A stretch of DNA of 64,000 nucleotides from Verrucomicrobiia bacterium (GTDB lineage Bacteria; Verrucomicrobiota; Verrucomicrobiia; Verrucomicrobiales; DEV007), in assembly GCA_030425385.1 (NCBI GenBank), contig JAUIAH010000030.1:1-64000 (forward strand). The letters run 5' to 3'. The position numbers were made by a program, and so were the translations under genes. How positions within the stretch are numbered: the first letter of the stretch is position 1; every line of letters begins with the position of its first letter. Below the pieces are notes generated by a model. It was not told where the DNA came from and made no database searches. It saw only the letters and a program-made list of their open reading frames with translations. Below, piece by piece: positions 1-64,000 of this stretch.

Positions 1-54
1 GTGATTGACATTCTCCAAAACTCTTTCATACCTCTTTGATAACAAAACCACACG

Positions 55-2211
55 GTGTCTTCAATTGTGAGGCATCAACCCATTCTAGAAATTATCGTTC
101 GGTGTCCACTTTCAATGAGGCATCACGCCTTCTTTGCAAATATCGATGAAGCTGGGTTGATCGCCTATTTCACAGAGGCGGTGCCTACCCCGGCCATGCC
201 ATTGCCAGGAGATGAGCAACGCAAAGCGCTTCGAGAGGCGGAGGAGCAGGTGTTGGCTGCGGAGCGGCGATTGGGGCTGGCGTTGGATCGTGCGGCCACT
301 GAGGCTGAGGCGTGGTTGGAGCAGGGGCGGATGATGTCAGATCTTTCTGCTGGGCGCGTAGTCTGGCTCGATTTCGAAGAGGTGACGGCGGCGGGTGCCC
401 TTATCAATTTAGCGAATCCAGAGGCGCCTGGTGCAACGAAACCTGGGAATGTCCTCGTGAATGATGGCAAGGTCGGAAAGGCGATTCGAGTGACAGGTGA
501 TGATGTTTTAGAAGTCGCCTCGGTGGGCGCTTATGAACGTGATCAGCCATGGTCTGCTTCGATATGGGTTCGCCCGGCGGAGATCGTGCCGCGGGCGAAC
601 ATTCTAAGCCGAGGGAAGGGGGCAGACGATTCTGCAGGGATGGGATATGAATTGCTCCTATTGGATGGGCGACCAACCGTCTCACTAGCCCATTTCTATC
701 CGGGGAATGCGATTCGGATCCAAGCGAAGGAATCGCTTGAGGCCAACCGTTGGGTTCATCTGGGAGTGACCTATGATGGATCTAGCCGAGCAAAGGGGTT
801 GCGTTTGTATATCGATGGGCGGTTGGCCGAGGTACGCGTCGTTAAGGATTCCCTGACTCGTACGATCGCCACATTTCGAAATCTCAATAAGGATGAGCAG
901 CTTGGCCTTGTGCTAGGCCAGCGATACCGTGAAGCGGGTTTTCGCAATGGTCTGATCGATGAATTTCACTTTTGGAATCGAGCCATCAGTCCCTTGGAAA
1001 TGGCCGACGTTTCTGGGATCACGTTTCCCCCTGTGGACGACCAGGCTCTTCGGAACCACTTCGCAGAGAGTGTTTCGGGAGCGGCTCAGCAGGCTCGTAA
1101 CGAACTTCAAGGTGCCCGAAAGCAATGGAATGCGATCATGGATCGTATTCCGGCGATTTCCGTGATGCGAGAAGAGGTCCCGCCTCGCAGGAATTATGTC
1201 CTGGAGCGGGGCGCCTATGATCAACGCGGAGCGGAAGTCTCGGCCACGACACCGGCCTTTCTTCCGCCGATGGGAGAGCATCTTCCTAGCAATCGGTTAG
1301 GATTAGCGCAATGGCTGACGTCGCCCACGCATCCACTCACAGCTCGTGTCACGGTCAATCGCTACTGGCAGTTGATCTTTGGACAAGGCCTGGTCACGAC
1401 TCCAGAAGACTTTGGAAATCAAGGCGCCTTGCCCACGCATCCCCAATTGCTCGATTGGCTTAGTCGAGACTTCATTACGAACGGGTGGGATGTGAAGCGT
1501 CTTCTTCGTCAGATGGTCCTGTCTGCCACGTATTGTCAGAGCACGGAGGCGACCCGAGAGATGCGGCAGAAAGACCCAGAGAACCGCTTTCTTGCGCGCA
1601 GCCATACCACGCGTCTCCCCGCGGAGATGATCCGCGACCACGCTCTTGCTGTGAGTGGGCTACTTGTCACCCAGTGGGGAGGTCCGACGGTGAGGCCCTA
1701 CCAAATGGAGGTGGCTTTCAAGCCAACTCCTGCGGACAAAGGAGACGGCCTTTATCGACGTAGTGTTTACACCTGGTGGAAACGGAATGCCACGGCGCCA
1801 GTGTTGACGGCATTCGGGGTGCCCAAGCGCGACGTGTGCACGGTCAAACGAGAGATCACCTCGACGCCTATCCAATCGCTGATTCTTCTGAATGATCCAC
1901 AATTTGTCGAGGCGGCTCGAGTCTTGGCTGCCAAGCTCTGTCAGAAACACGATGAGAATGTGGAAGCTCTCATCGTCGAATCCTACCGCACCCTTACCAG
2001 TCGCCATCCCGACAAGGAAGAGCTCGCCATCCTCACAGAACTCTATGAGCGGCAGCATGCACTGTTTAGGGGCAATGTCAGTGAGGCTCAGAAGCTACTC
2101 CAAGTCGGCGAGGCTCCGTCAGATCCTTCCATTCCCGTCCCCATGCACGCGGCGGCGACGGTTCTTGTCAATGCGATCATGAACCTTGATGACTGTCTAA
2201 CGGAACGTTAA
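55..2211 (+). pseudogene. DUF1553 (PSD1) family protein, 5'-truncated
   Basis: C-terminal part of a large DUF1549/DUF1553 protein of the planctomycete/verrucomicrobial type. Visible in order are the tail of the DUF1549 region (FFANIDEAG near residue 30), a short coiled stretch, a LamG/ConA-like domain (about residues 100-310) and the DUF1553 domain with PTHPLTARVTVNRYW near residue 430. The C-terminus (MNLDDCLTER) is the normal family end. Family members usually also carry a cytochrome-c-like domain and a full DUF1549 upstream. Here a stop codon (37-39) closes the frame just before the first possible start (GTG at 55), and the first 28 or so residues look non-homologous. I infer a 5' deletion or rearrangement; upstream sequence could change this. 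It is followed by the usual partner, DUF1501. Function of the family is unproven. Confidence 0.75.
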
Positions 2212-2237
2212 TTGCCTGACCGTTTCCTCTTCCATTT

Positions 2238-3701
2238 ATGAATCCTCTAGTTTCACGTTGTACAGGGCACGACAGCCCTATTGGAATGGATCGCCGTTCC
2301 TTCCTCAATCGCTTCGGAATGGGCCTGGGAACCCTGGCGTTGGCCGAGCTCATGCATCCTCGCTCAGCAGTTGCGACTTCTGCAGCCCTTCCTGGAGCGC
2401 TTGATGCCATGCATGTGGCGCCTAAGGCGAAACGAGTCATCTACCTGTTTCAGTCGGGTGGTCCTTCGCAGATGGACTTGTTTGACCACAAGCCGCGTCT
2501 CAATCAAGAACACGGCCAGGAGTTGCCGGAGTCGGTGCGCAGAGGGCAAAGGCTCACCGGCATGTCGACCAATCAAGCGAGCTTCCCTCTGGTTGGGTCG
2601 CCCTTTGACTTTCACCAGCATGGCGCGAGCGGAGCCACCCTCTCCGACTTGTTACCCCACACCGCCTCGGTGGTAGATGACCTTTGTTTCGTCAAGTCCC
2701 TCCACACCGAGGCGATCAATCACGGGCCAGCAGTCACGATGATGCAGAGCGGGTCTCAGTTTCCTGGACGTCCCACCATGGGATCGTGGTTGTCGTATGG
2801 GCTCGGCAGTGCCAATGCGAATCTCCCGAGCTTCGTCGTCCTCACAACGCAAGACTGGAGGGGGCAACCGCTCACCTCGCGTTATTGGGGCAGTGGATTT
2901 CTACCAGCCAAGCACGATGGCGTCCGGTTTGCGTCTAGCAAAGATGCGGTGCTCTACTTGAATAGTCCGAAGGGGATCAATCGCGAGGGACGGGGCATGG
3001 TGATTGAGCACATCAATCAGTTGCACCGGCATCGGCTGGAGAGGACGGCTGATCCGTATCTGGAGACGCAGATTGCCCAGTATGAGATGGCGTTTCGCAT
3101 GCAGGCTTCCGTGCCCGAAGTCACGGACATGCGAGGCGAGACAAAGGCGACGCTTGCACTCTACGGAGACGATGTGCAGACGCCTGGGACGTTTGCCTAC
3201 AATTGCCTCCTGGCACGTCGCCTTGCCGCGCGCGATGTGCGTTTCATCCAACTGTATCATGGCGGTTGGGATGGGCATGCCGGGCTCGCTTGGGGAATCC
3301 GGCAGCGCTGCAAGGAGACCGACCAACCAGCGGCGGCCCTAATCAAAGATCTCAAGGCGCGGGGTCTGCTAGACGATACCCTTGTCATATGGGGCGGCGA
3401 GTTCGGTCGCACGAATTATTGTCAGGGCAAGTTGACGCCCAAGAGCTTCGGGCGCGATCATCATCCGCGTTGCTTCACTGCCTGGATGGCCGGGGGAGGG
3501 ATCAAGCCGGGCCACACCCATGGAGAGACTGATGAATACAGCTACAATATTGTTAGAGATGGCGTCCATGTGCACGATTTCCATGCCACGATTCAGCACT
3601 TGTTGGGGATTGATCACGAGCAATTGACCTACAAGTATCAGGGGCGTCATTTCCGTCTCACGGATGTTCATGGGCATCTCGTCAAGGGGATCCTCGCGTA
3701 G
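2238..3701 (+). CDS. DUF1501 family secreted protein (Tat signal)
   Basis: A 487-residue DUF1501 protein, which belongs to the alkaline-phosphatase/sulfatase-like fold. The N-terminus has a twin-arginine signal (DRRSFLNRFGMGLGTLALAE, residues 18-37), so it is probably exported folded. Family signatures include SGGPSQMDLFDHKP (about 75), TEAINHGPA, and WGGEFGRTN followed by GRDHHP in the C-terminal half. The start at 2238 gives the typical short leader before the RR motif; an ATG at 2286 is possible. It lies 26 bases after the DUF1553 gene, the standard pairing in this phylum, where the two are thought to act together on extracellular polysaccharide or sulfated substrates. That role is inferred. 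The gene looks intact although its partner is truncated. Confidence 0.88.
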   Translation: MNPLVSRCTGHDSPIGMDRRSFLNRFGMGLGTLALAELMHPRSAVATSAALPGALDAMHVAPKAKRVIYLFQSGGPSQMDLFDHKPRLNQEHGQELPESVRRGQRLTGMSTNQASFPLVGSPFDFHQHGASGATLSDLLPHTASVVDDLCFVKSLHTEAINHGPAVTMMQSGSQFPGRPTMGSWLSYGLGSANANLPSFVVLTTQDWRGQPLTSRYWGSGFLPAKHDGVRFASSKDAVLYLNSPKGINREGRGMVIEHINQLHRHRLERTADPYLETQIAQYEMAFRMQASVPEVTDMRGETKATLALYGDDVQTPGTFAYNCLLARRLAARDVRFIQLYHGGWDGHAGLAWGIRQRCKETDQPAAALIKDLKARGLLDDTLVIWGGEFGRTNYCQGKLTPKSFGRDHHPRCFTAWMAGGGIKPGHTHGETDEYSYNIVRDGVHVHDFHATIQHLLGIDHEQLTYKYQGRHFRLTDVHGHLVKGILA

Positions 3702-3776
3702 GAGAGGCATGCATCACGGAGTCGTGCGGCAAGGCTTCTTGACATCCCCTCTTTCCCTTCGCAAGTCGACCGCGTC

Positions 3777-5636
3777 ATGGCCTTTGAAACCGGATTTCTC
3801 CACGCACTCATCTACCTTGCCGCGGCACTCATTGCGATTCTGATAGGACGCTGGTCGGGGGCGGGAGCGGTCCTTGGCTACTTGGCTGCGGGAACCGCTA
3901 TCGGTCCATGGGGACTAGGCTTGATTGGGAGCAAGGAGGGCGCACATGTCACGCACTTTGCAGAGTTTGGAGTCGTCCTCATGCTCTTTCTCATCGGGTT
4001 GGAACTCCGCCCCCGCATGTTGTGGAAGATGCGGCGTCCCCTGCTCGCCTTGGGAGGGGGGCAGGTGCTCTTGTCAACAATGGCACTGGCAGGGGGTGCC
4101 ATGGCCTTTGGACTCGATTGGCGGGAGGCGCTCGCCGTCGGTTTGGTGCTGGCGCCTTCGAGTACGGCCATCGTGCTACAATCATTGTCCGAGCGTGGCT
4201 TGCGCCAGACGGATCCTGGGCGTGACGCCTTTTCCGTCTTGCTCTTCCAGGATGTGGCCGTGATTCCTATCATTGCCATCATCCCTCTCCTTGCGGTGTC
4301 CGGGGTGGACGTCAGTGGAGGGCATTCGTCCGCCGCGTGGATGGATGGCTTGTCGCCTGCCGTGCGGGCGCTCGTGACTTTCATTGCTATCATTGCAATT
4401 ATCGTCCTTTCATGGTGGGGCATCCGGCCTCTCTTCCGCGCGGTCGCCAAGGCGAATTTGCGAGAGGCTTTCGTCGCGGCGGCGCTACTGTTAGTCATCG
4501 GAGTCGCTCTCGCCATGACAAAGGTTGGGCTTTCACCAGCACTTGGAGCCTTCGTCGCGGGCGTCGTCCTGGCGGGGAGTGAGTATCGTCACGAGTTGGA
4601 AGCGGATCTGGAGCCCTTTAAGGGACTCTTGTTAGGTCTCTTCTTCATTGGGGTCGGCATGGGGATCGATTTCGGACACATTTGGGCGAATATTCAGACC
4701 GTTCTGCTGGTCACCGTGGCGCTCGTCCTCATCAAAGGTGTGGTCATTGCATTCTTGGCGCGTGCTAACCGTGCGGAGCTGCCAGGGGCCTATCTCGTGG
4801 CCGCGGCTTTGGCTGCTGGAGGAGAATTTGCCTTCGTGCTAGTGAGTGTGGGGCAGAGTGCAGGTGTCATCGCCGGAGACACCGCGCCCACCGTGATCGC
4901 GGCTGTGGCGCTGTCGATGGCGGCCACGCCCATTCTTATTCTCGTGTTTGGGAAACGCTATCACCAGTTCCAACGACGGAAGAATGAGACTGCGGGCGAT
5001 GAGGCACGCGAATCCGATGTTTCCGATGAGGGGGCTCCAGTGATCATCTGCGGCTTTGGGCGCTTTGGCCATGCGGTGGGTCGTCTCCTGCGAGGGCAGG
5101 GATTTGCCTGTTCAGTCCTCGACCGCGATGCTGAGCAGGTCGATCTGCTTCGTGAGATTGGGATCCCCATTCACTACGGTGATGCAGCGCGGCCAGACCT
5201 CCTTCAAGCAGCGGGTGCTGCCAATGCCAAGGTGCTCGTGATTGCTATCAAGAACGCAGACAGTGCGCTCAAGATCGCCCGAACCGCACGGGAACTGTAT
5301 CCTCATCTCGAGATCTATCTTCGCGCCTTTGGGCGTATCGATGCCTATGAATTTGTCGATGCGGGCGAAGATCGGTTCTATCGCGATACACTGGATTCGT
5401 CGCTTCGTATGGGGGCCGATATCCTGAGGCACTTTGGCATGAAGGAAGAATCCGCCAAGCGCGTGACCGAGCTCTACCGGCGAAGTGACGAAGAGGCCGT
5501 TCGGGAAATGGCGAAGCACCGTCACGATCGCAAACGTTACCTTGATGCCGGGAGAGAGGCTGTTCGTGCCCTGGACGAGGTGATGCGGAGCGACAGCCCG
5601 TGCGCGGACCGTGATTCCTCAAAGGCGGAATGTTAG
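3777..5636 (+). CDS. Kef-type K+/H+ antiporter (CPA2 family) with RCK/TrkA-N domain
   Basis: Inner-membrane monovalent cation/proton antiporter of 619 residues, almost the length of E. coli KefB/KefC. Residues 1-385 form about 12 hydrophobic segments with the CPA2 signatures GLELRPRMLW and ALGAFVAGVVLAGSEYRHE. Residues from about 420 form a TrkA-N Rossmann domain (VIICGFGRFGHAVGRLL) with an acidic residue after the second strand (SVLDRD), consistent with NAD(H) binding. The tail (GMKEESAKRVTELYRRSDEE) matches the KefC end. KefB/C release K+ and acidify the cytoplasm during electrophile stress and are gated by glutathione adducts; whether this protein is gated so is not shown. No KefF/KefG-like quinone reductase partner is adjacent. 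It stands alone, followed by an antiporter remnant on the other strand. Confidence 0.9.
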   Translation: MAFETGFLHALIYLAAALIAILIGRWSGAGAVLGYLAAGTAIGPWGLGLIGSKEGAHVTHFAEFGVVLMLFLIGLELRPRMLWKMRRPLLALGGGQVLLSTMALAGGAMAFGLDWREALAVGLVLAPSSTAIVLQSLSERGLRQTDPGRDAFSVLLFQDVAVIPIIAIIPLLAVSGVDVSGGHSSAAWMDGLSPAVRALVTFIAIIAIIVLSWWGIRPLFRAVAKANLREAFVAAALLLVIGVALAMTKVGLSPALGAFVAGVVLAGSEYRHELEADLEPFKGLLLGLFFIGVGMGIDFGHIWANIQTVLLVTVALVLIKGVVIAFLARANRAELPGAYLVAAALAAGGEFAFVLVSVGQSAGVIAGDTAPTVIAAVALSMAATPILILVFGKRYHQFQRRKNETAGDEARESDVSDEGAPVIICGFGRFGHAVGRLLRGQGFACSVLDRDAEQVDLLREIGIPIHYGDAARPDLLQAAGAANAKVLVIAIKNADSALKIARTARELYPHLEIYLRAFGRIDAYEFVDAGEDRFYRDTLDSSLRMGADILRHFGMKEESAKRVTELYRRSDEEAVREMAKHRHDRKRYLDAGREAVRALDEVMRSDSPCADRDSSKAEC

Positions 5637-6064
5637 TTAGGTAGGCTGCGCCGTCGGTTGATCCGCGAGTGTCGGAGGCCTGACCGCATGCAGAAGCAGG
5701 GATCGGATGGCTTCGTCTTCGCTTGCGTGGGCGAGCACACTCAGTGCAACACGGCAAAGGTTGCCAGTGACGTGAGAGCCACCCCCCAAGTGGCCAGGCC
5801 ACCAGCGGGCAGGGCGACCAATCGGAAATCCGCGCGCTTGGTCGAAAGGCCACCGAAGAAGAGAATCATCACCAATGCGAGATTCGCAATCTCCTTGGTG
5901 AGATGGATGTCATCGAAGTGCCAGAAATTCAGAACGTCGCTGCCAAAGACGATCCCGGCACCGAGAGCAATCAAGATCACGGGGACACTCCAGCGATCCA
6001 GCCAAACGGCAGCCAAGACCACAGCGATCAGCAGAACGGGCCCGACGAGGTAGATAGTTTCCAT
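5637..6064 (-). pseudogene. NhaP2/CvrA-type antiporter remnant (head plus possible tail)
   Basis: The first 107 codons (6064 down to 5741) read as the start of a CPA1 K+/H+ antiporter of the CvrA/NhaP2 type: three hydrophobic segments, IPVLVIF-like SVPVILIALGAGIVFG, and NLALVMILFFGGLSTKRADFR, which matches the NLALAIILLDGGMRT region of CvrA. The frame then stops, whereas the family is about 500-580 residues. In a shifted frame the next about 35 codons down to a stop at 5637-5639 read ALSVLAHASEDEAIRSLLLH and on to PTAQPT. That stretch could be the original C-terminus and would imply a large internal deletion near 5750. The head assignment is firm; the tail assignment is a guess. It is convergent with the intact Kef antiporter (one base between stop codons). 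Confidence 0.7.
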
Positions 6065-6359
6065 AAAACAACGGTCGCACGTCCAGGCCCGCGGTCGAAA
6101 GATACCTTCGTGCCCGATGCGCCCTCATGGGAAACACCGCTCAGTAATCTATTCCAATGGAAATTGCGGTGTTGGCCGGAATGGTAGGAATTGATGCGTG
6201 CCCTAGCTCCAGATCTGCAGTCCGGCGACAGTGCTTGGGAGTCTGTGAGGAAATGGATTGCCTCGCCGATGTCGAGTAGTGTGCTCGGCTCATCGCGATC
6301 GGCAAGAAAGTGCGTCGGATGCTGTCCGGTTTCGAAGATTTCCGGCATCATAGGAGTGA

Positions 6360-8885
6360 ATGGACGACGCCTGGTCACAACTGAATGCCTATGCCGAGCG
6401 CGGTGATCAAGGCGCCTTCGCCCGCGTGGTGGAGGCGCATTTGGGACTTGTCTATTCGGCGGCTCACCGCACGCTTGGGAATGCTTCGGCGGCGGAAGAG
6501 GTGACGCAGAACGTGTTCATTCTGCTGGCTGAGAAGGCGCCGCAGCTCAGGCCCAAGGGTGCCCTGTCCGTGTGGCTGTATCGGGCGGCGTGCTTGCTGG
6601 CGAAGAAACACCGTCACCGGGAGATCACGCGCCGACAACGAGAATCCCAGATCCGAGAAATGAATGATGCTTTCGCTAATGACCCTGACAATGATCTCGA
6701 TTGGGAACGTGTTGCGCCTTTGTTAGACGAGGCGATAGACGCGCTGAGTGATGCTGACCGCACGGCGATTGTCTTGCGCTACTTTCAGAAACGCCCGCTA
6801 CGAGAGGTGGGGCAAACTCTGGGCGTGAGCGAAGACGCGGCGCGCAAGCGGGTGGCGCGTTCGCTCGATAAGCTTCGTCAGTGGCTGACGCTGAAGGGCG
6901 TGACGTGTTCGGCCGTGGCCTTGGGAACCGCGATCGGTGTGCACAGCGTGCAGGCTGTGCCGCAGACGCTCACTGTGGCCTCGATCCAATCCGCCGTGCT
7001 CAACGCCGGCATGAGCACCGCACCCTCTTTCATCACTGTTATGGCATCTACTAAAGGCCTCTTCGTCAGTGCGCTCGTCCTCGGCGCGATGGTTCCCATT
7101 TCCATGTCCATGTGGCAGCGGCAAGAAACCGACCCGCCTCCGGTGACGGTCAGCGAACCCGTCGCAGAGACGTCTACCCTGACATTACCCGATGCCGCCG
7201 CTAGTGGACTCATTGCAGAATGGGAAACCCTGCTGGCAGAGCATGGCCCTTCCAATGGCTCCCTGGCTAGCGTCTATGAAGTCATCAAAGGCATGGACGA
7301 TGACTTTCGTCGTCGCGCCTTTCGTGGAGCACTGATCACCGAGTGGGTGGAGCGCGATCCGTCAGCTGCCCTAGCCTACCTTCGAGCGCATGACTCGGGT
7401 CGCGTGACGCAGTGCCTGCGGGTGTGGCTGCACACGGATCCTGACAATGCCATTGCAGCCATGCTCGCGGATGGCGATGGCTTGAAAGTTTCCGTCAAAT
7501 CGCTGATTCGCGAAGTGGCGGAGCTGGCTCCCGATGCCGTGCCCGAATTGGCGCAGCATGTGAAGAACACCAGTTCCTGGTCGAGTCCAGTGCGCGAGGC
7601 ATTCACCGAATTGTCAGAGCGCGATGCGTCGGGTGCGTTGGCAAAGTGTGAAGCTCTCACCGGGCCGCAGCGGACGGAGGCGCTGCAAGGTATCGCAGAG
7701 GGATGGGCGCGGGTCAATGGGCCCGAGGCGCTCGCGTGGGCGCAATCGTTGGACGAATCGGACGATGCCAAGGGCTCGGTGATGAGGCGTCTGCTAGTGG
7801 GCTGGGCGAAAGCGGATCCGGCAGCGGCGCTGGATCGCATCGAACTCGCGCCACCGGGAGGAGACGCGATGGAATTTGCCAATGACACCGGCGGCCAAGT
7901 GCTGCGCGCAGCTGCGGAAGCGGACTTCGATGCGACCTTGGCGTGGCTGGGTGACAACGTGGGCAAACTGGGGCATGAAGCCCTTGGCGGGCTCAGTCGC
8001 GAAGTGGGCAAGCGTTTGAAAGAAGATCCCATCGGCATGCTCGACACGATCCGTGATCATCCGGCGCATGCCGATTTGATGCCTGCCTTGAACAGCCAAT
8101 TGCTGAACGAAGGCTATGCCCAACGCGATGCTGTCTGGCAGTGGCTACGAGGTCAAGACGACTCCGAAATGGTCAAGGAAGTGCGTTCTCGTCTGATGCG
8201 ATCTGCTGCTTGGAAAGAACCTCAGGTAGCGATCGCATGGTTGGAGGAACGCCCTGACCTGTTTAATGATCAGGAGCGTCGCCAATTGGTTGGTAACATG
8301 TTTAATGGCGGCAGGAACCTCGGCCTGATCGAACCGCTCATCGACGAGGCACCTGATGCGATTGGGCAGATGATGCTGGAACACAGCTATGCCTACCTGG
8401 ATCAGGATCGCCTAACCACGAACCTCGACACGTGGATCGATCGCATGGATCGGCTGCCGCCTGACAAACGTCCCATGGCGAGTGCCCGGATCGCCAGTGC
8501 CATGGCGAACACCGATCCGCGGGAAGCGATCGCCTGGGCAGACACTCTCGTTGAGCCCGGTGAGTCACAGGCCGCCCTGACAGAAGCCGTATCTACCTGG
8601 GCGGATACCGACAGCTTCGAGTGTTCGCAATGGATCGCCGAGTTGCCGGAGGGCACGCGTCGTGATCATGCGACCTCGTCCTTGATCGAGCGCATTGTGA
8701 GTGCCGAGCCCGACTCGGCCTGGCAATGGGCGAAGACGATCGCCGAGCCTGATCTCCGCGCATCGGCCCTATCGCTTTCATACAAGAAGATGCACGAGCA
8801 AGACCCGCAACTTGCCGAGTCTTGGCTCAGCGACAGCGGATTATCGCAGGCGGATGTGACGCAACTGACCAGCGGAGGGAACTAG
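6360..8885 (+). CDS. ECF-type sigma factor fused to membrane-anchored W..DP repeat domain
   Basis: An 841-residue fusion. Residues 1-185 are an ECF sigma factor: region 2 (LGLVYSAAHRTLGNASAAEE, about 28-47, then VTQNVFILLAEKAP) and region 4 (LREVGQTLGVSEDAARKRVA, about 143-162). Two hydrophobic stretches follow (about 183-205 and 228-250). The rest, about 590 residues, is built of degenerate helical units of 35-45 residues, with motifs such as WAKADPAAALDRI, WARVNGPEALAWAQSL and WADTDSFECSQWI. If the hydrophobic segments span the membrane, the sigma part is cytoplasmic and the repeats are periplasmic, so release might need proteolysis. The architecture class is known in Verrucomicrobia and Acidobacteria; the signal is not. 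The next gene begins one base after the stop and shares the repeat type. Confidence 0.85.
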   Translation: MDDAWSQLNAYAERGDQGAFARVVEAHLGLVYSAAHRTLGNASAAEEVTQNVFILLAEKAPQLRPKGALSVWLYRAACLLAKKHRHREITRRQRESQIREMNDAFANDPDNDLDWERVAPLLDEAIDALSDADRTAIVLRYFQKRPLREVGQTLGVSEDAARKRVARSLDKLRQWLTLKGVTCSAVALGTAIGVHSVQAVPQTLTVASIQSAVLNAGMSTAPSFITVMASTKGLFVSALVLGAMVPISMSMWQRQETDPPPVTVSEPVAETSTLTLPDAAASGLIAEWETLLAEHGPSNGSLASVYEVIKGMDDDFRRRAFRGALITEWVERDPSAALAYLRAHDSGRVTQCLRVWLHTDPDNAIAAMLADGDGLKVSVKSLIREVAELAPDAVPELAQHVKNTSSWSSPVREAFTELSERDASGALAKCEALTGPQRTEALQGIAEGWARVNGPEALAWAQSLDESDDAKGSVMRRLLVGWAKADPAAALDRIELAPPGGDAMEFANDTGGQVLRAAAEADFDATLAWLGDNVGKLGHEALGGLSREVGKRLKEDPIGMLDTIRDHPAHADLMPALNSQLLNEGYAQRDAVWQWLRGQDDSEMVKEVRSRLMRSAAWKEPQVAIAWLEERPDLFNDQERRQLVGNMFNGGRNLGLIEPLIDEAPDAIGQMMLEHSYAYLDQDRLTTNLDTWIDRMDRLPPDKRPMASARIASAMANTDPREAIAWADTLVEPGESQAALTEAVSTWADTDSFECSQWIAELPEGTRRDHATSSLIERIVSAEPDSAWQWAKTIAEPDLRASALSLSYKKMHEQDPQLAESWLSDSGLSQADVTQLTSGGN

Positions 8886-8886
8886 C

Positions 8887-10539
8887 ATGAAGCGAAACCG
8901 ACTCATCCTTGGAAGTTTGCTGGCGGGAGCCGTTCTTGGTGGCCTGTTAGGGAATGGTGTCCGGCTGGCTCTCTTCGATGCACACGAAAGCGACCGCAAG
9001 CAATGGGTTCAACCAGACAACGCCCTCGACTCTCACCCCGAGGGATTGACACTGACACGCAACCAACTTCAAAACCAGGCGGAACGAGAAGCTTTCGCCC
9101 GTTCGAGCCAGACCCAGCGCTGGCTGTGGTTGGCCAGCCAGGCGGAAACGGCATCTGCCAGTGAGATGCTGCGCTTGGTCGCCTTAGCTGGGGAAGATAC
9201 TGAGTTGCGAAAGATGTTAGCATCGCAATGGGGGAAAGCTGCGCCGGAGCACATGCTCCGAACCTTGGTCAGCGAGATCAAGGCGCCAGCCAGTGCCCTC
9301 CATGATCCCGGGGAACTGTTGCGATGGCTCTTTCGTGAGTGGGGCGAACGCGATGCTCACGGCTTAGCCGACGCGCTCGCTGACGAGTCCATGTTCGTCG
9401 GCTATCGAGGCCTGCGCACCAGTGCGGTGAGCGCCATCACGAATCATGATCCCGGTTTGGGACTGCGCTTGCTCACGGACTGGGGCATTCAAGATTACAC
9501 GCCTTCACTTTCCAAAGTGGCCGATTGGGGCGCCAACGCTCCCGAGGCCGCGGGCACAGTCATCGGTCGAATGACGAATCCCTACGCACGGGAATCCGCC
9601 TTTGAAGAACTCGCGAAATCCTGGGTAAAGTCAGATCCGGAAGCCGCCTTACAGTTTGCTCAAACGAATCTCGTAGGTGCCGCCCAACGCGAACTGTCAG
9701 CGGCGGTCATGAAGCGCTGGGCGGAGACGAATCTCAACGATGCACTCACCTTTGCCTCAAGTCAGGAAGATCGAGCGCTCCTGTCAGCGCTGAGCGAACC
9801 GTTAGTGGAAGCCTGGGCAAAGGAGGATCCTGCGAAGGCCTTGGCCTGGAGCGAGGAGACGTTGCCCGCACCCGCCCGCGCTCGAGCGATCGGAGCCATC
9901 ATCGGGGCGATTGCCGCGGACGATTTGCAGGCGGGAATCGGCGCGGTTGGCGACATGGCACCCGGAGGAGCCAAGCGCCAAGCGTCTGAGGCGCTCTTGC
10001 GGACGTGGATCGACGAATCAGATGTCGATGTCGCCGCGTTGGGTGCTTGGTTAGGCAACATCGATGACGCCGGGACGCGCACGAGTATTCTTAACAATGT
10101 CCAATGGGACTGGGCGCGTAAGCATCGCGATTCCGCCAAAGCCTTCCTCGCCAGCGGGCACGGGCACCTCGCCTCGTCTTCGATGGTGCGACGAGTGGTG
10201 CAAGATGACGTGCGCCAGGATCCGCATGCGGCCATGGAATGGGCGGACACCTTGCCGGAAACCGTCGGGGAAACGGCGCACTACTCGATCGTGAGACAGT
10301 GGCATCGCCTGCAACCCGCCGCCGCTCAGGAATGGGCCCTCACAAAGGCCCAAGGCGAACAGCGCACCCGCGCCATCGACGGCATCACCCGCGAACTCGC
10401 CTTCGCCGGTGAAGAGCGACTGCGAACCTGGGCTGATCAACTCGGTGCCGATGAGCGCCGCAAGGCCCGCGAAAGTCTCGATGCCATGCGCCTTGCTGAT
10501 CGCTACGCGGAGGTGGTGCAGGCGGTGTTCGGAGAGTGA
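8887..10539 (+). CDS. Membrane-anchored W..DP..A repeat protein
   Basis: A 550-residue protein with one N-terminal transmembrane or signal-anchor segment (LILGSLLAGAVLGGLLGN, about residues 5-22). The body consists of helical repeats like those of the preceding sigma-fusion protein: SWVKSDPEAALQFAQ, RWAETNLNDALTFAS, AWAKEDPAKALAWSEE, EWADTLPETV. Start and stop codons are separated by one base (TAG-C-ATG) and the ribosome-binding purines lie inside the upstream gene, so the two are surely co-transcribed and probably translationally coupled. I recognise no enzyme motif. A plausible role is to bind the extracytoplasmic repeat domain of the tethered sigma factor, or the same ligand, through homologous repeats. 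This is inference from repeat homology and adjacency. It ends 12 bases before the convergent M56 gene. Confidence 0.8.
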   Translation: MKRNRLILGSLLAGAVLGGLLGNGVRLALFDAHESDRKQWVQPDNALDSHPEGLTLTRNQLQNQAEREAFARSSQTQRWLWLASQAETASASEMLRLVALAGEDTELRKMLASQWGKAAPEHMLRTLVSEIKAPASALHDPGELLRWLFREWGERDAHGLADALADESMFVGYRGLRTSAVSAITNHDPGLGLRLLTDWGIQDYTPSLSKVADWGANAPEAAGTVIGRMTNPYARESAFEELAKSWVKSDPEAALQFAQTNLVGAAQRELSAAVMKRWAETNLNDALTFASSQEDRALLSALSEPLVEAWAKEDPAKALAWSEETLPAPARARAIGAIIGAIAADDLQAGIGAVGDMAPGGAKRQASEALLRTWIDESDVDVAALGAWLGNIDDAGTRTSILNNVQWDWARKHRDSAKAFLASGHGHLASSSMVRRVVQDDVRQDPHAAMEWADTLPETVGETAHYSIVRQWHRLQPAAAQEWALTKAQGEQRTRAIDGITRELAFAGEERLRTWADQLGADERRKARESLDAMRLADRYAEVVQAVFGE

Positions 10540-10551
10540 TGCGAACGGCTA

Positions 10552-13500
10552 TCACTGGGAGTTGGCATTCTCTAACCAAGCCTCAAAGCGGGCAATGGCC
10601 TCGCGGTTACCGGGATGATCATCTCCCCATCGGTGCATGTCGTAATTCCACATCTTTCCCGATAGGTTGGACATCGCTTGCATGATCCAGACTTTGCACT
10701 GCTCGTTCGGTGCTTCGTCTTGGAGGCTGGTGAGAATGATAGGGCCCGCCGCGAGATCCTGCTGTTGGGCTATGCTCCAGAGCGCCTTGAATTTCACCTC
10801 ATCGGATTCGTCTTCGAGGAGGCCGAGCAAGGCCGCGCGATGCTGTTGGAAGGCGGCTGCGGGCAACTTGGCGATCATGTTTGCCGCAATCGTTCGTAGG
10901 CGGAGATCCTCTGCGGACGCCATCGTGCTCACCGGCTTTCCCAATCGTGAATCGCGGCATTCCTGCAGGGCGTTGGCCGCGTGGTAGCGGATGTCCGCGT
11001 CAGGTGAATCGATCAATGATAGAAGCAAGGGATCTGCTTCCTTCCCGGCGAGTGGCCCTTGGAACAGGCCGGAGCACCGTTTCAGAAATGCCGGATCGTT
11101 GGCGATGCGCTGCTTGAGGTGGTCGACGATCGCAGGATCGGGGAGAAACACGAGGGCGCCCCACGCTGCCTGCGAGCGCTCGTCGTCAGCGAGCCATAGT
11201 TCTAACAAACGCTCACTGAAACCACGACGTTGGAGGGAGACGATGACGCTTGTGGCGCGTTCGATGGTCGCTTTGTCAGGAGAATTGAGGTCTTCGGCAA
11301 TCAACTTGGCGACCGCATCGGTGTGCGCTTGCAATACCTGCAAAGCGCGAGCCCGCGCCGCGACACGCAACCAGAGAGGCGACTCCAAACGCGCCGCCAT
11401 GTCGTCCACGCTCATCTCGGAGGCGGCGCTTTCGAGCTGTCGAGCCCATTGCGAAGTATTGCCCGGCTCTCCGTCACGGCTCGGGTCTAGGATATGGTGA
11501 GGGATGACACTGAGGATGGCCTCGACCATCGGGCTCATTGCTCGGGTCGGCAGTCCTCGGTAGAAATCAGCCAATCCTGCCGCCTGTTCCTCACGAGGCA
11601 GGCGCGCGAAGCGTTCGACCCATTGGAAGATGGCCATGAGATCAGCGTCTTCTGCGAGTGTCATGGCAGTCTTTGGGTCAAAGATCTGCTGCGCGTAGGC
11701 ATTCCACAAGAAGCGATAGCGGATGTCCACTGTCTTGGCGCGGTGGTCGATTTGCCGAATGTGAAGGATGCCTGCCACAGGTGAACCGCCGGGCATGCGT
11801 ACGGCGATGGCAAAGCACTGCTCGGGCTTCAGGTCATCAAAGCGATGGAAGATCGCGCCGGATGACTGCAGGCGCTCGTGCCCTTCGATCGTTTCCGGGT
11901 TGGCTCGAGCACTTGTCAGTCGTCTGACAAGCTCGTCCACTTCCACATCTGGAGGGGTTTCTGTGAGGACAAATGCCTCGGCTCCAGCGATTCCCAAGGC
12001 GACTCGGTTCGCGGCGAACTCGACGACGAGCACTGCGTCCGTCGATGGTGTACGCCAGCGCGTGGCATCCATGGTCAGGCGATGGTTCCGGTTCAAGTTG
12101 AGTGCGCCATTCGTCGTCTCTGACTCGAGGTCGTGGAGGGTGCACGTCAGCCAAGGCGTGAAGGGACGCTCGGCGGTGGGCTTGACCAATTGCCTCAATG
12201 GATCCAGCGCGCGAACACTCACATGGTAATTAAAGTTGGCCGAGCGTTTCTCCAGTTTGAGGATATACAGCCGGTCTGCGACATCCTTTGCCACTAACAG
12301 GCCGCTCTTGGGGATGCGGACGCGGTCGCTGTCTGCATCCTGCCTCACGCTTTCTAAAAGGTCGGCGTGAGAGGTGACATCGAGCCATTCATGCAACGTC
12401 GTGGGGTAGGGCGGGCCATTCTCCCACAAGGGAGTCGCACGGAGTCCATGGAAGAGCACTACCTCGTCGCCATCCATGGTGAAGCCGGCTCCGATCGTGT
12501 TGGCATTCAGGGCATCCCAGATCGCTTTCCGGCCGCTTGGCTCGTCAGGATTGACCTTCGGCAGTTTCACATAGTTGTCTGTTATGGGACGAAGCGAGAA
12601 CGTCTTCGCGCTTCCCTGGCCATCGTAAGGGTAGAGAAATGACTGCCCCTGTTGCCACGAGTGCCAGGTCGGTGATTCCTCGATATCTGCTAGAGAGCGA
12701 ATGGCTTCCGTGAATGCGCCAACTGAACGGCGTGGGAATGCATCACTGGGTGGGGTCTCGACCATCGCTAGTCGGCGTTTCAGCTCGGGGATCGAAGCGG
12801 GATCACCCATGCGTCTCAGGTGTTCGGCCAGGAGCCACCACTTGTCGGTCGGGATCCGGTCGAAGGCACCGATGAGATGATCCCGTGCCGGGGTGCCGCC
12901 GATGCCTTCGAGGGCATACATGGCCGCAATGGGGGTCGACTCGAGGAAGCTGGCGGCGAGATCCACATGGCTCGGGTCGCCGCTCTTGCCTAACAAAAGC
13001 AAACAACAGTGCTGTGTGTTGCGGGAAAGATGCTCAGGTTGTTCGGAGAGGTCTAACAGCGTTGCGGCCAGGAAGTCGACCACGTCTGCGTCATCGAGAA
13101 AGGCTTCGATTCCTTTCATCGCCAGTCGATCCGTCTTGCCCGACCGCATGAGGGGAATCAGGCCGCGGACGGTCTGCGGGCCTGCCTGTTTCAGGCGCTG
13201 GACGAACGCTTCCTCGGAGAGATCTCCGCGATCCACAGCGGCTGCCCATGCGGTGATCTGATCGCTCGTCGTTTGGTCGAGGTCAGGCAGCCCGGGGCGG
13301 GGAACCGTGAGACCGTTGAAGAAGAATTTGTGACGACTTCGGAAAGGAACCAGTTCGAGCTGGGTCACGTCCTCCAATGGGGCATTCATGCTCACATAGG
13401 GATGGCGATGATTCTTAAAGTCGCGGAAGTGGAGATCGTCCATCACTCGGCGCGTCCCGTCGTTGAGCACGGCGACCAGATGATACCTGCCGGCAAGCAG

Positions 13501-15228
13501 CGAACCACGATTCTCAAAGTTCACCGTGAAGCGCTGGTCTTCGTTGCGAACGGTCTCCGGATTCCACCGCATCATCTCAGAGGGCCCTTGGCCATCGCCA
13601 TCCATTTCGCCGCGAAAGATTGACTCGATGCAAATCTCACTATCATTCATTCTAACGCTGGCACCATCCTCGGGAGTGAAGATCAAGGGATCGCCGTCGC
13701 CATTGCGCACCACGCGCAGCCAGACATCGATCTGCTGGGGAATGGTGCCACCAGTTTCATCGATCCTCATCCAAGAACTCGATCCCACACGCTCGATGGC
13801 AAATTTGCTCTCCGTCTCAGAGGTGTGCTGCCCGCTGCTACCGTGCACGAGCTGACGAGTTTCATGGTCAAAGAGGCGAAACTCCACGATCTCAAAGCCT
13901 TCCGCGATACCGAGATCGAGAAATAAGGCTTTCTTCCGGGAATCGGACTTCGCGCTGTCATCACCCGTCCAATCTGCAGGCATCCACTGTAACGACGCAG
14001 CCGAGAAACGCAGCCCTGCCACCTGGTGCCTTTGATCGCGATCCGCAACCTCGACACCTTTCTCGTAGCCCGCCGGAGGATCGTCGAAATCAAAGTCTGC
14101 CAGGCTTTCCCGTTCCCATCCATCTGCCGTCGCGACGAACACGATGCCTCCGATTGCTAACACAGCCATCAACCAACCCAGTTGGCCCAATTTGATCGAA
14201 TCGCGTCTGCCTTGCCCTAACAATCGAAGAATCCGCTGTCGCAAGGGCGCCTCATTGCGTCCGGTCGCGGCGAGCTGCGGCGTCCACGCATTTGATTGAG
14301 TCGCTTGTTCGAGACGATATTCAGAACACACTAACAATGCCTCCGCGTAATCCGCAGGATCACAACCCGTTGCAACGACGAGATCATCGCACGCCTGTTC
14401 CCGCGCAATCTCGAGACGCCGACTCATCCACCAGACAGCTGGGTGGAAGAAGAGAACGGTTTCAGCCAGCCGCTGGACAGCGACAGCCCAGGTATCGCGG
14501 CGGCAAAGGTGCGCGAGCTCATGCGCCAACACGGCCTCGACCTGCGCGGGCGTCAGTCGATTCACCAAGGCGACGGGCAATAGGATGGCTGGTTTGATCA
14601 ATCCCATCACCACAGGCGACGTCACCTCGCGCGACCAGTGCAGGGCTGGGCGAACCCGCAGCCGCATCGCCGTCGCCATGCGTTGCACCGACGCCAGCCA
14701 TTCCCCCTGCGTCATCGCTTCGCTCCGTGCTCGCAAGCGGACGGCGCCGACCAGGCCGAGGCATAAGCGCATGGTCATGGCCAGCAAGCCGAAGGCATAG
14801 ATTCCAGCGACCCAGGGCGCCATCACCTGCCATCCTTTCGCAGATTCATCCACGGACACAGTCGTGCTTGGTTGAGTGTCTTGTGAGGAAGGTGGCGTCG
14901 TCTCGAGCAAGGGTGGCGCCTCCGCTGGTATCTTCATGGGGATTGCGCTAGGGCGTGCCGTTCCAGAGGAAGGCGTTGGCGAAGGTGATGGAATGTTCGT
15001 CTGGGAGACTGCGGGCTGCGCCGTTTCCCCAGAGCCGATGACCATCGCGACAGGCAACGTGGCAAGAATCGTGAGCAGCCCTATCAAATGCACCGCATGT
15101 CGTGCAGCCGCTGATTTCACGATCAGTCTCTCAATGGCGAAGGTGCCCAAGCCAATGAAGGCACCGATCCACATGACTTGTACGGCTGCCAGGGTGAACC
15201 GCAGTGCCCATTCCTCGAAACCGCTCAT
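10552..15228 (-). CDS. M56 (BlaR1/MecR1-type) membrane metallopeptidase with long HEAT-like extension
   Basis: A 1558-residue protein. The N-terminal 375 residues form an M56 peptidase: hydrophobic segments at about 12-35, 45-65, 138-163 and 355-375, the zinc motif HELAH at 236-240, and FHPAVWWMSRRLEIAREQACDD downstream as in BlaR1/MecR1. The sensor domain of classical BlaR1 is replaced by about 1180 residues with beta-rich parts and HEAT-like helical repeats (PLMRSGKTDRLAMKGIEAFL, ATLLDLSEQPEHLS, SLIDSPDADIRYHAANALQE near the end). Gene start and blaI stop overlap in ATGA, so the repressor and protease are coupled. By analogy the protease would inactivate the BlaI-like repressor on a signal. 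The true stimulus is unknown, and there is no beta-lactamase nearby. It is much longer than usual family members. Confidence 0.88.
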   Translation of the reverse strand: MSGFEEWALRFTLAAVQVMWIGAFIGLGTFAIERLIVKSAAARHAVHLIGLLTILATLPVAMVIGSGETAQPAVSQTNIPSPSPTPSSGTARPSAIPMKIPAEAPPLLETTPPSSQDTQPSTTVSVDESAKGWQVMAPWVAGIYAFGLLAMTMRLCLGLVGAVRLRARSEAMTQGEWLASVQRMATAMRLRVRPALHWSREVTSPVVMGLIKPAILLPVALVNRLTPAQVEAVLAHELAHLCRRDTWAVAVQRLAETVLFFHPAVWWMSRRLEIAREQACDDLVVATGCDPADYAEALLVCSEYRLEQATQSNAWTPQLAATGRNEAPLRQRILRLLGQGRRDSIKLGQLGWLMAVLAIGGIVFVATADGWERESLADFDFDDPPAGYEKGVEVADRDQRHQVAGLRFSAASLQWMPADWTGDDSAKSDSRKKALFLDLGIAEGFEIVEFRLFDHETRQLVHGSSGQHTSETESKFAIERVGSSSWMRIDETGGTIPQQIDVWLRVVRNGDGDPLIFTPEDGASVRMNDSEICIESIFRGEMDGDGQGPSEMMRWNPETVRNEDQRFTVNFENRGSLLAGRYHLVAVLNDGTRRVMDDLHFRDFKNHRHPYVSMNAPLEDVTQLELVPFRSRHKFFFNGLTVPRPGLPDLDQTTSDQITAWAAAVDRGDLSEEAFVQRLKQAGPQTVRGLIPLMRSGKTDRLAMKGIEAFLDDADVVDFLAATLLDLSEQPEHLSRNTQHCCLLLLGKSGDPSHVDLAASFLESTPIAAMYALEGIGGTPARDHLIGAFDRIPTDKWWLLAEHLRRMGDPASIPELKRRLAMVETPPSDAFPRRSVGAFTEAIRSLADIEESPTWHSWQQGQSFLYPYDGQGSAKTFSLRPITDNYVKLPKVNPDEPSGRKAIWDALNANTIGAGFTMDGDEVVLFHGLRATPLWENGPPYPTTLHEWLDVTSHADLLESVRQDADSDRVRIPKSGLLVAKDVADRLYILKLEKRSANFNYHVSVRALDPLRQLVKPTAERPFTPWLTCTLHDLESETTNGALNLNRNHRLTMDATRWRTPSTDAVLVVEFAANRVALGIAGAEAFVLTETPPDVEVDELVRRLTSARANPETIEGHERLQSSGAIFHRFDDLKPEQCFAIAVRMPGGSPVAGILHIRQIDHRAKTVDIRYRFLWNAYAQQIFDPKTAMTLAEDADLMAIFQWVERFARLPREEQAAGLADFYRGLPTRAMSPMVEAILSVIPHHILDPSRDGEPGNTSQWARQLESAASEMSVDDMAARLESPLWLRVAARARALQVLQAHTDAVAKLIAEDLNSPDKATIERATSVIVSLQRRGFSERLLELWLADDERSQAAWGALVFLPDPAIVDHLKQRIANDPAFLKRCSGLFQGPLAGKEADPLLLSLIDSPDADIRYHAANALQECRDSRLGKPVSTMASAEDLRLRTIAANMIAKLPAAAFQQHRAALLGLLEDESDEVKFKALWSIAQQQDLAAGPIILTSLQDEAPNEQCKVWIMQAMSNLSGKMWNYDMHRWGDDHPGNREAIARFEAWLENANSQ

Positions 15229-15626
15229 GAGCGATCTCCTTTGCGGTGTTGTGCAATCGCCCGTCGCAGCGCAGCATGGTCTTCGGAATCGAGCTGCTCG
15301 TTCTCTAACAAACTCAGCATCATTGCCGATGCCGATCCCTCAAACATCCGATCGATGAGATCGCCGACCATGCCCTTCGATGCCGCTTCGCGAGTGAGCT
15401 TCGGCGAGAATTCGTATCCACGACCTTCCTTTGCAGGCTTCCGTTTCACGAATCCCTTTTCGAACATCACGTTGAGCGTCGTGATCAGTGATGTATGCGC
15501 CAGTTCCCGTCCTTCATTGGCCATGGCCTCGCGCACGGCACGCACTGTCTTGGGGGATTCGGCCCAGAGAATCTTTAGAATCTCCAGCTCCAGTTCGGTG
15601 GGATGTTTCGATCGCTTGCGTGCCAT
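15225..15626 (-). CDS. BlaI/MecI/CopY family transcriptional repressor
   Basis: A 133-residue winged-helix repressor starting at the ATG at 15626 (MARKRSKHPTELELEILKIL); an upstream in-frame Met at 15656 gives an unlikely leader that overlaps the operator. The DNA-binding part covers residues 1-80 (LEILKILWAESPKTVRAVRE, TSLITTLNVMFEKGFVKRK), and the C-terminal helix pair for dimerisation follows. Family members hold operators closed until cleaved by the partner M56 protease, which is the next gene, overlapping by four bases. Two dyads of one consensus lie directly upstream (15632-15647 and 15674-15689), so autoregulation is very likely. Confidence 0.92.
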   Translation of the reverse strand: MARKRSKHPTELELEILKILWAESPKTVRAVREAMANEGRELAHTSLITTLNVMFEKGFVKRKPAKEGRGYEFSPKLTREAASKGMVGDLIDRMFEGSASAMMLSLLENEQLDSEDHAALRRAIAQHRKGDRS

Positions 15627-15631
15627 ACAAC

Positions 15632-15647
15632 TTCTATTGAAATAGAG
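15632..15647. promoter_or_regulatory. Candidate BlaI operator 1 (TTCTA-N6-TAGAG)
   Basis: Dyad TTCTATTGAAATAGAG beginning 6 bases upstream of the blaI start codon. It shares the pattern TTCTA-N6-TAGAR with the second dyad 42 bases further upstream. BlaI/MecI operators in other bacteria are similar AT-rich dyads with TAC/GTA-type arms. The position next to the start codon suits autorepression. Confidence 0.6.
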
Positions 15648-15673
15648 GATACGCACCGAGGCAAGCTATTTGT

Positions 15674-15689
15674 TTCTACAAATATAGAA
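15674..15689. promoter_or_regulatory. Candidate BlaI operator 2 (TTCTA-N6-TAGAA)
   Basis: Dyad TTCTACAAATATAGAA, with perfect 5-base arms. Its centre is 42 bases from the centre of operator 1, four helical turns, so two repressor dimers would sit on the same face of the DNA. It lies between blaI and the 3' end of the pectate lyase gene. Confidence 0.6.
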
Positions 15690-15708
15690 GATGTCACTGG
15701 CGAGCCGG

Positions 15709-17087
15709 TCACTCGCCGACGAGATCGTTGAGGTAGTCTTCGATGTTCGTGTAGCCGTCGTTGTCCTTGTCGGCGGCGGCGTCGTTGACTTGCGGATCGA
15801 GGCCGTGCGTCTCTTCCCAAGCGTCCGGCATGCCATCGTGATCGGAATCTTGCGGTGCTGGCGTGCTGGTCAGCGTGGGCCAGCCTCCGACGTCGTCCGG
15901 ATGGTTGACGCTCTTCCCGGTGCCGTTGCGAACGTCCGCGATGAGGCGTTCATCCACCGCATCGCGGAAGGGAACGCTGGCGCCAACCGTGGCCAAGACC
16001 GTATCGAGAACCTGCGCTTGTGGCAGGTAGGCTCGGTCAGTGGCGATCGGCGTTGGGAATGGGGAGAGTGACTGGCGGCCCGCTTTCGGTGCGGGTTCTT
16101 CGAAGGAGGCGCTGAGGCCGACGCCAAGCCACTCGTCCTGATCCTTTCGCGTGCGCCTCGGTGAGTGATTGCCTTTGAGGTAGAGCTGCGAAGATCCAGC
16201 GGCACCCATTTGGATCTCGTAACGGTTAAGTCGCGTGTCCGGGCCCGGCTTGAAATGGTTGTGGATGAGATTCACCCGAATGCTCTCACCGTCGCCACCC
16301 TGTGAGCTGAAGACCGCTCCAAAGTAGCGCCAATTGTAGATGAGATTGTTAGTCACCTCGAAGAGCCCATTCCTAGCATTAATCAATGGATTTCTCTGCG
16401 AGTTCGAAATCATCAGATTCTGATGGATGGAGATGCGATCAGAGGCGTCCCCGATCAAGTTGCCCATGCTGTGAATGCCCTTCTTGTGAACGCTTTGATA
16501 GAGCCCTTCTGCGATGATGGAGTTCTGTATGGTCACATTCTTGGGGGCATACCAAGTGCTGAAGACTTCGTCCGTCGCCCAAGCGATCGAACAATGATCA
16601 ATGATGATGCGATCACCGCCGAGGATCTGAATGCCATCGCCATTCACGCTATTCTTCCGACCCGGGCCTGGGCGCACTTTCAGATATCGCACGACCACAT
16701 CGGTCGTCGTGTTGTCGCGAGTGCCGATGGTAAGGGCCGCAAAGTCGGCGTCCGGAGCCACCCGTAGCTGCACGCCTTGTCGGGTGCGGTCTGGCCCGCG
16801 ATGGTGAGGAACGCATGCTTCACAAGCAGACCCGATTGCAGGATAATCGTTCCGCTCACGTCGAACACCACGATTCTCGGGCCCTCCGCATCGATGGCCG
16901 CCCGGAGCGATCCGGGGCCAGCATCATCGAGATGCGTCACTTTAATCACGCGACCGCCGCGACCACCTTTGGCCAATTTCCCAAATCCCTCCGCGCTCGG
17001 AAACGCTTTCCGTTCCTCGGCGATCGCATGGAGGCCAGAGCCGATGACGAGCAAGACGAACAGAAAGGCGATAGCAAAGCGGCGCAT
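15709..17087 (-). pseudogene. Secreted pectate lyase-like protein, frameshifted
   Basis: A polysaccharide-lyase family 1-like (right-handed beta-helix) secreted protein split by one frameshift. The first frame, from ATG 17087, has a signal peptide (MRRFAIAFLFVLLVIGSGLHA) and the typical opening AFPSAEGFGKLAKGGRGG, then VTHLDDAGPGSLRAAI and FLTIAGQTAP. Near 16780 the homology passes to another frame (QLRVAPDADFAALTIGTRDN) and continues with IIIDHCSIAWATDE, the usual active-site strand, to a TSP3-like calcium-binding tail (DSDHDGMPDAWEETHGL). One missing base explains the shift. Apart from that the gene is intact, so it is a recent mutation or a sequence error. It is the last gene of the PepSY/two-component operon, 38 bases after the kinase stop. 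The predicted substrate is pectin or another uronic-acid polymer. Confidence 0.82.
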
Positions 17088-17125
17088 TGGCGAGGGTAAT
17101 GCCGATTCTGGGTCATGCAATGGGA

Positions 17126-18457
17126 TCAGCAATGCACCCAGATTTCAAATCCGTTTTCCCGGGAAACGTTCGCTTTCAGAGACAGGTTGAGTTGTTCTGA
17201 TAGGGACTTTGCCAGTGGCAAGCCGAGTCCGGAGTGATGGCTGCTGGTGCGCGCGGTGTCCTTGCGCCACAGGGGATCGAAGAGGTGTTCGAGGTCGGCC
17301 TCGGTGAGGGTGGTGTCCGTATTGGTGACGACCAGTTTCCACCCGTCGGCAGTGCCGGTGAGTTTGCTGCAGATCGTGCCTTGCCTTGGTGTGTAGGCGA
17401 CCGCGTTCTTCAAGAGGTTCTCGATGATGGTGCGGAGGGCGGCACGATTGGTGCGAATGCGCAGGGGAGTCTTCCAGGCGAGTTGGCAATCGAGTGCGCG
17501 CTGGTTGGCTGCTTCGCGGAACGGCGACCAGATCTCTTCCAACAAATCAGTGAAGCCGACCTCGTCATCCTGTGGCAAAGGAGCGCCGCCCTGACTTCGG
17601 GCGAGTTGTAGTAGCGTGCTGACGAGTTCCTCCATCTGCTTGGCAATGGCGACGGCGTCTTTCGCTAGGGGCGAGTCGGGATTGATCGCGAGTTCGACGT
17701 CACCGAGGGCGCGCATTTCGGCAATGGGCGTCAGGAGTTCATGTGCGGCATGCGAACTGAAACGGCGCTCGCGTTCCATCGCCGAGTGCATGCGGTCTAA
17801 CAGATGGTTGAGCTGGGAAACGATTGGCTCTAGCTCGCGGACGCCTGGTTCCTGAGTGAAGCGGCTTTGTTTCTCGTCGACATCCAGAGAGCGAGCCTCA
17901 TCTTCGAGCCGGTTGAGGCGGTTGAGCCCCAGGCGGACGGCGAATAGCGTGACGATCCACACCAGGCCGAGAACGGTGAGGATGGCGAGCACGTTGCCGA
18001 CTAACACACGTCTAAATGTGCGATCGAGATCGGTTCGACTGCGTGCGAGTGTGAGTCTAAAGTCGTCATCGTCGCCGACACTGCGCAGGAGTGCCCGTCC
18101 GGCACGGCCATCGGGGAGTGCGAGATCGCGAAATGTCGGTGATTTGGTCTCAGGGAAGGGCAACTCTTCGGTGCCAAGGGAAGGCGACTTGGCGATCAGT
18201 TCGCCGGTGGAGAGCCAGATCTGGTAATACTCCGCTGCCGGCCCGGGTTCGAATTCTGATAGTCGCCAATCGGTGAACTCAAAACTGACGCCATCTGCGA
18301 ATGATGTGAGGACGTGGATCTTTTCGAGAAGCGCGCGATCATACGTCTGCACGAGGATGTTCTTCATGCTGTAGTACAGCACTAAGCTGCAGGCGATCAG
18401 CACCAACCCGATCCCGAGCATGACGAAGGTCGTCAGCCTGCCGCGTAGAGAGTTCAA
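17126..18457 (-). CDS. Sensor histidine kinase (OmpR-type two-component system)
   Basis: A 443-residue inner-membrane kinase. Transmembrane segments lie at about 9-30 and 152-175, flanking a periplasmic sensor of about 120 residues. A HAMP linker follows (about 175-230), then the H-box with phospho-accepting His239 (SSHAAHELLTPIAEM), the N-box (ENLLKNAVAYT) and the G-box (SGLGLPLAKSL). The usual DxGxG box is degenerate (NTDTTLTEADLEHLF), as in many QseC/PmrB-like kinases. Its start overlaps the response-regulator stop in ATGA, so the two are coupled. PepSY-like secreted proteins are encoded upstream in the same operon. I infer that these or their ligands act on the periplasmic sensor; the stimulus is unknown. 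Confidence 0.93.
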   Translation of the reverse strand: MNSLRGRLTTFVMLGIGLVLIACSLVLYYSMKNILVQTYDRALLEKIHVLTSFADGVSFEFTDWRLSEFEPGPAAEYYQIWLSTGELIAKSPSLGTEELPFPETKSPTFRDLALPDGRAGRALLRSVGDDDDFRLTLARSRTDLDRTFRRVLVGNVLAILTVLGLVWIVTLFAVRLGLNRLNRLEDEARSLDVDEKQSRFTQEPGVRELEPIVSQLNHLLDRMHSAMERERRFSSHAAHELLTPIAEMRALGDVELAINPDSPLAKDAVAIAKQMEELVSTLLQLARSQGGAPLPQDDEVGFTDLLEEIWSPFREAANQRALDCQLAWKTPLRIRTNRAALRTIIENLLKNAVAYTPRQGTICSKLTGTADGWKLVVTNTDTTLTEADLEHLFDPLWRKDTARTSSHHSGLGLPLAKSLSEQLNLSLKANVSRENGFEIWVHC

Positions 18458-19128
18458 GGCACTTCGAGGACGTAGCCGAGGCCGCGGCGCGTGGCGATCA
18501 TCCCCGGCGCGCCCGCTTCTTTCAGTTTCTTGCGCAGGGACGACACGGCGGAATCCACGACATTGCTCATCAGAGTGCCGGATGTTTCGTCATACACGTG
18601 TTCCTCAATCTGTGTGCGCGATAAGACGCGCCCTTTATTCATGACAAAGTATTCGAGAATGCGGTACTCCCGAGCGGTGAGATTGAGAGAATGGTCGTTG
18701 ACCGTGGCGTGATGCCCGGAGAGATCGAAGGTGAGCTTTCCGATGACGATCTTGTTAGACTCTGAATCGTGGGCACGACGAACAAGGGCCTCGAGTCTGG
18801 CGAGCAATTCTGAGAATGCGAAGGGTTTCGGTAAATAGTCATCGGCACCGAGTCGCAGTCCATGCACGCGATCTTCTACCGATTGGTTGACAGTGAGAAG
18901 CAAGATATGCGTCTTGTTTCCCGCTTCGCGTACTTTCTGCAGGACGGTGAGCCCGTCCATTGTAGGCAGGCGGACGTCGAGCACGACAGCATCATAATTG
19001 CCTTCCTGAATACGCCACAGACCCTCGTCGCCGTCGGCAACGGCATCGACCGCATACCCCGCACGTTTGAGCCCTTCGACGAGAGCGCGCTGCATGCGAG
19101 GAGAATCTTCGATGACCAGCAGGCGCAT
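18454..19128 (-). CDS. OmpR/PhoB-family response regulator
   Basis: A 224-residue response regulator. The receiver domain (1-118) has the acidic pair ED at 7-8, phospho-acceptor Asp51 (AVVLDVRLPTMDGL) and the conserved Lys in LPKPF (about 101). The C-terminal winged helix (128-224) contains LTAREYRILEYFVMNKGRVL and DSAVSSLRKKL, typical of the OmpR/QseB group. It is co-transcribed with the kinase downstream (4-base overlap) and follows the PepSY-like gene by 3 bases. It probably activates or represses this same operon, including the pectate lyase; I could not identify a binding site. Confidence 0.95.
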   Translation of the reverse strand: MRLLVIEDSPRMQRALVEGLKRAGYAVDAVADGDEGLWRIQEGNYDAVVLDVRLPTMDGLTVLQKVREAGNKTHILLLTVNQSVEDRVHGLRLGADDYLPKPFAFSELLARLEALVRRAHDSESNKIVIGKLTFDLSGHHATVNDHSLNLTAREYRILEYFVMNKGRVLSRTQIEEHVYDETSGTLMSNVVDSAVSSLRKKLKEAGAPGMIATRRGLGYVLEVP

Positions 19129-19131
19129 CTG

Positions 19132-19611
19132 TTAGTCTTTCTTCACGCTGCGAATCTTGCCATGTCGCGTGAGGCGAATCTCCTTCTCCTTGCCCTTGGC
19201 ATCTTCAATATCGACGCGGTAAGTGATCTCGACGCGATGCCGGCGCATGGCGTCATCGATCTTCGCATTGGGGAAGGTTTTCAAGATAGACTGGAGCACT
19301 GCTGGCGGCAGGTTCTCGGGCGCGACATCTTCTTCGATCTCGGTCACGGTGGTGTCCTCGAGCAGCTTCACTTTGGTTTCCAACTTGCTATCGGCTGGGC
19401 GGACGTAGATCTCCCAGCGCTTCTCGCCATCGGCATCATCGCGCTCGACTTTGTGAATTGTCGTCCCGGGCAGGAGACGTTGGACTTTGTCGAATAAGGA
19501 CGCGGGCAGGGAAGGATTGTTGTCACCTTCATCTGCCACCGTCAGAATGATCGTGGCAGTGGCGGCGAGGCACACGAATGTCAGGGGAGAACGAGATCGC
19601 TTGGAGATCAT
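19132..19611 (-). CDS. Secreted PepSY-like domain protein
   Basis: About 159 residues from ATG 19611, which sits one base after the stop of the upstream gene (TGA-T-ATG); a longer leader from 19662 would overlap that gene and is less likely. The hydrophobic N-terminus (FVCLAATATIILTVADE) looks like a signal peptide. The rest has two PepSY-like beta-alpha units: LFDKVQRLLPGTTIHKVERD with KRWEIYVR, and VLQSILKTFPNAKIDDAMRR with RVEITYRV. PepSY domains are often found beside two-component systems and are thought to bind or inhibit extracytoplasmic partners. Membership is by pattern and is moderately sure. Confidence 0.7.
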   Translation of the reverse strand: MISKRSRSPLTFVCLAATATIILTVADEGDNNPSLPASLFDKVQRLLPGTTIHKVERDDADGEKRWEIYVRPADSKLETKVKLLEDTTVTEIEEDVAPENLPPAVLQSILKTFPNAKIDDAMRRHRVEITYRVDIEDAKGKEKEIRLTRHGKIRSVKKD

Positions 19612-19612
19612 A

Positions 19613-20479
19613 TCATGGTTTGCGGTTCGCAAAGTAGTAGATAGTGGCATCCGCTCCTTCACTCAACGTATAATATCCCAGACTGGAACGATCAAAGGCA
19701 ATGGCTTCGCCATTCGGTTCGGTTGGAGGCCCGATGACCGGAGCCATTTCGGGTCGCCGGGAAAAGCTGCGTCGTAGCGATTCGGAAGCATATCGCCGCC
19801 AGAGCCAGGCATTTGTTTCATTTCGCATGATGATGTGATCACCTTTGGGCGAGATATCTCCAGCCGACACTCGCATGACGGGCAGTGTGCCTAGTAACGA
19901 AAGTGTCACACTGCGATCGGTGGTCAAGTCCGCTTGTGTGGCCTGATAGACGCGTGTGTCTTTTCCTTTGGTGACAATGATCAGATCGCCGGTAATGGGA
20001 TCGATCATCAGGGCTTCGGCATCGAATCTCCCATCGGGATAACTTAGCTGGAAGCTCTCGAAAGCACCGGAATAGTCTTTCAATGATCCCGTGGGCGACG
20101 GTTCTTGAAACCGTATCACGCGAATGGAATCGCGTGCTTTGTCATTATCACCAATATCACCGAGATAGAGATACGATGCTCCCGGGCGTGATCCAGGCCC
20201 GAGGGCGATGTCTTCCAAGTCATCGATCTTAAGATCTTTGAGTGATAACTTGCCCATGACAGTGCCGCGCGTATTCACTGCGAAGAGGTGTTTGGCGTCG
20301 CCGTCGTTGTGCACCCACAGAAAGCCAGGCGAATGACTGCTCGTGGCGATGCCTGAGATCTCTTTCAATTTCTTTTTAGAGACACTACCGAGGGCTTGAC
20401 CTTCTTGATACTCTGACCCGCAGGTCAATGAGGAAACAGAAAGCAGTAATAGTAGTGATAGGGAGGATAATTTCTTCAT
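19613..20479 (-). CDS. Secreted beta-propeller-like protein
   Basis: A 288-residue protein with a signal peptide (MKKLSSLSLLLLLSVSSLTC; the Cys may be a weak lipobox). The mature part resembles SdiA-regulated/esterase-like propellers: EISGIATSSHSPGFLWVHND, DDLEDIALGPG, YLYLGDIGDND, DAEALMIDPITGDLIIVTK and GEAIAFDRSSLGYYTLSEG, one per blade. No catalytic motif is evident. It is encoded between two PepSY-like genes in the operon with the two-component system, so a sensing or accessory role at the cell surface is plausible. The specific function is unknown. Confidence 0.65.
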   Translation of the reverse strand: MKKLSSLSLLLLLSVSSLTCGSEYQEGQALGSVSKKKLKEISGIATSSHSPGFLWVHNDGDAKHLFAVNTRGTVMGKLSLKDLKIDDLEDIALGPGSRPGASYLYLGDIGDNDKARDSIRVIRFQEPSPTGSLKDYSGAFESFQLSYPDGRFDAEALMIDPITGDLIIVTKGKDTRVYQATQADLTTDRSVTLSLLGTLPVMRVSAGDISPKGDHIIMRNETNAWLWRRYASESLRRSFSRRPEMAPVIGPPTEPNGEAIAFDRSSLGYYTLSEGADATIYYFANRKP

Positions 20480-20493
20480 AGGGAAGATCTGTT

Positions 20494-21216
20494 CTAGGGT
20501 TGATCCGCTACGGGGGATTCGTCCGGATCATTGGACACCGGTCGATAGTCGGCTTTGACATCAAGGATGCGCCCCTGCTCGTCGACTTGCGTTTCAAACG
20601 ACCATGGGCCGGCCTTGCTGCGGACTTCGTAGTGGATGCCGTTTCCGCGTTCGCGCTTCTCGACACTTTCGACGAGGACATCGCCCAGTCGGGGATCGAT
20701 TTCGTCCGTGGCGACTCGCATCAATTCATCGGGCATTTCTCGTGGATGGATATCGACATCACGCTCGAGGATATTGCCATCGGCATCGGTGCGAAGTTCG
20801 ATTTCCATACCATTGGGTAGTCGACCAACCGCTTCAAATCTCAAGGCCCCTTTCTTCTTCTTCACATCGAATTCTTCAATGGTGTCAAACCCCATCTCCT
20901 GAGCGATAACGTCTCTCACGGCGTCGGGCCATTCATCGAAGCTCTCAGGTTCAGTGAGAGGGGGAGGGGTCAGATACTCGACGGGCTCGGCCACTTCTTT
21001 GGCACGGCTCTGAGTTGCCGCCGCCATGAGAGACTCGTTTGGGGAAATCAGCGGATCTGGAGAGAAATCGGCTGGGGGCGGGCCGTGCAACGATGATGAA
21101 GCCGTGGGCTCTTGGCCGCTGCTTTCAATGGGATCATTACCGCCATCCCAGACAACGATGGCTGCGGCGCCAGCAGTGATCAGTATTCCAGCGATGACGA
21201 GTGTGGTGGGTCTCAT
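20494..21216 (-). CDS. Membrane-anchored PepSY-like protein
   Basis: About 240 residues from ATG 21216 (GTG at 21225 is also possible). It has an N-terminal transmembrane segment or signal anchor (TTLVIAGILITAGAAAIVVW), a Pro/Ser-rich linker to about residue 85, and a C-terminal pair of PepSY-like units (VRDVIAQEMGFDTIEEFDVK with LRFEAVGRLPNGMEIELRTD; VLVESVEKRERGNGIHYEVR with SFETQVDEQGRILDVK). It is the first gene of the operon running to the pectate lyase. The upstream region (21217-21369) is shared with the divergent four-repeat protein. The function of this pairing with a two-component system is inferred from known PepSY contexts. Confidence 0.65.
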   Translation of the reverse strand: MRPTTLVIAGILITAGAAAIVVWDGGNDPIESSGQEPTASSSLHGPPPADFSPDPLISPNESLMAAATQSRAKEVAEPVEYLTPPPLTEPESFDEWPDAVRDVIAQEMGFDTIEEFDVKKKKGALRFEAVGRLPNGMEIELRTDADGNILERDVDIHPREMPDELMRVATDEIDPRLGDVLVESVEKRERGNGIHYEVRSKAGPWSFETQVDEQGRILDVKADYRPVSNDPDESPVADQP

Positions 21217-21369
21217 TTGAAACACCAGACCCGGTGAACATTACCACAACATGATGGATTGAAGGATTCTGAATGGGACTATGAGATGGCTTTCAATCGC
21301 CCTTCCGTCATCTTGCGGTAACTTTCTGGCGCAAGTCTACATCCAATAACGAACCCGTTTATTGACTCT

Positions 21370-24300
21370 ATGATATCTAACAGATGCTGCCATGTTATCG
21401 TGACTGCCACACTTCTGGGCCTGATCATGCCCTTGAAGGCGGATATTCTCTTCAACGAACTCTACATTGATCCGCCCGGCAGCGATGGGGATGCGAACCT
21501 AGAGTATATCGAGTTGATTAGTACCACAGGAGGAGTTGAATCAACGGATGATCACACGCTGCTTGTCATCGATAGCAACAACGGCGGCTACGGTAAGATC
21601 CGGCATCGCTGGTCATTGAACGGGCTGCAGACAGGTAAGAACGGTTTGCTCTTGCTCGGGAATCTTTTCACAAGCAGTTTGCCCTATACCGTGCCCACCG
21701 AGACGGCTTTGGCAGATCCCAGCAGCCCGGATGCAATGAATAATGGTGATTTGGGATCGAACGGCGGATTCACGATTCTGCTTGTTCGCGGTTTTTCCCC
21801 AACAACGGCAAGAGATACTGACTTGGATAGTAATGATAGTGGGACGCTCACGTTCACGCCCTGGACAGCGATGGTGGACTCGGTGGGCTTTGATGACACG
21901 GATCCGCTCGATCCGCCGAATCGCGATACATATGCGTTGGCGAACGTGAGCCAGCAGGGATACTTTCCGGAGAATATCTCCCGCATACCGGAGAACGTCA
22001 CCCCTAACAGCGCCGATGCGTGGTTTGGTGGCACCATTTCTTCCTCTGATCCCAATTTGGCGTACGATCTCGATGAGAGTTTCGGTGGCTATCCCGGCGC
22101 GGGAGCTACACCGGGACGGCCGAACATTCCACCGCCATTGGCCGAATTGAGACTCAATGAGGTGAGCATCAATCCGAACGGCAATGACGAGAACCTCGAG
22201 TTCATTGAGATAGTGAGTGTGTCAGGCGAGCGAGAACGTGCGGATGGGTATCATGTGATCCTGATCAGCAATGAACCGGCTTCGGCTGATCGTGGAACCA
22301 TTGTTGAAGCCTGGGATCTGAGCGGATTGAACACGGGCGAGAATGGATTGCTCGTGATTGGCGATCATTACTTGAAGCCGATCGCGGGCAAGCGACCGAC
22401 CACCCCTTTCAAATCCTTGGTAGAAGTGGAGACGGAAGCGGGCGATCCGGCATCGTTTGGGCGCAATGATATTGGCCCAAGCCAAGGGATCAGCATCCTG
22501 CTGGTGCGTGGGTTCACAGGTGTATCGGGCATGGATCTTGACATGGCGAACAACGGGTCGCTGTCGGTCGCGCCTTGGGATGCGATCATGGATAGCATCG
22601 GATTCGATCATCAGAACGAGATCACTGGCACGCTCACCGCAACGTACGCTTTGGGAAAACTGCCGACGAAAGATTTCTATCCTGACAATATGTCGCGCCT
22701 CGCTGGCGACCTCCGGCCCAATAATGGAGATGCGTGGTATGGAGGAGATTATGGCGGAGACAGCCAAGGATCGATTGCCTTTGGAAGCAATCGCTTTGTT
22801 CCCGATGGGGTGACCTTGCGCGTCCCACGCGCGACTCCTGGGGGACGGAATCTGTCCCCCAAAGACACGTCGATAGAACGCGATATCGTGATCAATGAAG
22901 TCCTCATCGATGCGCCACCGTCACCCGGCAATTCGGATGATCACACATACGAATTCATCGAACTCATCAGCACGCAGGGACGTGCAGAACCACTCGAAGG
23001 TCTGACTCTTCTAGTGGTAGATACCGCGGCTGACTCTGCTCAGTTAGGCGTGATCCAACAGGTATTGGATCTTTCAGGACTATCGACGGGGGTGAATGGG
23101 ATCTGTCTGTTGGGCGACAGTTACAATGATCTCTTGCTGGATGCGGAAATCCCTTTCGATACGAATCGGGAAGATCCTCAAGGCCTGAACGCGGGCGACC
23201 TTTCACCAAATGACGGACTTACCATCCTTCTGGTAGAGGACTTCACTGGCAGAATACGTGAGGATCTGGATGCCAATAATGATGGTATCTTTGACCTTAC
23301 ACCTTGGGGCCACGTAGTCGATGGTGTTGGGTTTGGCGCGATCGCTGATCCCTCGGTTGCCGTCGTTTCACAGGAAGGATTTATGCCAGATACCTTGGCG
23401 CGCCTCCCTCAAAGCCTTCGTGCGGATATCCGCCACGATGCCAGCGCTTGGGCAGGTGCTCTGTTAGGAGGAATGCCAGCCAATGCTGAGTATGCAGACA
23501 GTGCCTACTTTGGCCCATTCAAAGGTGGGATCACGCCTGGCTATGCGAACCATGCCGCAGCGCCTGCTGAGGAAGGTACTGTATTGATCAATGAAGTGAT
23601 CATCAATCCGGGCGGTGGATCCGTCGATGAATGCATCGAGATTATCGTTTCAAGCCTCGATGCACGCAGCCTGTCTGGTTATTCGCTGATCTTGCTGGAT
23701 AGCGCAGGGGGTAGCGTGGGAGAGATACAACATATCTGGGATCTGTCGGGGTTGGCGACAGGCGACAATGGGCTGCTCCTCATTGGTGATGACTATGCCG
23801 TAGGAGCGCCATTTGAAGTCGACGAGATGACAGCTCTTGGATCTCCGATAGGCATGTACTCAGGGCACTTAAGTGAGAGTGGTGATCGCGCGCTTTCTCT
23901 TCTGCTCGTGAAAGGGTTGCGTCCCACGGTCAATGAAGGCACGGATCTCGACGCGCATCCCACCGTAGGCGACGATGACGATGGTGTTCTGGATCTGCAA
24001 CCGTGGACGATGATCGCGGATAGTGTTGGTTACCGCGAATATGATGGGGATCGTTCCGTCAATGTTGGCATCACTTATGGAGCCGCGGATCTCACGCAAA
24101 GCTTTGAGCCGGATGCGGTCGCCCGGGTCGCATCCGTCAATCACCTGAATGTGGGGCAATCAAATGATTGGTATGGAGGTGACTTTGTAGGCGGGACAAC
24201 GTCTGCACGCTTTGGCTATGACCAAAGCCAGATCTTTGGCAGTGTGAATGGATTGGTGTCGACACCAGGATTCCACAATGCGGGTGAAGGGTTCACGAAT

Positions 24301-24675
24301 CTCGACGATACCGATGCTGACCGTGACGGACGCAGTTGGCTTCTGGAATTTGCCACCGGCACAGATCCTGAAACAACGGACGCGCCGGTGCCCATCGTCG
24401 TGGAAAGACTGGCGACAGGCGAAACTACACTATCTTATCAACGTCGATCTGGCGGTTCTCTATCACCATCCGGAATCTATGCGGTGCAAGGCGTGCACTA
24501 TGCCATTGAGAGCAGTCCGAACCTTGAGCAGTGGACTCCCGTGGCCGAGCTTCCCGGGCTTGAAAGCGTCGCTGGGGAAGATGCCGGACTTGAGTGCGTG
24601 ACCGTGCCGCTCGGTGGCGCTGATCCGGGGCAAGCGCGATATGTGCGCTTGAGGATCTATCGCTCTATGGAGTGA
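21370..24675 (+). CDS. Large secreted protein with four tandem lamin-tail-like units
   Basis: A 1101-residue protein with a signal peptide (VIVTATLLGLIMPLKA). It contains four units of about 230-240 residues. Each opens with a variant of LFNELYIDPPGSDGDANLEY / RLNEVSINPNGNDENLEFIE / VINEVLIDAPP..YEFIELIS / LINEVIINPGGGSVDECIEI, and continues with WDLSGL.TG.NGLLLIGD, a DLD or DANNDG acidic motif, the W..V.DS.GF element and a FEPDA.AR end motif. The opening INEV...G....E.IEL is the lamin-tail-domain pattern. The C-terminal 100 residues hold a TSP3-like DADRDGRSWLLEFATGTDPE and a beta-sandwich ending YVRLRIY. It is probably a secreted or surface calcium-binding protein, possibly for DNA or polysaccharide binding. 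A terminator follows. Confidence 0.78.
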   Translation: MISNRCCHVIVTATLLGLIMPLKADILFNELYIDPPGSDGDANLEYIELISTTGGVESTDDHTLLVIDSNNGGYGKIRHRWSLNGLQTGKNGLLLLGNLFTSSLPYTVPTETALADPSSPDAMNNGDLGSNGGFTILLVRGFSPTTARDTDLDSNDSGTLTFTPWTAMVDSVGFDDTDPLDPPNRDTYALANVSQQGYFPENISRIPENVTPNSADAWFGGTISSSDPNLAYDLDESFGGYPGAGATPGRPNIPPPLAELRLNEVSINPNGNDENLEFIEIVSVSGERERADGYHVILISNEPASADRGTIVEAWDLSGLNTGENGLLVIGDHYLKPIAGKRPTTPFKSLVEVETEAGDPASFGRNDIGPSQGISILLVRGFTGVSGMDLDMANNGSLSVAPWDAIMDSIGFDHQNEITGTLTATYALGKLPTKDFYPDNMSRLAGDLRPNNGDAWYGGDYGGDSQGSIAFGSNRFVPDGVTLRVPRATPGGRNLSPKDTSIERDIVINEVLIDAPPSPGNSDDHTYEFIELISTQGRAEPLEGLTLLVVDTAADSAQLGVIQQVLDLSGLSTGVNGICLLGDSYNDLLLDAEIPFDTNREDPQGLNAGDLSPNDGLTILLVEDFTGRIREDLDANNDGIFDLTPWGHVVDGVGFGAIADPSVAVVSQEGFMPDTLARLPQSLRADIRHDASAWAGALLGGMPANAEYADSAYFGPFKGGITPGYANHAAAPAEEGTVLINEVIINPGGGSVDECIEIIVSSLDARSLSGYSLILLDSAGGSVGEIQHIWDLSGLATGDNGLLLIGDDYAVGAPFEVDEMTALGSPIGMYSGHLSESGDRALSLLLVKGLRPTVNEGTDLDAHPTVGDDDDGVLDLQPWTMIADSVGYREYDGDRSVNVGITYGAADLTQSFEPDAVARVASVNHLNVGQSNDWYGGDFVGGTTSARFGYDQSQIFGSVNGLVSTPGFHNAGEGFTNLDDTDADRDGRSWLLEFATGTDPETTDAPVPIVVERLATGETTLSYQRRSGGSLSPSGIYAVQGVHYAIESSPNLEQWTPVAELPGLESVAGEDAGLECVTVPLGGADPGQARYVRLRIYRSME

Positions 24676-24685
24676 AGCGAAATCT

Positions 24686-24717
24686 CACCGTGCATGAGGA
24701 TTGCCTCATGCACGGTG
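24686..24717. terminator. Perfect 14-bp hairpin terminator, probably bidirectional
   Basis: Arms CACCGTGCATGAGG and CCTCATGCACGGTG are perfectly complementary around an ATTG loop. The hairpin sits 10 bases after the stop of the four-repeat protein and 11 bases from the stop of the convergent UspA gene. No clear T-run follows on either strand. Confidence 0.75.
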
Positions 24718-24728
24718 GCTTGCGTGTT

Positions 24729-25577
24729 CTATTGGTCAGACTTGACGATCAAGAGAGACGCAGGAGAGGCTTTGACCAAATGATCTAAGGTCGCACTGAC
24801 ACTGTAACCGCGAGTAGTACCAAGAACGACGAGTTCGGCGTGTGATTCATTGAGACAATCGATCAATGCCTCGCCCACATGCGGGCCTTTCATCACATTG
24901 CAGGTGAATGAGAGCGGTTGCCCGTCGGGAGATAGGCCGGCGCGAATCCATTCCTCCAGTTTGTCTTGTGAGGGATCTTCATTCTCAAAGACTCCAGGTT
25001 CATCGATATAGACGAACTGCAGCGAGGCCCCTGACACAGAGGCGATCGATGCCGCCCTGCGGGCTGCGACCATGGATGCCTGCGAGAAATTCACGCCGAC
25101 GACAATTGATTGAAAGTCGCTCGGTTGGGCAGGACGCACCACCAGGACATCACTAACCGCCTGCGATGCACACTGGAAGGCGAAGCCGCTTCGTGGTCGC
25201 GTTTCCGTGGAGCGATGTTCTCGCGAACCGATAACGAAAAGCTCCGGTTGATTCTCCGCGATGGCGACGAGGATCTCCTGCAAGGGATCACCCACCACGA
25301 TCTTGGGCATTCCTTTGTCACCTTTCAGAATACACGAAAGATGCGATTGGAGGAACTGGTGGGCGGCTTGTTGAATCTGATCCGCCGCATCCGCACCACT
25401 GCCGAAGTCACGCATGATGCGCTTCTCAAACACGTGCAGGAAGACCACAGTGCCTTCAGAGAGGTTAGGCAAGCGTACGGCAAGAGCCGCTGCGGAGTCG
25501 CTACAAGTAGAATAATCGACCCCAACGAGAACGTTGCACCGTTCTTCCTGCCTCACAGGAAAAGTAGACGTCGTCAT
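24729..25577 (-). CDS. Tandem universal stress protein (UspA family)
   Basis: A 282-residue cytoplasmic protein with two UspA domains. Domain 1 (about 10-150) has VLVGVDYSTCSDSAAALAV and ends FVIGSREHRSTETRP...SDVLVVRP. Domain 2 (about 155-282) has IVVGVNFSQASMVAARRAA and ends LVVLGTTRGYSVSATLDHLV...ASLLIVKS. The second domain keeps a G-x-x-G-like nucleotide-binding stretch only loosely (GTTRGYS), so ATP binding is uncertain. It is divergent from the NsrR-like regulator, with about 170 bases between, and may share control with it. The role is general stress tolerance, inferred from the family. Confidence 0.9.
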   Translation of the reverse strand: MTTSTFPVRQEERCNVLVGVDYSTCSDSAAALAVRLPNLSEGTVVFLHVFEKRIMRDFGSGADAADQIQQAAHQFLQSHLSCILKGDKGMPKIVVGDPLQEILVAIAENQPELFVIGSREHRSTETRPRSGFAFQCASQAVSDVLVVRPAQPSDFQSIVVGVNFSQASMVAARRAASIASVSGASLQFVYIDEPGVFENEDPSQDKLEEWIRAGLSPDGQPLSFTCNVMKGPHVGEALIDCLNESHAELVVLGTTRGYSVSATLDHLVKASPASLLIVKSDQ

Positions 25578-25745
25578 AATTGAACCTCGACTTCAATCAT
25601 TACGTGAACATGACGTCTTCTCCGAAATGAGAAAGGACGGAATCGGACTGCAACAATCGCCAAGATTTCCACAACAACGGAGGCTGGACTGGCTTCATGA
25701 AAGTGATTCTTGCTAATCTTGTACGTGTGATGCAACTTTAGGGAA

Positions 25746-26177
25746 GTGAACCTGACGCACCGCACTGATTTCGCGCTTCGGATCCTCATGTATTTGGGGG
25801 CACGAAGGGCTGCTCAACGGCGGACAACGTCGGCGGAGATTGCCGCGGTGTTTGATGTGTCGTTGAATCATTTGGTCAAGGTGGTGAACGAGTTGGCTCG
25901 TCTGGGGTATATTCGCACGGCGCGCGGCCCAGGAGGTGGCGTGCAGCTTGGGCGAACGCCGGAGAGCATTGTTCTGGGTGACTTCATTGAAGACTTTCAG
26001 GGGCCGATGCGACTGCATGAGTGCACCGTGACCGATGGGATCTGTGCGATTGAAACGTTCTGCAAATTGAAGGGCATCTTTGCCCAGGCGGATCGCCTGC
26101 AGAAGGACTTCCTCGATGGTTACACCCTCGCTGACTTCATCCCATCCAAGGCCAAGCTGGCGCGCTTGGCGCCGTGA
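25746..26177 (+). CDS. Rrf2 family regulator, NsrR-like (probable [Fe-S] NO sensor)
   Basis: A 143-residue Rrf2 protein starting at GTG 25746. The N-terminal winged helix (LTHRTDFALRILMYLGA; VSLNHLVKVVNELARLGYI; TARGPGGGVQLGR) is close to NsrR. Three cysteines at 93, 100 and 106 (HECTVTDGICAIETFCKLKG) occupy the place of the NsrR cluster ligands, with a slightly wider first gap. The end (YTLADFI) is also NsrR-like. NsrR derepresses NO-detoxification genes when NO destroys its Fe-S cluster. Downstream on the same strand are a PLP enzyme, a glutathione transferase and a truncated haemoglobin, which fits that role. I found no convincing NsrR box. Confidence 0.85.
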   Translation: MNLTHRTDFALRILMYLGARRAAQRRTTSAEIAAVFDVSLNHLVKVVNELARLGYIRTARGPGGGVQLGRTPESIVLGDFIEDFQGPMRLHECTVTDGICAIETFCKLKGIFAQADRLQKDFLDGYTLADFIPSKAKLARLAP

Positions 26178-26221
26178 TCTCGATCGCGACGAAGCAATCT
26201 ACTAACTGATGCACTCATTTC

Positions 26222-27442
26222 ATGAAGAACCCATCCAGCTCTGAGTCATTGACCGGCATGCAGACGCGGGCCGTGCATGCCGGTGAGATTCCTGATGCGA
26301 CGACTGGCGCGTCCTCGCCCAATCTCATCATGTCGTCGACCTTCCTGGCGGATCCTGAGGCGTCCTTCTCGGCGGAGGGTGATCACCGTGATGATCGCTA
26401 TTTCTACACGCGCTGGGGCAATCCCACAGTCGCTCAGCTCGAACAGAAATTGGCGGCGCTGGAAGAGGGGGAAGCGGCGATGGCTTTCGCTTCCGGCATG
26501 GCGGCAGTGACCGGCCTGTTCTTTCATTGTCTGAGACCCGGTGATCACCTCGTTCTCGGGGATGTGGTCTACGCGGCGGTGTCGGAATTGGCGCAGGAGT
26601 TTCTCCACGAATGGAAGATCGAAGTCACGCGCGTGGATACTTCCGACCCTGACAACGTGGCGTCAGCCATGCGGGACAACACGCGCTTGATCTACATTGA
26701 GACGCCCTGCAATCCGATTCTGCGGCTCACTGATATTCGTGCAATTGCCAGGTTAGCACAGCATGGTGGCGCGCAATTGGCGGTCGATTCGACCTTTGCC
26801 ACGCCCGTGGCCACGCAACCGCTCAATCTAGGTGCCGACTACGTCGTCCATTCTCTCACCAAATACTTGGGCGGCCATGGCGATGCTGTGGGCGGGGCGG
26901 TCATTGGGCGAAATGAGGACATTGTCAGGATGCGGCAGAAGGTGGGCATCCGCATGGGTGGGGTGATCAGTCCGTTCAATGCTTGGCTGATCCTTCGTGG
27001 GCTGGCGACTTTGCCGCTCCGTATGAAGGCGCACGAAGAAGCGGCGATGAAGGTGGCAACGTGGCTGGTGGAGCAGCCAGCGATCACGAAGGTGACCTAC
27101 CCGGGCCTGCCATCACACCCGCAACACGCACTGGCTCGGGAACAAATGAAGAACTTCTCGGGAATCCTAACATTCCAAAGCGACCACCACCGCGCTCTGC
27201 CTTCGCTGTTCGCGCAGCATTTGCAAACGATTCACTACGCCGTGTCGCTGGGGCATCATCGGTCGCTGATCTTCTATATTCCGACCGACGAGATCCTGAA
27301 GACGTCATTCACTCTAACCGAAGAACAGGACGAACACTACCGCGCCTATGCCGGCGAGGCGATCTTCCGCCTCTCGGTGGGAATCGAAGACCCGGAAGAT
27401 CTCTGCAATGACTTGGCGCGGGTCTTTGCGAAATTGAGTTAG
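26222..27442 (+). CDS. Cys/Met metabolism PLP-dependent enzyme (cystathionine gamma-synthase/lyase-like)
   Basis: A 406-residue fold-type-I PLP enzyme. Family landmarks are QTRAVHAG (15-22), YFYTRWGNPTVAQLE with the Tyr/Arg phosphate ligands, MAFASGMAA (about 96-104), YIETPCNP, the Asp of AVDSTFATP and the PLP lysine in VHSLTKYLGGHGDAVGG. Possible reactions are cystathionine gamma-synthase, cystathionine gamma-lyase, methionine gamma-lyase or O-acylhomoserine sulfhydrylase; sequence inspection does not separate these. It lies 44 bases after the NsrR-like gene and 31 before the glutathione transferase, so it is probably in the same operon. Sulfide or thiol production could support Fe-S repair or NO defence; this link is inferred. 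Confidence 0.88.
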   Translation: MKNPSSSESLTGMQTRAVHAGEIPDATTGASSPNLIMSSTFLADPEASFSAEGDHRDDRYFYTRWGNPTVAQLEQKLAALEEGEAAMAFASGMAAVTGLFFHCLRPGDHLVLGDVVYAAVSELAQEFLHEWKIEVTRVDTSDPDNVASAMRDNTRLIYIETPCNPILRLTDIRAIARLAQHGGAQLAVDSTFATPVATQPLNLGADYVVHSLTKYLGGHGDAVGGAVIGRNEDIVRMRQKVGIRMGGVISPFNAWLILRGLATLPLRMKAHEEAAMKVATWLVEQPAITKVTYPGLPSHPQHALAREQMKNFSGILTFQSDHHRALPSLFAQHLQTIHYAVSLGHHRSLIFYIPTDEILKTSFTLTEEQDEHYRAYAGEAIFRLSVGIEDPEDLCNDLARVFAKLS

Positions 27443-27473
27443 TTCACAAACAAACACGCTTTCACACATTGCT

Positions 27474-28133
27474 ATGATTCTACATGAATTCGCCCACAGT
27501 CCCTTCTGCATCCCGGTTCGCCGCATTCTGGAAGCCCATGGTGTCGCCTACGAGCGTGTCGCGGTGCCGAGTTGGGATCGCCGAGCGCTGGCTGAGTTGA
27601 CGCAAGGCGCTTATTACCAGGTGCCGGTGATCGAACACCAGGGCACGATCATTCACGAGACGGCCGAGGATCCGCTGGCAGTGGCGCACTTTCTCGATCG
27701 CGAAGTGGCCAGAGGGGCGCTGTTTCCCGATCACTGTGCGGGGCTGCATGAGATCATTGTGAGGCAAATTGAAGACACGCTGGAGTGGATCGGCTTTCGC
27801 CTCAGTGATCCGACTTACATTGATTCCATCGACGACCTCGGTGAGCGCGTGATGGTCATTCGCCACAAGGAACGCAAGCTGGGCCCGGGCTGTGTCGAGG
27901 AGTGGCGCCGGAATGCGGGAGCACTCGCTCAAGAGTTTGAATCAGCGCTCGCCGACTACGAGACGCGCCTCTCTCATAGTCGCTTTCTCTTTGGCGATGC
28001 TCCGGTGTATGCCGACTATGCTTTGGGAGGGGTGCTAGGCAATGCGCAGCATGGTGGTGCCTATCAGCTGCCGAGTGCGCTCCAGCATCTGAAGCGCTGG
28101 GAATCCGCTCTCGACGTCTACTCAGTGTCGTGA
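27474..28133 (+). CDS. Glutathione S-transferase family protein
   Basis: A 219-residue cytosolic GST. The thioredoxin-fold N-terminal domain (1-78) contains the probable active-site SPFC (about 9-12), YYQVPVIEHQG with the conserved cis-Pro, and HETAED where the Glu/Ser pair would bind glutathione. The all-alpha C-terminal domain carries FLFGDAPVYADYALGG, the usual N-capping segment. The stop overlaps the GTG start of the haemoglobin gene (GTGA), so they are coupled. In this cluster it could handle S-nitroso or glutathionyl adducts; the substrate is not evident. Confidence 0.88.
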   Translation: MILHEFAHSPFCIPVRRILEAHGVAYERVAVPSWDRRALAELTQGAYYQVPVIEHQGTIIHETAEDPLAVAHFLDREVARGALFPDHCAGLHEIIVRQIEDTLEWIGFRLSDPTYIDSIDDLGERVMVIRHKERKLGPGCVEEWRRNAGALAQEFESALADYETRLSHSRFLFGDAPVYADYALGGVLGNAQHGGAYQLPSALQHLKRWESALDVYSVS

Positions 28134-28843
28134 CTGCCCTGCCGACCACACGCTTGGATCGCTCGGCTGGCGATTGGCCTACGCTGGAGGATTGGATAGG
28201 AGCCCGTGTCATCGAGATTGGGGTGACCGATCCCAAGTCGGATCTTTGCCTAACCCTACAACTGTCGATTTCGGAATCATGTGGCCGACTGGAGATCCCT
28301 GCGCCGTGGGTCTTCAACTCGTGCCTCACGACGATCGATGTCGAGACCAGTGGGGATGTGAAGGCAGACGATTTCATCGGCTTGGAAGGCGCGCAGTTGA
28401 CGGCCGTGGAAAGCAGTTCGCGCGGAATGGATTGCCAGTTCGGTTCGATCACGATCAGTGTGAGACTGAGCGATCTGAGCTGTCGCGACGATGTCGAACT
28501 GCTGGTGAATCACTTTTACGAGTCGGTGCAAGCGGACGCCGTTCTCGGGCCGGTGTTCAACGAAGTCGCGCAGATTGATTGGTCGTCGCACCTGCCGCGG
28601 ATGGTGGATTTCTGGGACACCGTGATGTTTCGCTCAGGTGCGTATCGAGGGAATCCGCTCAGCGCGCATGCGAAGTTGCTTCCTCACGTGGAGATGAGCC
28701 AGGCGCTCTTCGATCGCTGGCTAACACTGTTCCGAAGGGCAGTGCATCATCTCTTTGCTGGTGAGAACGCGGGACACATCGTGCGCTGTGCTGAGGACAT
28801 GGCCAATGTCATCCACGACAAGCTTGCGCATCTTCCGCGCTGA
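28130..28843 (+). CDS. Group III truncated haemoglobin with extra N-terminal domain
   Basis: A 237-residue protein. Residues about 113-237 form a group III truncated globin: VELLVNHFYESVQADAVLGP, FWDTVMFRSGAYRGNPLSAH (the His is the expected proximal haem ligand) and MSQALFDRWLTLFRRAVHHL. The N-terminal 110 residues (LEDWIGARVIEIGVTDPKSD through EIPAPWVFNS to SITISVRLSD) are not globin. They look like a small beta-rich domain of the L.G..V..I....L.L type found in short bacterial proteins of unknown function. The GTG start overlaps the GST stop. Truncated globins of this group bind O2/NO and can detoxify NO, which agrees with the NsrR-like regulator at the head of the cluster. Confidence 0.85.
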   Translation: MTALPTTRLDRSAGDWPTLEDWIGARVIEIGVTDPKSDLCLTLQLSISESCGRLEIPAPWVFNSCLTTIDVETSGDVKADDFIGLEGAQLTAVESSSRGMDCQFGSITISVRLSDLSCRDDVELLVNHFYESVQADAVLGPVFNEVAQIDWSSHLPRMVDFWDTVMFRSGAYRGNPLSAHAKLLPHVEMSQALFDRWLTLFRRAVHHLFAGENAGHIVRCAEDMANVIHDKLAHLPR

Positions 28844-28898
28844 ACCATTGCCGTTGACCCGGCCGCCACTGGGGGTAGGGTGGGGCCTGCAAACGGAA

Positions 28899-28943
28899 GC
28901 GTGGACGACCTCGCCTCTCCATCATCATTCAAGGACGACCTTG
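28899..28943 (+). ncRNA. Guanidine-II (mini-ykkC) riboswitch
   Basis: Two small hairpins with ACGA loops lie in tandem. P1 is GCGTGG-ACGA-CCTCGC (28899-28914, one T-T mismatch). P2 is CAAGG-ACGA-CCTTG (28930-28943, perfect). The linker is 15 bases. Paired stem-loops with ACGR loops closed by GG/CC are the definition of the guanidine-II class. The next gene, starting 18 bases downstream, is a Gdx/SugE-type SMR exporter, the standard target. Guanidinium is expected to turn on translation. A covariance-model search would confirm it. Confidence 0.87.
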
Positions 28944-28961
28944 GCCTAACATCCTGTTTCC

Positions 28962-29273
28962 ATGCCTTGGATTCTCCTATTGATCGCCGCGCTTTTCGAA
29001 ATTGCCTGGGCCACTGGCCTGAAGTTTTCCGAAGGTTTCACCCGGCTTTGGCCGACCATTGGCACGCTCGTGGCCTTAGTCGCGAGCCTCGCATGCCTCG
29101 GACTCGCCGTGCGATCCATTCCCATTGGCACCGCCTACGCGATCTGGACAGGCATTGGCGCCGCGGGCACGGTGATCATCGGGTTGCTCTATTTCAATGA
29201 GCCCATGAGTGCCGCACGGCTCGTCTCTGTCGGCTTCATCCTGATCGGGATCATTGGATTGAAGCTTTGTTAG
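28962..29273 (+). CDS. gdx: SMR family guanidinium exporter (Gdx/SugE)
   Basis: A 103-residue protein with four transmembrane helices and the Gdx/SugE signatures: essential Glu in LFEIAWATGLKFSEGF, GTAYAIWTGIGAAGTVIIG, and the end GFILIGIIGLKL, very close to E. coli SugE. Gdx proteins exchange guanidinium for protons as antiparallel dimers in the inner membrane. The guanidine-II riboswitch immediately upstream supports the Gdx rather than the Qac subtype. It is transcribed in the direction of the haemoglobin cluster but separated by 118 bases carrying the riboswitch, so it is probably a separate unit. Confidence 0.95.
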   Translation: MPWILLLIAALFEIAWATGLKFSEGFTRLWPTIGTLVALVASLACLGLAVRSIPIGTAYAIWTGIGAAGTVIIGLLYFNEPMSAARLVSVGFILIGIIGLKLC

Positions 29274-29306
29274 GATGCGGATGCCCCGTTCTGGAAATGT
29301 CTCTAG

Positions 29307-29669
29307 TCAGAGCTTCTCTCGCTTGGTTAGGGCAGCTTGAATCGTTGCCTCATTCCGTGTGCCCCACTCGCAGAGTGGTTGCAAAGATTTCGCCAATCCT
29401 TTGCCATAAGCACTCAGCGAATACTCCACTCTGGGTGGGATCTCTTTGAAGTCCTTTCGAATCACCACCCCGTCGGATTCCAAGTCTCGGAGCTGCTGCG
29501 TCAACATTTTATGGGTGACCCCACGGATCGATCGATGCAGTTCTCCGTAGCGCATGGTGTTGTGATATAAGAAGAAGAGGATCAACGGCTTCCACTTTCC
29601 GGATACAATCCTCAAGGCGGCATCGAGGCCACAGATAAAGCTCGACTCAGTGGTGTTTCTTCGGGCCAT
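29307..29669 (-). CDS. HxlR family transcriptional regulator
   Basis: A 120-residue winged-helix protein. The HxlR pattern is clear: a single early Cys (FICGLDAALRIVSGKWKPLI), LHRSIRGVTHKMLTQQLRDL, DGVVIRKDFKEIPPRVEYSL and YGKGLAKSLQPLCEWG. Many HxlR proteins sense electrophiles, aldehydes or hypochlorite through the conserved N-terminal Cys. It is divergent from an SDR gene and probably regulates it from the shared 110-base region, which holds ATACTT repeats. Confidence 0.92.
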   Translation of the reverse strand: MARRNTTESSFICGLDAALRIVSGKWKPLILFFLYHNTMRYGELHRSIRGVTHKMLTQQLRDLESDGVVIRKDFKEIPPRVEYSLSAYGKGLAKSLQPLCEWGTRNEATIQAALTKREKL

Positions 29670-29670
29670 T

Positions 29671-29700
29671 TGGTATACTTACTAAAAGGTGCATACTTGT
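29671..29700. promoter_or_regulatory. Candidate HxlR operator/promoter region
   Basis: The region next to the HxlR start has two direct copies of ATACTT (29675-29680 and 29693-29698) 18 bases apart. Loose inverted arms GTATAC / GCATAC span TACTAAAAGGT. TATACT at 29674-29679 also resembles a -10 box towards the SDR. Known HxlR sites contain GTAT/ATAC arms. The assignment is tentative. Confidence 0.4.
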
Positions 29701-29778
29701 CAAACAGGGAGTGCTAGCAGAAGGTTGGATCAATCGGAGCACGATTCCGCAGATCATCTAAACACAAGAATTGAATTA

Positions 29779-30513
29779 ATGAGAAGATTAGCGAACAGAA
29801 CAGCAGTGATCACCGGCGGTGGAAGTGGAATTGGCTTTGCCATGGCAAAGCGATTCATCGATGAAGGGGCGTTCGTCTACTTATCAGGTCGACGAAAGGA
29901 GGCCCTTGAGAAGGCAGTCTCGGAATTGGGGGACAACGCACGAGGTATCCAGGTCGATATCACCAACAATGATGACATTGACCAATTGTATGCTGAGGTG
30001 AAGCAGGCCCGAGGAGGACTTGACATCCTAGTGGCGAATGCGGGCGTTGGCGAATTTGCACCGATCGATCAGATCACTCCTGAGCACTACGATTACACGT
30101 TCAACACCAATGTGAAGGGAACCATGTTCACCGTTCAGAAGGCGCTGCCCTTGATGAGCCCCGGGGGTTCAGTGATTCTGACAGGGTCGACTGTGGGAGT
30201 GAAAGGGACAGCAGCATTCAGTGTCTACAGCGCCTCCAAGGCGGCGGTGAGAAACTTCGCCCGCAGTTGGGCCGAGGATCTTCGCGGGACGGGGATTCGG
30301 GTGAATGTCCTCAGTCCAGGCACGACTAAGACAGACAAGTTGATGGGTTTGCTAGACGACGACGCAGCCAATTTCTACTCGAACAGTGCACCGCTCGGTC
30401 GTATGGGAGAGCCTGCTGAAATCGCATCGGTGGCCGCATTCCTGGCATCCGAAGACAGTAGCTTCATGACGGGAAGCGAGATCTTCGTGGACGGCGGCTT
30501 AGCGCAGATCTGA
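29779..30513 (+). CDS. Short-chain dehydrogenase/reductase (SDR)
   Basis: 244 residues from ATG 29779 (MRRLANRTAVITGG); an in-frame start at 29689 would add an implausible hydrophilic leader crossing the promoter region. Classical SDR motifs are TGGGSGIG (cofactor), DILVANAG, the catalytic Ser in ILTGSTVGVKG and YSASK (Tyr/Lys). The GGGSGIG with a following SGRR suggests NADP(H). The substrate is unknown. It is divergent from hxlR and convergent with the nitroreductase gene (3 bases between stops). This HxlR-SDR pairing is common and usually serves carbonyl or electrophile detoxification. Confidence 0.9.
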   Translation: MRRLANRTAVITGGGSGIGFAMAKRFIDEGAFVYLSGRRKEALEKAVSELGDNARGIQVDITNNDDIDQLYAEVKQARGGLDILVANAGVGEFAPIDQITPEHYDYTFNTNVKGTMFTVQKALPLMSPGGSVILTGSTVGVKGTAAFSVYSASKAAVRNFARSWAEDLRGTGIRVNVLSPGTTKTDKLMGLLDDDAANFYSNSAPLGRMGEPAEIASVAAFLASEDSSFMTGSEIFVDGGLAQI

Positions 30514-30516
30514 ACG

Positions 30517-31134
30517 TTACCGGTATTCCAGCACGGCATCGATTGGTTTGCGGGCTTTGCCAGGGCGTGGTTGTCCTGACGGATGCCCTACCGTCACCAG
30601 CATGACCGGGACGAGGTGGTCACCCAGGCCAAAGGTTTCGGTCACGCCAGTGGCATCGAATCCACTCAGGGCACCGGATGCGAAACCTTGATCCTGCGCA
30701 GCGAGCATCAAGATCATCGCCGCCAGCGAGGCCGAGCGAAAGGCTTCGTCGCGCTGGAGTTGAGGATTATCGCGGTGGAGGTCGTTCACCATGGCCGACC
30801 ATCGTTCCTGCAGAGTTGCTGGAATGAGTGCTGCCTCTACGGAGGGTTGAAGCGTTTCATGGAGGTGGCGATACCCATCGAGTTGTCCACAAACGATGAA
30901 GGTCACTGCGGCCTCCTTCACCTGAGGTTGACCGAATGATAGTGTACAAAGCTGTTCCTTCGCCTCCGCAGTGCAAACGGCGATGAAGTGCCAGTTCTGC
31001 AAGTTGAAGGCCGATGGCGCCTGGGTAGCCAGGCGCAGCATGGTGCGAATCGCGCTGTCATCGATCGAGCGCGTGGCATCGAAGTGCCCAGTGGTGACGC
31101 GTGTTTCGATCAAGTTCTGAAAGGTGTGTGGCAT
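30517..31134 (-). CDS. Nitroreductase family FMN oxidoreductase
   Basis: A 205-residue flavoprotein. Typical features are the N-terminal ETRVTTGHFD, the FMN-contacting QAPSAFNLQNWHFIAV (about 36-52), ASLAAMILMLAAQDQGFASG (about 130-149), and LGDHLVPVMLVTVGHPSG with the terminal arginine-rich PGKARKPIDAVLEYR. The family reduces nitro, quinone or enone substrates with NAD(P)H. It is convergent with the SDR and 25 bases downstream of DUF3891 on the same strand, so it may be co-transcribed with that gene. Confidence 0.9.
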   Translation of the reverse strand: MPHTFQNLIETRVTTGHFDATRSIDDSAIRTMLRLATQAPSAFNLQNWHFIAVCTAEAKEQLCTLSFGQPQVKEAAVTFIVCGQLDGYRHLHETLQPSVEAALIPATLQERWSAMVNDLHRDNPQLQRDEAFRSASLAAMILMLAAQDQGFASGALSGFDATGVTETFGLGDHLVPVMLVTVGHPSGQPRPGKARKPIDAVLEYR

Positions 31135-31158
31135 GGTGTTAGCGTGAGGATGTTGTTG

Positions 31159-32076
31159 TTAGAATGCGGATGAAGAGGAGCCGATCTGGAACTTGAGGAG
31201 ATCTGGGGACGTCGAATGCCACCGCATTTGAAACGAGGCCTCGCTCGCATCGGTGCTGCTGAACACGCGCACCGGAACACGGACGGGGAGGGGATCGAGG
31301 TCGAATGGATACGGGTCTAACACGACACGACGGTTGCCGAGAGGTTGGACATTGATCGTGATTCGATCTGACCAGCTGGTGCGGGGCACTTCAAGTAAGG
31401 GATAGGCATCCTCGCCTAGGCCAATGTTAGAACCGGACTCCGCTGCGATCAGCGATGAGGTGAACCCAAGCGAAAGGCCGTCGAGAATTTGAAGCATCCG
31501 CACGTGAGGCTTTAGGGATTCCGGTGTCAGCCAGTCACTGGTTTCGTCATCTTTTAGGAGGCGAGAGCGCCATGCTGCCTGCCGACCTTCCAGTTCTTCC
31601 AGGAATGCCGTGACCATGTGTTCGCTTCCGGGCAGAAGTGTTTCGGGACGTTCTTTCCAGTAGAGAGGGTGGATTTCTTCGGGCTTCGGCTCGGCTTGAT
31701 TGGGCACTTGATAGAGCAGTCGCGGGTGTTCACTGATGAGAAGGTTGGCGTAGCTCGCATCAGGATATCGCTGCAAGCCGATCCGCCACCGCTCCATACC
31801 GTCCTGCTGATTGCGCACCATCTCGGACAGGTCGGCGGGTAGGGACTCGGAACCGGTGAGTATCGGTTCGGCCTCCCATTCGATCCAGCCATTGTCATGC
31901 TGGGCAATGGCAAAGACGGTCTCCGCCCGCAGCCGGGACGGATTGGCGACCGGGGCGTAGTGTCCCAGAGGTCGGAAGGTGTCGTTTCCCCAGTGACTGG
32001 CAAAGGTACCAGCGAGTTGACCGTGATCAGGTTGAGTGACCAGGAAGTAGTGATCGTTCTGCTTTGTCTTTAACAT
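31159..32076 (-). CDS. DUF3891 family protein
   Basis: 305 residues from ATG 32076 (MLKTKQNDHYFLVTQPDHGQ). The opening LVTQPDHGQLAGTFASHWGN and the downstream AIAQHDNGWIEWE are the DUF3891 signature, with conserved His and Asp residues that suggest an HD-like metal or hydrolase site. The function is unknown. The end is a beta-rich stretch (TINVQPLGNRRVVLDPYPFD). It is divergent from the LysR regulator at 32210. The operator palindrome beside LysR may control both, so DUF3891 and the following nitroreductase could be its targets. Confidence 0.8.
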   Translation of the reverse strand: MLKTKQNDHYFLVTQPDHGQLAGTFASHWGNDTFRPLGHYAPVANPSRLRAETVFAIAQHDNGWIEWEAEPILTGSESLPADLSEMVRNQQDGMERWRIGLQRYPDASYANLLISEHPRLLYQVPNQAEPKPEEIHPLYWKERPETLLPGSEHMVTAFLEELEGRQAAWRSRLLKDDETSDWLTPESLKPHVRMLQILDGLSLGFTSSLIAAESGSNIGLGEDAYPLLEVPRTSWSDRITINVQPLGNRRVVLDPYPFDLDPLPVRVPVRVFSSTDASEASFQMRWHSTSPDLLKFQIGSSSSAF

Positions 32077-32183
32077 GGTATTTCGGATTGAGTGATTGGT
32101 TAGGTGATGTCGTCCTACCTTGCGGCGACGGTGCACCTTCCCTCGTGTTGCCTCGAACGGCCAATACAGCGGCGTTGCCATCG

Positions 32184-32202
32184 TTATACGGAATCCGTAT
32201 AA
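32184..32202. promoter_or_regulatory. LysR-type operator palindrome
   Basis: TTATACGGAATCCGTATAA is a perfect 9-1-9 palindrome containing ATAC-N7-GTAT, the classical LysR-type binding box. It ends 7 bases before the lysR start and lies about 110 bases from the DUF3891 start. Confidence 0.75.
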
Positions 32203-32209
32203 TGCGCCC

Positions 32210-33106
32210 ATGCTGCAACGCATCCGCACCGTTCTCATCGTCATGGACTGTGGAAGCCTCAACCAGGCTGCCACCCGTCTCGGCGTCTCCCAGCCAACGC
32301 TCACCCGGCAACTGCAAGCGCTGGAGCAAGAGATCGGCGGGGCGCTATTCGAGCGTGACTCGACTGGTGTGCGCCCGACGGATCTGGCCTTCACTCTGCG
32401 GGATTCAATGGTGCCAGTCCTGAAAGCGTATGACTTGGCGTGGGCTCAAGTTATCGCGCATGCGCAGGGCCGCGAATCGCAGTTGCGCATCGGCTACCTC
32501 GGGCTTGCCGCGGCGCGATTCCTCACGCCTGTGTTGGGCAAGTTCCAGGAAGCCTACCCGGACATCGAGCTCTGGCTCTTCGACCAAACGCCTAAGGAGC
32601 AGCTCGCAGCCTTGAGCGCGGGCGACCTCGATCTCGCGTTGATCGGTCAGGAAGGCGCCGCGCTTGGCGACACGTTCTATCGCCAGAAGATCGCAAAGAT
32701 CGGTGTGCGCGCGGTGCTCCCCAGCAGTCATCCCTTGGCCCAACGCAAGACCCTAACATTGGCCGATCTCAAAGGAGAAAAGTTCATCGCTCCAACGGAG
32801 GCCGCCGTACCAGGGCGCAAGAAGTGGATGCTCGAACTGTGCCGCGAAGCCGGCTTCCGCCCATGCTGGATCGCCGGATCGGAAGCGGTCGCCGAGACCT
32901 TTACCCGCGTCGCCGGCGAACGCGCCGTCACCCTTCTGCCGGACTACATGGAACCAACCCCACCGCCTGGAATCGCCTTCGTCAGCGTCTCCGATCGCCA
33001 CGCGACATGGGACTTCACCATCCTCCGCCAGCGCGGCAAACTATCCCCAGCCTGCCGCGATCTCATCCGCTGGATCACCGAAGCCGTGAGGGGCAGGGTG
33101 AAGTGA
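32210..33106 (+). CDS. LysR family transcriptional regulator
   Basis: 298 residues from ATG 32210 (MLQRIRTVLIVMDCGSLNQA); an upstream in-frame ATG at 32120 would put the operator inside the gene. The helix-turn-helix is AATRLGVSQPTLTRQLQALE (about 20-39). The effector-binding domain begins near residue 90 (LRIGYLGLAAARFLTPVLGK) with the usual DLDLALIG element. The GYLG form is CynR/BenM-like but the ligand is unknown. The perfect ATAC-N7-GTAT palindrome at 32184-32202 is its probable operator and implies autorepression. It is divergent from DUF3891. Confidence 0.93.
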   Translation: MLQRIRTVLIVMDCGSLNQAATRLGVSQPTLTRQLQALEQEIGGALFERDSTGVRPTDLAFTLRDSMVPVLKAYDLAWAQVIAHAQGRESQLRIGYLGLAAARFLTPVLGKFQEAYPDIELWLFDQTPKEQLAALSAGDLDLALIGQEGAALGDTFYRQKIAKIGVRAVLPSSHPLAQRKTLTLADLKGEKFIAPTEAAVPGRKKWMLELCREAGFRPCWIAGSEAVAETFTRVAGERAVTLLPDYMEPTPPPGIAFVSVSDRHATWDFTILRQRGKLSPACRDLIRWITEAVRGRVK

Positions 33107-33126
33107 TCCGACCAGCGTCTGGCCCA

Positions 33127-33507
33127 TCAAAACTGCTCTGTCGCGAGCAGCACCAAGGTGCAGGCTTCCTGAACCTCGATCCCCGCGGCGGTGAGTTTCG
33201 CGGCCAAGGACTCGGATTCTGTTCCGGGATTAAAGATGACCCGTCTCGGCTTCAAATCGATCAATTCTTGCGCCATCGGCTCGGAGATCGCGGAACGAAC
33301 GTAAAGCGTGATGGTATCGATCCTCGCATCGGCGTCCGCGGGTCGGGCAATCACGGGATGCCCATCAATTTGCTGCAGCCGCGGGTGGACGAGGATGATC
33401 GGGTGCCCGGCAGCTAACAAAGCTACCATCGCCTTGTGTGCGTAGCGACCGGGGTCGTCGCTGGCACCGATGATCATCACAGATTCAGAGGGTGAGGTTG
33501 GGGACAT
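33127..33507 (-). CDS. CoA-binding domain protein (YccU type)
   Basis: 126 residues from ATG 33507 (MSPTSPSESVMIIGASDDPG); the frame extends to 33579 but that leader looks random. It is a single Rossmann-like CoA_binding_2 domain: MIIGASDDPGRYAHKAMVAL, GHPIILVHPRLQQIDGHPVI, DTITLYVR, PRRVIFNPGTES and the family end EACTLVLLATEQF with the conserved Cys. The cellular role of this family is poorly defined. It is convergent with lysR and divergent from the SDR at 33697; the region between carries two copies of the NemR-like operator. Confidence 0.85.
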   Translation of the reverse strand: MSPTSPSESVMIIGASDDPGRYAHKAMVALLAAGHPIILVHPRLQQIDGHPVIARPADADARIDTITLYVRSAISEPMAQELIDLKPRRVIFNPGTESESLAAKLTAAGIEVQEACTLVLLATEQF

Positions 33508-33581
33508 GGCGGTTGATGAAATGGATGGGAACCCAGGATCTATGCGGAGCCTGGGAAAGATTGCAAGAATCACTTGCAAGG

Positions 33582-33600
33582 ATTAGACGACTGGTCTAAT
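33582..33600. promoter_or_regulatory. NemR-like operator, site A
   Basis: ATTAGACGACTGGTCTAAT has perfect ATTAGAC/GTCTAAT arms around GACTG. A TTGCAA that could be a -35 box ends two bases before it, so the operator would fill the -35/-10 spacer of a promoter directed at the SDR. The same sequence, with one or a few changes, recurs at 35982, 36628 and 33649. Confidence 0.75.
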
Positions 33601-33648
33601 GATTTGAATAAATCTTTAAATTATAGACCAAATCTTCCTTTTAGGCGA

Positions 33649-33667
33649 GATGGCGGACTGGTCTACT
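33649..33667. promoter_or_regulatory. NemR-like operator, site B (half-conserved)
   Basis: GATGGCGGACTGGTCTACT keeps the right half GACTGGTCTA exactly while the left arm is degenerate. It lies 67 bases downstream of site A and 29 bases before the SDR start, probably in its leader. A further inverted half-site (TAGACCA) lies at about 33624-33630. Confidence 0.55.
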
Positions 33668-33696
33668 AACAGGCTGTATCCTTCCGAACTGACACT

Positions 33697-34434
33697 ATGA
33701 AAGACAAGATCGTTCTCATCACGGGTGCCACCAGTGGCATTGGCAAGGCAACAGCCATCAAGTTCGGTAGGCATGGCGCGAAGGTCGTCATTTCGGGAAG
33801 ACGTGAAGCGGAAGGCCAGGCAGTGGTTGAGACGATCGCTGCCCAAGGAGGCGAAGCGCTCTTTGTTCAGACTGATGTGGCCAATGAAGAGCAACTGAAG
33901 GCGCTCGTTGCCAAGACCGTGGAGACCTACGGGGGTCTCGATATCGCCTTCAACAATGCGGGTGTTGAGCACATCGAGGCGACGCGGGAGGACTATCAGC
34001 GGCTCTTTGACATCAATGTGTGGGGCGTGCTAAGCGCGATGAAATATGAAATTCCTGCCATGCTGAATCGAGGTGGCGGATCAATTGTCAACACGAGCAG
34101 TGTAGCGGGTCACATTGGGATGTCGGGCGCAGGCCTCTACATTGCTACCAAGCACGCCGTGGAAGGGTTGACGAAATCTGCCGCATTGGAATACGCGAAA
34201 GCGGGCATCCGCGTGAACGCCGTGGCACCAGCCGCCATCGAAACGGAAATGGTAGATCGATTTGCAGGGAGGGAGGGGACAGAGGAGCGCGCAGGACTAG
34301 CAGCCATGCATCCTATCGGGAGAATGGGCAAATCCGAGGAGATTGCTGATGCCGTGTTCTATCTCGCTTCTGAAGCGTCTACGTTTGTCACCGGGATCTC
34401 TTTGACCGTTGACGGAGGGTGGCTGGCTCAATGA
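33697..34434 (+). CDS. Short-chain dehydrogenase/reductase (SDR)
   Basis: A 245-residue classical SDR with TGATSGIG (9-16), ISGRREAEGQAVVETI, the NNAG motif (IAFNNAGVEH), the catalytic Ser of VNTSSVAGHIG, YIATK (Tyr/Lys) and the C-terminal VTGISLTVDGGWLAQ. It probably uses NADP(H). The substrate is unknown; relatives act on ketones, quinones or reactive carbonyls. Thioredoxin follows after 42 bases, so they form one operon. NemR-like sites A and B lie in the promoter region, which places it in the electrophile-response regulon. Confidence 0.92.
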   Translation: MKDKIVLITGATSGIGKATAIKFGRHGAKVVISGRREAEGQAVVETIAAQGGEALFVQTDVANEEQLKALVAKTVETYGGLDIAFNNAGVEHIEATREDYQRLFDINVWGVLSAMKYEIPAMLNRGGGSIVNTSSVAGHIGMSGAGLYIATKHAVEGLTKSAALEYAKAGIRVNAVAPAAIETEMVDRFAGREGTEERAGLAAMHPIGRMGKSEEIADAVFYLASEASTFVTGISLTVDGGWLAQ

Positions 34435-34476
34435 ACCCTTTCTCAAGTAATCCACAACCTAACCAATACCAATAAC

Positions 34477-34812
34477 ATGAATAAACTCCAATCGACAATC
34501 ATTCACATCTCCTCTGTGGAGGCCTTCGACCGCATCATTGACAAAGCACAGCATCCCGTCGTGGTCGATTTCTGGGCACCCTGGTGCGGCCCATGCAAGA
34601 TGATGGAACCAATACTCGAAGAGTTCGCCGCAGACCATGATGGCCGGGCAATTGTTGCGAAAGTCAATGTCGATGAGGTGCCTGCTCTGGCACAACGTTT
34701 CGAGATTCGATCAATCCCAACCATCGTCTTCTTCAATTCTGGGGAAGAAGTGGCGCGCCACTCCGGAGTGGCGAATAAAGCTGTCCTGGTAGAACACTTG
34801 AAGGCCTCCTAA
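34477..34812 (+). CDS. trxA: Thioredoxin
   Basis: A 111-residue thioredoxin. The active site WCGPC lies in DFWAPWCGPCKMMEPILEEF (about 30-49), the buried Asp and cis-Pro (RSIPTIVFFNSGEE) are present, and the length is that of a canonical Trx. It reduces protein disulfides in the cytoplasm. It is encoded with an SDR under NemR-like operators, so this copy is probably a stress-inducible paralogue rather than the housekeeping one. A long hairpin terminator follows eight bases after the stop. Confidence 0.93.
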   Translation: MNKLQSTIIHISSVEAFDRIIDKAQHPVVVDFWAPWCGPCKMMEPILEEFAADHDGRAIVAKVNVDEVPALAQRFEIRSIPTIVFFNSGEEVARHSGVANKAVLVEHLKAS

Positions 34813-34819
34813 GGATTTA

Positions 34820-34871
34820 GACGACATCCGGTGAACTGGTTAGGATTTGATCAGTTCACCGGAGTGTCGTC
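34820..34871. terminator. Long hairpin terminator, bidirectional
   Basis: Arms GACGACATCCGGTGAACTG (34820-34838) and CAGTTCACCGGAGTGTCGTC (34852-34871) pair over 19 bp with a single-base bulge; the loop is 13 bases. It lies between the convergent thioredoxin and alcohol dehydrogenase genes. There is no strong T-run. Confidence 0.75.
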
Positions 34872-34879
34872 GAGGTATG

Positions 34880-35887
34880 TTAGTTATCTAGGACGATGCG
34901 ATATCGCGCCTTGCCAGAGCGGAGATGCTCCACGGCATCGTTCACTTTCGCCATGGGATAGTGTTCTGTCACCGGGGTGACGTCATGACGGGCGGCAAAG
35001 GCTAACATCTTCCGGATAACTGCTGGACTCCCGACGGGAGACGCCGTCACTGCTTGTTGGCCAAACATCATCGGCATCACATTAATGGCTAACGGTTCGG
35101 TCACCGCTCCAAGAAAGTGGAGGTGACCGAGCGGTTTGAGCGTGGCCATGAAGGCATTCCAATCGAGAGACACGTTCACAGTGCTCAGGATGAGATCGAA
35201 ACTTCCCGCAGCGGCTTTGATGGCATCGGCATCGCGCGAATTGATGGCGTGATGCGCTCCTAACGATTTCGCCTCCTCCTGTTTAGATTCGCTCGAAGTA
35301 AATGCAGTCACCTCGCATCCCCAGGCACGGGCGAACTTCAGCGCCATGTGTCCCAGCCCGCCGATACCGATCACGGCCACACTGCTCGTGGGTTCGATGC
35401 CCAATTCGACGAATGGGCTGAACACGGCCATCCCGCCGCATAGAAGGGGCCCCGCCTTGGACGCATCGAGTTCTTTGGGAATCTTGGCCACACTGGCAGA
35501 ATGCGCTCGAACGGCATCGGCAAAGCCACCATGCCGCCCGGCGATGGTGGGTTCCGCAGAGGTGCAGAGATTGTGGTGACCAGAAAGGCACTGGTCGCAG
35601 AACATGCAATAGCCCGCGTGCCAACCAAGCCCAACGCGATCGCCAACCTCTAAATGTGAAACGCCCTCGCCAGCACTGGTCACCTTGCCAATCACTTCGT
35701 GACCCGGCACCAGGGGGAAGGCGCTGATTCCCCAGGCATCCTCCACCATGCTGAGATCGCTATGACAGATCCCGCATGACTCGACTGCGATATCGACCTG
35801 ATGGGTTCCAAGATCACCAAGATCGTATTGAAAGGGCTCGAGTGAGGCATTTGCCTCCTTGGCTGCGTAGGCGTTGATGGTAGGCAT
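34880..35887 (-). CDS. Zinc-dependent alcohol dehydrogenase (YahK/CAD-like)
   Basis: 335 residues from ATG 35887 ([20 protein letters not shown]); an upstream in-frame ATG at 35920 is less likely. It is a medium-chain dehydrogenase: catalytic zinc ligands in [11 protein letters not shown] and GHEVIG, the structural-zinc cysteines in [15 protein letters not shown], and the cofactor motif [17 protein letters not shown], where GxGGLG and a downstream SSE suggest NADPH. YahK-like enzymes reduce many aldehydes. It is divergent from the nemR-like gene, and operator C lies in the shared region about 95 bases upstream, so it is probably in the same regulon. Confidence 0.93.
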
Positions 35888-35981
35888 GGTAGGTTCTCTA
35901 GCATCGGACGGTGCCCGCATCTACAAAGGCTTTGGATGAACCATCACAAATTTCCGAAATAACGCAGAAATATCTTGCAAT

Positions 35982-36000
35982 TTAAGACGACTGGTCTAAT
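35982..36000. promoter_or_regulatory. NemR-like operator, site C
   Basis: TTAAGACGACTGGTCTAAT differs from site A at only two positions of the left arm. It lies 11 bases upstream of the TetR start and is again preceded by TTGCAA, so it should autorepress that gene and could repress the divergent alcohol dehydrogenase. Confidence 0.75.
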
Positions 36001-36010
36001 CTGATCGCTC

Positions 36011-36604
36011 ATGGCCGGAGTCACTACCAAAGAGCGTATATTAGAAGCTGCTGAGGAAATCATGCTGGAGAAGAGTTTCCACTCCGTGGGGCTCAACGAG
36101 ATCTTGAAAGCGGTGAATGTGCCCAAAGGCTCCTTCTACCACCACTTTGACTCGAAAGAGCACTTTGGAGTGGAGTTATTGAAACATTACACGGATTCTT
36201 CCAACGCTCGGAAGCGGCGATTACTCTTGTCGTCTGAGCCTGAGGCCAATCCTCGTGCACGTCTCCTCACGCTCTTGGAGTCCAGCATTGCCTGTTTCCT
36301 GGAAAGTGGCGGCAAGTGTTCGTGCCTCATCGTCAAGTTGGCATCCGAAGTGTCCAACTTCAGTGAAGCGATGAGGGAAGTGCTGGAGAAGGGGCAGAAG
36401 GAATGGAGTGGTATCACCGAGCAAGTGCTGCGAGAAGGGATCGAGAAGGAGGCGATTGCGCCAATCGCGGATCCCGCCGTAACCGCGCAGTTGATCAATA
36501 GTCTGTGGATGGGTGCCCTTCTAGAATCAGTCGTCGCGCGAAGCGTGGATCCGTTGAGGCAAGCTCTTCGTCATATCGCGGACACCCTCGTTCCGACACC
36601 CTAA
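36011..36604 (+). CDS. nemR: TetR family repressor, NemR-like
   Basis: A 197-residue TetR protein. The N-terminal helix-turn-helix is GLNEILKAVNVPKGSFYHHF (27-46), close to E. coli NemR. The segment CSCLIVKLASEVSNFSEAMR (103-122) matches NemR GCLTVKLSAEVCDLSEDMR, so Cys105 corresponds to the redox-active Cys106 of NemR; Cys103 is an extra nearby cysteine. NemR releases DNA when this Cys reacts with electrophiles, quinones or hypochlorite. Its probable operator GACTGGTCTA occurs at four places around it, beside an SDR-thioredoxin operon, an alcohol dehydrogenase, itself and an RND pump. An old yellow enzyme, the partner of NemR in E. coli, is encoded 6 kb away. Confidence 0.85.
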   Translation: MAGVTTKERILEAAEEIMLEKSFHSVGLNEILKAVNVPKGSFYHHFDSKEHFGVELLKHYTDSSNARKRRLLLSSEPEANPRARLLTLLESSIACFLESGGKCSCLIVKLASEVSNFSEAMREVLEKGQKEWSGITEQVLREGIEKEAIAPIADPAVTAQLINSLWMGALLESVVARSVDPLRQALRHIADTLVPTP

Positions 36605-36627
36605 TTACTCTTCTTCTTAGCTCGAAA

Positions 36628-36646
36628 TTAAACCGACTGGTCTACT
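36628..36646. promoter_or_regulatory. NemR-like operator, site D
   Basis: TTAAACCGACTGGTCTACT contains the conserved core CGACTGGTCTA and lies 21 bases before the first gene of the RND efflux operon, separating it from the nemR-like gene. It would let the regulator control the pump directly. Confidence 0.65.
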
Positions 36647-36666
36647 AGTCGAGAAGGTCCAGTCAA

Positions 36667-38151
36667 ATGACCAGAATGACGATCATCAGGAAGCCCGCGT
36701 ATGCTGCCATCGCTCGTGGTATCCATCAGCACGCTAGAGCGCTGTTTGTTAGAATCAGAATGGCATCATTGTGGCCTGCCGCGGTGACGATGACCTTGTT
36801 AGTGGGTTGTCAGACCCCGGCGACCTTACAGGTGCCCAAAGCTGCTTCACCTAGCATATTCAAAGGACAGAGCGAGGGCATGGTCGTGCGCCCAGAGTGG
36901 TGGCTTGTCTTCGACGATGCGGAATTGAGGCGCCTGGCGACGCGTCTCGATGATGGCAATCTTGAGCTGCAGGCTGCCCTGGCTCGAGCCGATCAGGCCT
37001 ATGCTGCCTTGGGCCTCGCACGAGCGGACAGAGTTCCTAGCATCAACGCCAACGGTTCCGTGCAGCGGAGCCGTAGCTCAGAGAATGAACAGAGTGGCGG
37101 GTCATTTCCTAACTACGCGAGCCAGTATCGCGCTGGGCTAGCGCTAGGATGGGAGATTGATCTCTGGGGACGTGTGCGAAAGCTAGTGGAGGCGGGACAA
37201 GCCGATGCGCAGGTCGCTGAAGCACTGGTGGAAGATGTTAGACTGGCGCTTCGTGGCCAATTGGCGCGCAACTACTTTGCGCTGCGGACACTCGATGAAG
37301 AGCAGCAAGTCTTGCGAGACGCCGTCACGACGCGCGAAGCGAATCTGAAGCTGGCGCAGCGGCGCTTCGATGGGGGGATCACGCCGGAGTTGGATGTGGC
37401 ACGGGCAGCAACCGAGCTTGCCGCCACGCGTTCGGAACTGGCCAGCCTGCAAGGACCACGCACTCGGCTAGAGAATGCCATTGCTGTCTTGTTAGGCGAG
37501 GCGCCAGCCGATTTCCGTTTGGACGCGCGCGGGTTGTCCGCGAAGCTTCCTGGGATTCGCGCGGGCCTACCCATGGAAACTCTCGCCGCCCGGCCCGACG
37601 TGGCCGCCGCAAAGGCGCGACTCATAGCGGCACAGGCACGCGTCGGCGTGGCGCAGGCTGAGTTCTTTCCAAGAGTGAGCCTGGTGGGAAGTGGTGGTCT
37701 CTCTAGCATTCAGGCCAGCAATTTCGTCAAGTGGAGCAGCCGCACATTCACGCTTGGGCCAGAAGTGAGCGTGCCCATCTTTCAAGGGGGACGTCTCAGG
37801 GCGAATGAGGCACGCGCCCGTGCGGCATACGCTGAAGCCGTGGCCAACTATCGGCAGACCGTTCTCAATGCGTTAGGCGATGTCGAGAATGCGATGGCCG
37901 ACTTGGCGGCGCTTCGGAATCAAACAGGAGCCCAAGATGAAGCTGTGCGAGCGGCCGAACGGGCTCTGGCGTTGTCAACTCGTCGCTACGAGGCGGGTTT
38001 GGTGAGTTCTATCGAAGTCATCGATGCCGTGCGAGAGCAACTTAATGCGCAGCGCCGTGCCGTGCAGATCCGTGGCCAGCAATTCGAATCCACCGTCCAA
38101 TTGATTCAAGGCCTTGGCGGTGGGCTTTCTACCAAGCATACCTCTACATGA
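36667..38151 (+). CDS. RND outer-membrane factor (OprM/NodT-type lipoprotein)
   Basis: TolC-superfamily efflux channel of 494 residues from ATG 36667, which has purines GAGAAGG upstream. An ATG at 36760 (MASLWPAAVTMTLLVGC) would give a more usual lipoprotein signal with lipobox LVGC, so the real start is open. The mature part shows the two tandem OEP units: EWWLVFDDAELRRLATRLDD, LGWEIDLWGRVRKLVEAGQA and DAQVAEALVEDVRLALRGQL, and in the second half AQARVGVAQAEFFPRVSLVG and GDVENAMADLAALR. It forms the outer-membrane exit duct of the pump with the next two genes, to which it is coupled by a 4-base overlap. Confidence 0.92.
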   Translation: MTRMTIIRKPAYAAIARGIHQHARALFVRIRMASLWPAAVTMTLLVGCQTPATLQVPKAASPSIFKGQSEGMVVRPEWWLVFDDAELRRLATRLDDGNLELQAALARADQAYAALGLARADRVPSINANGSVQRSRSSENEQSGGSFPNYASQYRAGLALGWEIDLWGRVRKLVEAGQADAQVAEALVEDVRLALRGQLARNYFALRTLDEEQQVLRDAVTTREANLKLAQRRFDGGITPELDVARAATELAATRSELASLQGPRTRLENAIAVLLGEAPADFRLDARGLSAKLPGIRAGLPMETLAARPDVAAAKARLIAAQARVGVAQAEFFPRVSLVGSGGLSSIQASNFVKWSSRTFTLGPEVSVPIFQGGRLRANEARARAAYAEAVANYRQTVLNALGDVENAMADLAALRNQTGAQDEAVRAAERALALSTRRYEAGLVSSIEVIDAVREQLNAQRRAVQIRGQQFESTVQLIQGLGGGLSTKHTST

Positions 38152-39320
38152 AATCCTCGTTTCTCTATTCATTGGGACTCTTCTCTGGAATCGCCCTGCT
38201 CAGCAGTTGTGAACGCGAGCGTCCCCATGCGCAGCCACCCACGCCTGTGAGCGTCGCGCAGCCCATCGAACGCCAAGTGGAACTGACAGAAACCTACACG
38301 GGGCGACTAGCCGCGGTCGAAGAAGTGGACCTGCGGGCGCGTGTGAGTGGATACGTGCAATCAGTGCATTTCACGGAGGGACAGAAAGTCGAGAAGGGTC
38401 AGCTGATGTTCCAGATCGATCCGCGACTGTTCGATGCGGCGTTGGCGGCAGCGAATGCGAAAGTGAAACAAGCAGAAGCTCGTCGTAAGCTGGCGCAATC
38501 CAACTTGGCCCGGGCTGAGGATTTGGTGAAAGATAATGCGATATCCCGTGAAGAGGCGGATGTACGGCGAAGTGAATTTGAGCAAGCGGAGGCGGATCTC
38601 TTGGTAGCTCAAGCGGGTGTGCAAACGGCTGCGTTGGATCGAGAATTCGCCAATGTGGAAGCACCCATTTCTGGCATTGCTAGTCGATTTCTGGTCACTC
38701 CAGGTAATTACATCACCGGTGGGCTGCCGAACTCCACCTTATTGGCAACGATCGTGCCTCACCATCCCATTCATTGTTACTTTGAAGTGGACGAACGCCA
38801 AGTCCTGAAGTTCACACGCATGTTCTTTGAGGGAAAGACAGGGGGACGTGCGGGAGAACGACCGACCGTGGATATCGCGGTTTCGGATAGCGACGCCTTT
38901 GAGTTCAAAGGAACCATCGATTTCTCGGAGAACCGGTTGGACGAAAGCACCGCAACCATTCAACTGCGAGCGTTGGTGGAGAATGAGAACGAATTTCTCA
39001 CGCCCGGGCTCTTTGCTCGCGTTCGCATTCCGATTGGCGAACCCTTTCAAGCCATTCTCGTGCGTGATAGTGCGCTTGGCTTTGATCAATCGAAGCGGTT
39101 CGCGTGGATCTTGCAAGAAGATGGAACGGTGAAGCGACGCTTTGTCGAAACGGGTCCTTTGGAGGGGTCCCTACGTATGGTGACCTCAGGTGTGACCACT
39201 CAAGATCGCCTGGTGGTGAGTCGTATCCAGTTGTTGCAGGATGGCGCGTCAGTCACGCCCACCCCTGTGGAAATGGCGGCGGAATCAAGTGCTCAGACCG
39301 GAGAGGCCACCGACGCATGA
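38148..39320 (+). CDS. RND periplasmic adaptor (MexE/AcrA-type membrane fusion protein)
   Basis: A 390-residue adaptor with a lipoprotein signal (LFSGIALLSSC, Cys about 20). Domains in order are the lipoyl/barrel-sandwich half-motifs (VDLRARVSGYVQSVHFTEGQ; FANVEAPISGIASRF), a coiled-coil hairpin between them (about 95-165), a beta-barrel (RPTVDIAVSDSDAFEFKGTI) and the membrane-proximal end. It links the inner-membrane pump to the outer-membrane factor. The start overlaps the OMF stop and its own stop overlaps the pump start (ATGA at both joints), so the three are strictly coupled. Confidence 0.94.
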   Translation: MKSSFLYSLGLFSGIALLSSCERERPHAQPPTPVSVAQPIERQVELTETYTGRLAAVEEVDLRARVSGYVQSVHFTEGQKVEKGQLMFQIDPRLFDAALAAANAKVKQAEARRKLAQSNLARAEDLVKDNAISREEADVRRSEFEQAEADLLVAQAGVQTAALDREFANVEAPISGIASRFLVTPGNYITGGLPNSTLLATIVPHHPIHCYFEVDERQVLKFTRMFFEGKTGGRAGERPTVDIAVSDSDAFEFKGTIDFSENRLDESTATIQLRALVENENEFLTPGLFARVRIPIGEPFQAILVRDSALGFDQSKRFAWILQEDGTVKRRFVETGPLEGSLRMVTSGVTTQDRLVVSRIQLLQDGASVTPTPVEMAAESSAQTGEATDA

Positions 39321-42300
39321 AGTATCTCGCTTTCTTCTTTATCGATCGGCCGCGTTTCGCGACCGTGTTATCGCTGCTGATCGTATTTATCGGTTTATTG
39401 GCGTATACCGGATTGCCGGTGGCTCAGTTCCCAGAGGTGGCGCCACCGACTGTGGTGGTGCGAGGTGCGTATCCGGGAGCCACGCCTGACACCATTGCCA
39501 AGACCGTCGCTGCTCCGATCGAGCAAGAAGTGAATGGCGTTGAAGGGATGCTTTACATGAATTCACAGAGCACCTCAGATGGAGCTTATGAACTCACGGT
39601 CACCTTCGAGCTCGGGACGGATTTGGATAGTGCTCAGGTTCTGGTTCAGAACCGCGTTGCGATGGCAGAACCTCGACTTCCAGAGGAGGTCCGGCGTATT
39701 GGCGTCACCGTGCAGAAAGCCTCTCCAGATTTATTGCTAGTGGTGCAGATGTATTCGCCAGACGAGACCTTTGATCTGCTCTATGTTTCTAATTATGCGC
39801 TGCTACAGGTGCGTGAGAGACTGCGGCGACTGGATGGGGTGGGGGATGTTCGCCTCTTTGGAGGACGAGAATACAGCATGCGCGTTTGGCTTGATCCACA
39901 GCGATTGGCTCTCTTTGAACTGACACCTGGAGAAGTGGTTAGCGCGCTTCGACAACAGAATCTGCAGGTAGCGGCGGGCACCATCGGCCAGGAACCCATG
40001 GACACTGCGGTCCCGTTTCAGGTGCAGGTGACCACTCTGGGAAGACTCGATGATGAAGCGCAATTTGAACAAGTCATCGTCAAGACCGGTGCGGATGGTC
40101 GCGTGGTGAAATTGAAGGATGTCGCTCGGATCGAATTGGGGGCGCTCGACTATAACGTCAATGCCTATCTCAATGAGGTGTCGACCCTGGCCATGCCGGT
40201 CTTTCAGCGTCCCGGGTCCAATGCGCTCGATACGGCGGATGCGATCAGAGGGGCAATGGAGGAAATGGCCGCGGAGTTTCCCGAGGGTTTGGAATACAAT
40301 ATCGTTTATGACCCAACTCGTTTCATTTCGAAATCCATTGATGCTGTGATCGAAACGCTGATCGAGGCGGTTTTATTGGTGGTGCTCGTGATGATCATCT
40401 TTCTGCAGTCGTGGCGCGCAGCGGTCATTCCCATTCTCGCCATACCTGTCTCGCTCATTGGTACCTTCGCGGTCATGGCAGCGTTCGATTATTCTTTGAA
40501 CAATCTCACGCTATTCGGGCTGGTCTTGGCCATTGGTATCGTCGTCGATGATGCGATCGTGGTTGTCGAGAATATTGAACGTAATCTCGCTGATGGTCTG
40601 AGCCCGCGAGAGGCGACGCGCAAAGCCATGGCAGAGGTGAGTGGTGCCCTGGTCGCCACGTCGCTAGTGCTATTGGGTGTCTTTGTTCCCACGGCGTTCT
40701 TGGGGGGGATCAGTGGACAATTCTATCGACAGTTTGCGCTCACTATCGCTACGTCCACAGTCATTTCGACGGTGGTTTCGCTGACATTGAGTCCGGCGCT
40801 TGGCGTGATCCTGTTCCGGGAAGCACGCGCCAAGAAGGACTGGATCACACGACTGCTTGATACCGTGTTAGGGTGGTTCTTCAGGCTCTTCAACCGTGGA
40901 TTTGATTCGTCCAATCGGGCTTATGCCTGGGCAGTGCGGCGATCGATGCGATTGGGAGTGGTGATGTTTCTCCTCTATGCCGGGTTGTTGGCGATGGCCG
41001 GAATGGGATTCAAGGCGGTTCCAAGTGGATTCATCCCGGGGCAAGATCAGGGCTATGCAATTGTGGCTTCTCAACTGCCCACTGGGGCTTCCTTGCAACG
41101 GAGTGATGAGATCGCGAAACAATTGATTGAACTGGTCAAAGGGGTCGACGGCGTCAGTGGAGTGGTGGGTTTCGCCGGTTTCAATGGCGCCACGTTTTCC
41201 AATGCCTCCAATGCTATCGTGCTGTTTCCAGTCTTTGATGACTTTGACAATCGACGATCTACTGATTTGTCGGGCCCGGCGATTATCGAAAGGCTGCGCG
41301 GGGTCACGATGGCGGTCGAAGATGCGCTGACCATTGTTCTCCCGCCACCATCTGTGCGTGGTTTGGGTAATGGCGGCGGCTTCAAGATGCAGGTGCAGGA
41401 TCGTGCAGGGCTCGGCTATGCGACCTTAGAGCAGGCTACCTGGGGATTGATTGGTGCATCCATGCAGCAGCCCGAGATTGCGCAACCATTCACTCCATTC
41501 ACCTCAAATGCCCCTCAGTTCTTCGCCGATATTGATCGTGAGAAAGCACTTAAACTAGGGGTTCCGCTAGGGCGTGTGTTCGAGACGTTGGAGATCTATC
41601 TCGGTTCGGCCTTTGTGAATGAACTCAATCTTTATGGGCGTACCTACCGAGTGACGGCTCAGGCGGATGCCACTTTTCGAGATGCCTCCGAAGATGTGGC
41701 GCGTCTCAAAACGCGCAGTCAAACTGGGGAGATGGTGCCGCTCGGGTCCATCATGGATCTGAAACAGCGGACGGGTCCAGATCGCGTCGTGCGGCACAAT
41801 CTTTACCCATCGGCGGATCTGCTGGGGGCTACTACGCCGACCTTCAGCACTGGCCAAGCGCTTGATCGCATGGAGCAATTGGCCGCGCAGCGTCTGCCAC
41901 AGGGGATCTCGTATGAGTGGACCGAACTAGCCTACCAGGAGCGCTATGGAGGGAACTCGAGCATCGTGATCTTTCTTCTCGCCATTCTCTTTGTCTTCAT
42001 GCTGCTCGCAGCGCAGTATGAAAGCTGGGGATTGCCTCTGGCGGTCATTCTCACCGTGCCTCTTTGTTTGATTGGAGCCATTTGGGGCGTCTGGATTCGT
42101 GGGATGGATAATAATGTTCTCACGCAGATTGGCCTGGTTGTTCTTATTGGCTTAGCGAGTAAGAATGCCATTCTGATTGTTGAATTCGCTCGCCAGCTTG
42201 AGGATGAAGGGCGCGATCGCTTTGCGGCTGCGCTTGAGGCAGCCAAGCTGCGCCTTCGTCCCATCCTCATGACTGCCATGGCCTTCATTCTGGGCGTTCT

Positions 42301-42457
42301 GCCCCTCGTGCTCGCCGCTGGACCAGGGGCCGAGATGCGCCAAGCCCTGGGCACCGCTGTATTCTATGGCATGATTGCCGCCACTTTCTTTGGGGTATTC
42401 TTTGCGCCGTTCTTCTATGTGCTGGTGCGAGGATTTGGAGTCAAGCGCGAGGTGTGA
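39317..42457 (+). CDS. RND multidrug efflux pump (HAE1 family, AcrB/MexF-like)
   Basis: 1046 residues from ATG 39317 (MKYLAFFFIDRPRFATVLSL), the normal HAE1 length; a longer frame from 39104 runs inside the adaptor gene and is not used. Features are 12 transmembrane segments, the porter-domain start QFPEVAPPTVVVRGAYPGAT, the proton-relay pair Asp-Asp in LAIGIVVDDAIVVVENIERN (TM4), a C-terminal half beginning near residue 540, and LVVLIGLASKNAILIVEFAR (TM10-11). Driven by the proton gradient, it would export hydrophobic drugs or toxic organics from the periplasm and inner leaflet. The operon is preceded by NemR-like operator D. Confidence 0.96.
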   Translation: MKYLAFFFIDRPRFATVLSLLIVFIGLLAYTGLPVAQFPEVAPPTVVVRGAYPGATPDTIAKTVAAPIEQEVNGVEGMLYMNSQSTSDGAYELTVTFELGTDLDSAQVLVQNRVAMAEPRLPEEVRRIGVTVQKASPDLLLVVQMYSPDETFDLLYVSNYALLQVRERLRRLDGVGDVRLFGGREYSMRVWLDPQRLALFELTPGEVVSALRQQNLQVAAGTIGQEPMDTAVPFQVQVTTLGRLDDEAQFEQVIVKTGADGRVVKLKDVARIELGALDYNVNAYLNEVSTLAMPVFQRPGSNALDTADAIRGAMEEMAAEFPEGLEYNIVYDPTRFISKSIDAVIETLIEAVLLVVLVMIIFLQSWRAAVIPILAIPVSLIGTFAVMAAFDYSLNNLTLFGLVLAIGIVVDDAIVVVENIERNLADGLSPREATRKAMAEVSGALVATSLVLLGVFVPTAFLGGISGQFYRQFALTIATSTVISTVVSLTLSPALGVILFREARAKKDWITRLLDTVLGWFFRLFNRGFDSSNRAYAWAVRRSMRLGVVMFLLYAGLLAMAGMGFKAVPSGFIPGQDQGYAIVASQLPTGASLQRSDEIAKQLIELVKGVDGVSGVVGFAGFNGATFSNASNAIVLFPVFDDFDNRRSTDLSGPAIIERLRGVTMAVEDALTIVLPPPSVRGLGNGGGFKMQVQDRAGLGYATLEQATWGLIGASMQQPEIAQPFTPFTSNAPQFFADIDREKALKLGVPLGRVFETLEIYLGSAFVNELNLYGRTYRVTAQADATFRDASEDVARLKTRSQTGEMVPLGSIMDLKQRTGPDRVVRHNLYPSADLLGATTPTFSTGQALDRMEQLAAQRLPQGISYEWTELAYQERYGGNSSIVIFLLAILFVFMLLAAQYESWGLPLAVILTVPLCLIGAIWGVWIRGMDNNVLTQIGLVVLIGLASKNAILIVEFARQLEDEGRDRFAAALEAAKLRLRPILMTAMAFILGVLPLVLAAGPGAEMRQALGTAVFYGMIAATFFGVFFAPFFYVLVRGFGVKREV

Positions 42458-42481
42458 GCGCATGGAGGATGGGCGCCACGC

Positions 42482-43600
42482 CTAAGCCACGTCTGGTTTC
42501 CCGGCACCTTGATACCGTGATAGCCAATGCGCGTAAGGTGCCGGGAGCACCCAATCGGGTTGATCCACTTTCAGCTCATGCGCGAGTTGATAAACATAGT
42601 GGGGATTGGCGAGATGGGCCCGGCCGATCATGACAAGGTCGAGTTGCTCCTCGGCGATGAGTCTTTCGGCATCGTGAGAAGCGCCCATTCCCCAGGCAGA
42701 GCCTACCGGGATGTCGGCCTCGCGCCGAACGCGTCCAGCAATTGGCCCGAGAAAGGCCGGTGTGGCCCAAGGGATATTCGTATCCGGAATCACGAAATTG
42801 ATCGATACATTGAAGAAATCGAGTCCAGACTCTTTGAATCGTCTGACTAGTTCAATGGATTCCGCGACCGTTTCTTCATCGCGACCATCATACTCGATCA
42901 CTCCCATTCTCGCGGTGAGCGGCAAGTTTTCGGGCCAGACCTGACGCACGGCTTGAAGGGTTTCTAATGGGAAGCGGGCTCGATTGTCAAAGGTGCCACC
43001 ATAAGCATCAGTGCGCTTGTTGCTGTGTGGAGAGAAGAAACTCTGGGCGAGATAACCATGAGCAAAGTGCAATTCGAGCCATTCGAAACCCGCATCGATA
43101 GCGCGGCGGGCGGCAGCGACATATGCTTCTCTGACGCGCTCGATATCGTCGATGGACATTTCCTTGGGAACTCGTGGCAAATTCTCGCCAAAAGCGATCG
43201 CTGAAGGAGCAATTGGCTGCCACGCCTGAGGATCCTCTGCGGGGAGGTGGTCATCGCCTTCCCAGGGTTTATTGGCGCTGGCTTTCCGCCCAGCATGGGC
43301 GATTTGGATGCCGGGAACGGCGCCTGCTTTCTTGATCGAGGCGGCTATGTGGGCGAGGCCCTCAACTTGCCCGTCTTCCCAGAGACCAGTGCAGCCCGGC
43401 GTGATGCGGCCTTCTGGCGAAACACCAGTGGCCTCAACAATGACCAATCCAGCACCTCCGCGCGCCATGCCCGGATAGTGAACCTGGTGCCAATCATTGG
43501 TATACCCATCGGTAGCGCTATACTGGCACATGGGCGGTACGACAACGCGATTGCGGAGGGTGACATCTTTTAGGGTGAATGGTGTGAAGAGTGCGGACAT
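42482..43600 (-). CDS. namA: Old yellow enzyme (YqjM/NamA-type NADPH:flavin oxidoreductase)
   Basis: A 372-residue FMN TIM-barrel enzyme of the thermophilic-like OYE class. Diagnostic residues are VVPPMCQYSA (Cys25, the FMN modulator corresponding to Cys26 of YqjM), GIQIAHAGRKAS (His/Arg), and LELHFAHGYLAQSFFSPHSN, in which the His/Asn substrate pair appears as His...H with an Asn following. The end PYAHWLSRYQ is also typical. OYEs reduce activated C=C bonds of enones, quinones, maleimides and nitro compounds. It is convergent with the RND pump. No copy of the GACTGGTCTA operator is visible upstream, so its link to the NemR-like regulator rests on function and proximity. Confidence 0.93.
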   Translation of the reverse strand: MSALFTPFTLKDVTLRNRVVVPPMCQYSATDGYTNDWHQVHYPGMARGGAGLVIVEATGVSPEGRITPGCTGLWEDGQVEGLAHIAASIKKAGAVPGIQIAHAGRKASANKPWEGDDHLPAEDPQAWQPIAPSAIAFGENLPRVPKEMSIDDIERVREAYVAAARRAIDAGFEWLELHFAHGYLAQSFFSPHSNKRTDAYGGTFDNRARFPLETLQAVRQVWPENLPLTARMGVIEYDGRDEETVAESIELVRRFKESGLDFFNVSINFVIPDTNIPWATPAFLGPIAGRVRREADIPVGSAWGMGASHDAERLIAEEQLDLVMIGRAHLANPHYVYQLAHELKVDQPDWVLPAPYAHWLSRYQGAGKPDVA

Positions 43601-43705
43601 GAATACAGTAACGGTGAGGGGAATGACTCGCCCAATCTTGAGCGTTTACGAGTGGGGATCGGTGAAGATTCGCACGTCGTCTCGATTGGCTTCTAAGCCT
43701 AGAAT

Positions 43706-44022
43706 CTATGGTAGCGCGGTGAAGAAATGCTTCAGTTTCTTCAGGTCAAGGAGGTCATGGGTGCGAACGCTATTGCATCCACATGGACCACTTGCACGAG
43801 TTTGATTGCAGGCAGCGCTTGCCGAATCTCTTGATGGACGGCAGGCGGCAAGTGATCGCAGAGCTGGAGGGTATCCGTCCCGCATCGTCGTTGTTGGTCG
43901 ATGATCTTTTTGGATGCTGTCTCGCTGGTGAGGAGAAAGGTGTCGATGGGTGGGGGCACGGTCGCAGCGATCTCGGCAATCAAGGGCTCTGAGATCACGC
44001 CACTCTCTCCTGGAGGTGGCAA
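43706..44022 (-). pseudogene. Phosphoribosylanthranilate isomerase (TrpF-like) remnant
   Basis: The stretch from about 44010 to 43770 reads ISEPLIAEIAATVPPPIDTF, LLTSETASKKIIDQQRRCGT, DTLQLCDHL and LPAIKLVQVVHV, which is the middle of a TrpF/PRAI-family protein. Its N-terminus is missing, and the reading frame ends soon after at 43741. In another frame, down to a TAG at 43706-43708, DLKKLKHFFTALP resembles the family C-terminus. About half of the expected 215 residues is left, so the 5' end and an internal part are gone. It lies five bases downstream of the AraC-family gene on the same strand and is not expected to make active enzyme. Confidence 0.72.
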
Positions 44023-44027
44023 GTTGT

Positions 44028-45077
44028 CTATGACGCCTGGGCGTCGAGCCTGTAGGAACGTGGGGTTTTGCCTGCCCAGCGTTTGAAGGCGCGGTTGAAG
44101 GCGCTTTGTTCGGAGAATCCTGTTAGAAAGGCGATCTCGTTGATGGCATATTCGGTTGCGTTGAGGAGACGCTCCGCAAGCTGGCGGCGTGATTCATCAA
44201 CGAGTGTTTTGAAAGAGAGGTCTTGTTCGGATAAACGACGTTGCAGCGTGCGCCCGCTCATCCCTAGGCGGAGGGCGACCTCAGCGATACTGGGCACGCC
44301 CTCGCTCAGTGCTTGGGAGATCTGAATCCGAACTCGCTTGTCTAACGCGTTGTCATCAGGGAGTTCGCGAAGCTCCTGCTCCATGTGCGCGTCGAAGAAC
44401 TGAGAAATGGCGGGATCGCCGAGTCGATTGGCCATGGTGAGCGTGGCCTTGGAAACCTTCAGTCCGTCGCGATCGGCATCGAAGTAGACGGGGCATTCGA
44501 AATACTTCTCATGCGCGGTGGTGGTACCTGGCGAAGGGTGTTTGAAATAGACCGCCTCGGGAGCGAAGGCTCGCGGGCTGACCTCACGGCTTAGCCTAAC
44601 GACTTCTGCAACTGTCTGCTCGTTGGACAGTCGGAGTCCCAGGCTTCTGTCACCTTCCCAGTGCATCACGAGGTAGGTCTTCTCGCCTTCCGGAACCACC
44701 TCAAAGATTGCCACACTACTGAGCACGCGGGCGTAGCGTTCGGCACGCTCGTAGGAGCCACGCAGATTGATGGCTGATTTCCACGCCAGCCCAAATGCCC
44801 CGTAGTCGTCGCAGCACACGGCAGCGCCTGCCTTTAAGGGGAGTGTCATCCCGAGGTCGCTTTCGCGAGCGATTCGCTCGCAGAGGGCATAGTAGTCCGT
44901 GTCCGCGACCATACGCTTAGGATCGATCGGGGCGTCCAGATCAATGCCGACGCTGCCTAACCAATCACGGCGTTTCGCGCGATCACTTGGCTGGCCATCC
45001 TTGGTCGCGACATCGACTAACTTGTGCACAAACAGTGTGGATATCTGTCCCATCGCCACATCCAAAGCCGAATTCAC
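44028..45077 (-). CDS. AraC family transcriptional regulator (OruR/ArgR-type ligand domain)
   Basis: A 349-residue regulator. The N-terminal 200 residues are the arabinose-binding-like PF12625-type domain (YYALCERIARESDLGMTLPL; ARVLSSVAIFEVVPEGEKTY). The C-terminal 110 residues form the double helix-turn-helix: SIAEVALRLGMSGRTLQRRL and AINEIAFLTGFSEQSAFNRA, followed by FKRWAGKTPRSYR. Family members respond to small amino-acid or fatty-acid-like ligands; this ligand is unknown. It is divergent from the NmrA-like gene at 45206, with about 130 bases between, and probably regulates it. Confidence 0.92.
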   Translation of the reverse strand: MNSALDVAMGQISTLFVHKLVDVATKDGQPSDRAKRRDWLGSVGIDLDAPIDPKRMVADTDYYALCERIARESDLGMTLPLKAGAAVCCDDYGAFGLAWKSAINLRGSYERAERYARVLSSVAIFEVVPEGEKTYLVMHWEGDRSLGLRLSNEQTVAEVVRLSREVSPRAFAPEAVYFKHPSPGTTTAHEKYFECPVYFDADRDGLKVSKATLTMANRLGDPAISQFFDAHMEQELRELPDDNALDKRVRIQISQALSEGVPSIAEVALRLGMSGRTLQRRLSEQDLSFKTLVDESRRQLAERLLNATEYAINEIAFLTGFSEQSAFNRAFKRWAGKTPRSYRLDAQAS

Positions 45078-45205
45078 CGAACAATCAAACTTCGAAAGCC
45101 CATGCGCGGTTGGCGTGTGGAGTCCATTCTTTGGCGCCTGCCGTCAAGATTTCTGAGGGAGATCTCGCCATCGTTGTGCCGTTCCTCATGAGGAGGACGA
45201 CATCA

Positions 45206-46090
45206 ATGAAAGCACTAACAAGAGATAAACCGATGAAATCAGAAGAATCACGCCAGCACAGCCAGAATGACCTCACGCTCGTTATTGGAGCCACCGGAAA
45301 GACTGGGAGCCGGGTTGCCTCGCGACTCACAGCGCTGGGTAGAAAGATCCGCAAGGGTTCTCGTAGCACCACCCCCGCCTTCGATTGGAACCGCGAAGCG
45401 AGTTGGGATGCCTGCCTGGAAGGCGTCACCTCCGTCTACATCAGCTACGCTGGCGATCTCGCGATCGATGGATCGACCGACACCATCCGCGCCTTCGTCA
45501 ACAAGGCTAAGAGTCATGGCGTGCGTCATCTCGTGCTGCTATCCGGTCGCGGTGAAGACGAGGCGCAAGCCTGCGAGAGAATCGTCCAAGAGAGCGGGAT
45601 GGACTGGACGATCGTCCGGGCGAGTTGGTTCAACCAGAATTTCTCTGAAGGGGCATTCATTACGATGGTGCAATCTGGAAAGATCACGCTGCCAGCGGGA
45701 AACGTTGCCGAACCCTTCGTCGATGTGGACGACATTGCCGAGGTGGCAGTGTCTGCCCTCACCGAACCGGGCCATGCGGGAGAAGTCTACGAAGTGACAG
45801 GACCTCGCTTGCTCACCTTCGCTGACATTGCGGCTGAACTCTCCCGAGCCACGGGCCAACGGATCGATTACCAAGAGGTTTCCCATGACGCTTTCCTCAA
45901 GTCGGTGGAGATCTCTGGCGCACCGAAAGAGGTCGTGTGGATCATGGACTACCTGTTCTCCACAGTCCTTGATGGCCGAAATGCCCACGTCACCGATGGA
46001 ATCGAGCGGGCACTGGGCCGGCCTCCTAAGGACTTCGCTCACTATGCGCGCGCGGTCGCTGCCACCTCAGCCTGGAGAAAGTCTGCCTGA
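45206..46090 (+). CDS. NmrA-like NAD(P)-binding oxidoreductase
   Basis: 294 residues from ATG 45206, preceded by a strong ribosome-binding site AGGAGGA at 45191-45197; a frame reaching back to 44987 overlaps the AraC start and is rejected. The Rossmann motif is LVIGATGKTGSRVASRLTAL (about 22-41). It continues with GVRHLVLLSGRGED, MDWTIVRASWFNQNFSE and FVDVDDIAEVAVSAL, typical of NmrA/QorB-like atypical SDRs. Such proteins either reduce quinones or act as NADP(H) redox sensors; the catalytic Tyr-Lys pair is not conserved. It is probably the target of the divergent AraC regulator and is followed by DUF1772. Confidence 0.9.
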   Translation: MKALTRDKPMKSEESRQHSQNDLTLVIGATGKTGSRVASRLTALGRKIRKGSRSTTPAFDWNREASWDACLEGVTSVYISYAGDLAIDGSTDTIRAFVNKAKSHGVRHLVLLSGRGEDEAQACERIVQESGMDWTIVRASWFNQNFSEGAFITMVQSGKITLPAGNVAEPFVDVDDIAEVAVSALTEPGHAGEVYEVTGPRLLTFADIAAELSRATGQRIDYQEVSHDAFLKSVEISGAPKEVVWIMDYLFSTVLDGRNAHVTDGIERALGRPPKDFAHYARAVAATSAWRKSA

Positions 46091-46192
46091 TGACTTCGAG
46101 GGGATCGCCACTCTGGTTAGAGTCTCTGCCAGGGTGGCATCCCGTTCTCGATGAAACGAACGCTATTTCAACTACGATCACTTCAACATTCC

Positions 46193-46687
46193 ATGACTGC
46201 ATTTCCCATTCTGCTCACTATAGCCACCCTTGGATGCTCACTCGTCGCAGGCATCACCCTCATCTTCGCGATCGTCATTATGCCAGGACTTGAGACATTA
46301 GGCGATCGCCGATTTCTTGAGAGCTTCAAAGCGATTGATCAGGTCATACAGGGCAATCAGCCGGTGTTCATGCTCGTCTGGCTTGGATCAGGTCTGACAT
46401 TGATCGCGACGACTGTGATAGGTTTTCGGGGACTTACTGGACTCGATCTCGCCTTGCTGGTCGCTGCGCTCGTCATCTACCTCCCAGGAGTGCAGATCGC
46501 CACGGCTGTGGTCAACGTCCCGCTCAACAACCGCCTTCAGGAGCAGCATCTCGAACAGCTTGATGCAGAGGAGATGAGGCAAGCAGTGGCGGACTTCGCC
46601 CCGCGGTGGATTCTCTGGAACCACATTCGGACGGGGCTGGCCATCATCAGCTCTCTACTTCTGTTGGTCGTCCTTCTTCGATTCTGA
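46193..46687 (+). CDS. DUF1772 family membrane protein (anthrone oxygenase-like)
   Basis: 164 residues from ATG 46193 (MTAFPILLTIATLGCSLVAG); an ATG at 46151 adds 14 basic residues and is possible. There are four hydrophobic segments, with the DUF1772 landmarks AIVIMPGLETLGDRRFLESF, AVVNVPLNNRLQEQ and FAPRWILWNHIRTGLAI. Related proteins include fungal anthrone oxygenases and many bacterial proteins encoded next to NmrA-like oxidoreductases, as here. The function is not established. Confidence 0.82.
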   Translation: MTAFPILLTIATLGCSLVAGITLIFAIVIMPGLETLGDRRFLESFKAIDQVIQGNQPVFMLVWLGSGLTLIATTVIGFRGLTGLDLALLVAALVIYLPGVQIATAVVNVPLNNRLQEQHLEQLDAEEMRQAVADFAPRWILWNHIRTGLAIISSLLLLVVLLRF

Positions 46688-46704
46688 TTTCTAACAAACG
46701 CGCT

Positions 46705-47358
46705 ATGGATATGCATTCCCACGAAGCCATCTTTGCAGCTGCTTGGAACCGCGAAGACAACACCAGCATCGCGCTGGCTCATCTGAACGTCAATCAGGTC
46801 ATTGCCAGAGCGTATGATCACGTTGATGGCCTAGCACTCACAGGCACACAGCTCTGGGAGATGGAGGTCAAGAAGGGCGCCCGCCCCGATCGCTTCATCC
46901 CTGGTGTCATTCGCGCAGGAAGCGCCCGCAGTTGGGGACACCGTCGCTTAGAGAGCGGCGATGAGACATTCGTCCGGGTGTCAGAGCAACGCCTTTGGCT
47001 ACAGCCCAGCAATTACGGCACCGTGATCGAAGCCTGTCTTTTGAGCCACGCACGTAAGGAAGTGACATTTATCGGATTGTCAGAGGTCGAAGATGATTCT
47101 GGACAGAGCATTCATGCGTCACCTTTGCAGCCGCTCTTTCATGTGGTCCACGGGGTGAGTGGCACGGAAGAAGAGCCACTCAACACCTGGCGCATCGTGC
47201 ATCTTACCGGTGATGAAGACGGCGCGCTCGCCGAGCGATTCGAACGCATGTCGCAGGCTACTGGCTTGCCTGAGTATATTGAGCGCTATATCCAGGATGT
47301 CTTGAAGATCCCGCTGACCCGGCATGCCTCTCAAGTCCCTAGCGTAAGCGCTCTATGA
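46705..47358 (+). CDS. Unrecognised cytoplasmic protein
   Basis: 217 residues from ATG 46705 (MDMHSHEAIFAAAWNREDNT). No signal peptide or membrane segment is visible. It begins 17 bases after the DUF1772 stop, so it is probably the third gene of that operon. Motifs that can be seen are HLNVNQVIARAYDHVDGLAL, WGHRRLESGDETFVRVSEQR, VTFIGLSEVEDDSGQSIHAS and a helical tail RMSQATGLPEYIERYIQDVL. I do not recognise the family. It is convergent with the next gene, with adjoining stop codons (47353-47358). Confidence 0.65.
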   Translation: MDMHSHEAIFAAAWNREDNTSIALAHLNVNQVIARAYDHVDGLALTGTQLWEMEVKKGARPDRFIPGVIRAGSARSWGHRRLESGDETFVRVSEQRLWLQPSNYGTVIEACLLSHARKEVTFIGLSEVEDDSGQSIHASPLQPLFHVVHGVSGTEEEPLNTWRIVHLTGDEDGALAERFERMSQATGLPEYIERYIQDVLKIPLTRHASQVPSVSAL

Positions 47359-48144
47359 GGATCCGACTGTTCGTACATCGGCTATCTCCAAGTCTTTCAA
47401 GCGAATGTCGGCTCCCGGGTTCGACTCGCAGTTGTAGATCACGGGCATCTGCCCCCGCCACCGCTCCCACAGCCTGTCATCCAAGAGGAGCATGGCCATG
47501 AAATGCGCAACGTTGATTCGGCTCGTCTTCCCTGCGTTGAAGATGGCGCTTCTTGTGGGAGAAGGATGGATCTCATAGGCGCTAACATTGTCTTCATTCG
47601 TCAGGCTGTCGGGCCGAACGACGACCCACTCGAGGGCTTCATGGTTCTGCGTGATCTCGGTTCGCAGATAATCTGCCGCGTCCTCGTTGTCCGCGTGCGG
47701 AGGAATCAGGAGCCGCAGGAGGCCCACCACGCATCGCTGTGCAAACGAGACCGGTTCATCCAAGTCGCGGTTCCGGTTTCCCGTGGTGTTCATGAGCACG
47801 TATCTGATGGGCGTCTCCAAATTCGCAGCCTCGATTGCCGCACAGATTCGGCGCGTGGCATTCGTGACCAACCGGCGCGGATGGCCGAACAGACCTTTGA
47901 AGCTGAGATGGTGTCCGAGGCACGAGGCAACGGCATCGCAGCCGAAAAGGTGCTTGGCGAGTTCCGTTTCGCTGAGATCCAACAGGCTGGCTCGGATCAC
48001 GGAAAGGCGTGAGTGGTTTGTCAGAGCTTCGGGTAAGCTAGCCGTTTCTCGCACGATCGCTCTCACGTGTTGCCCTTCTGCAAGCAACCGCGCAGCAAGA
48101 AGTCGGCCGGTGGCGCCACTGGCGCCAATGACAAGAGTAGTCAT
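47353..48144 (-). CDS. NAD(P)-binding atypical SDR (NmrA/SDR_a5-like)
   Basis: A 263-residue Rossmann protein: VIGASGATGRLLAARLLAEG (5-24), HVRAIVRE, CDAVASCLGHHLSFKG, RYVLMNTTGNRNRDLDEPVS and LEWVVVRPDSLTNED. The G-A-x-G-x-x-G motif and following Arg point to NADP(H). It lacks a YxxxK active site and is closer to the SDR_a5/biliverdin-reductase-B-like group than to true epimerases. The substrate is unknown. It is the second NmrA-type protein in 3 kb. Confidence 0.88.
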   Translation of the reverse strand: MTTLVIGASGATGRLLAARLLAEGQHVRAIVRETASLPEALTNHSRLSVIRASLLDLSETELAKHLFGCDAVASCLGHHLSFKGLFGHPRRLVTNATRRICAAIEAANLETPIRYVLMNTTGNRNRDLDEPVSFAQRCVVGLLRLLIPPHADNEDAADYLRTEITQNHEALEWVVVRPDSLTNEDNVSAYEIHPSPTRSAIFNAGKTSRINVAHFMAMLLLDDRLWERWRGQMPVIYNCESNPGADIRLKDLEIADVRTVGSS

Positions 48145-48195
48145 CTCAATGAGTGTTGGTTAGGGTGAGCTTTCACTTGAACTCGCGGGAGGGAG

Positions 48196-48864
48196 CTACT
48201 GGGGCTTAGGCAAGCGGGAATCCAGAAAGGCATCAATCCCGTCTAAGATCATCTGCACGGATATCATGATGAGAAGCATGCCCATCAGTCGTTCCAACGC
48301 AACGGATCCCCGTCTCCCAAGGTGGCTATAAACGTAGGGAGAGGCGACCAGTAGAGCAGCAGAGGCCAGCGAGGCGACCGCTACCGCGCCGATCACGATT
48401 TCCAGGGGGTGTTTGCTGGAGAACAAGATCACCATCGAGATCGCACTTGGCCCCGCGATCAGGGGCATTGCGATGGGAACGATCAGCGGCGTTTCGCCGG
48501 GGGAATCGTCGATGACCCTCCTCGCTGGAAACAACATGCCGAGTGCGATGAGGAACAGAACGATGCCGCCTGCCAGACGCAGAGAATGCTCCTTGAGACC
48601 CAATAGATCGAGAACATTTCCCCCAACGAGCGCTGCAAGCAACAGGATGACGGTGGCAATCAACGCTTCCCGAAGAATGATCCATCGGCGGGCTCTCGGC
48701 GTCTGGTCGGCAAGTAAGGCATTCACGACCACGAGGTTCCCAAAGGGATCCATAATCAAGAAGAGGAGGAGAGCGAGGGCGATCATCGGCGCTCCAAGAA
48801 GCCATATTCCCGCCGGAACGCGACCTGAGATTATGGATTCCTGGAGTGCCGTGATCGCTTTCAC
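48196..48864 (-). CDS. marC: MarC family integral membrane protein
   Basis: A 222-residue protein with six hydrophobic segments. MarC-family landmarks are LIMDPFGNLVVVNALLADQT (about 36-55), LRLAGGIVLFLIALGMLFP, TPLIVPIAMPLIAGPSAISM (about 125-144) and the final LERLMGMLLIMISVQMILDG. Despite its name MarC has no demonstrated role in antibiotic resistance and its substrate is unknown. It starts at ATG 48864 and ends 52 bases upstream of the NAD(P)-binding gene on the same strand, so the two may be co-transcribed. Confidence 0.92.
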   Translation of the reverse strand: MKAITALQESIISGRVPAGIWLLGAPMIALALLLFLIMDPFGNLVVVNALLADQTPRARRWIILREALIATVILLLAALVGGNVLDLLGLKEHSLRLAGGIVLFLIALGMLFPARRVIDDSPGETPLIVPIAMPLIAGPSAISMVILFSSKHPLEIVIGAVAVASLASAALLVASPYVYSHLGRRGSVALERLMGMLLIMISVQMILDGIDAFLDSRLPKPQ

Positions 48865-49020
48865 TCACATTGTCGCAAGCGAACGCTGTGGGTCGAGATC
48901 TACTGAGAGGAATGTTGCCTAACAGCGTTCGAAGAGAGAAAGAGCCTGAGTTGATCGCTCGCCAGTTGGAGGCCCATTCTCGAAATATTGATAGTGAGGT
49001 GCGCTGAAGGTTCTATCGAC

Positions 49021-49938
49021 CTACTGTGGTGAGGAGTCGCCAGCCCTTGGGTTGCGAACGCGTAGCCGGTAGAACCCGCGTTCTTCCTTCGTATGATCGA
49101 GTAGGCGGTTGACGCCCGTTAGTCCCGTGACAAGCGGCTCAAATTCGCCTAATTGTGAGGACCATTCCAGGTCGTACGCCCGGCCATCCATGGTCGCCCA
49201 TTCTAACATGATCGAGCCATCTGGTTGCAGTTCGAGGGCAAGGTCCGTATTCGATTCCTTGTCCTTTGGGTCGGATCCCGCCAACCATTCCTGGAAATCG
49301 TTTAATCCGTCTCCATCGCTATCGGTGGATTCTCCATCGCTTGCCTTAAGGCTTCCGAATACTTTCTCTTCGTAGTGATCGGGGAGGCCGTCGAGATCAG
49401 AGTCTTCGATTGGAGGCTCTATCGATGGCTCCTGCTCAAGAATGACTTCCTGATCGAGAGATCCCCCTTCAGTGCAAACAAAGTTTGCGAAGGGGGGAGG
49501 GGAAGCGAATGTCAACGCAAAGGTTGGTTCCGCTTCCTTCTTTCTTTGGAAGACGAATGTGCCTAACAAGATACCGTTTCCGGAGACGCCACTTGAGGGC
49601 ATGCGGCCATCGAGTCGCCCACCCACCACACGGATGCATCCGGGCTCGACGACCTCTGGTGCGATGTAGGGCACGTGAGTGCCTTCTTCATCGGCCAAGT
49701 ACCAGATGCCTTCGTAGCGTCCCATCGACTGGAGTTCTGCCGTGTCTGGATCAAACTTGAGTTGAATGCCAAAGCTCCGCAACGCGCAGTCTGAGATATC
49801 GGCCACCACATCAACCAAGGTGTTGGCGTGTTCGTGAGTGACATGGGCGCGAACGGTGACGTTGGCCTTGGCCAGCGGACTGCTGGCAAGCAGGATGGCT
49901 GCTAGCAAGAGGGTGTGGGTATTCATAGCATTCGTCAT
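49021..49938 (-). CDS. Secreted cohesin-like protein with TSP3 repeats
   Basis: 305 residues from ATG 49938 (ATG at 49926 is also possible), with a signal peptide (THTLLLAAILLASSPLAKA). Residues about 26-155 look like a cohesin/CBM-type beta-sandwich: VDVVADISDCALRSFGIQLK, FDPDTAELQSM, GCIRVVGGRL and GILLGTFVFQRKKEAEPTFA. Two calcium-binding TSP3-like segments follow (DSDLDGLPDHYEEKVFG; DSDGDGLNDFQEWLAGSDP). The tail is the beta-sandwich Y.LEWSS.L..F.PL...FYRLRV shared with other secreted proteins of this window. It lies just downstream of a dockerin-bearing beta-helix protein on the same strand; a cohesin-dockerin interaction between the two is plausible but unproven. Confidence 0.72.
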   Translation of the reverse strand: MTNAMNTHTLLLAAILLASSPLAKANVTVRAHVTHEHANTLVDVVADISDCALRSFGIQLKFDPDTAELQSMGRYEGIWYLADEEGTHVPYIAPEVVEPGCIRVVGGRLDGRMPSSGVSGNGILLGTFVFQRKKEAEPTFALTFASPPPFANFVCTEGGSLDQEVILEQEPSIEPPIEDSDLDGLPDHYEEKVFGSLKASDGESTDSDGDGLNDFQEWLAGSDPKDKESNTDLALELQPDGSIMLEWATMDGRAYDLEWSSQLGEFEPLVTGLTGVNRLLDHTKEERGFYRLRVRNPRAGDSSPQ

Positions 49939-49964
49939 GATAGGGTTATTGTTCGTGCTCCAAA

Positions 49965-52442
49965 TCAAAGACTTGATCCATAAGCGGCTGCAAAGATCGC
50001 CAGATCGTCTCCATCGACGTCCCCATCGCCATCCAAATCGGGCGAGTAGAGGCCACCAGCGTTCACATCAATGTAATAGTTGTGAAAGAAGCTCGTGTGA
50101 TAGATCCGTCCAAAGCCATTGGTCGTGCGAGCCCAAGCCGTGAGCCTGAATTGATAGGCACAGGATTCCCAGGGTTGGAGACCGGGTTGCGAAGCGCTCA
50201 AGGGTGTCGCCGGGAGGGGAGACAAGGTTTCGCCTAACCACGTTCCGTCCGCGGCCACGTGATTGGAATAGTTATCGCTCACGACTGTTCCCGCATTCCG
50301 ATTTCGTCCTACCAAGGCGACCATGGCGTAGTTATCGAGGAAGCCTTCGGGATGGTTGGCTGTATAAACGAAATCAAGTGTGGCAGTATCGTTGGGCAGA
50401 CGCACGATCGCACATTCGTCAAGAAGCGCACCATTGTAGGAAACACTATCAATGGTCACCACGGGACGCGTGTTGTTGACGTGAAGAATCAAGTCGTGAT
50501 TGGGACTTAACGTGATGAGGTATGGACTTGGGAATGGGAAGCCTGCCTGGCCCCAAGCTTCCATCCGAATGCTATAGCGTCCGTTTTCTAGTCCCAGCGT
50601 GTTGAGGATCAATCGGAGATTCTCATGAGCCCAGTAGGTGTTGCCACCGTTGAGGGTGGGCTGATAGGTTGGGCGTCCAAAGAATGGTAGGGGGCCGAGA
50701 GTCACGCGTTCGTGCGTGACGGTTCCGCCAGACACGTTGAAACGAGTCTTGGACAGCGGGTCATCGACGTAGTCGAAATCTCCATCGGAGGGCGCGACAT
50801 TGCCGGTCCACTGGGCGATCTTTACGGCATAGCGTGAGATGCCCGTAACATTGTTGCCAAAGGGACCATACAGCCAAGGCTTGCCTCCGAAGGGACGATC
50901 ACGTGAGATGGTGAGTCCACCTTTGGGGCCGTTCGTTTGGTCAATTTCCGAAACGAGAATCGTTCCGACAGAGGTCCAGAGAAAGCCGTTAGGCACGGCG
51001 CCCGGAGTCACCGACGATCCACAGGGGCCGCCCGTGGCGCCGATATCGTTGCGGCTGCCATCCAAGTCATCGTAGATGGCTGCGGGGTCTCCGGCATCAA
51101 TGCAAGGCGATCCCAGGGTCAGGATATAGTCATTCGGGGAGAGTGGATCAAGCTGGGGATCGACGAGGAGATCGCCTAGCTTGCTAACAATGACACCGCC
51201 ACGAATTTCAGAATAGGTGGGGCTATTATCGAACAGGCAGTTGTAGGTGCTCGTCACTACGGAATCATTCTCCGCGAAAACACCTTGAGAGGAATTCACG
51301 GCAATAATGTTGTTCTTCAACTCGGGAGCGCTCCAAGCGGCGTGGAAGCCGCGACCGGCGTTGTCGGCAATCGTGTTATTGATCACACGAGGTGATTTGC
51401 CCGTACCGAGGCTTAGCACCCCGGATTCGTGATTCTGAATCACAAGGTTATTCGTGATGAGATCATTACCTTCGCAGTAGATACCATAGTCCGTCCGGCC
51501 ATTGCTGGCGTTGCCATTGGAATGAATGCGGTTGCCGCAAATGATGGAATTGGAATCCTTCGTACGAATGCCCATGGTATTGTTGGTGATCTCGTTTCCT
51601 TTGATGACGATGGAGCTCGCAATCACGCGAACACCGGAATCTAGTGTTCCCGTGCCACTATCCCGCACGGTGAACCCAGAGAATTCTGCATTGGTTACTC
51701 CGTTAGCGGTAACCACGTCACCAGTGCCTGTCCCTTGCAGAATCGTTTGACCAGGACCAGCACCGACGACATTGACCTCGCTTCGCAAGGTGATGTCTTC
51801 GGTATAGATGCCCGGTCCGACCACGACGGTATCGCCGGGCGCGGCATGGTCGATCGCTAACTGGATAGACCATCCTGGTGCCACGTTGAGATACCGTTCT
51901 CCAGTGATCTGAACCTTGACACCATCGCGGCGAAACGTGCTCAGGGGTGGGTTGGTGCCGTTGGTTTGTTTTACCAGCGGGCAAGGATCAGAAAACTCGG
52001 GGACAGCGTAGAAGAGGTCTGGACTGCCTGGCTGTTTATTGATGTTAAACTTGAAACAGATGGTCGATCCGGGCGTCACCGGAACGTTGCCCATGTTGAT
52101 CGTCACCGCTTTCTGGGTGCCGTCGAGCGTGGCATTGGCCCAGTGAGAGGCTAGCAAAGGTCCGTCATAAGCGTTCTCCGTTGCGATAAGACCAACCTGA
52201 TAGGGCCAGCTGCCAGCGGTATCAGTCGTCATGTAGACGGTCACCCCATTCAGTGTTTGGCCGGGATAGTTTGGAACATAGAAGCCTCGAGAGGTCTGGT
52301 CACCGCCGCTGTCTTTCCCAGGGCAATCGACTAGGGTTGAGATTTGCGCCCAGGCGTTTGCACTGAATGAAGCGAGTAAGGCCGCAAGCAAGGCGGGAAT
52401 CTTTGTGATACGAGAATTTTTAAGTGGTTTCATACTGGTCAT
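49965..52442 (-). CDS. Secreted parallel beta-helix protein with C-terminal dockerin
   Basis: 825 residues from ATG 52442 (ATG at 52433 equally possible); the frame is open to 52730 but overlaps the sigma gene and lacks a leader there. The signal peptide is KIPALLAALLASFSANAWAQ. The centre (about 190-420) is a right-handed beta-helix: APGDTVVVGPGIYTEDITLR, GFTVRDSGTGTLDSGVRVIA, NEITNNTMGIRTKDSNSIIC, NLVIQNHESGVLSLG. The C-terminus PDLDGDGDVDGDDLAIFAAA is a dockerin-type calcium motif. Beta-helices of this kind are polysaccharide-binding or lyase-like surface proteins; no catalytic residues are evident. The small sigma factor gene lies upstream on the same strand, 127 bases away. Confidence 0.82.
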   Translation of the reverse strand: MTSMKPLKNSRITKIPALLAALLASFSANAWAQISTLVDCPGKDSGGDQTSRGFYVPNYPGQTLNGVTVYMTTDTAGSWPYQVGLIATENAYDGPLLASHWANATLDGTQKAVTINMGNVPVTPGSTICFKFNINKQPGSPDLFYAVPEFSDPCPLVKQTNGTNPPLSTFRRDGVKVQITGERYLNVAPGWSIQLAIDHAAPGDTVVVGPGIYTEDITLRSEVNVVGAGPGQTILQGTGTGDVVTANGVTNAEFSGFTVRDSGTGTLDSGVRVIASSIVIKGNEITNNTMGIRTKDSNSIICGNRIHSNGNASNGRTDYGIYCEGNDLITNNLVIQNHESGVLSLGTGKSPRVINNTIADNAGRGFHAAWSAPELKNNIIAVNSSQGVFAENDSVVTSTYNCLFDNSPTYSEIRGGVIVSKLGDLLVDPQLDPLSPNDYILTLGSPCIDAGDPAAIYDDLDGSRNDIGATGGPCGSSVTPGAVPNGFLWTSVGTILVSEIDQTNGPKGGLTISRDRPFGGKPWLYGPFGNNVTGISRYAVKIAQWTGNVAPSDGDFDYVDDPLSKTRFNVSGGTVTHERVTLGPLPFFGRPTYQPTLNGGNTYWAHENLRLILNTLGLENGRYSIRMEAWGQAGFPFPSPYLITLSPNHDLILHVNNTRPVVTIDSVSYNGALLDECAIVRLPNDTATLDFVYTANHPEGFLDNYAMVALVGRNRNAGTVVSDNYSNHVAADGTWLGETLSPLPATPLSASQPGLQPWESCAYQFRLTAWARTTNGFGRIYHTSFFHNYYIDVNAGGLYSPDLDGDGDVDGDDLAIFAAAYGSSL

Positions 52443-52569
52443 GTGGTGAAGATTTGAAGAAGACGCGCGCTCGGTTTGCGGGTCGTTATTTGGACATGCC
52501 GTCCCGGAGGGGGAATTCTCAAAGAAATGCGTAATTCTGTCGGACGGCCGCTTACGTCGGGATGCTGTT

Positions 52570-53133
52570 TCAGCAGTAGAAGTAGTCCAGCCCAACGTCA
52601 TTGGCTTCGAGCGCTTTGCGGATCCTCTTGAGCCCTCGACAAATGCGGGTGGCGACAGTGGCAGGGTGCATGCCATGTTTCTGAGCGAGCTGAGTTCGAC
52701 TTTTGCCGTAGAGGCACCTTTGGGTGACAAGATCGCGGTCGCGTTGTTCGAGATCGGCGAGGGCCGCTTCCCAGTATTTCCAGAAATCTTGCTTCAACAG
52801 CTCATTGATTTGGCCTCTTCCATCTGTCCCGGCGCGTTCCCGTTCGTGTTCATTCTGAGACCACACCTGACAGGACTTCTCACGAGTTCGATACTTGCGC
52901 ATGAAATCGGTTAGTCGCCATTTCGCTCGCTGATAGACCACATTCTTCAGTTTCTGAGGCTCAGTGATGGGCTCCTTCATCTTGGCGACCTCTTCGATAG
53001 ATCGATAAATGATGTCTTCTGCTTCGATCGCACATTCGGCGGGGAGACGTCTTCGAATATCATTGATAATGGTTTCCACTTCGTTCGATAGGAAGTTCTT
53101 CCAAAGTGTCGGCGTGGGCTGCGGGATGCTCAT
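52570..53133 (-). CDS. Small RNA polymerase sigma-70-like (ECF) factor
   Basis: A 187-residue protein with sigma-70 organisation. The region 2-like part (about 35-85) has AIEAEDIIYRSIEEVAKM and NVVYQRAKWRLTDFMRKYRT. The region 4-like helix-turn-helix (about 120-175) has LEQRDRDLVTQRCLYGKSRT and QLAQKHGMHPATVATRICRG. It resembles the planctomycete/verrucomicrobial ECF factors without an adjacent classical anti-sigma. It is followed on the same strand by the dockerin and cohesin-like genes, which may be its targets. It is a different protein from the sigma-like factor at 55.5-56.4 kb. Confidence 0.82.
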   Translation of the reverse strand: MSIPQPTPTLWKNFLSNEVETIINDIRRRLPAECAIEAEDIIYRSIEEVAKMKEPITEPQKLKNVVYQRAKWRLTDFMRKYRTREKSCQVWSQNEHERERAGTDGRGQINELLKQDFWKYWEAALADLEQRDRDLVTQRCLYGKSRTQLAQKHGMHPATVATRICRGLKRIRKALEANDVGLDYFYC

Positions 53134-53250
53134 GATGTATAATGGTAGACGTTTGATGATAGGCTGATTGATCGACGGCAGCTCTGCGGCGTCGTCATTC
53201 GTACATGCTTCCTCCCGTGGAGGATTATCATGAAATCGACGCCTTTTGGC

Positions 53251-54816
53251 CTAGTACTGAGCCCGAATGCCGATATGTGCTTCGCTACCCGTGCGATTCA
53301 ATCCCCAGCCGTAGTCGAAGAAACCATTCAAATGCTCGGCGATCTGAAGTCGCACGCCAAGTCCGGTGGACGAGAGACGTTCCCGGTCATCCACATCGTT
53401 GAGACCGGTGAGACCACCTTCAACAAAGCCAACAAGTTGAAGCACGCCTTGTCGCCACTCGAAGCGAGGACTCCTCAACTCAAGACTACCCCAAGCTCCC
53501 CAATCTCCCAGGGCGCTATGCTCATCAAATCCCCGGACATTGCGCGCTCCTCCTAAGGATACTTGCTCGCTCGGAAGCAAGCGTTCGCTCGACCATTGAG
53601 CGGCACCTTTCGCATAGAGAGTGGTATCGAAGGGAAGACGCTGCACGCGTTCCATCTGAATCCTAGCGTAATGATAGGTAGACTCGGCGCCGATGTGGCT
53701 TCGTCTAAATGCCGCATCGCTGTTTGCACTGGAGAGATTTCCAGGGCTGAAGAACCAGGTGAGATTGGCTTTGGTAGCTCCCCAAGCGTCTCGCAGCGTG
53801 GCTTCGTAGCCGATGTGGCCTTGAATGATCGCTGTGTCGCTGAATGTCAGGAGATTGCCGAAGACGAGGTCGCTGTCCGCCTGTTTGAAGTCGACACCCA
53901 GAGTCAAGTGATGCGAATATGTTCCTGAGGGATTGCCCTCGAGAGGAATGCGATAGCTTGCGGAGATGCCCCAGTTGGTGCCCTCGATGGAGGTTCCTAA
54001 CAGAGATTGTCGCAGCGCGGTGTCTATGTAATAGGCATCTACCTCCAAGGCGTGCATCCACGGCAGCAAATGCACATATCGCGTGGCCACGCCATGAAAG
54101 TTCTCGAATTCGTCGCTGGCCAAGCCCATCAACGTCCATTGATCTCCCATTCCCCACGCATTTCCCCACTGAAACCCCGCACTGAGTCGGGTCTGCCCTA
54201 ACAGGGCGACTCCGCTGTTGTCATAAGTGGCGAACATGTGAAAGGGATCGGTATCCGCGATCGTTAATTGCAAGTCCGTCGCCCCATTCTCGAACTCATG
54301 AACCTCAGCGGTTGCGGTCAAGTGGGGGTGCTCATTAAGAAAGTCCAATTGCCGGGTCAACTGATGGCCGTTCACGGGCTGCCCGGGCTCCACTCGGAGC
54401 ATTCGCCGTATCGATCGCGAAGTGAAATGATCACCAGCAACAATGAGAACGCGATCCCAATAGGATTCTCGAACATCCAAATGTAGTCGACCGCGATCCA
54501 AGGGTTGCTCCGGGACGCTGACATCGACTGGGCGTTCGTATTTGGCGAAATGATCGGCCACCGTTTGCGCGATCACCTGCGCAGTATCTGGGGTGACGTG
54601 CTCTCCCAGGAAGGTCTCTAAAGTACTTCGAAGACGTTCAGGCTTGGGAGGGGTCAATTCGTGGAAGGTCACGTGATCGACTGAAGAATCGTCTTTCGCA
54701 CCGCCTCCGTGCAGACGGATGATGCTGAGGGGTGGCGTCTCCCTATCGGTGCTGGACTCACCATACACCCAGACGCAAGTCAGACAGAGCAAGAAGATCA
54801 GACGCGCCAGCACCAT
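53251..54816 (-). CDS. Two-partner secretion outer-membrane transporter (TpsB/ShlB/FhaC family)
   Basis: A 521-residue Omp85-superfamily protein. A signal peptide (LARLIFLLCLTCVWVYG) is followed by a POTRA-like region (TLETFLGEHVTPDTAQVIAQ; VLIVAGDHFTSRSIRRMLRV; LDFLNEHPHLTATAEVHEFE) and a C-terminal 16-strand barrel from about residue 195. The barrel includes the conserved VSLGGARNVRGFDEHSALGD (the VRGF/Y motif of strand L6) and ends with an aromatic C-terminal residue (IGIRAQY). TpsB proteins translocate a partner TpsA carrying a haemagglutinin-type TPS domain; a TpsA-like gene lies 1.7 kb away. The start codon directly abuts the stop of the anti-sigma-like gene (TAGATG). Confidence 0.9.
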   Translation of the reverse strand: MVLARLIFLLCLTCVWVYGESSTDRETPPLSIIRLHGGGAKDDSSVDHVTFHELTPPKPERLRSTLETFLGEHVTPDTAQVIAQTVADHFAKYERPVDVSVPEQPLDRGRLHLDVRESYWDRVLIVAGDHFTSRSIRRMLRVEPGQPVNGHQLTRQLDFLNEHPHLTATAEVHEFENGATDLQLTIADTDPFHMFATYDNSGVALLGQTRLSAGFQWGNAWGMGDQWTLMGLASDEFENFHGVATRYVHLLPWMHALEVDAYYIDTALRQSLLGTSIEGTNWGISASYRIPLEGNPSGTYSHHLTLGVDFKQADSDLVFGNLLTFSDTAIIQGHIGYEATLRDAWGATKANLTWFFSPGNLSSANSDAAFRRSHIGAESTYHYARIQMERVQRLPFDTTLYAKGAAQWSSERLLPSEQVSLGGARNVRGFDEHSALGDWGAWGSLELRSPRFEWRQGVLQLVGFVEGGLTGLNDVDDRERLSSTGLGVRLQIAEHLNGFFDYGWGLNRTGSEAHIGIRAQY

Positions 54817-55548
54817 CTATTCATCCGGTTTCTCTTCCAGAGCCACCAGCACGAGGCAGGCGCGTTTGATGGCATCGATGGATTCGTAAACGCTTGCTGG
54901 ATCGATGGGCTCGCCATCTGTTTCAGGTGCGAAGGAATCTTGCACCTGACGAGTGGTCACGCTTGGCGCAAGTCCTCGAACCGTCTGGTTCCTCTCGTCG
55001 ATGACGATATGGATAGACTCAAACTGGTCGTCGATAATGGTGAAGAGGGCGTCATCAGATGAAGCGCTCCTAACGTCTTCCCCATTGAGCCAACTGGCTT
55101 CTAACGTCTGCTGAAGCGTTTCCGAATCGACAAAGGTGTAGACGACGCCACGATCCGATTCTTTCTGAGAAAGCCCGTGCCCGCGAAACTCTGACCACGA
55201 CACGTCGCGCTCTCGGACAGGCAGGGCGGCGAATAGGCCGATGGCGATGACTGCTGCGGTCGCCATTCCAGCGAGGAATGCGGAGCCGGAACGGCGCCAC
55301 CACGATGGCGACGTGGAACCCACGATGGGTTCAGAACTCGGGAACCGCTGGTCGAAAGCCTGCCGAATCGGCATAGGTACGGGCGGCACTTCGGCAGTGA
55401 TTTCCCGCTCGTGCGCTAAGCCACTTTCTTCCTCTGCCAAAGACAGGAGGCTGCGTGCAGGCGACGAAAGACTGCCTCGCAAGTGGTCTCGCTCCTCGCG
55501 TGCCTCATCGGTAGTCGGTTGCCGATTCATCAGTGTTTCTTTCGACAT
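54817..55548 (-). CDS. Membrane protein in anti-sigma position
   Basis: 243 residues from ATG 55548, which overlaps the preceding stop by one base (TAATG); longer frames lie inside the sigma-like gene. The cytoplasmic N-terminus (about 1-80) is hydrophilic. One transmembrane segment follows (AFLAGMATAAVIAIGLFAAL, about residues 95-114). The periplasmic domain of about 130 residues has a FecR-like beginning (VSWSEFRGHGLSQKES, VVYTFVDSETLQQTLEASWL, IIDDQFESIHIVIDERNQTV). Topology and position directly after a sigma-like protein suggest an anti-sigma factor, but no zinc (HxxxCxxC) motif is seen. It is coupled to TpsB without any spacer, so it is expected to connect secretion status to transcription. 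Confidence 0.65.
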   Translation of the reverse strand: MSKETLMNRQPTTDEAREERDHLRGSLSSPARSLLSLAEEESGLAHEREITAEVPPVPMPIRQAFDQRFPSSEPIVGSTSPSWWRRSGSAFLAGMATAAVIAIGLFAALPVRERDVSWSEFRGHGLSQKESDRGVVYTFVDSETLQQTLEASWLNGEDVRSASSDDALFTIIDDQFESIHIVIDERNQTVRGLAPSVTTRQVQDSFAPETDGEPIDPASVYESIDAIKRACLVLVALEEKPDE

Positions 55549-56432
55549 TACGCGAGATGCCCCGTTTCTTTCAAGGAATGTGCAAGTTTCTCCAGAGCGC
55601 CTTCCATGCGCTCTTTCAGGTGGCGTCGGCGGCTGATGGCCGAGAGATGGAGCCCAATCCCCAGTTCGTCCAAGAGTTGTTCGTTCTCGATCAATTCCGT
55701 GTCCGTCTCGCCGACCACGAATTTCCGCGTGACCAGCGTCCATTCTGGTCCGGTGAGGGATTCGGCGCATTCAAATTGAATCCTAGCAAACGTCAAACCG
55801 GGCTGGAACTGCAAGCTTTCCTCATCGACTTCCTCGAGCTCGGCGGATGGCCTGAGTTTGCGGAGTTGCCGCTTGGCGGCGAAATGCACGATCCGGGAAA
55901 AGAACGGGAAGACTTCCTCAAACACCCTGATTTGATCCAGTGGCGAGAGGCCGTCGCGCTGTCGTGGTCTGTAGAGCTCTGTCAGGCTCTTTGAATACAC
56001 GTCATCTTTGTCTTCCTGGCTGAGTTCCTTGAAGGGCTTGAGAACGGCGTAGCCACACGGGCGCAACGCCTCGTCCAAGGCTGCCCATTCATCGGCGTCC
56101 ATCGATTCAGGAGGAGGCTGCAACTTTCGCAGATCCAGGTTGCGTTCGTGCGCGCCTCCATGGCGGAACTGTTCGAAATTGTTAGTGTCTTCGCGGCGTT
56201 TCGTAACATGATCCAAGGCCAGTTCACGAGCCCAGGTGGTGACCGCAGCTAGAAACTCGGATTCGCTTGGGAGGTCATCGAACTTGTCGAGAAAGCGCTC
56301 AAATCCCGCTGTCAAGAGCTCGACCACTGTGTCCATCGGCAGAGACACCGTGCCTGGTGGGGATGGTTTGCAAGCGACCCGACAAGCTAACTCCCATGCT
56401 TTGGCTAGGAGATCGTGCTTGCCGCGGCTCAT
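55548..56432 (-). CDS. Sigma-70-like regulatory protein with two region-2-like segments
   Basis: A 294-residue protein. Near residues 40-100 a segment SEFLAAVTTWARELALDHVT followed by KRRED resembles the -10-recognition helix of an ECF region 2. A second similar segment occurs at about 145-205 (KSLTELYRPRQRDG...FFSRIVHFAAKRQLRKLRP). The C-terminal HTH-like end is LDELGIGLHLSAISRRRHLK with ERMEGALEKL, where region 4 would be. This duplicated layout is atypical, so assignment as a sigma factor is moderate. It is first in the operon with the membrane anti-sigma-like protein and TpsB, and divergent from the TpsA-like gene, 53 bases apart. Confidence 0.62.
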   Translation of the reverse strand: MSRGKHDLLAKAWELACRVACKPSPPGTVSLPMDTVVELLTAGFERFLDKFDDLPSESEFLAAVTTWARELALDHVTKRREDTNNFEQFRHGGAHERNLDLRKLQPPPESMDADEWAALDEALRPCGYAVLKPFKELSQEDKDDVYSKSLTELYRPRQRDGLSPLDQIRVFEEVFPFFSRIVHFAAKRQLRKLRPSAELEEVDEESLQFQPGLTFARIQFECAESLTGPEWTLVTRKFVVGETDTELIENEQLLDELGIGLHLSAISRRRHLKERMEGALEKLAHSLKETGHLA

Positions 56433-56485
56433 CGTTAGGCGTTATTAGGTCTGAGGAATCCGTGGCTGTCACGAACAAATTGATA

Positions 56486-57658
56486 ATGACGTGGCACTCG
56501 GTGACATGTGATCGCGTGAACGTTCTTGTGCAAATCCGACTACTTGCTCTGCTTGGCCTAACGGCTCTTTCCCATCACTCATTGGTTTACGGCCAAGATG
56601 GCGATATCAGTGAGGTGTGTAGCCGGATCGCCCGCGAAGCCGCTAGTTATACTTGTAAGACCAACGCTGCGGGAGATCATACCACCATTGAGATTGCCCG
56701 TAGTGGTATCATTCAGTGGCAAGACTTTCGCGTCCCGGAAGCGCACACGCTTGAGTTCGTCTTCCAAGAGCCGTCACAATGGGTGGTGAACCAAGTGGTG
56801 TCTTCCGCAAGGTCCTTTGTGTTAGGCAAGGTGGTGGCGAATGGAAAGATCGCCTTGATCAATCCGCAGGCTCCGATCGAAGTTAGGTCGGAGATTCGTG
56901 CGGATGAGGTGCTCTTGGCAACGGCAGACGTGGCGCCGGAGACGGTGTTTAGCCGAGAACAAGTGATCACCTTTCATCGCGTGGATTCCTCGGCTAACAA
57001 GGTGGTGGTCAATCGCGATGGAGCCATCATTTCGGACCGAGGCGACCTCACGATCATTGCTGGCGGCACCTTGGGCAATGACGGGCGCCTTGAAGCGGCG
57101 CACTCGTTGCGCTTGACCACGTTTGGCGACAACACGCTTTCGCCGAATGGCTCAGACGCTTTCAAACCGAGTGGCGACCGGGGCTACGGGTTCGTCCATC
57201 GTGGTTCGCTTCAGGCCGGCACGCGTTACCGAGAGGGGATCATCGAGATCGATGTCTTGGCGATGACGCTCAACGGAGCCATCATCGGTCCAACGAAGGG
57301 CACCATTCTTGTGCAAGCCGAATCCATTCGAAACGAGCCAGGCGCGATCTATCGCGGACCACCGGTGAGCAGCGTCTTTATCAGTGCTAGGAACGTTCAA
57401 GGAGCGCTGGGCTTTCAGCAAGATGATGGAGCAAACCCGTCCCGGCTTCCCAGTTTGGCCGTGCTCTCGCGAGGCAACCGGACCATTCGACGGATGCAGC
57501 CGATGAATCCCGCCAGGTCCGTGAGCGCTAGGCCCATCGCCCAATCGGTTGAGAAATCAGACCAAGAACGTAGGAAGCTCATTGCGCGGTCCACACGCCG
57601 ATTCTCCCAGGTGTATCGGCAATCCACTCAGCGCTCCCGTGCTCCAAAGCGCCGGTAG
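56486..57658 (+). CDS. Mini TpsA-like protein (haemagglutinin TPS domain)
   Basis: 390 residues from ATG 56486; GTG codons at 56516 and 56528 are alternatives, and the longer frame back to 56267 overlaps the sigma-like gene. After the signal peptide (LVQIRLLALLGLTALSHHSL), residues about 55-170 form a TPS-type beta-helix domain: SGIIQWQDFRVPEAHTLEFV, VVNQVVSSARSFVLGKVVAN and GKIALINPQAPI, equivalent to IINWQSF...VLNRV...ANG.V.LINPNGI of FHA-like TpsA proteins. More helix-like turns follow (GDLTIIAGGTLGNDGRLEAA, GTILVQAESIRNEPGAIY). The C-terminal 50 residues are strongly basic (RRKLIARSTRRFSQVYRQ). Ordinary TpsA proteins are several times longer. It is the expected substrate of the TpsB encoded nearby. 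Its 3' end overlaps the CHAT gene by 31 bases. Confidence 0.8.
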   Translation: MTWHSVTCDRVNVLVQIRLLALLGLTALSHHSLVYGQDGDISEVCSRIAREAASYTCKTNAAGDHTTIEIARSGIIQWQDFRVPEAHTLEFVFQEPSQWVVNQVVSSARSFVLGKVVANGKIALINPQAPIEVRSEIRADEVLLATADVAPETVFSREQVITFHRVDSSANKVVVNRDGAIISDRGDLTIIAGGTLGNDGRLEAAHSLRLTTFGDNTLSPNGSDAFKPSGDRGYGFVHRGSLQAGTRYREGIIEIDVLAMTLNGAIIGPTKGTILVQAESIRNEPGAIYRGPPVSSVFISARNVQGALGFQQDDGANPSRLPSLAVLSRGNRTIRRMQPMNPARSVSARPIAQSVEKSDQERRKLIARSTRRFSQVYRQSTQRSRAPKRR

Positions 57659-60036
57659 ACCATGAATGGCGCGGCAGCGACGAGGGTCTCGCGTTCCGCG
57701 TAGAGGCGTTGGGTTTCCCACATGGCCTGGGAGGCGGACGTTCCCTCGCCGCTCAACTGGTTGTAGAATACTTCCATCAACGCTCGAGTTTCCCGATCGT
57801 TGATGCGCCACATGGTCAAGAGAACGTTGTTGGCGCCGGCAAGCGTTAGGGCTCGGCCAAAGCCGGAGATGCGTTCGCCACCCACATCGATACCATCAGC
57901 GGATCGGCAGGTGGAAAGCGTGACGAGGTAGGTGCCGTCGAGCGTTAGCTTCGCTGCCTCAGTCGGGGTAAAGAAGTGGTCCTGTGAGGACTCTAGCGGA
58001 TTCCCTTCTTCAATCGCTCGCACAGATTGCTCGACGCCTTCTTGAATGAGGCAGTACGAATCGGCGATCAGGTCATCAAGAGGGGGCTCTACAGTCATCC
58101 CATGAGTGATGATGTGAAGGAGACTTGGAGCGCTTTCCAGATGATTGACCATCTTGAGGCGGGTCATTTGGAAGCCCTGCTGGGTGCCGATTGCTTGCAG
58201 GTCAAGCCATTCGCCATGGGCGTTCTTCAAATCTCCCAAGCCGCTCATGGCCTGACGGATGGCGGATGGCGGATCGCGCCGCGCGACCGTAAAGCGCTCG
58301 GCTGCGTAAACCGCCCAGGTGCCATCCTCTGGCTTCGGCACTGCGGGAATGAGCAGGTCTCGGGTGGCCATGAGCATGATCCCAGATGCAAACTGCTGAC
58401 AAAGATAATTGCCAGTCTCTCTCTCTCGCAAAGACGCAAAGGGCAAATTTCTAAGGAAACCGTCAGGACAGATGAAGAGGTGATTCGCATTGTCAGGCAA
58501 TTGCGGGCGAATTGGGAGCCAGAGCGCATCACTAATTCTCGCCATGCGAGTGCTGAAGGCGGAAGGAGAATCTAAGGGCAAGGCGTCGACCTGCGACTCC
58601 AAAGCCTGTAAGTTCGAGTCGGTGGCACAGACGGTCCAGTGAGGGTCTCCGTCTGACCCAAGGATGATCGCCCCCAGGGCATCTTGACCTGAGAGTGTTC
58701 GATAGTGAACGAAGTCGACTAGCACACTCCTGCTCGGCAGGCTTTCCTGCACCGCGGTCCAGTGCACTCGCAGATCGCGCGTGGGTGGCGTATCCGCCTG
58801 TTCCCGCAGAACTGATTCGATGATCACGCCTTTCCACGTGAAGAGGGCATCTGCTAGGAGTGGCTCTATCAGAGGGGTCTCGTCGGCCAGTTCAGCGAGG
58901 AATCCGATGAGATTGCGATCCGTGTGAAATCGTCTTCGCTCAGTCTCGGTGCCAGTGTGAAGGACGGCCTCAACCAGTTGCTGTCCCAGGTCAACTGCTG
59001 CCTTGGCGTGAATGTGAGACGCTGCGAGATCTCCAAGCCTAGCCTGACAATAGGCCTGATTCTCAAGGATCTCCATGTGAAGCTGGCGATAGTTTCCCGG
59101 GCTCTCGCCCAAATGGCCGCTCGCCTTTTCCAAAGCATCCCAGGCATCACTGATCCTTCCAAGTCGCATGAGGACGAATCCAAGGTTGTTGTAGACAGGT
59201 GCCAGCAAGGGCTCGCGTTGACTATCAGAAACGGCTGCCAAACTTGACTGCAAGAGCGCTTCCGCGGCCAAGTCGTTCTGAGTGTTGATCAGTTGTTCTG
59301 AGAGGACATGATTGGCCAAGACGCGGTCAAGCGGTGACAACGCACGCTTATCTAACAGTGACTGAAAGGTTTCTCCCCATTCTCGGGATGCCCGTGGATC
59401 GTCCGCTCGCAAAGCGGTCAGCAGGAGGTCCGAAACCACGGCAAGTTGATCACCATCATCGGCAAGTTCATAGGCCTCTCGTAGCAGGCGTTCTGCATTC
59501 TTGTAGTTCTTCACTTCATGCCAGTAACGGCTGAAGCTTAGCCGCACGAGCAACCCTAATCCGGATGCGGAAGAATGGCCGTCCTCGCGAACACGGTCCG
59601 ATCCAGAGAGGGCGTGCTCGAATGCCTGATGGGCTTCATCCAATGCTCCGGTAGCTAGCTTGAGCAGTCCTAGCTGGCACTGGGCGCGTGCCCTCACAAA
59701 CGCATCATCCGAAGTGGAGAGGATGGATTGGAGGAGGCGGTCTGCGGCGTCGACTTGCTCCAAATTGAGGTAAGCGTCCACCAAGTTGGAAGCGCAATCA
59801 TGGCGAGCCTTTCGAGGCGCGTCGGCATGTTCAAGCAGGATCGACGCCTGCTCGAGAGTGAGGACTGCCCGCTCGGGATCCTCGTGAAGCAACAGCGCCC
59901 CCTCATCCGCGAGGGCGAAAGCCTGAGCCAGTTCGGCTGTCATCGGCGGGCCTTCTGCTTTCTCTGAACGATGACATGAAATCAGGAGGAGCACGAAAAG
60001 CGCGCTGCATTTGATCAGCCTATCAAGGTTTCTCAC
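57628..60036 (-). CDS. CHAT-domain (caspase-like) lipoprotein with TPR repeats
   Basis: An 802-residue protein. The N-terminal CSALFVLLLISC gives a lipobox with Cys21, so it is probably anchored in the outer or inner membrane facing the periplasm. Residues about 30-420 are TPR-like helical repeats (RAQCQLGLLKLATGALDEAH; PVYNNLGFVLMRLGRISDAW). The C-terminal CHAT domain (about 430-800) has the caspase-type dyad: His645 in LLHIITHGM and Cys710 in LVTLSTCRSADG, plus GFGRALTLAGANNVLLTMWR and FYNQLSGEGTSASQAMWETQ. CHAT proteins are cysteine proteases of the separase/caspase clan. The start lies within the end of the subtilase gene (14-base overlap), so they are coupled. Targets are unknown; neighbours suggest the TPS exoprotein or surface proteins. 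Confidence 0.88.
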   Translation of the reverse strand: MRNLDRLIKCSALFVLLLISCHRSEKAEGPPMTAELAQAFALADEGALLLHEDPERAVLTLEQASILLEHADAPRKARHDCASNLVDAYLNLEQVDAADRLLQSILSTSDDAFVRARAQCQLGLLKLATGALDEAHQAFEHALSGSDRVREDGHSSASGLGLLVRLSFSRYWHEVKNYKNAERLLREAYELADDGDQLAVVSDLLLTALRADDPRASREWGETFQSLLDKRALSPLDRVLANHVLSEQLINTQNDLAAEALLQSSLAAVSDSQREPLLAPVYNNLGFVLMRLGRISDAWDALEKASGHLGESPGNYRQLHMEILENQAYCQARLGDLAASHIHAKAAVDLGQQLVEAVLHTGTETERRRFHTDRNLIGFLAELADETPLIEPLLADALFTWKGVIIESVLREQADTPPTRDLRVHWTAVQESLPSRSVLVDFVHYRTLSGQDALGAIILGSDGDPHWTVCATDSNLQALESQVDALPLDSPSAFSTRMARISDALWLPIRPQLPDNANHLFICPDGFLRNLPFASLRERETGNYLCQQFASGIMLMATRDLLIPAVPKPEDGTWAVYAAERFTVARRDPPSAIRQAMSGLGDLKNAHGEWLDLQAIGTQQGFQMTRLKMVNHLESAPSLLHIITHGMTVEPPLDDLIADSYCLIQEGVEQSVRAIEEGNPLESSQDHFFTPTEAAKLTLDGTYLVTLSTCRSADGIDVGGERISGFGRALTLAGANNVLLTMWRINDRETRALMEVFYNQLSGEGTSASQAMWETQRLYAERETLVAAAPFMVYRRFGARER

Positions 60037-62893
60037 GGACAGTCACACGAAAGAATTGTCGAATGGCAGAAGGCGAGGTGGAGAAATCGTAGCGCATCTG
60101 TTTCATCCCACCAGACATTCCAGTTTCACTCCAGGTGCCTCCGAGAAGAGGTAGCCATAGGTTGATGTTAGGAGACCATTCGGGCAAAAGATCACGTGGG
60201 GTCACATGTGCGGCAGCTTCAAACTCGAGGAAGCCATTCGTGCCCTCTCTGCCAGTTTGAAATTTCCAAGGCACAAAGTCGGCGTGAGTGGGATTGCTTC
60301 CCGTGAGAAACTCCATGCCATTGGTGATGGTATCGCCATCTCCATCCAGGCTGAAATCTGGACTAGCAAGCCCCCAACGGGCTTGCCATAACGCTATGCG
60401 ACTGCCGGATGCATTGAGAAACTGATAGGTGGTCGACCCATCGGGAAGTGGCGCGCACCATTCGTAGCGATCCGATCCGCATCCAGCGGTAAGCAGCCAG
60501 TTGCGAATGGCCGATGGGTTCCGGACCGGCGGGCCTGACTTTCGCTCCGGTGTATCGGCTAACAGGCGGACCACGACTCCTGCCACCAATGCCGCTGCCA
60601 TGCTCGTTCCACTGTTGGTGGTGCCACCGATTTGGAGGCCTTGACCCGGAGCCCAAAGATCGACTTCATCACCGTAGTTTGTCAGGGTATAGGGTTGGTC
60701 GATCGGATTGCGGGTTGCGCCGACCACGAGCATGTTGTCGTGCAAGCCAGGAGATTCGGCGGCCGAACGGAAAGCCGCTGGGTAGTAGCCGCCGCTCCCG
60801 TTGCGAACGGGGCCCGCATTGTTGCCAGCGGTGACGATGACGACGGCAAACCCAGCCAAACATTCAAGGGCATCTCGAATCGAAATGAGGGAAGCGTCTA
60901 GCGAGTCCGTCTTTTGGTTTTGAAAGGGGATGCGATGTACCGTGGAGACGGGCATGAGGACGACCGGCAAGGTTGCTGCGACTTTATCCACGCCCACCTC
61001 ATCGTCGGAGGCGATGCCAGCCCACTTGCTTTCGGTTCGGCAAAGGCCCGCGTAGACGGCCGAGCCATAGGCGTGATGGGGATCCGTGCCACTTGGCGGG
61101 AGGGCTGGAAAGACGTTGACGGGATTAGTACCCACGGCAATTCCAGCGGCCACTCCAATCGTTTGGGCGACAGCAAGTGAGGTGACCTGCGTGGCGTGTT
61201 CTGCCGGAGCCTTGGAACTTGCGGCGGTGGGAAGGGAGGTGTCGCCAGATGGACTGCTCTCGTCTTCCGTGCTTTGCACTTGGTGGAATAGGGCGGGGGA
61301 AAAGCTGGGCGACAGGCTCGGATCACCATCAATGACAAACAAGACGGCGGGATTGGGAGTCGACTGACTGGTATGAGTACCCGGCGTCGCGTTGATGGCC
61401 TTGCGGAACCAATCGCTCCCAGCGATACTGGCCATTCCAGCCGTGCGCTCGAATTCAAGCTCCTCACCAGCCAAATCAATTCTGGGATCCATGAAAGGCA
61501 AACTGACAATAGCACTGCTTGGAAACCAGGCGCCCCCAACGGCCCGGGTCGTGCCGCTTGGTACTGCGGTGTACGGATAACCGCCCAAGCTAAGGATGCA
61601 CTTGAAGATGTCCTCTGCCGCTAGCACTTCACCCTTCTTAAACGCAACGAGGGTGGGTACATAAGCACTGTCATTCTTCCCATGGTAAACAGAATCGCCA
61701 TAGCCCACCGCGAGTCGATCGGACGAGATGTCAAGGGCACCACATTCAAAGAAGGCTTTGGGAGGGAGTTGCTGGACAGACTGCAATCGGGCAACCGCAT
61801 CGTAACGCAATAGCGCGACGCCTGTTAAACCCAAGGTATATCCTAACGGAAAGCTCCATTCATCCTCGAAGGTGATCAACACCACCACCTGACGATCAAA
61901 CAGGGCAATGTCGAGTGCGCGGAGCTTACCATGACGGCCTTCGCTAGTGCCAATGGGCTTGCTCCCGATGGGCTTGCCATTGGGCAAATGATAGGCAAAT
62001 AGTGAGGCCTCTGTAGCACTAGACGAGATGACCCAGACAGTCTCGCCTTCGGTCTGCGTCACATGCCGCGTGTGCACCTCCGGGCGTTCCGTGCCCAATG
62101 ACTCTACCCAGCGAAGGGAGAAAGAGGATGAGGCATCGAACGCCGCGACAAATCCGTCGTCCTGACCCGCCGCGTTTAATGGAGTGCCTTCAATCAGCGG
62201 CTTTCCAACGTATCGACCCGAGACCACGACATACTCTCCCTTGGGACCGCAATCGATCTTCTCGCCCACCAATGTGCTCCCATTCAATTCTAACGGAGCC
62301 CATTTCTCTGGGGGCCATGCTGGACATAGGCTAGCGACATCATAGCCTGACACAAAGGTTGAATCCTCAGTGTTGTCACCGTATCCAGAGGGCCCTACGC
62401 CGGTGGTCATCAGCCAAGGGCCGTTGTCAGTGATCAGGCAGCCGTCGTAGAGTTCTCCTGGGGTGAGTTCTCGGCAATGCTCCTCAAACAGTCCCAGCCG
62501 CTTCTCAATGGTTGCGATGAACCCGGTGGTGTCGCCGGTCAGTGGCTCCGCCCCGCCGAGCACGTAGTAGTGCTCAGCGCTCGGGGAGAGACAGAGCGCA
62601 TTCACTCGCCGATCAAATTCCATGGAGGCACAGATGTCGCCGCTACAGTCAATCTCATCCACCGCCCACCGTTCGTTTCCTCCTTCAGTGAATCGCGACG
62701 CCACCAAGAAATTGCCACTGCTTAACGATAACACATCGACAACTTTCGTGTCGGTCCGCTGGGGATTGACGGCACACCCCTTCAGTTCCAGAGGTTGTCC
62801 GTAGCACATTCCGATCCCTGCGGCCACGCTCAGAAAAGCCATGAGCAGGTTGAGTAACCGTGCATGCCTTCGATTTAAGGGGTCAGTGATCAT
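60023..62893 (-). CDS. Secreted subtilisin-like (S8) protease with N-terminal propeller-like domain
   Basis: A 956-residue protein with a signal peptide (LLNLLMAFLSVAAGIGMCYG). Residues about 35-475 look like a WD40/propeller-type beta structure (VVDVLSLSSGNFLVASRFTE; ALCLSPSAEHYYVLGGAEPL; YVVVSGRYVGKPLIEG). The S8 domain spans about 505-790, with Asp522 (LFVIDGDP), His566 (AEHATQV), oxyanion Asn691 (VIVTAGNNAGP) and Ser764 (NSGTSMAAALVAGVV). All catalytic positions are present, though Asp and His sit in non-standard contexts (DGDP, HATQ rather than DTG, HGT). The C-terminus has DGDGDTITNGMEFLTGSNP and a beta-sandwich ending QFFRVTV. It is upstream of and overlapping the CHAT gene. Start at 62893; promoter region 62894-63148. 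Confidence 0.85.
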   Translation of the reverse strand: MITDPLNRRHARLLNLLMAFLSVAAGIGMCYGQPLELKGCAVNPQRTDTKVVDVLSLSSGNFLVASRFTEGGNERWAVDEIDCSGDICASMEFDRRVNALCLSPSAEHYYVLGGAEPLTGDTTGFIATIEKRLGLFEEHCRELTPGELYDGCLITDNGPWLMTTGVGPSGYGDNTEDSTFVSGYDVASLCPAWPPEKWAPLELNGSTLVGEKIDCGPKGEYVVVSGRYVGKPLIEGTPLNAAGQDDGFVAAFDASSSFSLRWVESLGTERPEVHTRHVTQTEGETVWVISSSATEASLFAYHLPNGKPIGSKPIGTSEGRHGKLRALDIALFDRQVVVLITFEDEWSFPLGYTLGLTGVALLRYDAVARLQSVQQLPPKAFFECGALDISSDRLAVGYGDSVYHGKNDSAYVPTLVAFKKGEVLAAEDIFKCILSLGGYPYTAVPSGTTRAVGGAWFPSSAIVSLPFMDPRIDLAGEELEFERTAGMASIAGSDWFRKAINATPGTHTSQSTPNPAVLFVIDGDPSLSPSFSPALFHQVQSTEDESSPSGDTSLPTAASSKAPAEHATQVTSLAVAQTIGVAAGIAVGTNPVNVFPALPPSGTDPHHAYGSAVYAGLCRTESKWAGIASDDEVGVDKVAATLPVVLMPVSTVHRIPFQNQKTDSLDASLISIRDALECLAGFAVVIVTAGNNAGPVRNGSGGYYPAAFRSAAESPGLHDNMLVVGATRNPIDQPYTLTNYGDEVDLWAPGQGLQIGGTTNSGTSMAAALVAGVVVRLLADTPERKSGPPVRNPSAIRNWLLTAGCGSDRYEWCAPLPDGSTTYQFLNASGSRIALWQARWGLASPDFSLDGDGDTITNGMEFLTGSNPTHADFVPWKFQTGREGTNGFLEFEAAAHVTPRDLLPEWSPNINLWLPLLGGTWSETGMSGGMKQMRYDFSTSPSAIRQFFRVTVREKP

Positions 62894-62922
62894 CGCTTTC
62901 CTTCTCTACATACGGTCAACGC

Positions 62923-62946
62923 TTCGGAATCTTCAAAGATTCGGAA
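62923..62946. promoter_or_regulatory. Inverted and direct repeat upstream of the subtilase-CHAT operon
   Basis: GAATCTT-CA-AAGATTC (62927-62942) is a perfect 7-base inverted repeat. It is framed by two direct copies of TTCGGAA (62923-62929 and 62940-62946) 17 bases apart. It lies 34-49 bases before the subtilase start, where an operator or activator site would be. No regulator can be assigned. Confidence 0.4.
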
Positions 62947-63079
62947 AAAACCTTCCAATAGGGATTCGCCTGCCATTGGCCGCGACGACAGGAGCGGTCC
63001 ATCACAGCGGGAAGAGATACAGGGAATCGACATTTTTCTGATAATCGGCAGGGCCCTTGGGCATGTGGTGAGTGAACGG

Positions 63080-63119
63080 CGGTCTCCAAACTCATCTGGC
63101 GAGTTCGGCGAGTAGACCG
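63080..63119 (+). other. Nested inverted repeat upstream of the right-edge gene
   Basis: CGGTCT (63080-63085) pairs with AGACCG (63114-63119), enclosing AACTC (63089-63093) and GAGTT (63101-63105). It ends 29 bases before the ATG at 63149 and may fold in the leader of that mRNA. It resembles no riboswitch class that I recognise. Confidence 0.3.
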
Positions 63120-63148
63120 TTACCCGAAGCTGACGCTAACGAACCAAC

Positions 63149-64000
63149 ATGCTCATGATAAACCGGAACCCACTAGACCACAAGCTCGACGCGCATCGTC
63201 CTACCCTTAGGCGATGCCGTAGTAGACTCATCTTTGCCATTCATCGCATCGCCTTGGCGCTTGCGCTTGCCGTGTTTGGAAATTTCCCTGCGAAGGCGCA
63301 GGACACCAGCCAAACCTCGGTGGCGCTACGCATTTCTGGCGAGCACTCCGTTGCCCACTATCCTTTCTCAGTCGTCACACCCGGCAAGATCGTCGCTGAG
63401 ATTGATTGGTCAGGCAAAAGCGAGAAGCTTCAAGTGAAACTGCTAGGCCGTCGCCGATCAGATCTTGCTGATCCGACGGCACCCTACGCTGAGGTTTCTG
63501 GTGGCTCGCCTCTCCAACTCGTCTATGAAGTCACCCCTGCCGAGATGGCACGTGGCACGAGTTGGCGCTTGGTCATCGAGGACCCGACCGTCACCGGAGA
63601 CGCGGCGATTAAAGTGAACCTGACGATTCCCACGGATAAGGAATTGCAGGCTCAGTTCGAGAAACAGAAGATCTCGTTGCGGAGTGGTGATTTCTTGCCC
63701 ACAGCGAAACTTCAAGAGAGCTTCTTGAACGCGCTTCCCGCCGAGAAGAACGGTGGTCTCCACGGCCTCATCGTCTTGCAACGGGCCGTCAGCTGCGAAG
63801 AGATTGAGTTGTTGGATCGAAAAGGCATCCAACGGCAAAGCTTTCTCAATCAGCGCCAGTCGGTTGGCCTGGTGCGGCAAGGCGTCAATTTGAAAGACCC
63901 GCAACTTGCCCGATTGGTGAAATGGATACTGCCACTGGAACCCGAGGACAAGATCGATCCTGATGTATTGCTAGGCAACTTTGCCAAGTTTGAGCTCGCG
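63149..64000 (+). CDS. Secreted protein, N-terminal part only (runs off window), possibly a subtilase
   Basis: An open frame starts at ATG 63149 and is still open at the window edge (284 codons seen). An ATG at 63155 is also possible. A signal peptide (FAIHRIALALALAVFGNFPA) is followed by a beta-rich domain resembling pre-peptidase or PPC-like modules (SVALRISGEHSVAHYPFSVV; VAEIDWSGKSEKLQVKLLGR; WRLVIEDPTVTGDAAIKVNL). From about residue 190, GGLHGLIVLQRAVSCEEIEL and LLDRKGIQRQSFLNQR, then LVRQGV, recall the propeptide-like region that precedes S8 domains in secreted subtilases. The catalytic part is outside the window, so the protease assignment is a guess. It is divergent from the propeller-subtilase and CHAT operon. 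Confidence 0.6.
   Translation, partial: MLMINRNPLDHKLDAHRPTLRRCRSRLIFAIHRIALALALAVFGNFPAKAQDTSQTSVALRISGEHSVAHYPFSVVTPGKIVAEIDWSGKSEKLQVKLLGRRRSDLADPTAPYAEVSGGSPLQLVYEVTPAEMARGTSWRLVIEDPTVTGDAAIKVNLTIPTDKELQAQFEKQKISLRSGDFLPTAKLQESFLNALPAEKNGGLHGLIVLQRAVSCEEIELLDRKGIQRQSFLNQRQSVGLVRQGVNLKDPQLARLVKWILPLEPEDKIDPDVLLGNFAKFELA

Follow-up and report, generated by a model that had tools for sequence, protein, structure and literature searches.

A guanidine-II riboswitch before a verrucomicrobial gdx-type exporter gene that may control translation without a Shine-Dalgarno sequence

The window, a 64,000-nucleotide stretch of DNA from a Verrucomicrobiia bacterium, carries an exporter gene of the SMR family that is preceded by two short hairpins with ACGA loops. 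The features of this locus all lie on the forward (+) strand.

28854-28881, +: promoter-like pair TTGACC-N16-TAGGGT, with a transcription start inferred some 7 bases downstream
28897-28943, +: guanidine-II riboswitch aptamer, RF01068 (cmscan, 39 bits)
28899-28914, +: hairpin P1, GCGTGG-ACGA-CCTCGC, with the ACGA loop at 28905-28908 and a U-U mismatch at 28902/28911 (sequence, cmscan)
28915-28929, +: linker between P1 and P2, 15 bases (sequence)
28930-28943, +: hairpin P2, CAAGG-ACGA-CCTTG, with the ACGA loop at 28935-28938 and five perfect pairs (sequence, cmscan)
28944-28961, +: spacer between P2 and the ATG, 18 bases, with no Shine-Dalgarno motif (duplex energy with CCUCCUU, +1.9 kcal/mol)
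28962-29273, +: gdx-type SMR gene, 103 amino acids, ATG at 28962 (PF00893, 107.1 bits)
28964-28994, +: start of the open reading frame (ORF), codons 1-11, proposed anti-aptamer (folding, synonymous recoding)

RNAs of the guanidine-II class bind two guanidinium ions cooperatively, with a kissing interaction between their loops. A sequence-only reading of this DNA had placed such a riboswitch before a gdx-type exporter gene, an identification borne out by an RF01068 score above the cut-off and by covariation in related leaders (see below). The RF01068 model matches positions 28897-28943 over its full length with 39 bits (gathering cut-off 32; cmscan E = 0.00029 for the window against all families) and has this one match only in the 8.0 Mb genome (E = 8.5e-6). 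A search of the genome for a second guanidine riboswitch, of the guanidine-I class, gives no match. The window has a single instance of the tandem pattern GGACGRCC-N12-40-GGACGRCC, compared with a mean of 0.01 in shuffled sequences (1 of 100 shuffles has one). The hairpins, the 15-base linker, the 18-base spacer and the AAGGA run inside P2 (28931-28935, 26 bases before the ATG) are all present as that reading described them. P1 is indeed a hairpin, but not the perfect six-pair stem that was drawn: three base pairs are followed by a mismatch of T28902 with T28911, flagged by cmscan, and then by two more pairs. Folded alone, the aptamer adopts just the two hairpins P1 and P2, at -9.7 kcal/mol. 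This stability is not unusual relative to shuffles (z -0.97), and the whole leader folded from 28844 is no more stable than shuffles (z +1.54).

Look-alike hairpins could in principle arise ahead of an SMR gene by chance, the RF01068 model being short (48 positions) and some weak matches in the phylum (L017, L019-L022) not being located before SMR genes. For this locus, however, the probability of such a coincidence is negligible. A match of 39 bits, unique in 8 Mb, stands immediately ahead of the genome's single SMR gene, and the same arrangement in relatives already refutes a chance origin, which the cmscan score, the genome uniqueness and the shuffled-pattern counts rule out. With its score above gathering, its tandem ACGR-loop hairpins carrying GG/CC beside the loop and its association with an exporter gene, the element almost certainly belongs to the guanidine-II class. 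Taken alone, this membership makes it an ordinary representative of a known riboswitch class.

The 16S of the genome shares 85% identity with that of a named Verrucomicrobiaceae genome, compared with 76% for Victivallis and 74% for Stenotrophomonas, over alignments that extend a little past the gene; together with the named relatives of the protein, this points to Verrucomicrobiota as the phylum. The earlier reading considered the occurrence of the class in this lineage to be of interest, which holds only in part, as RF01068 recurs across Verrucomicrobiota. At E <= 0.001 it is found in 21 of 387 genomes of a phylum sample (18 above the cut-off), 24 of 386 of an order sample (22 above) and 5 of 74 of a family sample (4 above, with one family leader scoring just 29.7 bits); the three samples overlap. 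There are 38 distinct loci, 33 of them directly before an SMR gene. These 33 form the leader set, from which L017 and L019-L022 are left out as not preceding such a gene. Among verrucomicrobial loci above the cut-off, an SMR gene follows directly in 32 of 33, the exception being L017 (33.6 bits). One SMR gene of the set (L009) is recognised by its start only, tblastn having given no match. Where tblastn aligned the protein, in 20 phylum leaders, the aptamer and the ATG are 14-31 bases apart.

All 29 distinct verrucomicrobial aptamers have ACGA or ACGG loops, and the loop-adjacent GC is kept too. Covariation is seen in these 29 aptamers at P1 pairs 3, 4 and 6 (counted from the loop) and at P2 pair 4, and is equalled in 0 of 500 column shuffles, although the test leans in that the model itself supplied the leaders, which are also related by descent. 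The Infernal search with the Rfam model that had been suggested as a check has thus found its covariance-model match, and the ACGR loops are kept in homologous leaders. In the family, an SMR homologue is present in 8 of 74 genomes and 2 of 18 genera. The aptamer stands in front of the homologue in five of these eight genomes and is missing from the other three. Such a patchy gene with its accompanying aptamer suggests, from its distribution, that gene and switch may be gained or lost as one unit.

The ORF at 28962-29273 scores 107.1 bits against PF00893 (cut-off 23.7) and has the only PF00893 match in the genome, making it the sole SMR gene. The closest solved structure is 6wk5, which we take to be Gdx-Clo. 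Like the Gdx/SugE exporters Gdx-Clo and E. coli Gdx (b4148), the protein has all five key residues in alignment (E13, W16, S42, Y59 and W62), and it is 50% identical to the E. coli protein. It differs from them in scoring 120.4 bits with the NCBI SugE model NF008512, under the curated/equivalog cut-off of 126, and its transport activity is predicted. The label 'Gdx-type' was chosen because this cut-off is narrowly missed. According to the available text of PMC7695847, which is also the source of the residue roles, W16 is kept in Gdx and is Gly or Ala instead in Qac proteins. The PF00893 match and Trp16, together with E13, S42, Y59 and W62, mark the protein by sequence as a Gdx-type SMR exporter.

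Guanidinium had been named as the substrate 'with unusual certainty'. The riboswitch and W16 agree on this substrate, but the missed SugE cut-off tempers the certainty. Among 80 named protein relatives, 42 have an upstream guanidine riboswitch at gathering level (21 class I, 19 class II and 2 class III), a pattern that supports guanidinium as the probable substrate of this branch. The eight named verrucomicrobial SMR loci among the 80 all lack a guanidine riboswitch upstream at gathering level, and none reaches the RF01068 cut-off or even E <= 0.5. One of the genomes behind these eight aptamer-less loci, Opitutaceae bacterium UBA6669, has an aptamer before another SMR-type gene (L136, 1501-1545), also with no Shine-Dalgarno motif. 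A search of viral contigs for relatives of the exporter found none.

The promoter-like pair at 28854-28881 has counterparts elsewhere in the order. The pattern TTGA[CA]-N16-18-TANNNT, picked after inspecting the leaders, immediately precedes P1 in 7 of the 17 non-redundant order leaders (shuffle mean 0.05, maximum 1). A stricter sigma-70 scan of 28780-29420 finds no promoter. If the pair is real, the transcript would start a few bases before P1, leaving the aptamer, the spacer and the ORF as the only possible expression platform.

A Shine-Dalgarno (SD) motif was defined here as AGGA, GGAG, GAGG or AAGG at -20 to -4, outside P2. The spacer at 28944-28961 contains none, and its best pairing with CCUCCUU has an energy of +1.9 kcal/mol. 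The claim that no good SD sequence lies between P2 and the ATG is therefore upheld, and it extends to 22 of 23 order leaders, including that of the window. An SD motif is located between P2 and the ATG in only 1 of the 23 order leaders, compared with 7 of 10 from other Verrucomicrobiota and 24 of 24 from outside the phylum (rank test of order against outside leaders, p = 1e-8, kinship uncorrected). The outside set consists of 19 leaders at or above gathering, all SD-bearing, and five below it that were added by eye (L038, L073, L076, L077 and L084); L088, L089, L093, L100 and L102 show similar hairpins but were left out.

The genome as a whole follows the same habit. Among 204 of its long ATG ORFs, drawn from own-genome loci L119-L132 and the window, 18.6% have an SD motif compared with 20.6% and 13.2% at control positions, whereas the identical procedure gives 51.7% against 13.8% in E. 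coli (n = 29). The 16S tail of this genome nevertheless ends in CCUCC. In the accessible text of PMC10783764, Akkermansia is likewise SD-scarce though CCUCC is conserved, and the SD scarcity of the host is in this sense already known. The expression platform is very probably SD-free. As an absence this is well supported, while the mechanism that would operate in its place is a prediction.

Compared with other guanidine-II riboswitches (mini-ykkC, RF01068), such as those of E. coli gdx/sugE and Gloeobacter violaceus, the element has the same two ACGR hairpins, GG/CC by the loops, short linker and SMR gene directly downstream. It differs in that the spacer after P2, where the published SD-release platform has its SD sequence, lacks one, and in its P1 U-U mismatch and verrucomicrobial host. 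Because the transcript carries no SD sequence and the genome shows no SD enrichment, SD release cannot be the mode of switching and the published model cannot apply as it stands.

We lean towards a riboswitch that turns on translation of the guanidinium exporter without an SD sequence and uses early codons as the partner of its off-state, a prediction that is modestly supported. In the absence of ligand, the first gdx codons would pair with arms of P1 and P2, leaving the initiation region folded. When guanidine accumulates, P1 and P2 would each take up one guanidinium and their loops would kiss, as expected from the class. Locking of the two hairpins would free the early codons, and the unstructured start region would then permit SD-independent initiation, so that translation of the exporter is turned on. 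As far as the available text of Scharff et al. (PMC3121790) goes, missing local structure suffices for SD-independent initiation, and this reading of the ORF start agrees with that work and with the accessible part of PMC6847099. SD-independent initiation in Bacteroidota, Akkermansia and further SD-scarce bacteria, as presented in the available portions of these two papers and PMC10783764, has the same retained CCUCC, lack of SD enrichment and unstructured start as the proposed signal. The difference is that an RNA binding a metabolite would determine the structure in the present case.

Folding of 28889-29006 without ligand gives the predicted off-state. Two stretches of codons 1-11 are engaged in it: 28984-28994 captures the P1 5' arm (28897-28908), and 28964-28978 captures both P2 arms (28932-28945). 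Forcing P1 and P2 to form costs 9.6 kcal/mol and raises the predicted unpaired fraction from 0.48 to 0.62 at -20 to +20 and from 0.39 to 0.61 at +4 to +15. The AUG changes little, being largely unpaired without and with forcing (0.62 and 0.68). These and the following values are thermodynamic predictions that include neither ligand nor kissing energy, and all evidence for switching is of this kind.

The same comparison was extended to other leaders by exchanging or shuffling their downstream sequences. The 23 order leaders were reduced to 17 by removing the near-duplicates L011, L107, L109, L114, L115 and L117, and the long-spacer leaders L069 and L074 were left out of the outside set in the shuffle and recoding tests. 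Several related tests were made, so the p-like fractions are uncorrected, and the leaders share descent. In the 17 order leaders, the aptamer meets stronger competition from the native downstream sequence than from swapped (0.003) or shuffled (0/80) sequences, and the opening of the start region upon forcing exceeds that of swaps (0.019) and shuffles (0/80). The outside SD-bearing leaders show the same effects relative to shuffles (0/80), which serves as a positive control, but not relative to swaps among themselves (0.231 and 0.172). No significant effect appears in either test for the other ten verrucomicrobial leaders. Taken singly, the leader of the window has an accessibility gain that is unexceptional, matched by 50 of 80 shuffles and 7 of 16 swaps. 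The gain is absent in 7 of the 23 order leaders, and in L002, L011 and L014 the aptamer is predicted to be stable without ligand, at a cost of 0.1-0.4 kcal/mol. That the conserved device is simply the P2 5' arm binding the start region was rejected, as matched pairs do no better than swapped ones (0.316). Pairing of P1 and the linker with the start region does beat swaps (0.009).

Synonymous recoding bears on whether the codons themselves were chosen for this competition. Codons 2-20 were replaced synonymously in 100 recodings, and competition with the aptamer was compared. In the order leaders, 1 of 100 recodings competes as strongly and 4 of 100 give as large an accessibility gain. The strongest result for any individual leader is that of the window (0 of 100 for competition, 4 of 100 for the gain). 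The corresponding counts are 41 and 11 of 100 for the outside SD-bearing leaders and 8 and 56 of 100 for the other Verrucomicrobiota, and ranks of individual leaders spread from 0 to 98 of 100. The window leader stands out only in the free-energy competition and in this synonymous test. From an effect this modest and uneven, uncorrected for kinship, chances look about even that SD-less leaders have placed an anti-aptamer in the ORF start. A broader version is more tentative: in SD-scarce Verrucomicrobiota the guanidine-II platform may possibly have moved from the leader into the first ten or so gdx codons, whose synonymous choices would constitute the anti-aptamer, with the ligand switching SD-independent initiation through start-region structure alone.

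Other mechanisms could operate with the same aptamer. In the available text of PMC7544219, PMC5486947 and PMC12186494, the class is a translational on-switch that exposes an SD sequence. A canonical switch of this type, relying on AAGGA inside P2 or on some other weak purine stretch, might be imagined here, with AAGGA present at 28931-28935 and CCUCC retained in the 16S tail. However, AAGGA is paired in ligand-bound P2, so guanidine binding would hide rather than expose it. This pairing and its 26-base distance from the ATG make it an unlikely initiation signal. As the spacer lacks an SD motif, like those of 21 of the 22 other order leaders, and the genome lacks SD enrichment, canonical SD exposure is very improbable.

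The aptamer might instead control mRNA stability or transcription, through attenuation or access of RNase. Guanidine-III, according to the accessible portion of PMC12186494, also protects its own mRNA, and with a short leader the hairpins near the 5' end could do the same. Against this, 28780-29420 contains no terminator-like site, which led to attenuation being rejected, and the short distance from aptamer to ATG, here and in the 20 aligned phylum leaders, is what initiation control predicts. Control of stability or transcription is thus unlikely, if less so than SD exposure. Between these two in probability, and also doubtful, is the idea that P1 and P2 are a constitutively stable spacer or a relic aptamer, with gdx expressed without switching. 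The predicted ligand-free stability of P1 and P2 in several leaders would fit such a role, as would the family leader at 29.7 bits. Invariant ACGR loops, covarying stems, SMR genes following 32 of 33 matches, and competition between downstream sequence and aptamer above shuffles all argue instead for a working switch.

Translational riboswitches are usually explained by the hiding or exposing of an SD sequence, and here a known aptamer lies in its usual place in an SD-poor lineage. The leader of the window therefore offers a natural and very small test of metabolite control of SD-independent initiation through start-region structure, and of whether an expression platform can consist of codons. 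The locus also brings guanidine handling into the biology of Verrucomicrobiota. In the open-licence literature on guanidine-II and other riboswitches in Verrucomicrobia and Akkermansia, and on SD-free riboswitch control, an SD-free guanidine-II switch was not found. The nearest SD-free design in that literature, going by the available text, is a synthetic haloarchaeal riboswitch (PMC8241225). The 1,977 bacterial guanidine-II examples given in the accessible part of a 2025 paper (PMC12335538) may include verrucomicrobial ones.

Several further observations concern neighbouring or related sequences. At locus L108, the exporter match falls in two pieces around residue 45, reflecting a frameshift, a small insertion or a draft sequencing error. 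In genome G385, repeated GGGACGACC hairpins with ACGA loops are found at L022 127-173, L019 590-638 and L019 near 1600, in several copies with no adjoining SMR gene. They may represent a multi-hairpin array or else a dispersed palindromic repeat that mimics the model for guanidine-II. Upstream of the window's riboswitch, 25746-28843 encodes an Rrf2 regulator that most resembles NsrR (105.3 bits, under the cut-off of 182), together with a Cys/Met PLP enzyme, a GST-like protein and a 237-amino-acid protein with no Pfam match. This last protein resembles, by eye, what we take to be truncated haemoglobins, and the upstream genes are possibly a nitric-oxide or redox cluster.

Follow-up and report, generated by a model that had tools for sequence, protein, structure and literature searches.

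A minimal two-partner secretion pair encoded with a divergent ECF-type sigma factor and two predicted exported proteases in a conserved locus of Verrucomicrobiales

Six adjacent genes in the analyzed window, a 64,000-nucleotide stretch of contig JAUIAH010000030.1 from a Verrucomicrobiia bacterium (assembly GCA_030425385.1), very probably form one functional unit, and are best explained, with a probability of roughly 0.55, as a minimal two-partner secretion (TPS) system that has a sigma/anti-sigma switch of its own and is accompanied by two exported proteases. A previous sequence-only reading of the window had proposed one extracytoplasmic system at this position; the gene association proved to be conserved and the sigma and TpsA folds were confirmed, whereas the protein proposed as anti-sigma factor showed no anti-sigma domain. 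The features of the locus are as follows:

53251..54816 (-), TpsB, ShlB/FhaC-type outer-membrane transporter, 521 aa (Pfam ShlB, 1.1e-21)
54817..55548 (-), single-pass membrane protein, putative anti-sigma regulator, 243 aa (one transmembrane segment and position beside sigma)
55548..56432 (-), divergent ECF-type sigma factor, 294 aa (AlphaFold fold; domain matches below cut-off)
56433..56485, 53-base divergent intergenic region between TpsA and sigma (TpsA at 39/50 sigma loci)
56486..57658 (+), minimal TpsA, 390 aa (signal peptide, TPS beta-helix, disordered basic tail)
57628..60036 (-), exported TPR-CHAT protease with lipobox LLISC, 802 aa (Pfam CHAT, 2.4e-34, with TPRs)
60023..62893 (-), exported subtilase (S8) with N-terminal extension, 956 aa (Pfam Peptidase_S8, 2.4e-11)

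The locus is compact, and a check of open reading frames and junctions against the window sequence found all of the coordinates, overlaps, and junctions reported earlier to be correct. The sigma and anti-sigma-like genes meet at TAATG, in which the sigma TAA shares its A with the next ATG at 55548, and the TAG of the anti-sigma-like gene is directly followed by the TpsB ATG at 54816 (TAGATG). The TpsA gene is divergent from sigma, with 53 bases between the two starts, and convergent with the CHAT gene, their 3′ ends overlapping by 31 bases; the CHAT start codon is a GTG, and the start overlaps the subtilase end by 14 bases. Inspection of the divergent intergenic regions by eye revealed no sigma-dependent promoter common to them. 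Domain searches of the whole 8.0-Mb genome recovered CHAT, TPS, and ShlB in one copy each, all at 53.3–58.6 kb of the window, which argues that the locus did not come together by chance. Both flanks carry further genes of note. On the TpsB side, window positions 49965–53133 (-) encode a sigma factor that is clearly of ECF type (Sigma70_r4_2, 1.6e-8), whose gene (52570–53133) follows TpsB on that strand after 117 bases, and then a right-handed beta-helix protein; this sigma factor had no match in the same genus, and neither gene was retained as part of the unit because neither was found in its relatives. On the other side, a divergent 2011-aa protein is encoded upstream of the subtilase from window position 63149 (L047, 3150–9185, (+)), and a relative of this protein in the same-genus genome G002 is 61–83% identical.

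The association of the six genes was kept in related genomes, as a neighborhood comparison proposed in the sequence-only reading had asked. ShlB and CHAT were common among 115 related genomes and mostly lay apart, yet pairs within 7 kb were observed 6 times against 0.5 expected, and five of these six loci show the gene set of the unit. A phylum-wide search of 388 genomes with a profile of the window sigma protein recovered 10, every one from Verrucomicrobiales; within the order, 44 of 387 genomes have the sigma family, and these represent four families and 14 of the 50 genera. At the 50 sigma loci, the anti-sigma-like gene adjoins sigma at 47, and TpsA was found at 39, CHAT at 25, S8 at 24, and TpsB at 20; all six genes occur at 18 loci in four families. 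Several contigs end inside the unit, which explains some of the 25 loci that lack CHAT nearby. Gene orders are shuffled among loci, from a single operon of sigma, anti-sigma-like, TpsB, S8, CHAT, and TpsA (L037) to the window order with the subtilase alone inverted (L034). TpsA, where present, is mostly divergent from and adjacent to sigma, and the TpsA/sigma intergenic region is the junction most often kept besides sigma/anti-sigma. When the genes are split within a genome, a TpsB, S8, and CHAT block and a TpsA, sigma, and anti-sigma-like block tend to persist (L151, L153, L158); CHAT genes away from sigma thus often stand beside S8 and TpsB, or beside a TpsA (L147, L154), and some copies stand alone. 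Variable order, and divergent blocks that could be transcribed independently, would be expected of a chance neighborhood of unrelated extracytoplasmic genes, but the 18 complete loci, the six-gene operon, and the excess of CHAT-ShlB pairs leave this explanation almost no probability, and chance clustering was ruled out by the conservation.

CHAT was detected in 18 of 22 sigma-positive genomes searched, as exactly one copy in 17, and was missing from four; among the 115 relatives, it occurs in 9/9 sigma-positive versus 34/106 sigma-negative genomes (p = 8e-5, a statistic that ignores phylogeny). In three genomes of the same genus, TpsB, CHAT, TPS, and sigma are all missing together, and in an empty-site comparison G002, of the same genus, has the flank of the locus, but its contig stops there. 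The cultured species Haloferula rosea carries the unit. Two other CHAT arrangements were seen: in genome G402, which also has the sigma gene of the unit, a TpsB and a TPR-CHAT protein of a distant second kind are encoded next to each other (L157, 6527–10642), and G063, of the same family, encodes 12 CHAT domains and has no detected match to the sigma family of the unit, CHAT having apparently expanded separately in its genus.

Profile searches suggested in the sequence-only reading gave clear matches for ShlB, TPR-CHAT, and Peptidase_S8, a TPS match just under the cut-off, and a marginal one for sigma (Pfam Sigma70_r2 at only 0.068; NCBIfam sigma70-ECF at 7e-6, below cut-off). The AlphaFold model of the sigma protein (pLDDT 85) contains both sigma2 and sigma4 domains, and its top PDB matches by Foldseek were ECF sigma factors, specifically SigmaE-RseA, SigW-RsiW, SigL, and SigH, at a probability of 1.00 or near 1 and E values above 0.01 (0.016); the sigma4 domain of 3hug was matched with a TM of 0.68. 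The predicted fold thus confirmed the protein as a divergent ECF-type sigma factor, in line with its earlier description as sigma-like. Its membrane partner consists of an N-terminal part of ∼90 aa, a transmembrane segment at residues 91–109, and a C-terminal part of ∼130 aa with a predicted periplasmic location; a single transmembrane segment was found in 10/10 relatives tested. What had been described as an anti-sigma-like membrane protein is therefore a conserved single-pass membrane protein; it had no match in Pfam or NCBIfam and hence no known anti-sigma domain, so it is called anti-sigma-like only, and the putative anti-sigma role is drawn from its position and topology. At one locus in G089 (L038, 3784–5016), a gene for a Ser/Thr protein kinase shares 4 bases with the start of the sigma gene, and a kinase gene also lies close to the Acaryochloris locus L094, described below.

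The TpsA protein is short and, in the AlphaFold model, consists of a signal peptide, a TPS beta-helix that extends to about residue 305, and a disordered basic tail at residues 311–390. The first 23 PDB matches of the model by Foldseek were TPS secretion domains or proteins carrying one, the best being the secretion domains of HMW1, EtpA, HxuA, HpmA, and FHA, and the earlier assignment as a TpsA-like protein of ∼390 residues was thus upheld. By profile, the window TpsA falls just under the Pfam TPS cut-off (3.1e-7; 31.0 bits vs. 33.5) and below that of NCBIfam adhes_NPXG (2.6e-6; 27.3 bits vs. 29.1), whereas the L043 TpsA, at 33.6 bits, passes the former; the NPxG motif is degenerate, reading NPQA in the window and NPTG in L043. 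Viral contigs searched with TpsA gave no match. Genus g2, of the same family, represents the opposite extreme to this 390-aa protein, with TPS-domain proteins encoded by open frames of up to ∼8,900 aa.

Because TpsA carries no large passenger, its tail is likely the working part. In most relatives, the tail is closed by a (R/K)xSFFGxRGG-like motif, and SFF or SLF was found within the last 40 residues of 36/39 TpsAs versus 2/411 other open reading frames used as controls. Searched for as a strict DNA pattern, the motif was matched at one place in each of five genomes and at two in a sixth, a TpsA gene being among the matches in every one; a general sorting signal was ruled out, since the motif is near-unique per genome. 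The window TpsA has a degenerate version without SFF, its C-terminus being a plain basic tail, so a model in which the tail is recognized may not hold for this copy. The partner TpsB has an ShlB match above cut-off, an N-terminal hydrophobic segment taken as its signal peptide, and a weak POTRA match (0.18). In a quick tree, to be read with caution because of its long branches, TpsBs of the unit grouped with one another and separately from 25 ordinary TpsBs found in the order. As the genome encodes only one TpsA and one TpsB, TpsA is likely exported by the TpsB of the unit.

Both proteases bear export signals and intact catalytic residues. The CHAT residues H645 and C710 were invariant in 10 relatives, as were the catalytic Asp, His, and Ser and the oxyanion Asn of the subtilase. 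CHAT proteins of the unit have signal peptides or hydrophobic N-termini, and many relatives have a C-terminal membrane helix; a lipobox is present in the L034 copy and in the window copy, as expected from the earlier description of the latter as a CHAT lipoprotein, and some members have neither lipobox nor C-terminal helix. On the basis of lipobox or hydropathy, the CHAT protein is predicted to be membrane-anchored and to face the periplasm.

The most economical reading of these parts would be a sigma switch that is informed of the secretion substrate through proteolysis. TpsB would export the small TpsA, that is, the TPS secretion domain and its disordered basic tail, and the TPR-CHAT protein, together with the subtilase, would recognize the tail in the periplasm; the proteolytic step would be relayed to the anti-sigma-like protein, which would bind sigma and, on this signal, release it for transcription of the unit, and the export state would thereby set expression. 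The periplasm, which TpsA must cross, is also the predicted location of the CHAT protein and of the C-terminal part of the anti-sigma-like protein. This specific relay, from TpsA tail to CHAT and subtilase and on to anti-sigma and sigma, is put forward tentatively and is judged less likely than not.

The same genes could serve exoprotein maturation only: CHAT and subtilase would process TpsA or free its tail peptide, either at the surface or in the periplasm, while sigma would regulate the unit without a proteolytic signal. Exoproteins are commonly matured by subtilases, the S8 and CHAT genes remain beside TpsB even where sigma is elsewhere (L151, L153, L158), and the conserved motif of the tail might mark a site of cleavage or anchoring; TpsA, however, offers little passenger to mature and is linked most tightly to sigma/anti-sigma, at 39/50 loci, rather than to the proteases, and we regard maturation alone as rather unlikely. 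Less likely again is a conflict or regulated-death system, in which CHAT would be an effector triggered by a surface or invader signal and the TPS pair a sensor or delivery device. The CHAT and subtilase proteins bear export signals, which cytoplasmic effectors do not, the unit encodes neither a nuclease nor an NTPase switch and has no immunity gene, and PADLOC models run against it matched nothing except a generic subtilase, although CHAT and caspase-like proteases are frequent effectors of bacterial conflict systems and presence of the unit is patchy within the genus. Other points in its favor are a Nostoc plasmid locus that combines DUF1822, CHASE2-CHAT, TPS, ShlB, and TPR-CHAT, and the EACC2-caspase class, for which an ECF sigma factor and DUF1822 are described in the relevant passage of PMC8195603.

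If the preferred reading, a secretion pair with its own sigma switch and two exported proteases, is correct, caspase-like CHAT proteases would be periplasmic partners of a secretion pathway, and two-partner secretion would gain a link to a dedicated sigma switch. CHAT proteases are known mainly as cytoplasmic effectors. The conserved TpsA tail tag is a concrete candidate substrate, and with Haloferula rosea in culture the question is open to direct testing. It is conceivable, though we consider it doubtful, that the unit represents a new class of secretion-coupled transmembrane signaling: a membrane-anchored, exported TPR-CHAT protease of the caspase clan would read the C-terminal tag of a passenger-free TPS substrate and switch on its dedicated ECF-type sigma factor, and cyanobacteria would have a parallel version.

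Among known systems, the unit resembles two-partner secretion (type Vb; HMW1, EtpA, HxuA, HpmA, FHA) in its ShlB-type TpsB and the TPS-domain fold of its TpsA, but this TpsA is barely more than a secretion domain with a tagged disordered tail and a degenerate NPxG motif, and the dedicated exported CHAT and S8 proteases and the sigma/anti-sigma pair set the unit apart. Its CHAT protein shares the TPR and CHAT architecture and the His/Cys dyad of Craspase and the gasdermin-cleaving CHAT, which are cytoplasmic TPR-CHAT effectors, whereas that of the unit is exported and predicted to be membrane-anchored. No description of CHAT combined with TPS/ShlB, or of the unit itself, was found in the open-licence literature, and the sequence-only reading likewise knew of no system of this composition. 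In PUMA3 of Pseudomonas aeruginosa, the ECF pair VreI/VreR switches on a nearby TPS pair (PMC2729926), and an ECF sigma factor and a membrane regulator thus lie near a TPS pair, as in the unit; its input, however, is the TonB-receptor-like VreA, its TpsA is large, CHAT and subtilase are absent, and the likeness is one of arrangement. EACC2-caspase systems, which combine DUF1822 with an ECF sigma factor and a caspase, likewise tie a caspase-clan protease to an ECF-type sigma factor, whereas TPS, ShlB, and TPR-CHAT are not mentioned in the passage of PMC8195603 that concerns them, and the window proteins had no DUF1822 match in Pfam.

Parallels are also found in cyanobacterial loci of Nostoc sp. 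UHCC 0302 (L093), Acaryochloris (L094), and Pseudanabaena (L095), in which TpsA, ShlB, and an exported TPR-CHAT protein are encoded close by one another; these loci differ in that S8 and the SFFG tail are absent, the sigma and anti-sigma-like profiles gave no match, and CHASE2-CHAT and DUF928 proteins occur instead. The Nostoc locus, on a plasmid (L093, 5678–19616), comprises a sigma-like open reading frame, DUF1822, a CHASE2 protein that itself bears a CHAT domain, DUF928, a large TpsA, ShlB, TPR-CHAT, and a small TpsA of 385 aa, downstream of DUF1822 and with a C-terminus that resembles that of the large TpsA. The sigma-like protein and DUF1822 were rejected as homologs of the sigma and anti-sigma-like proteins of the unit, as neither matched by profile. 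Given the parallel TpsA/ShlB/TPR-CHAT arrangement, the unit seems to belong to a broader class that has apparently not been described.
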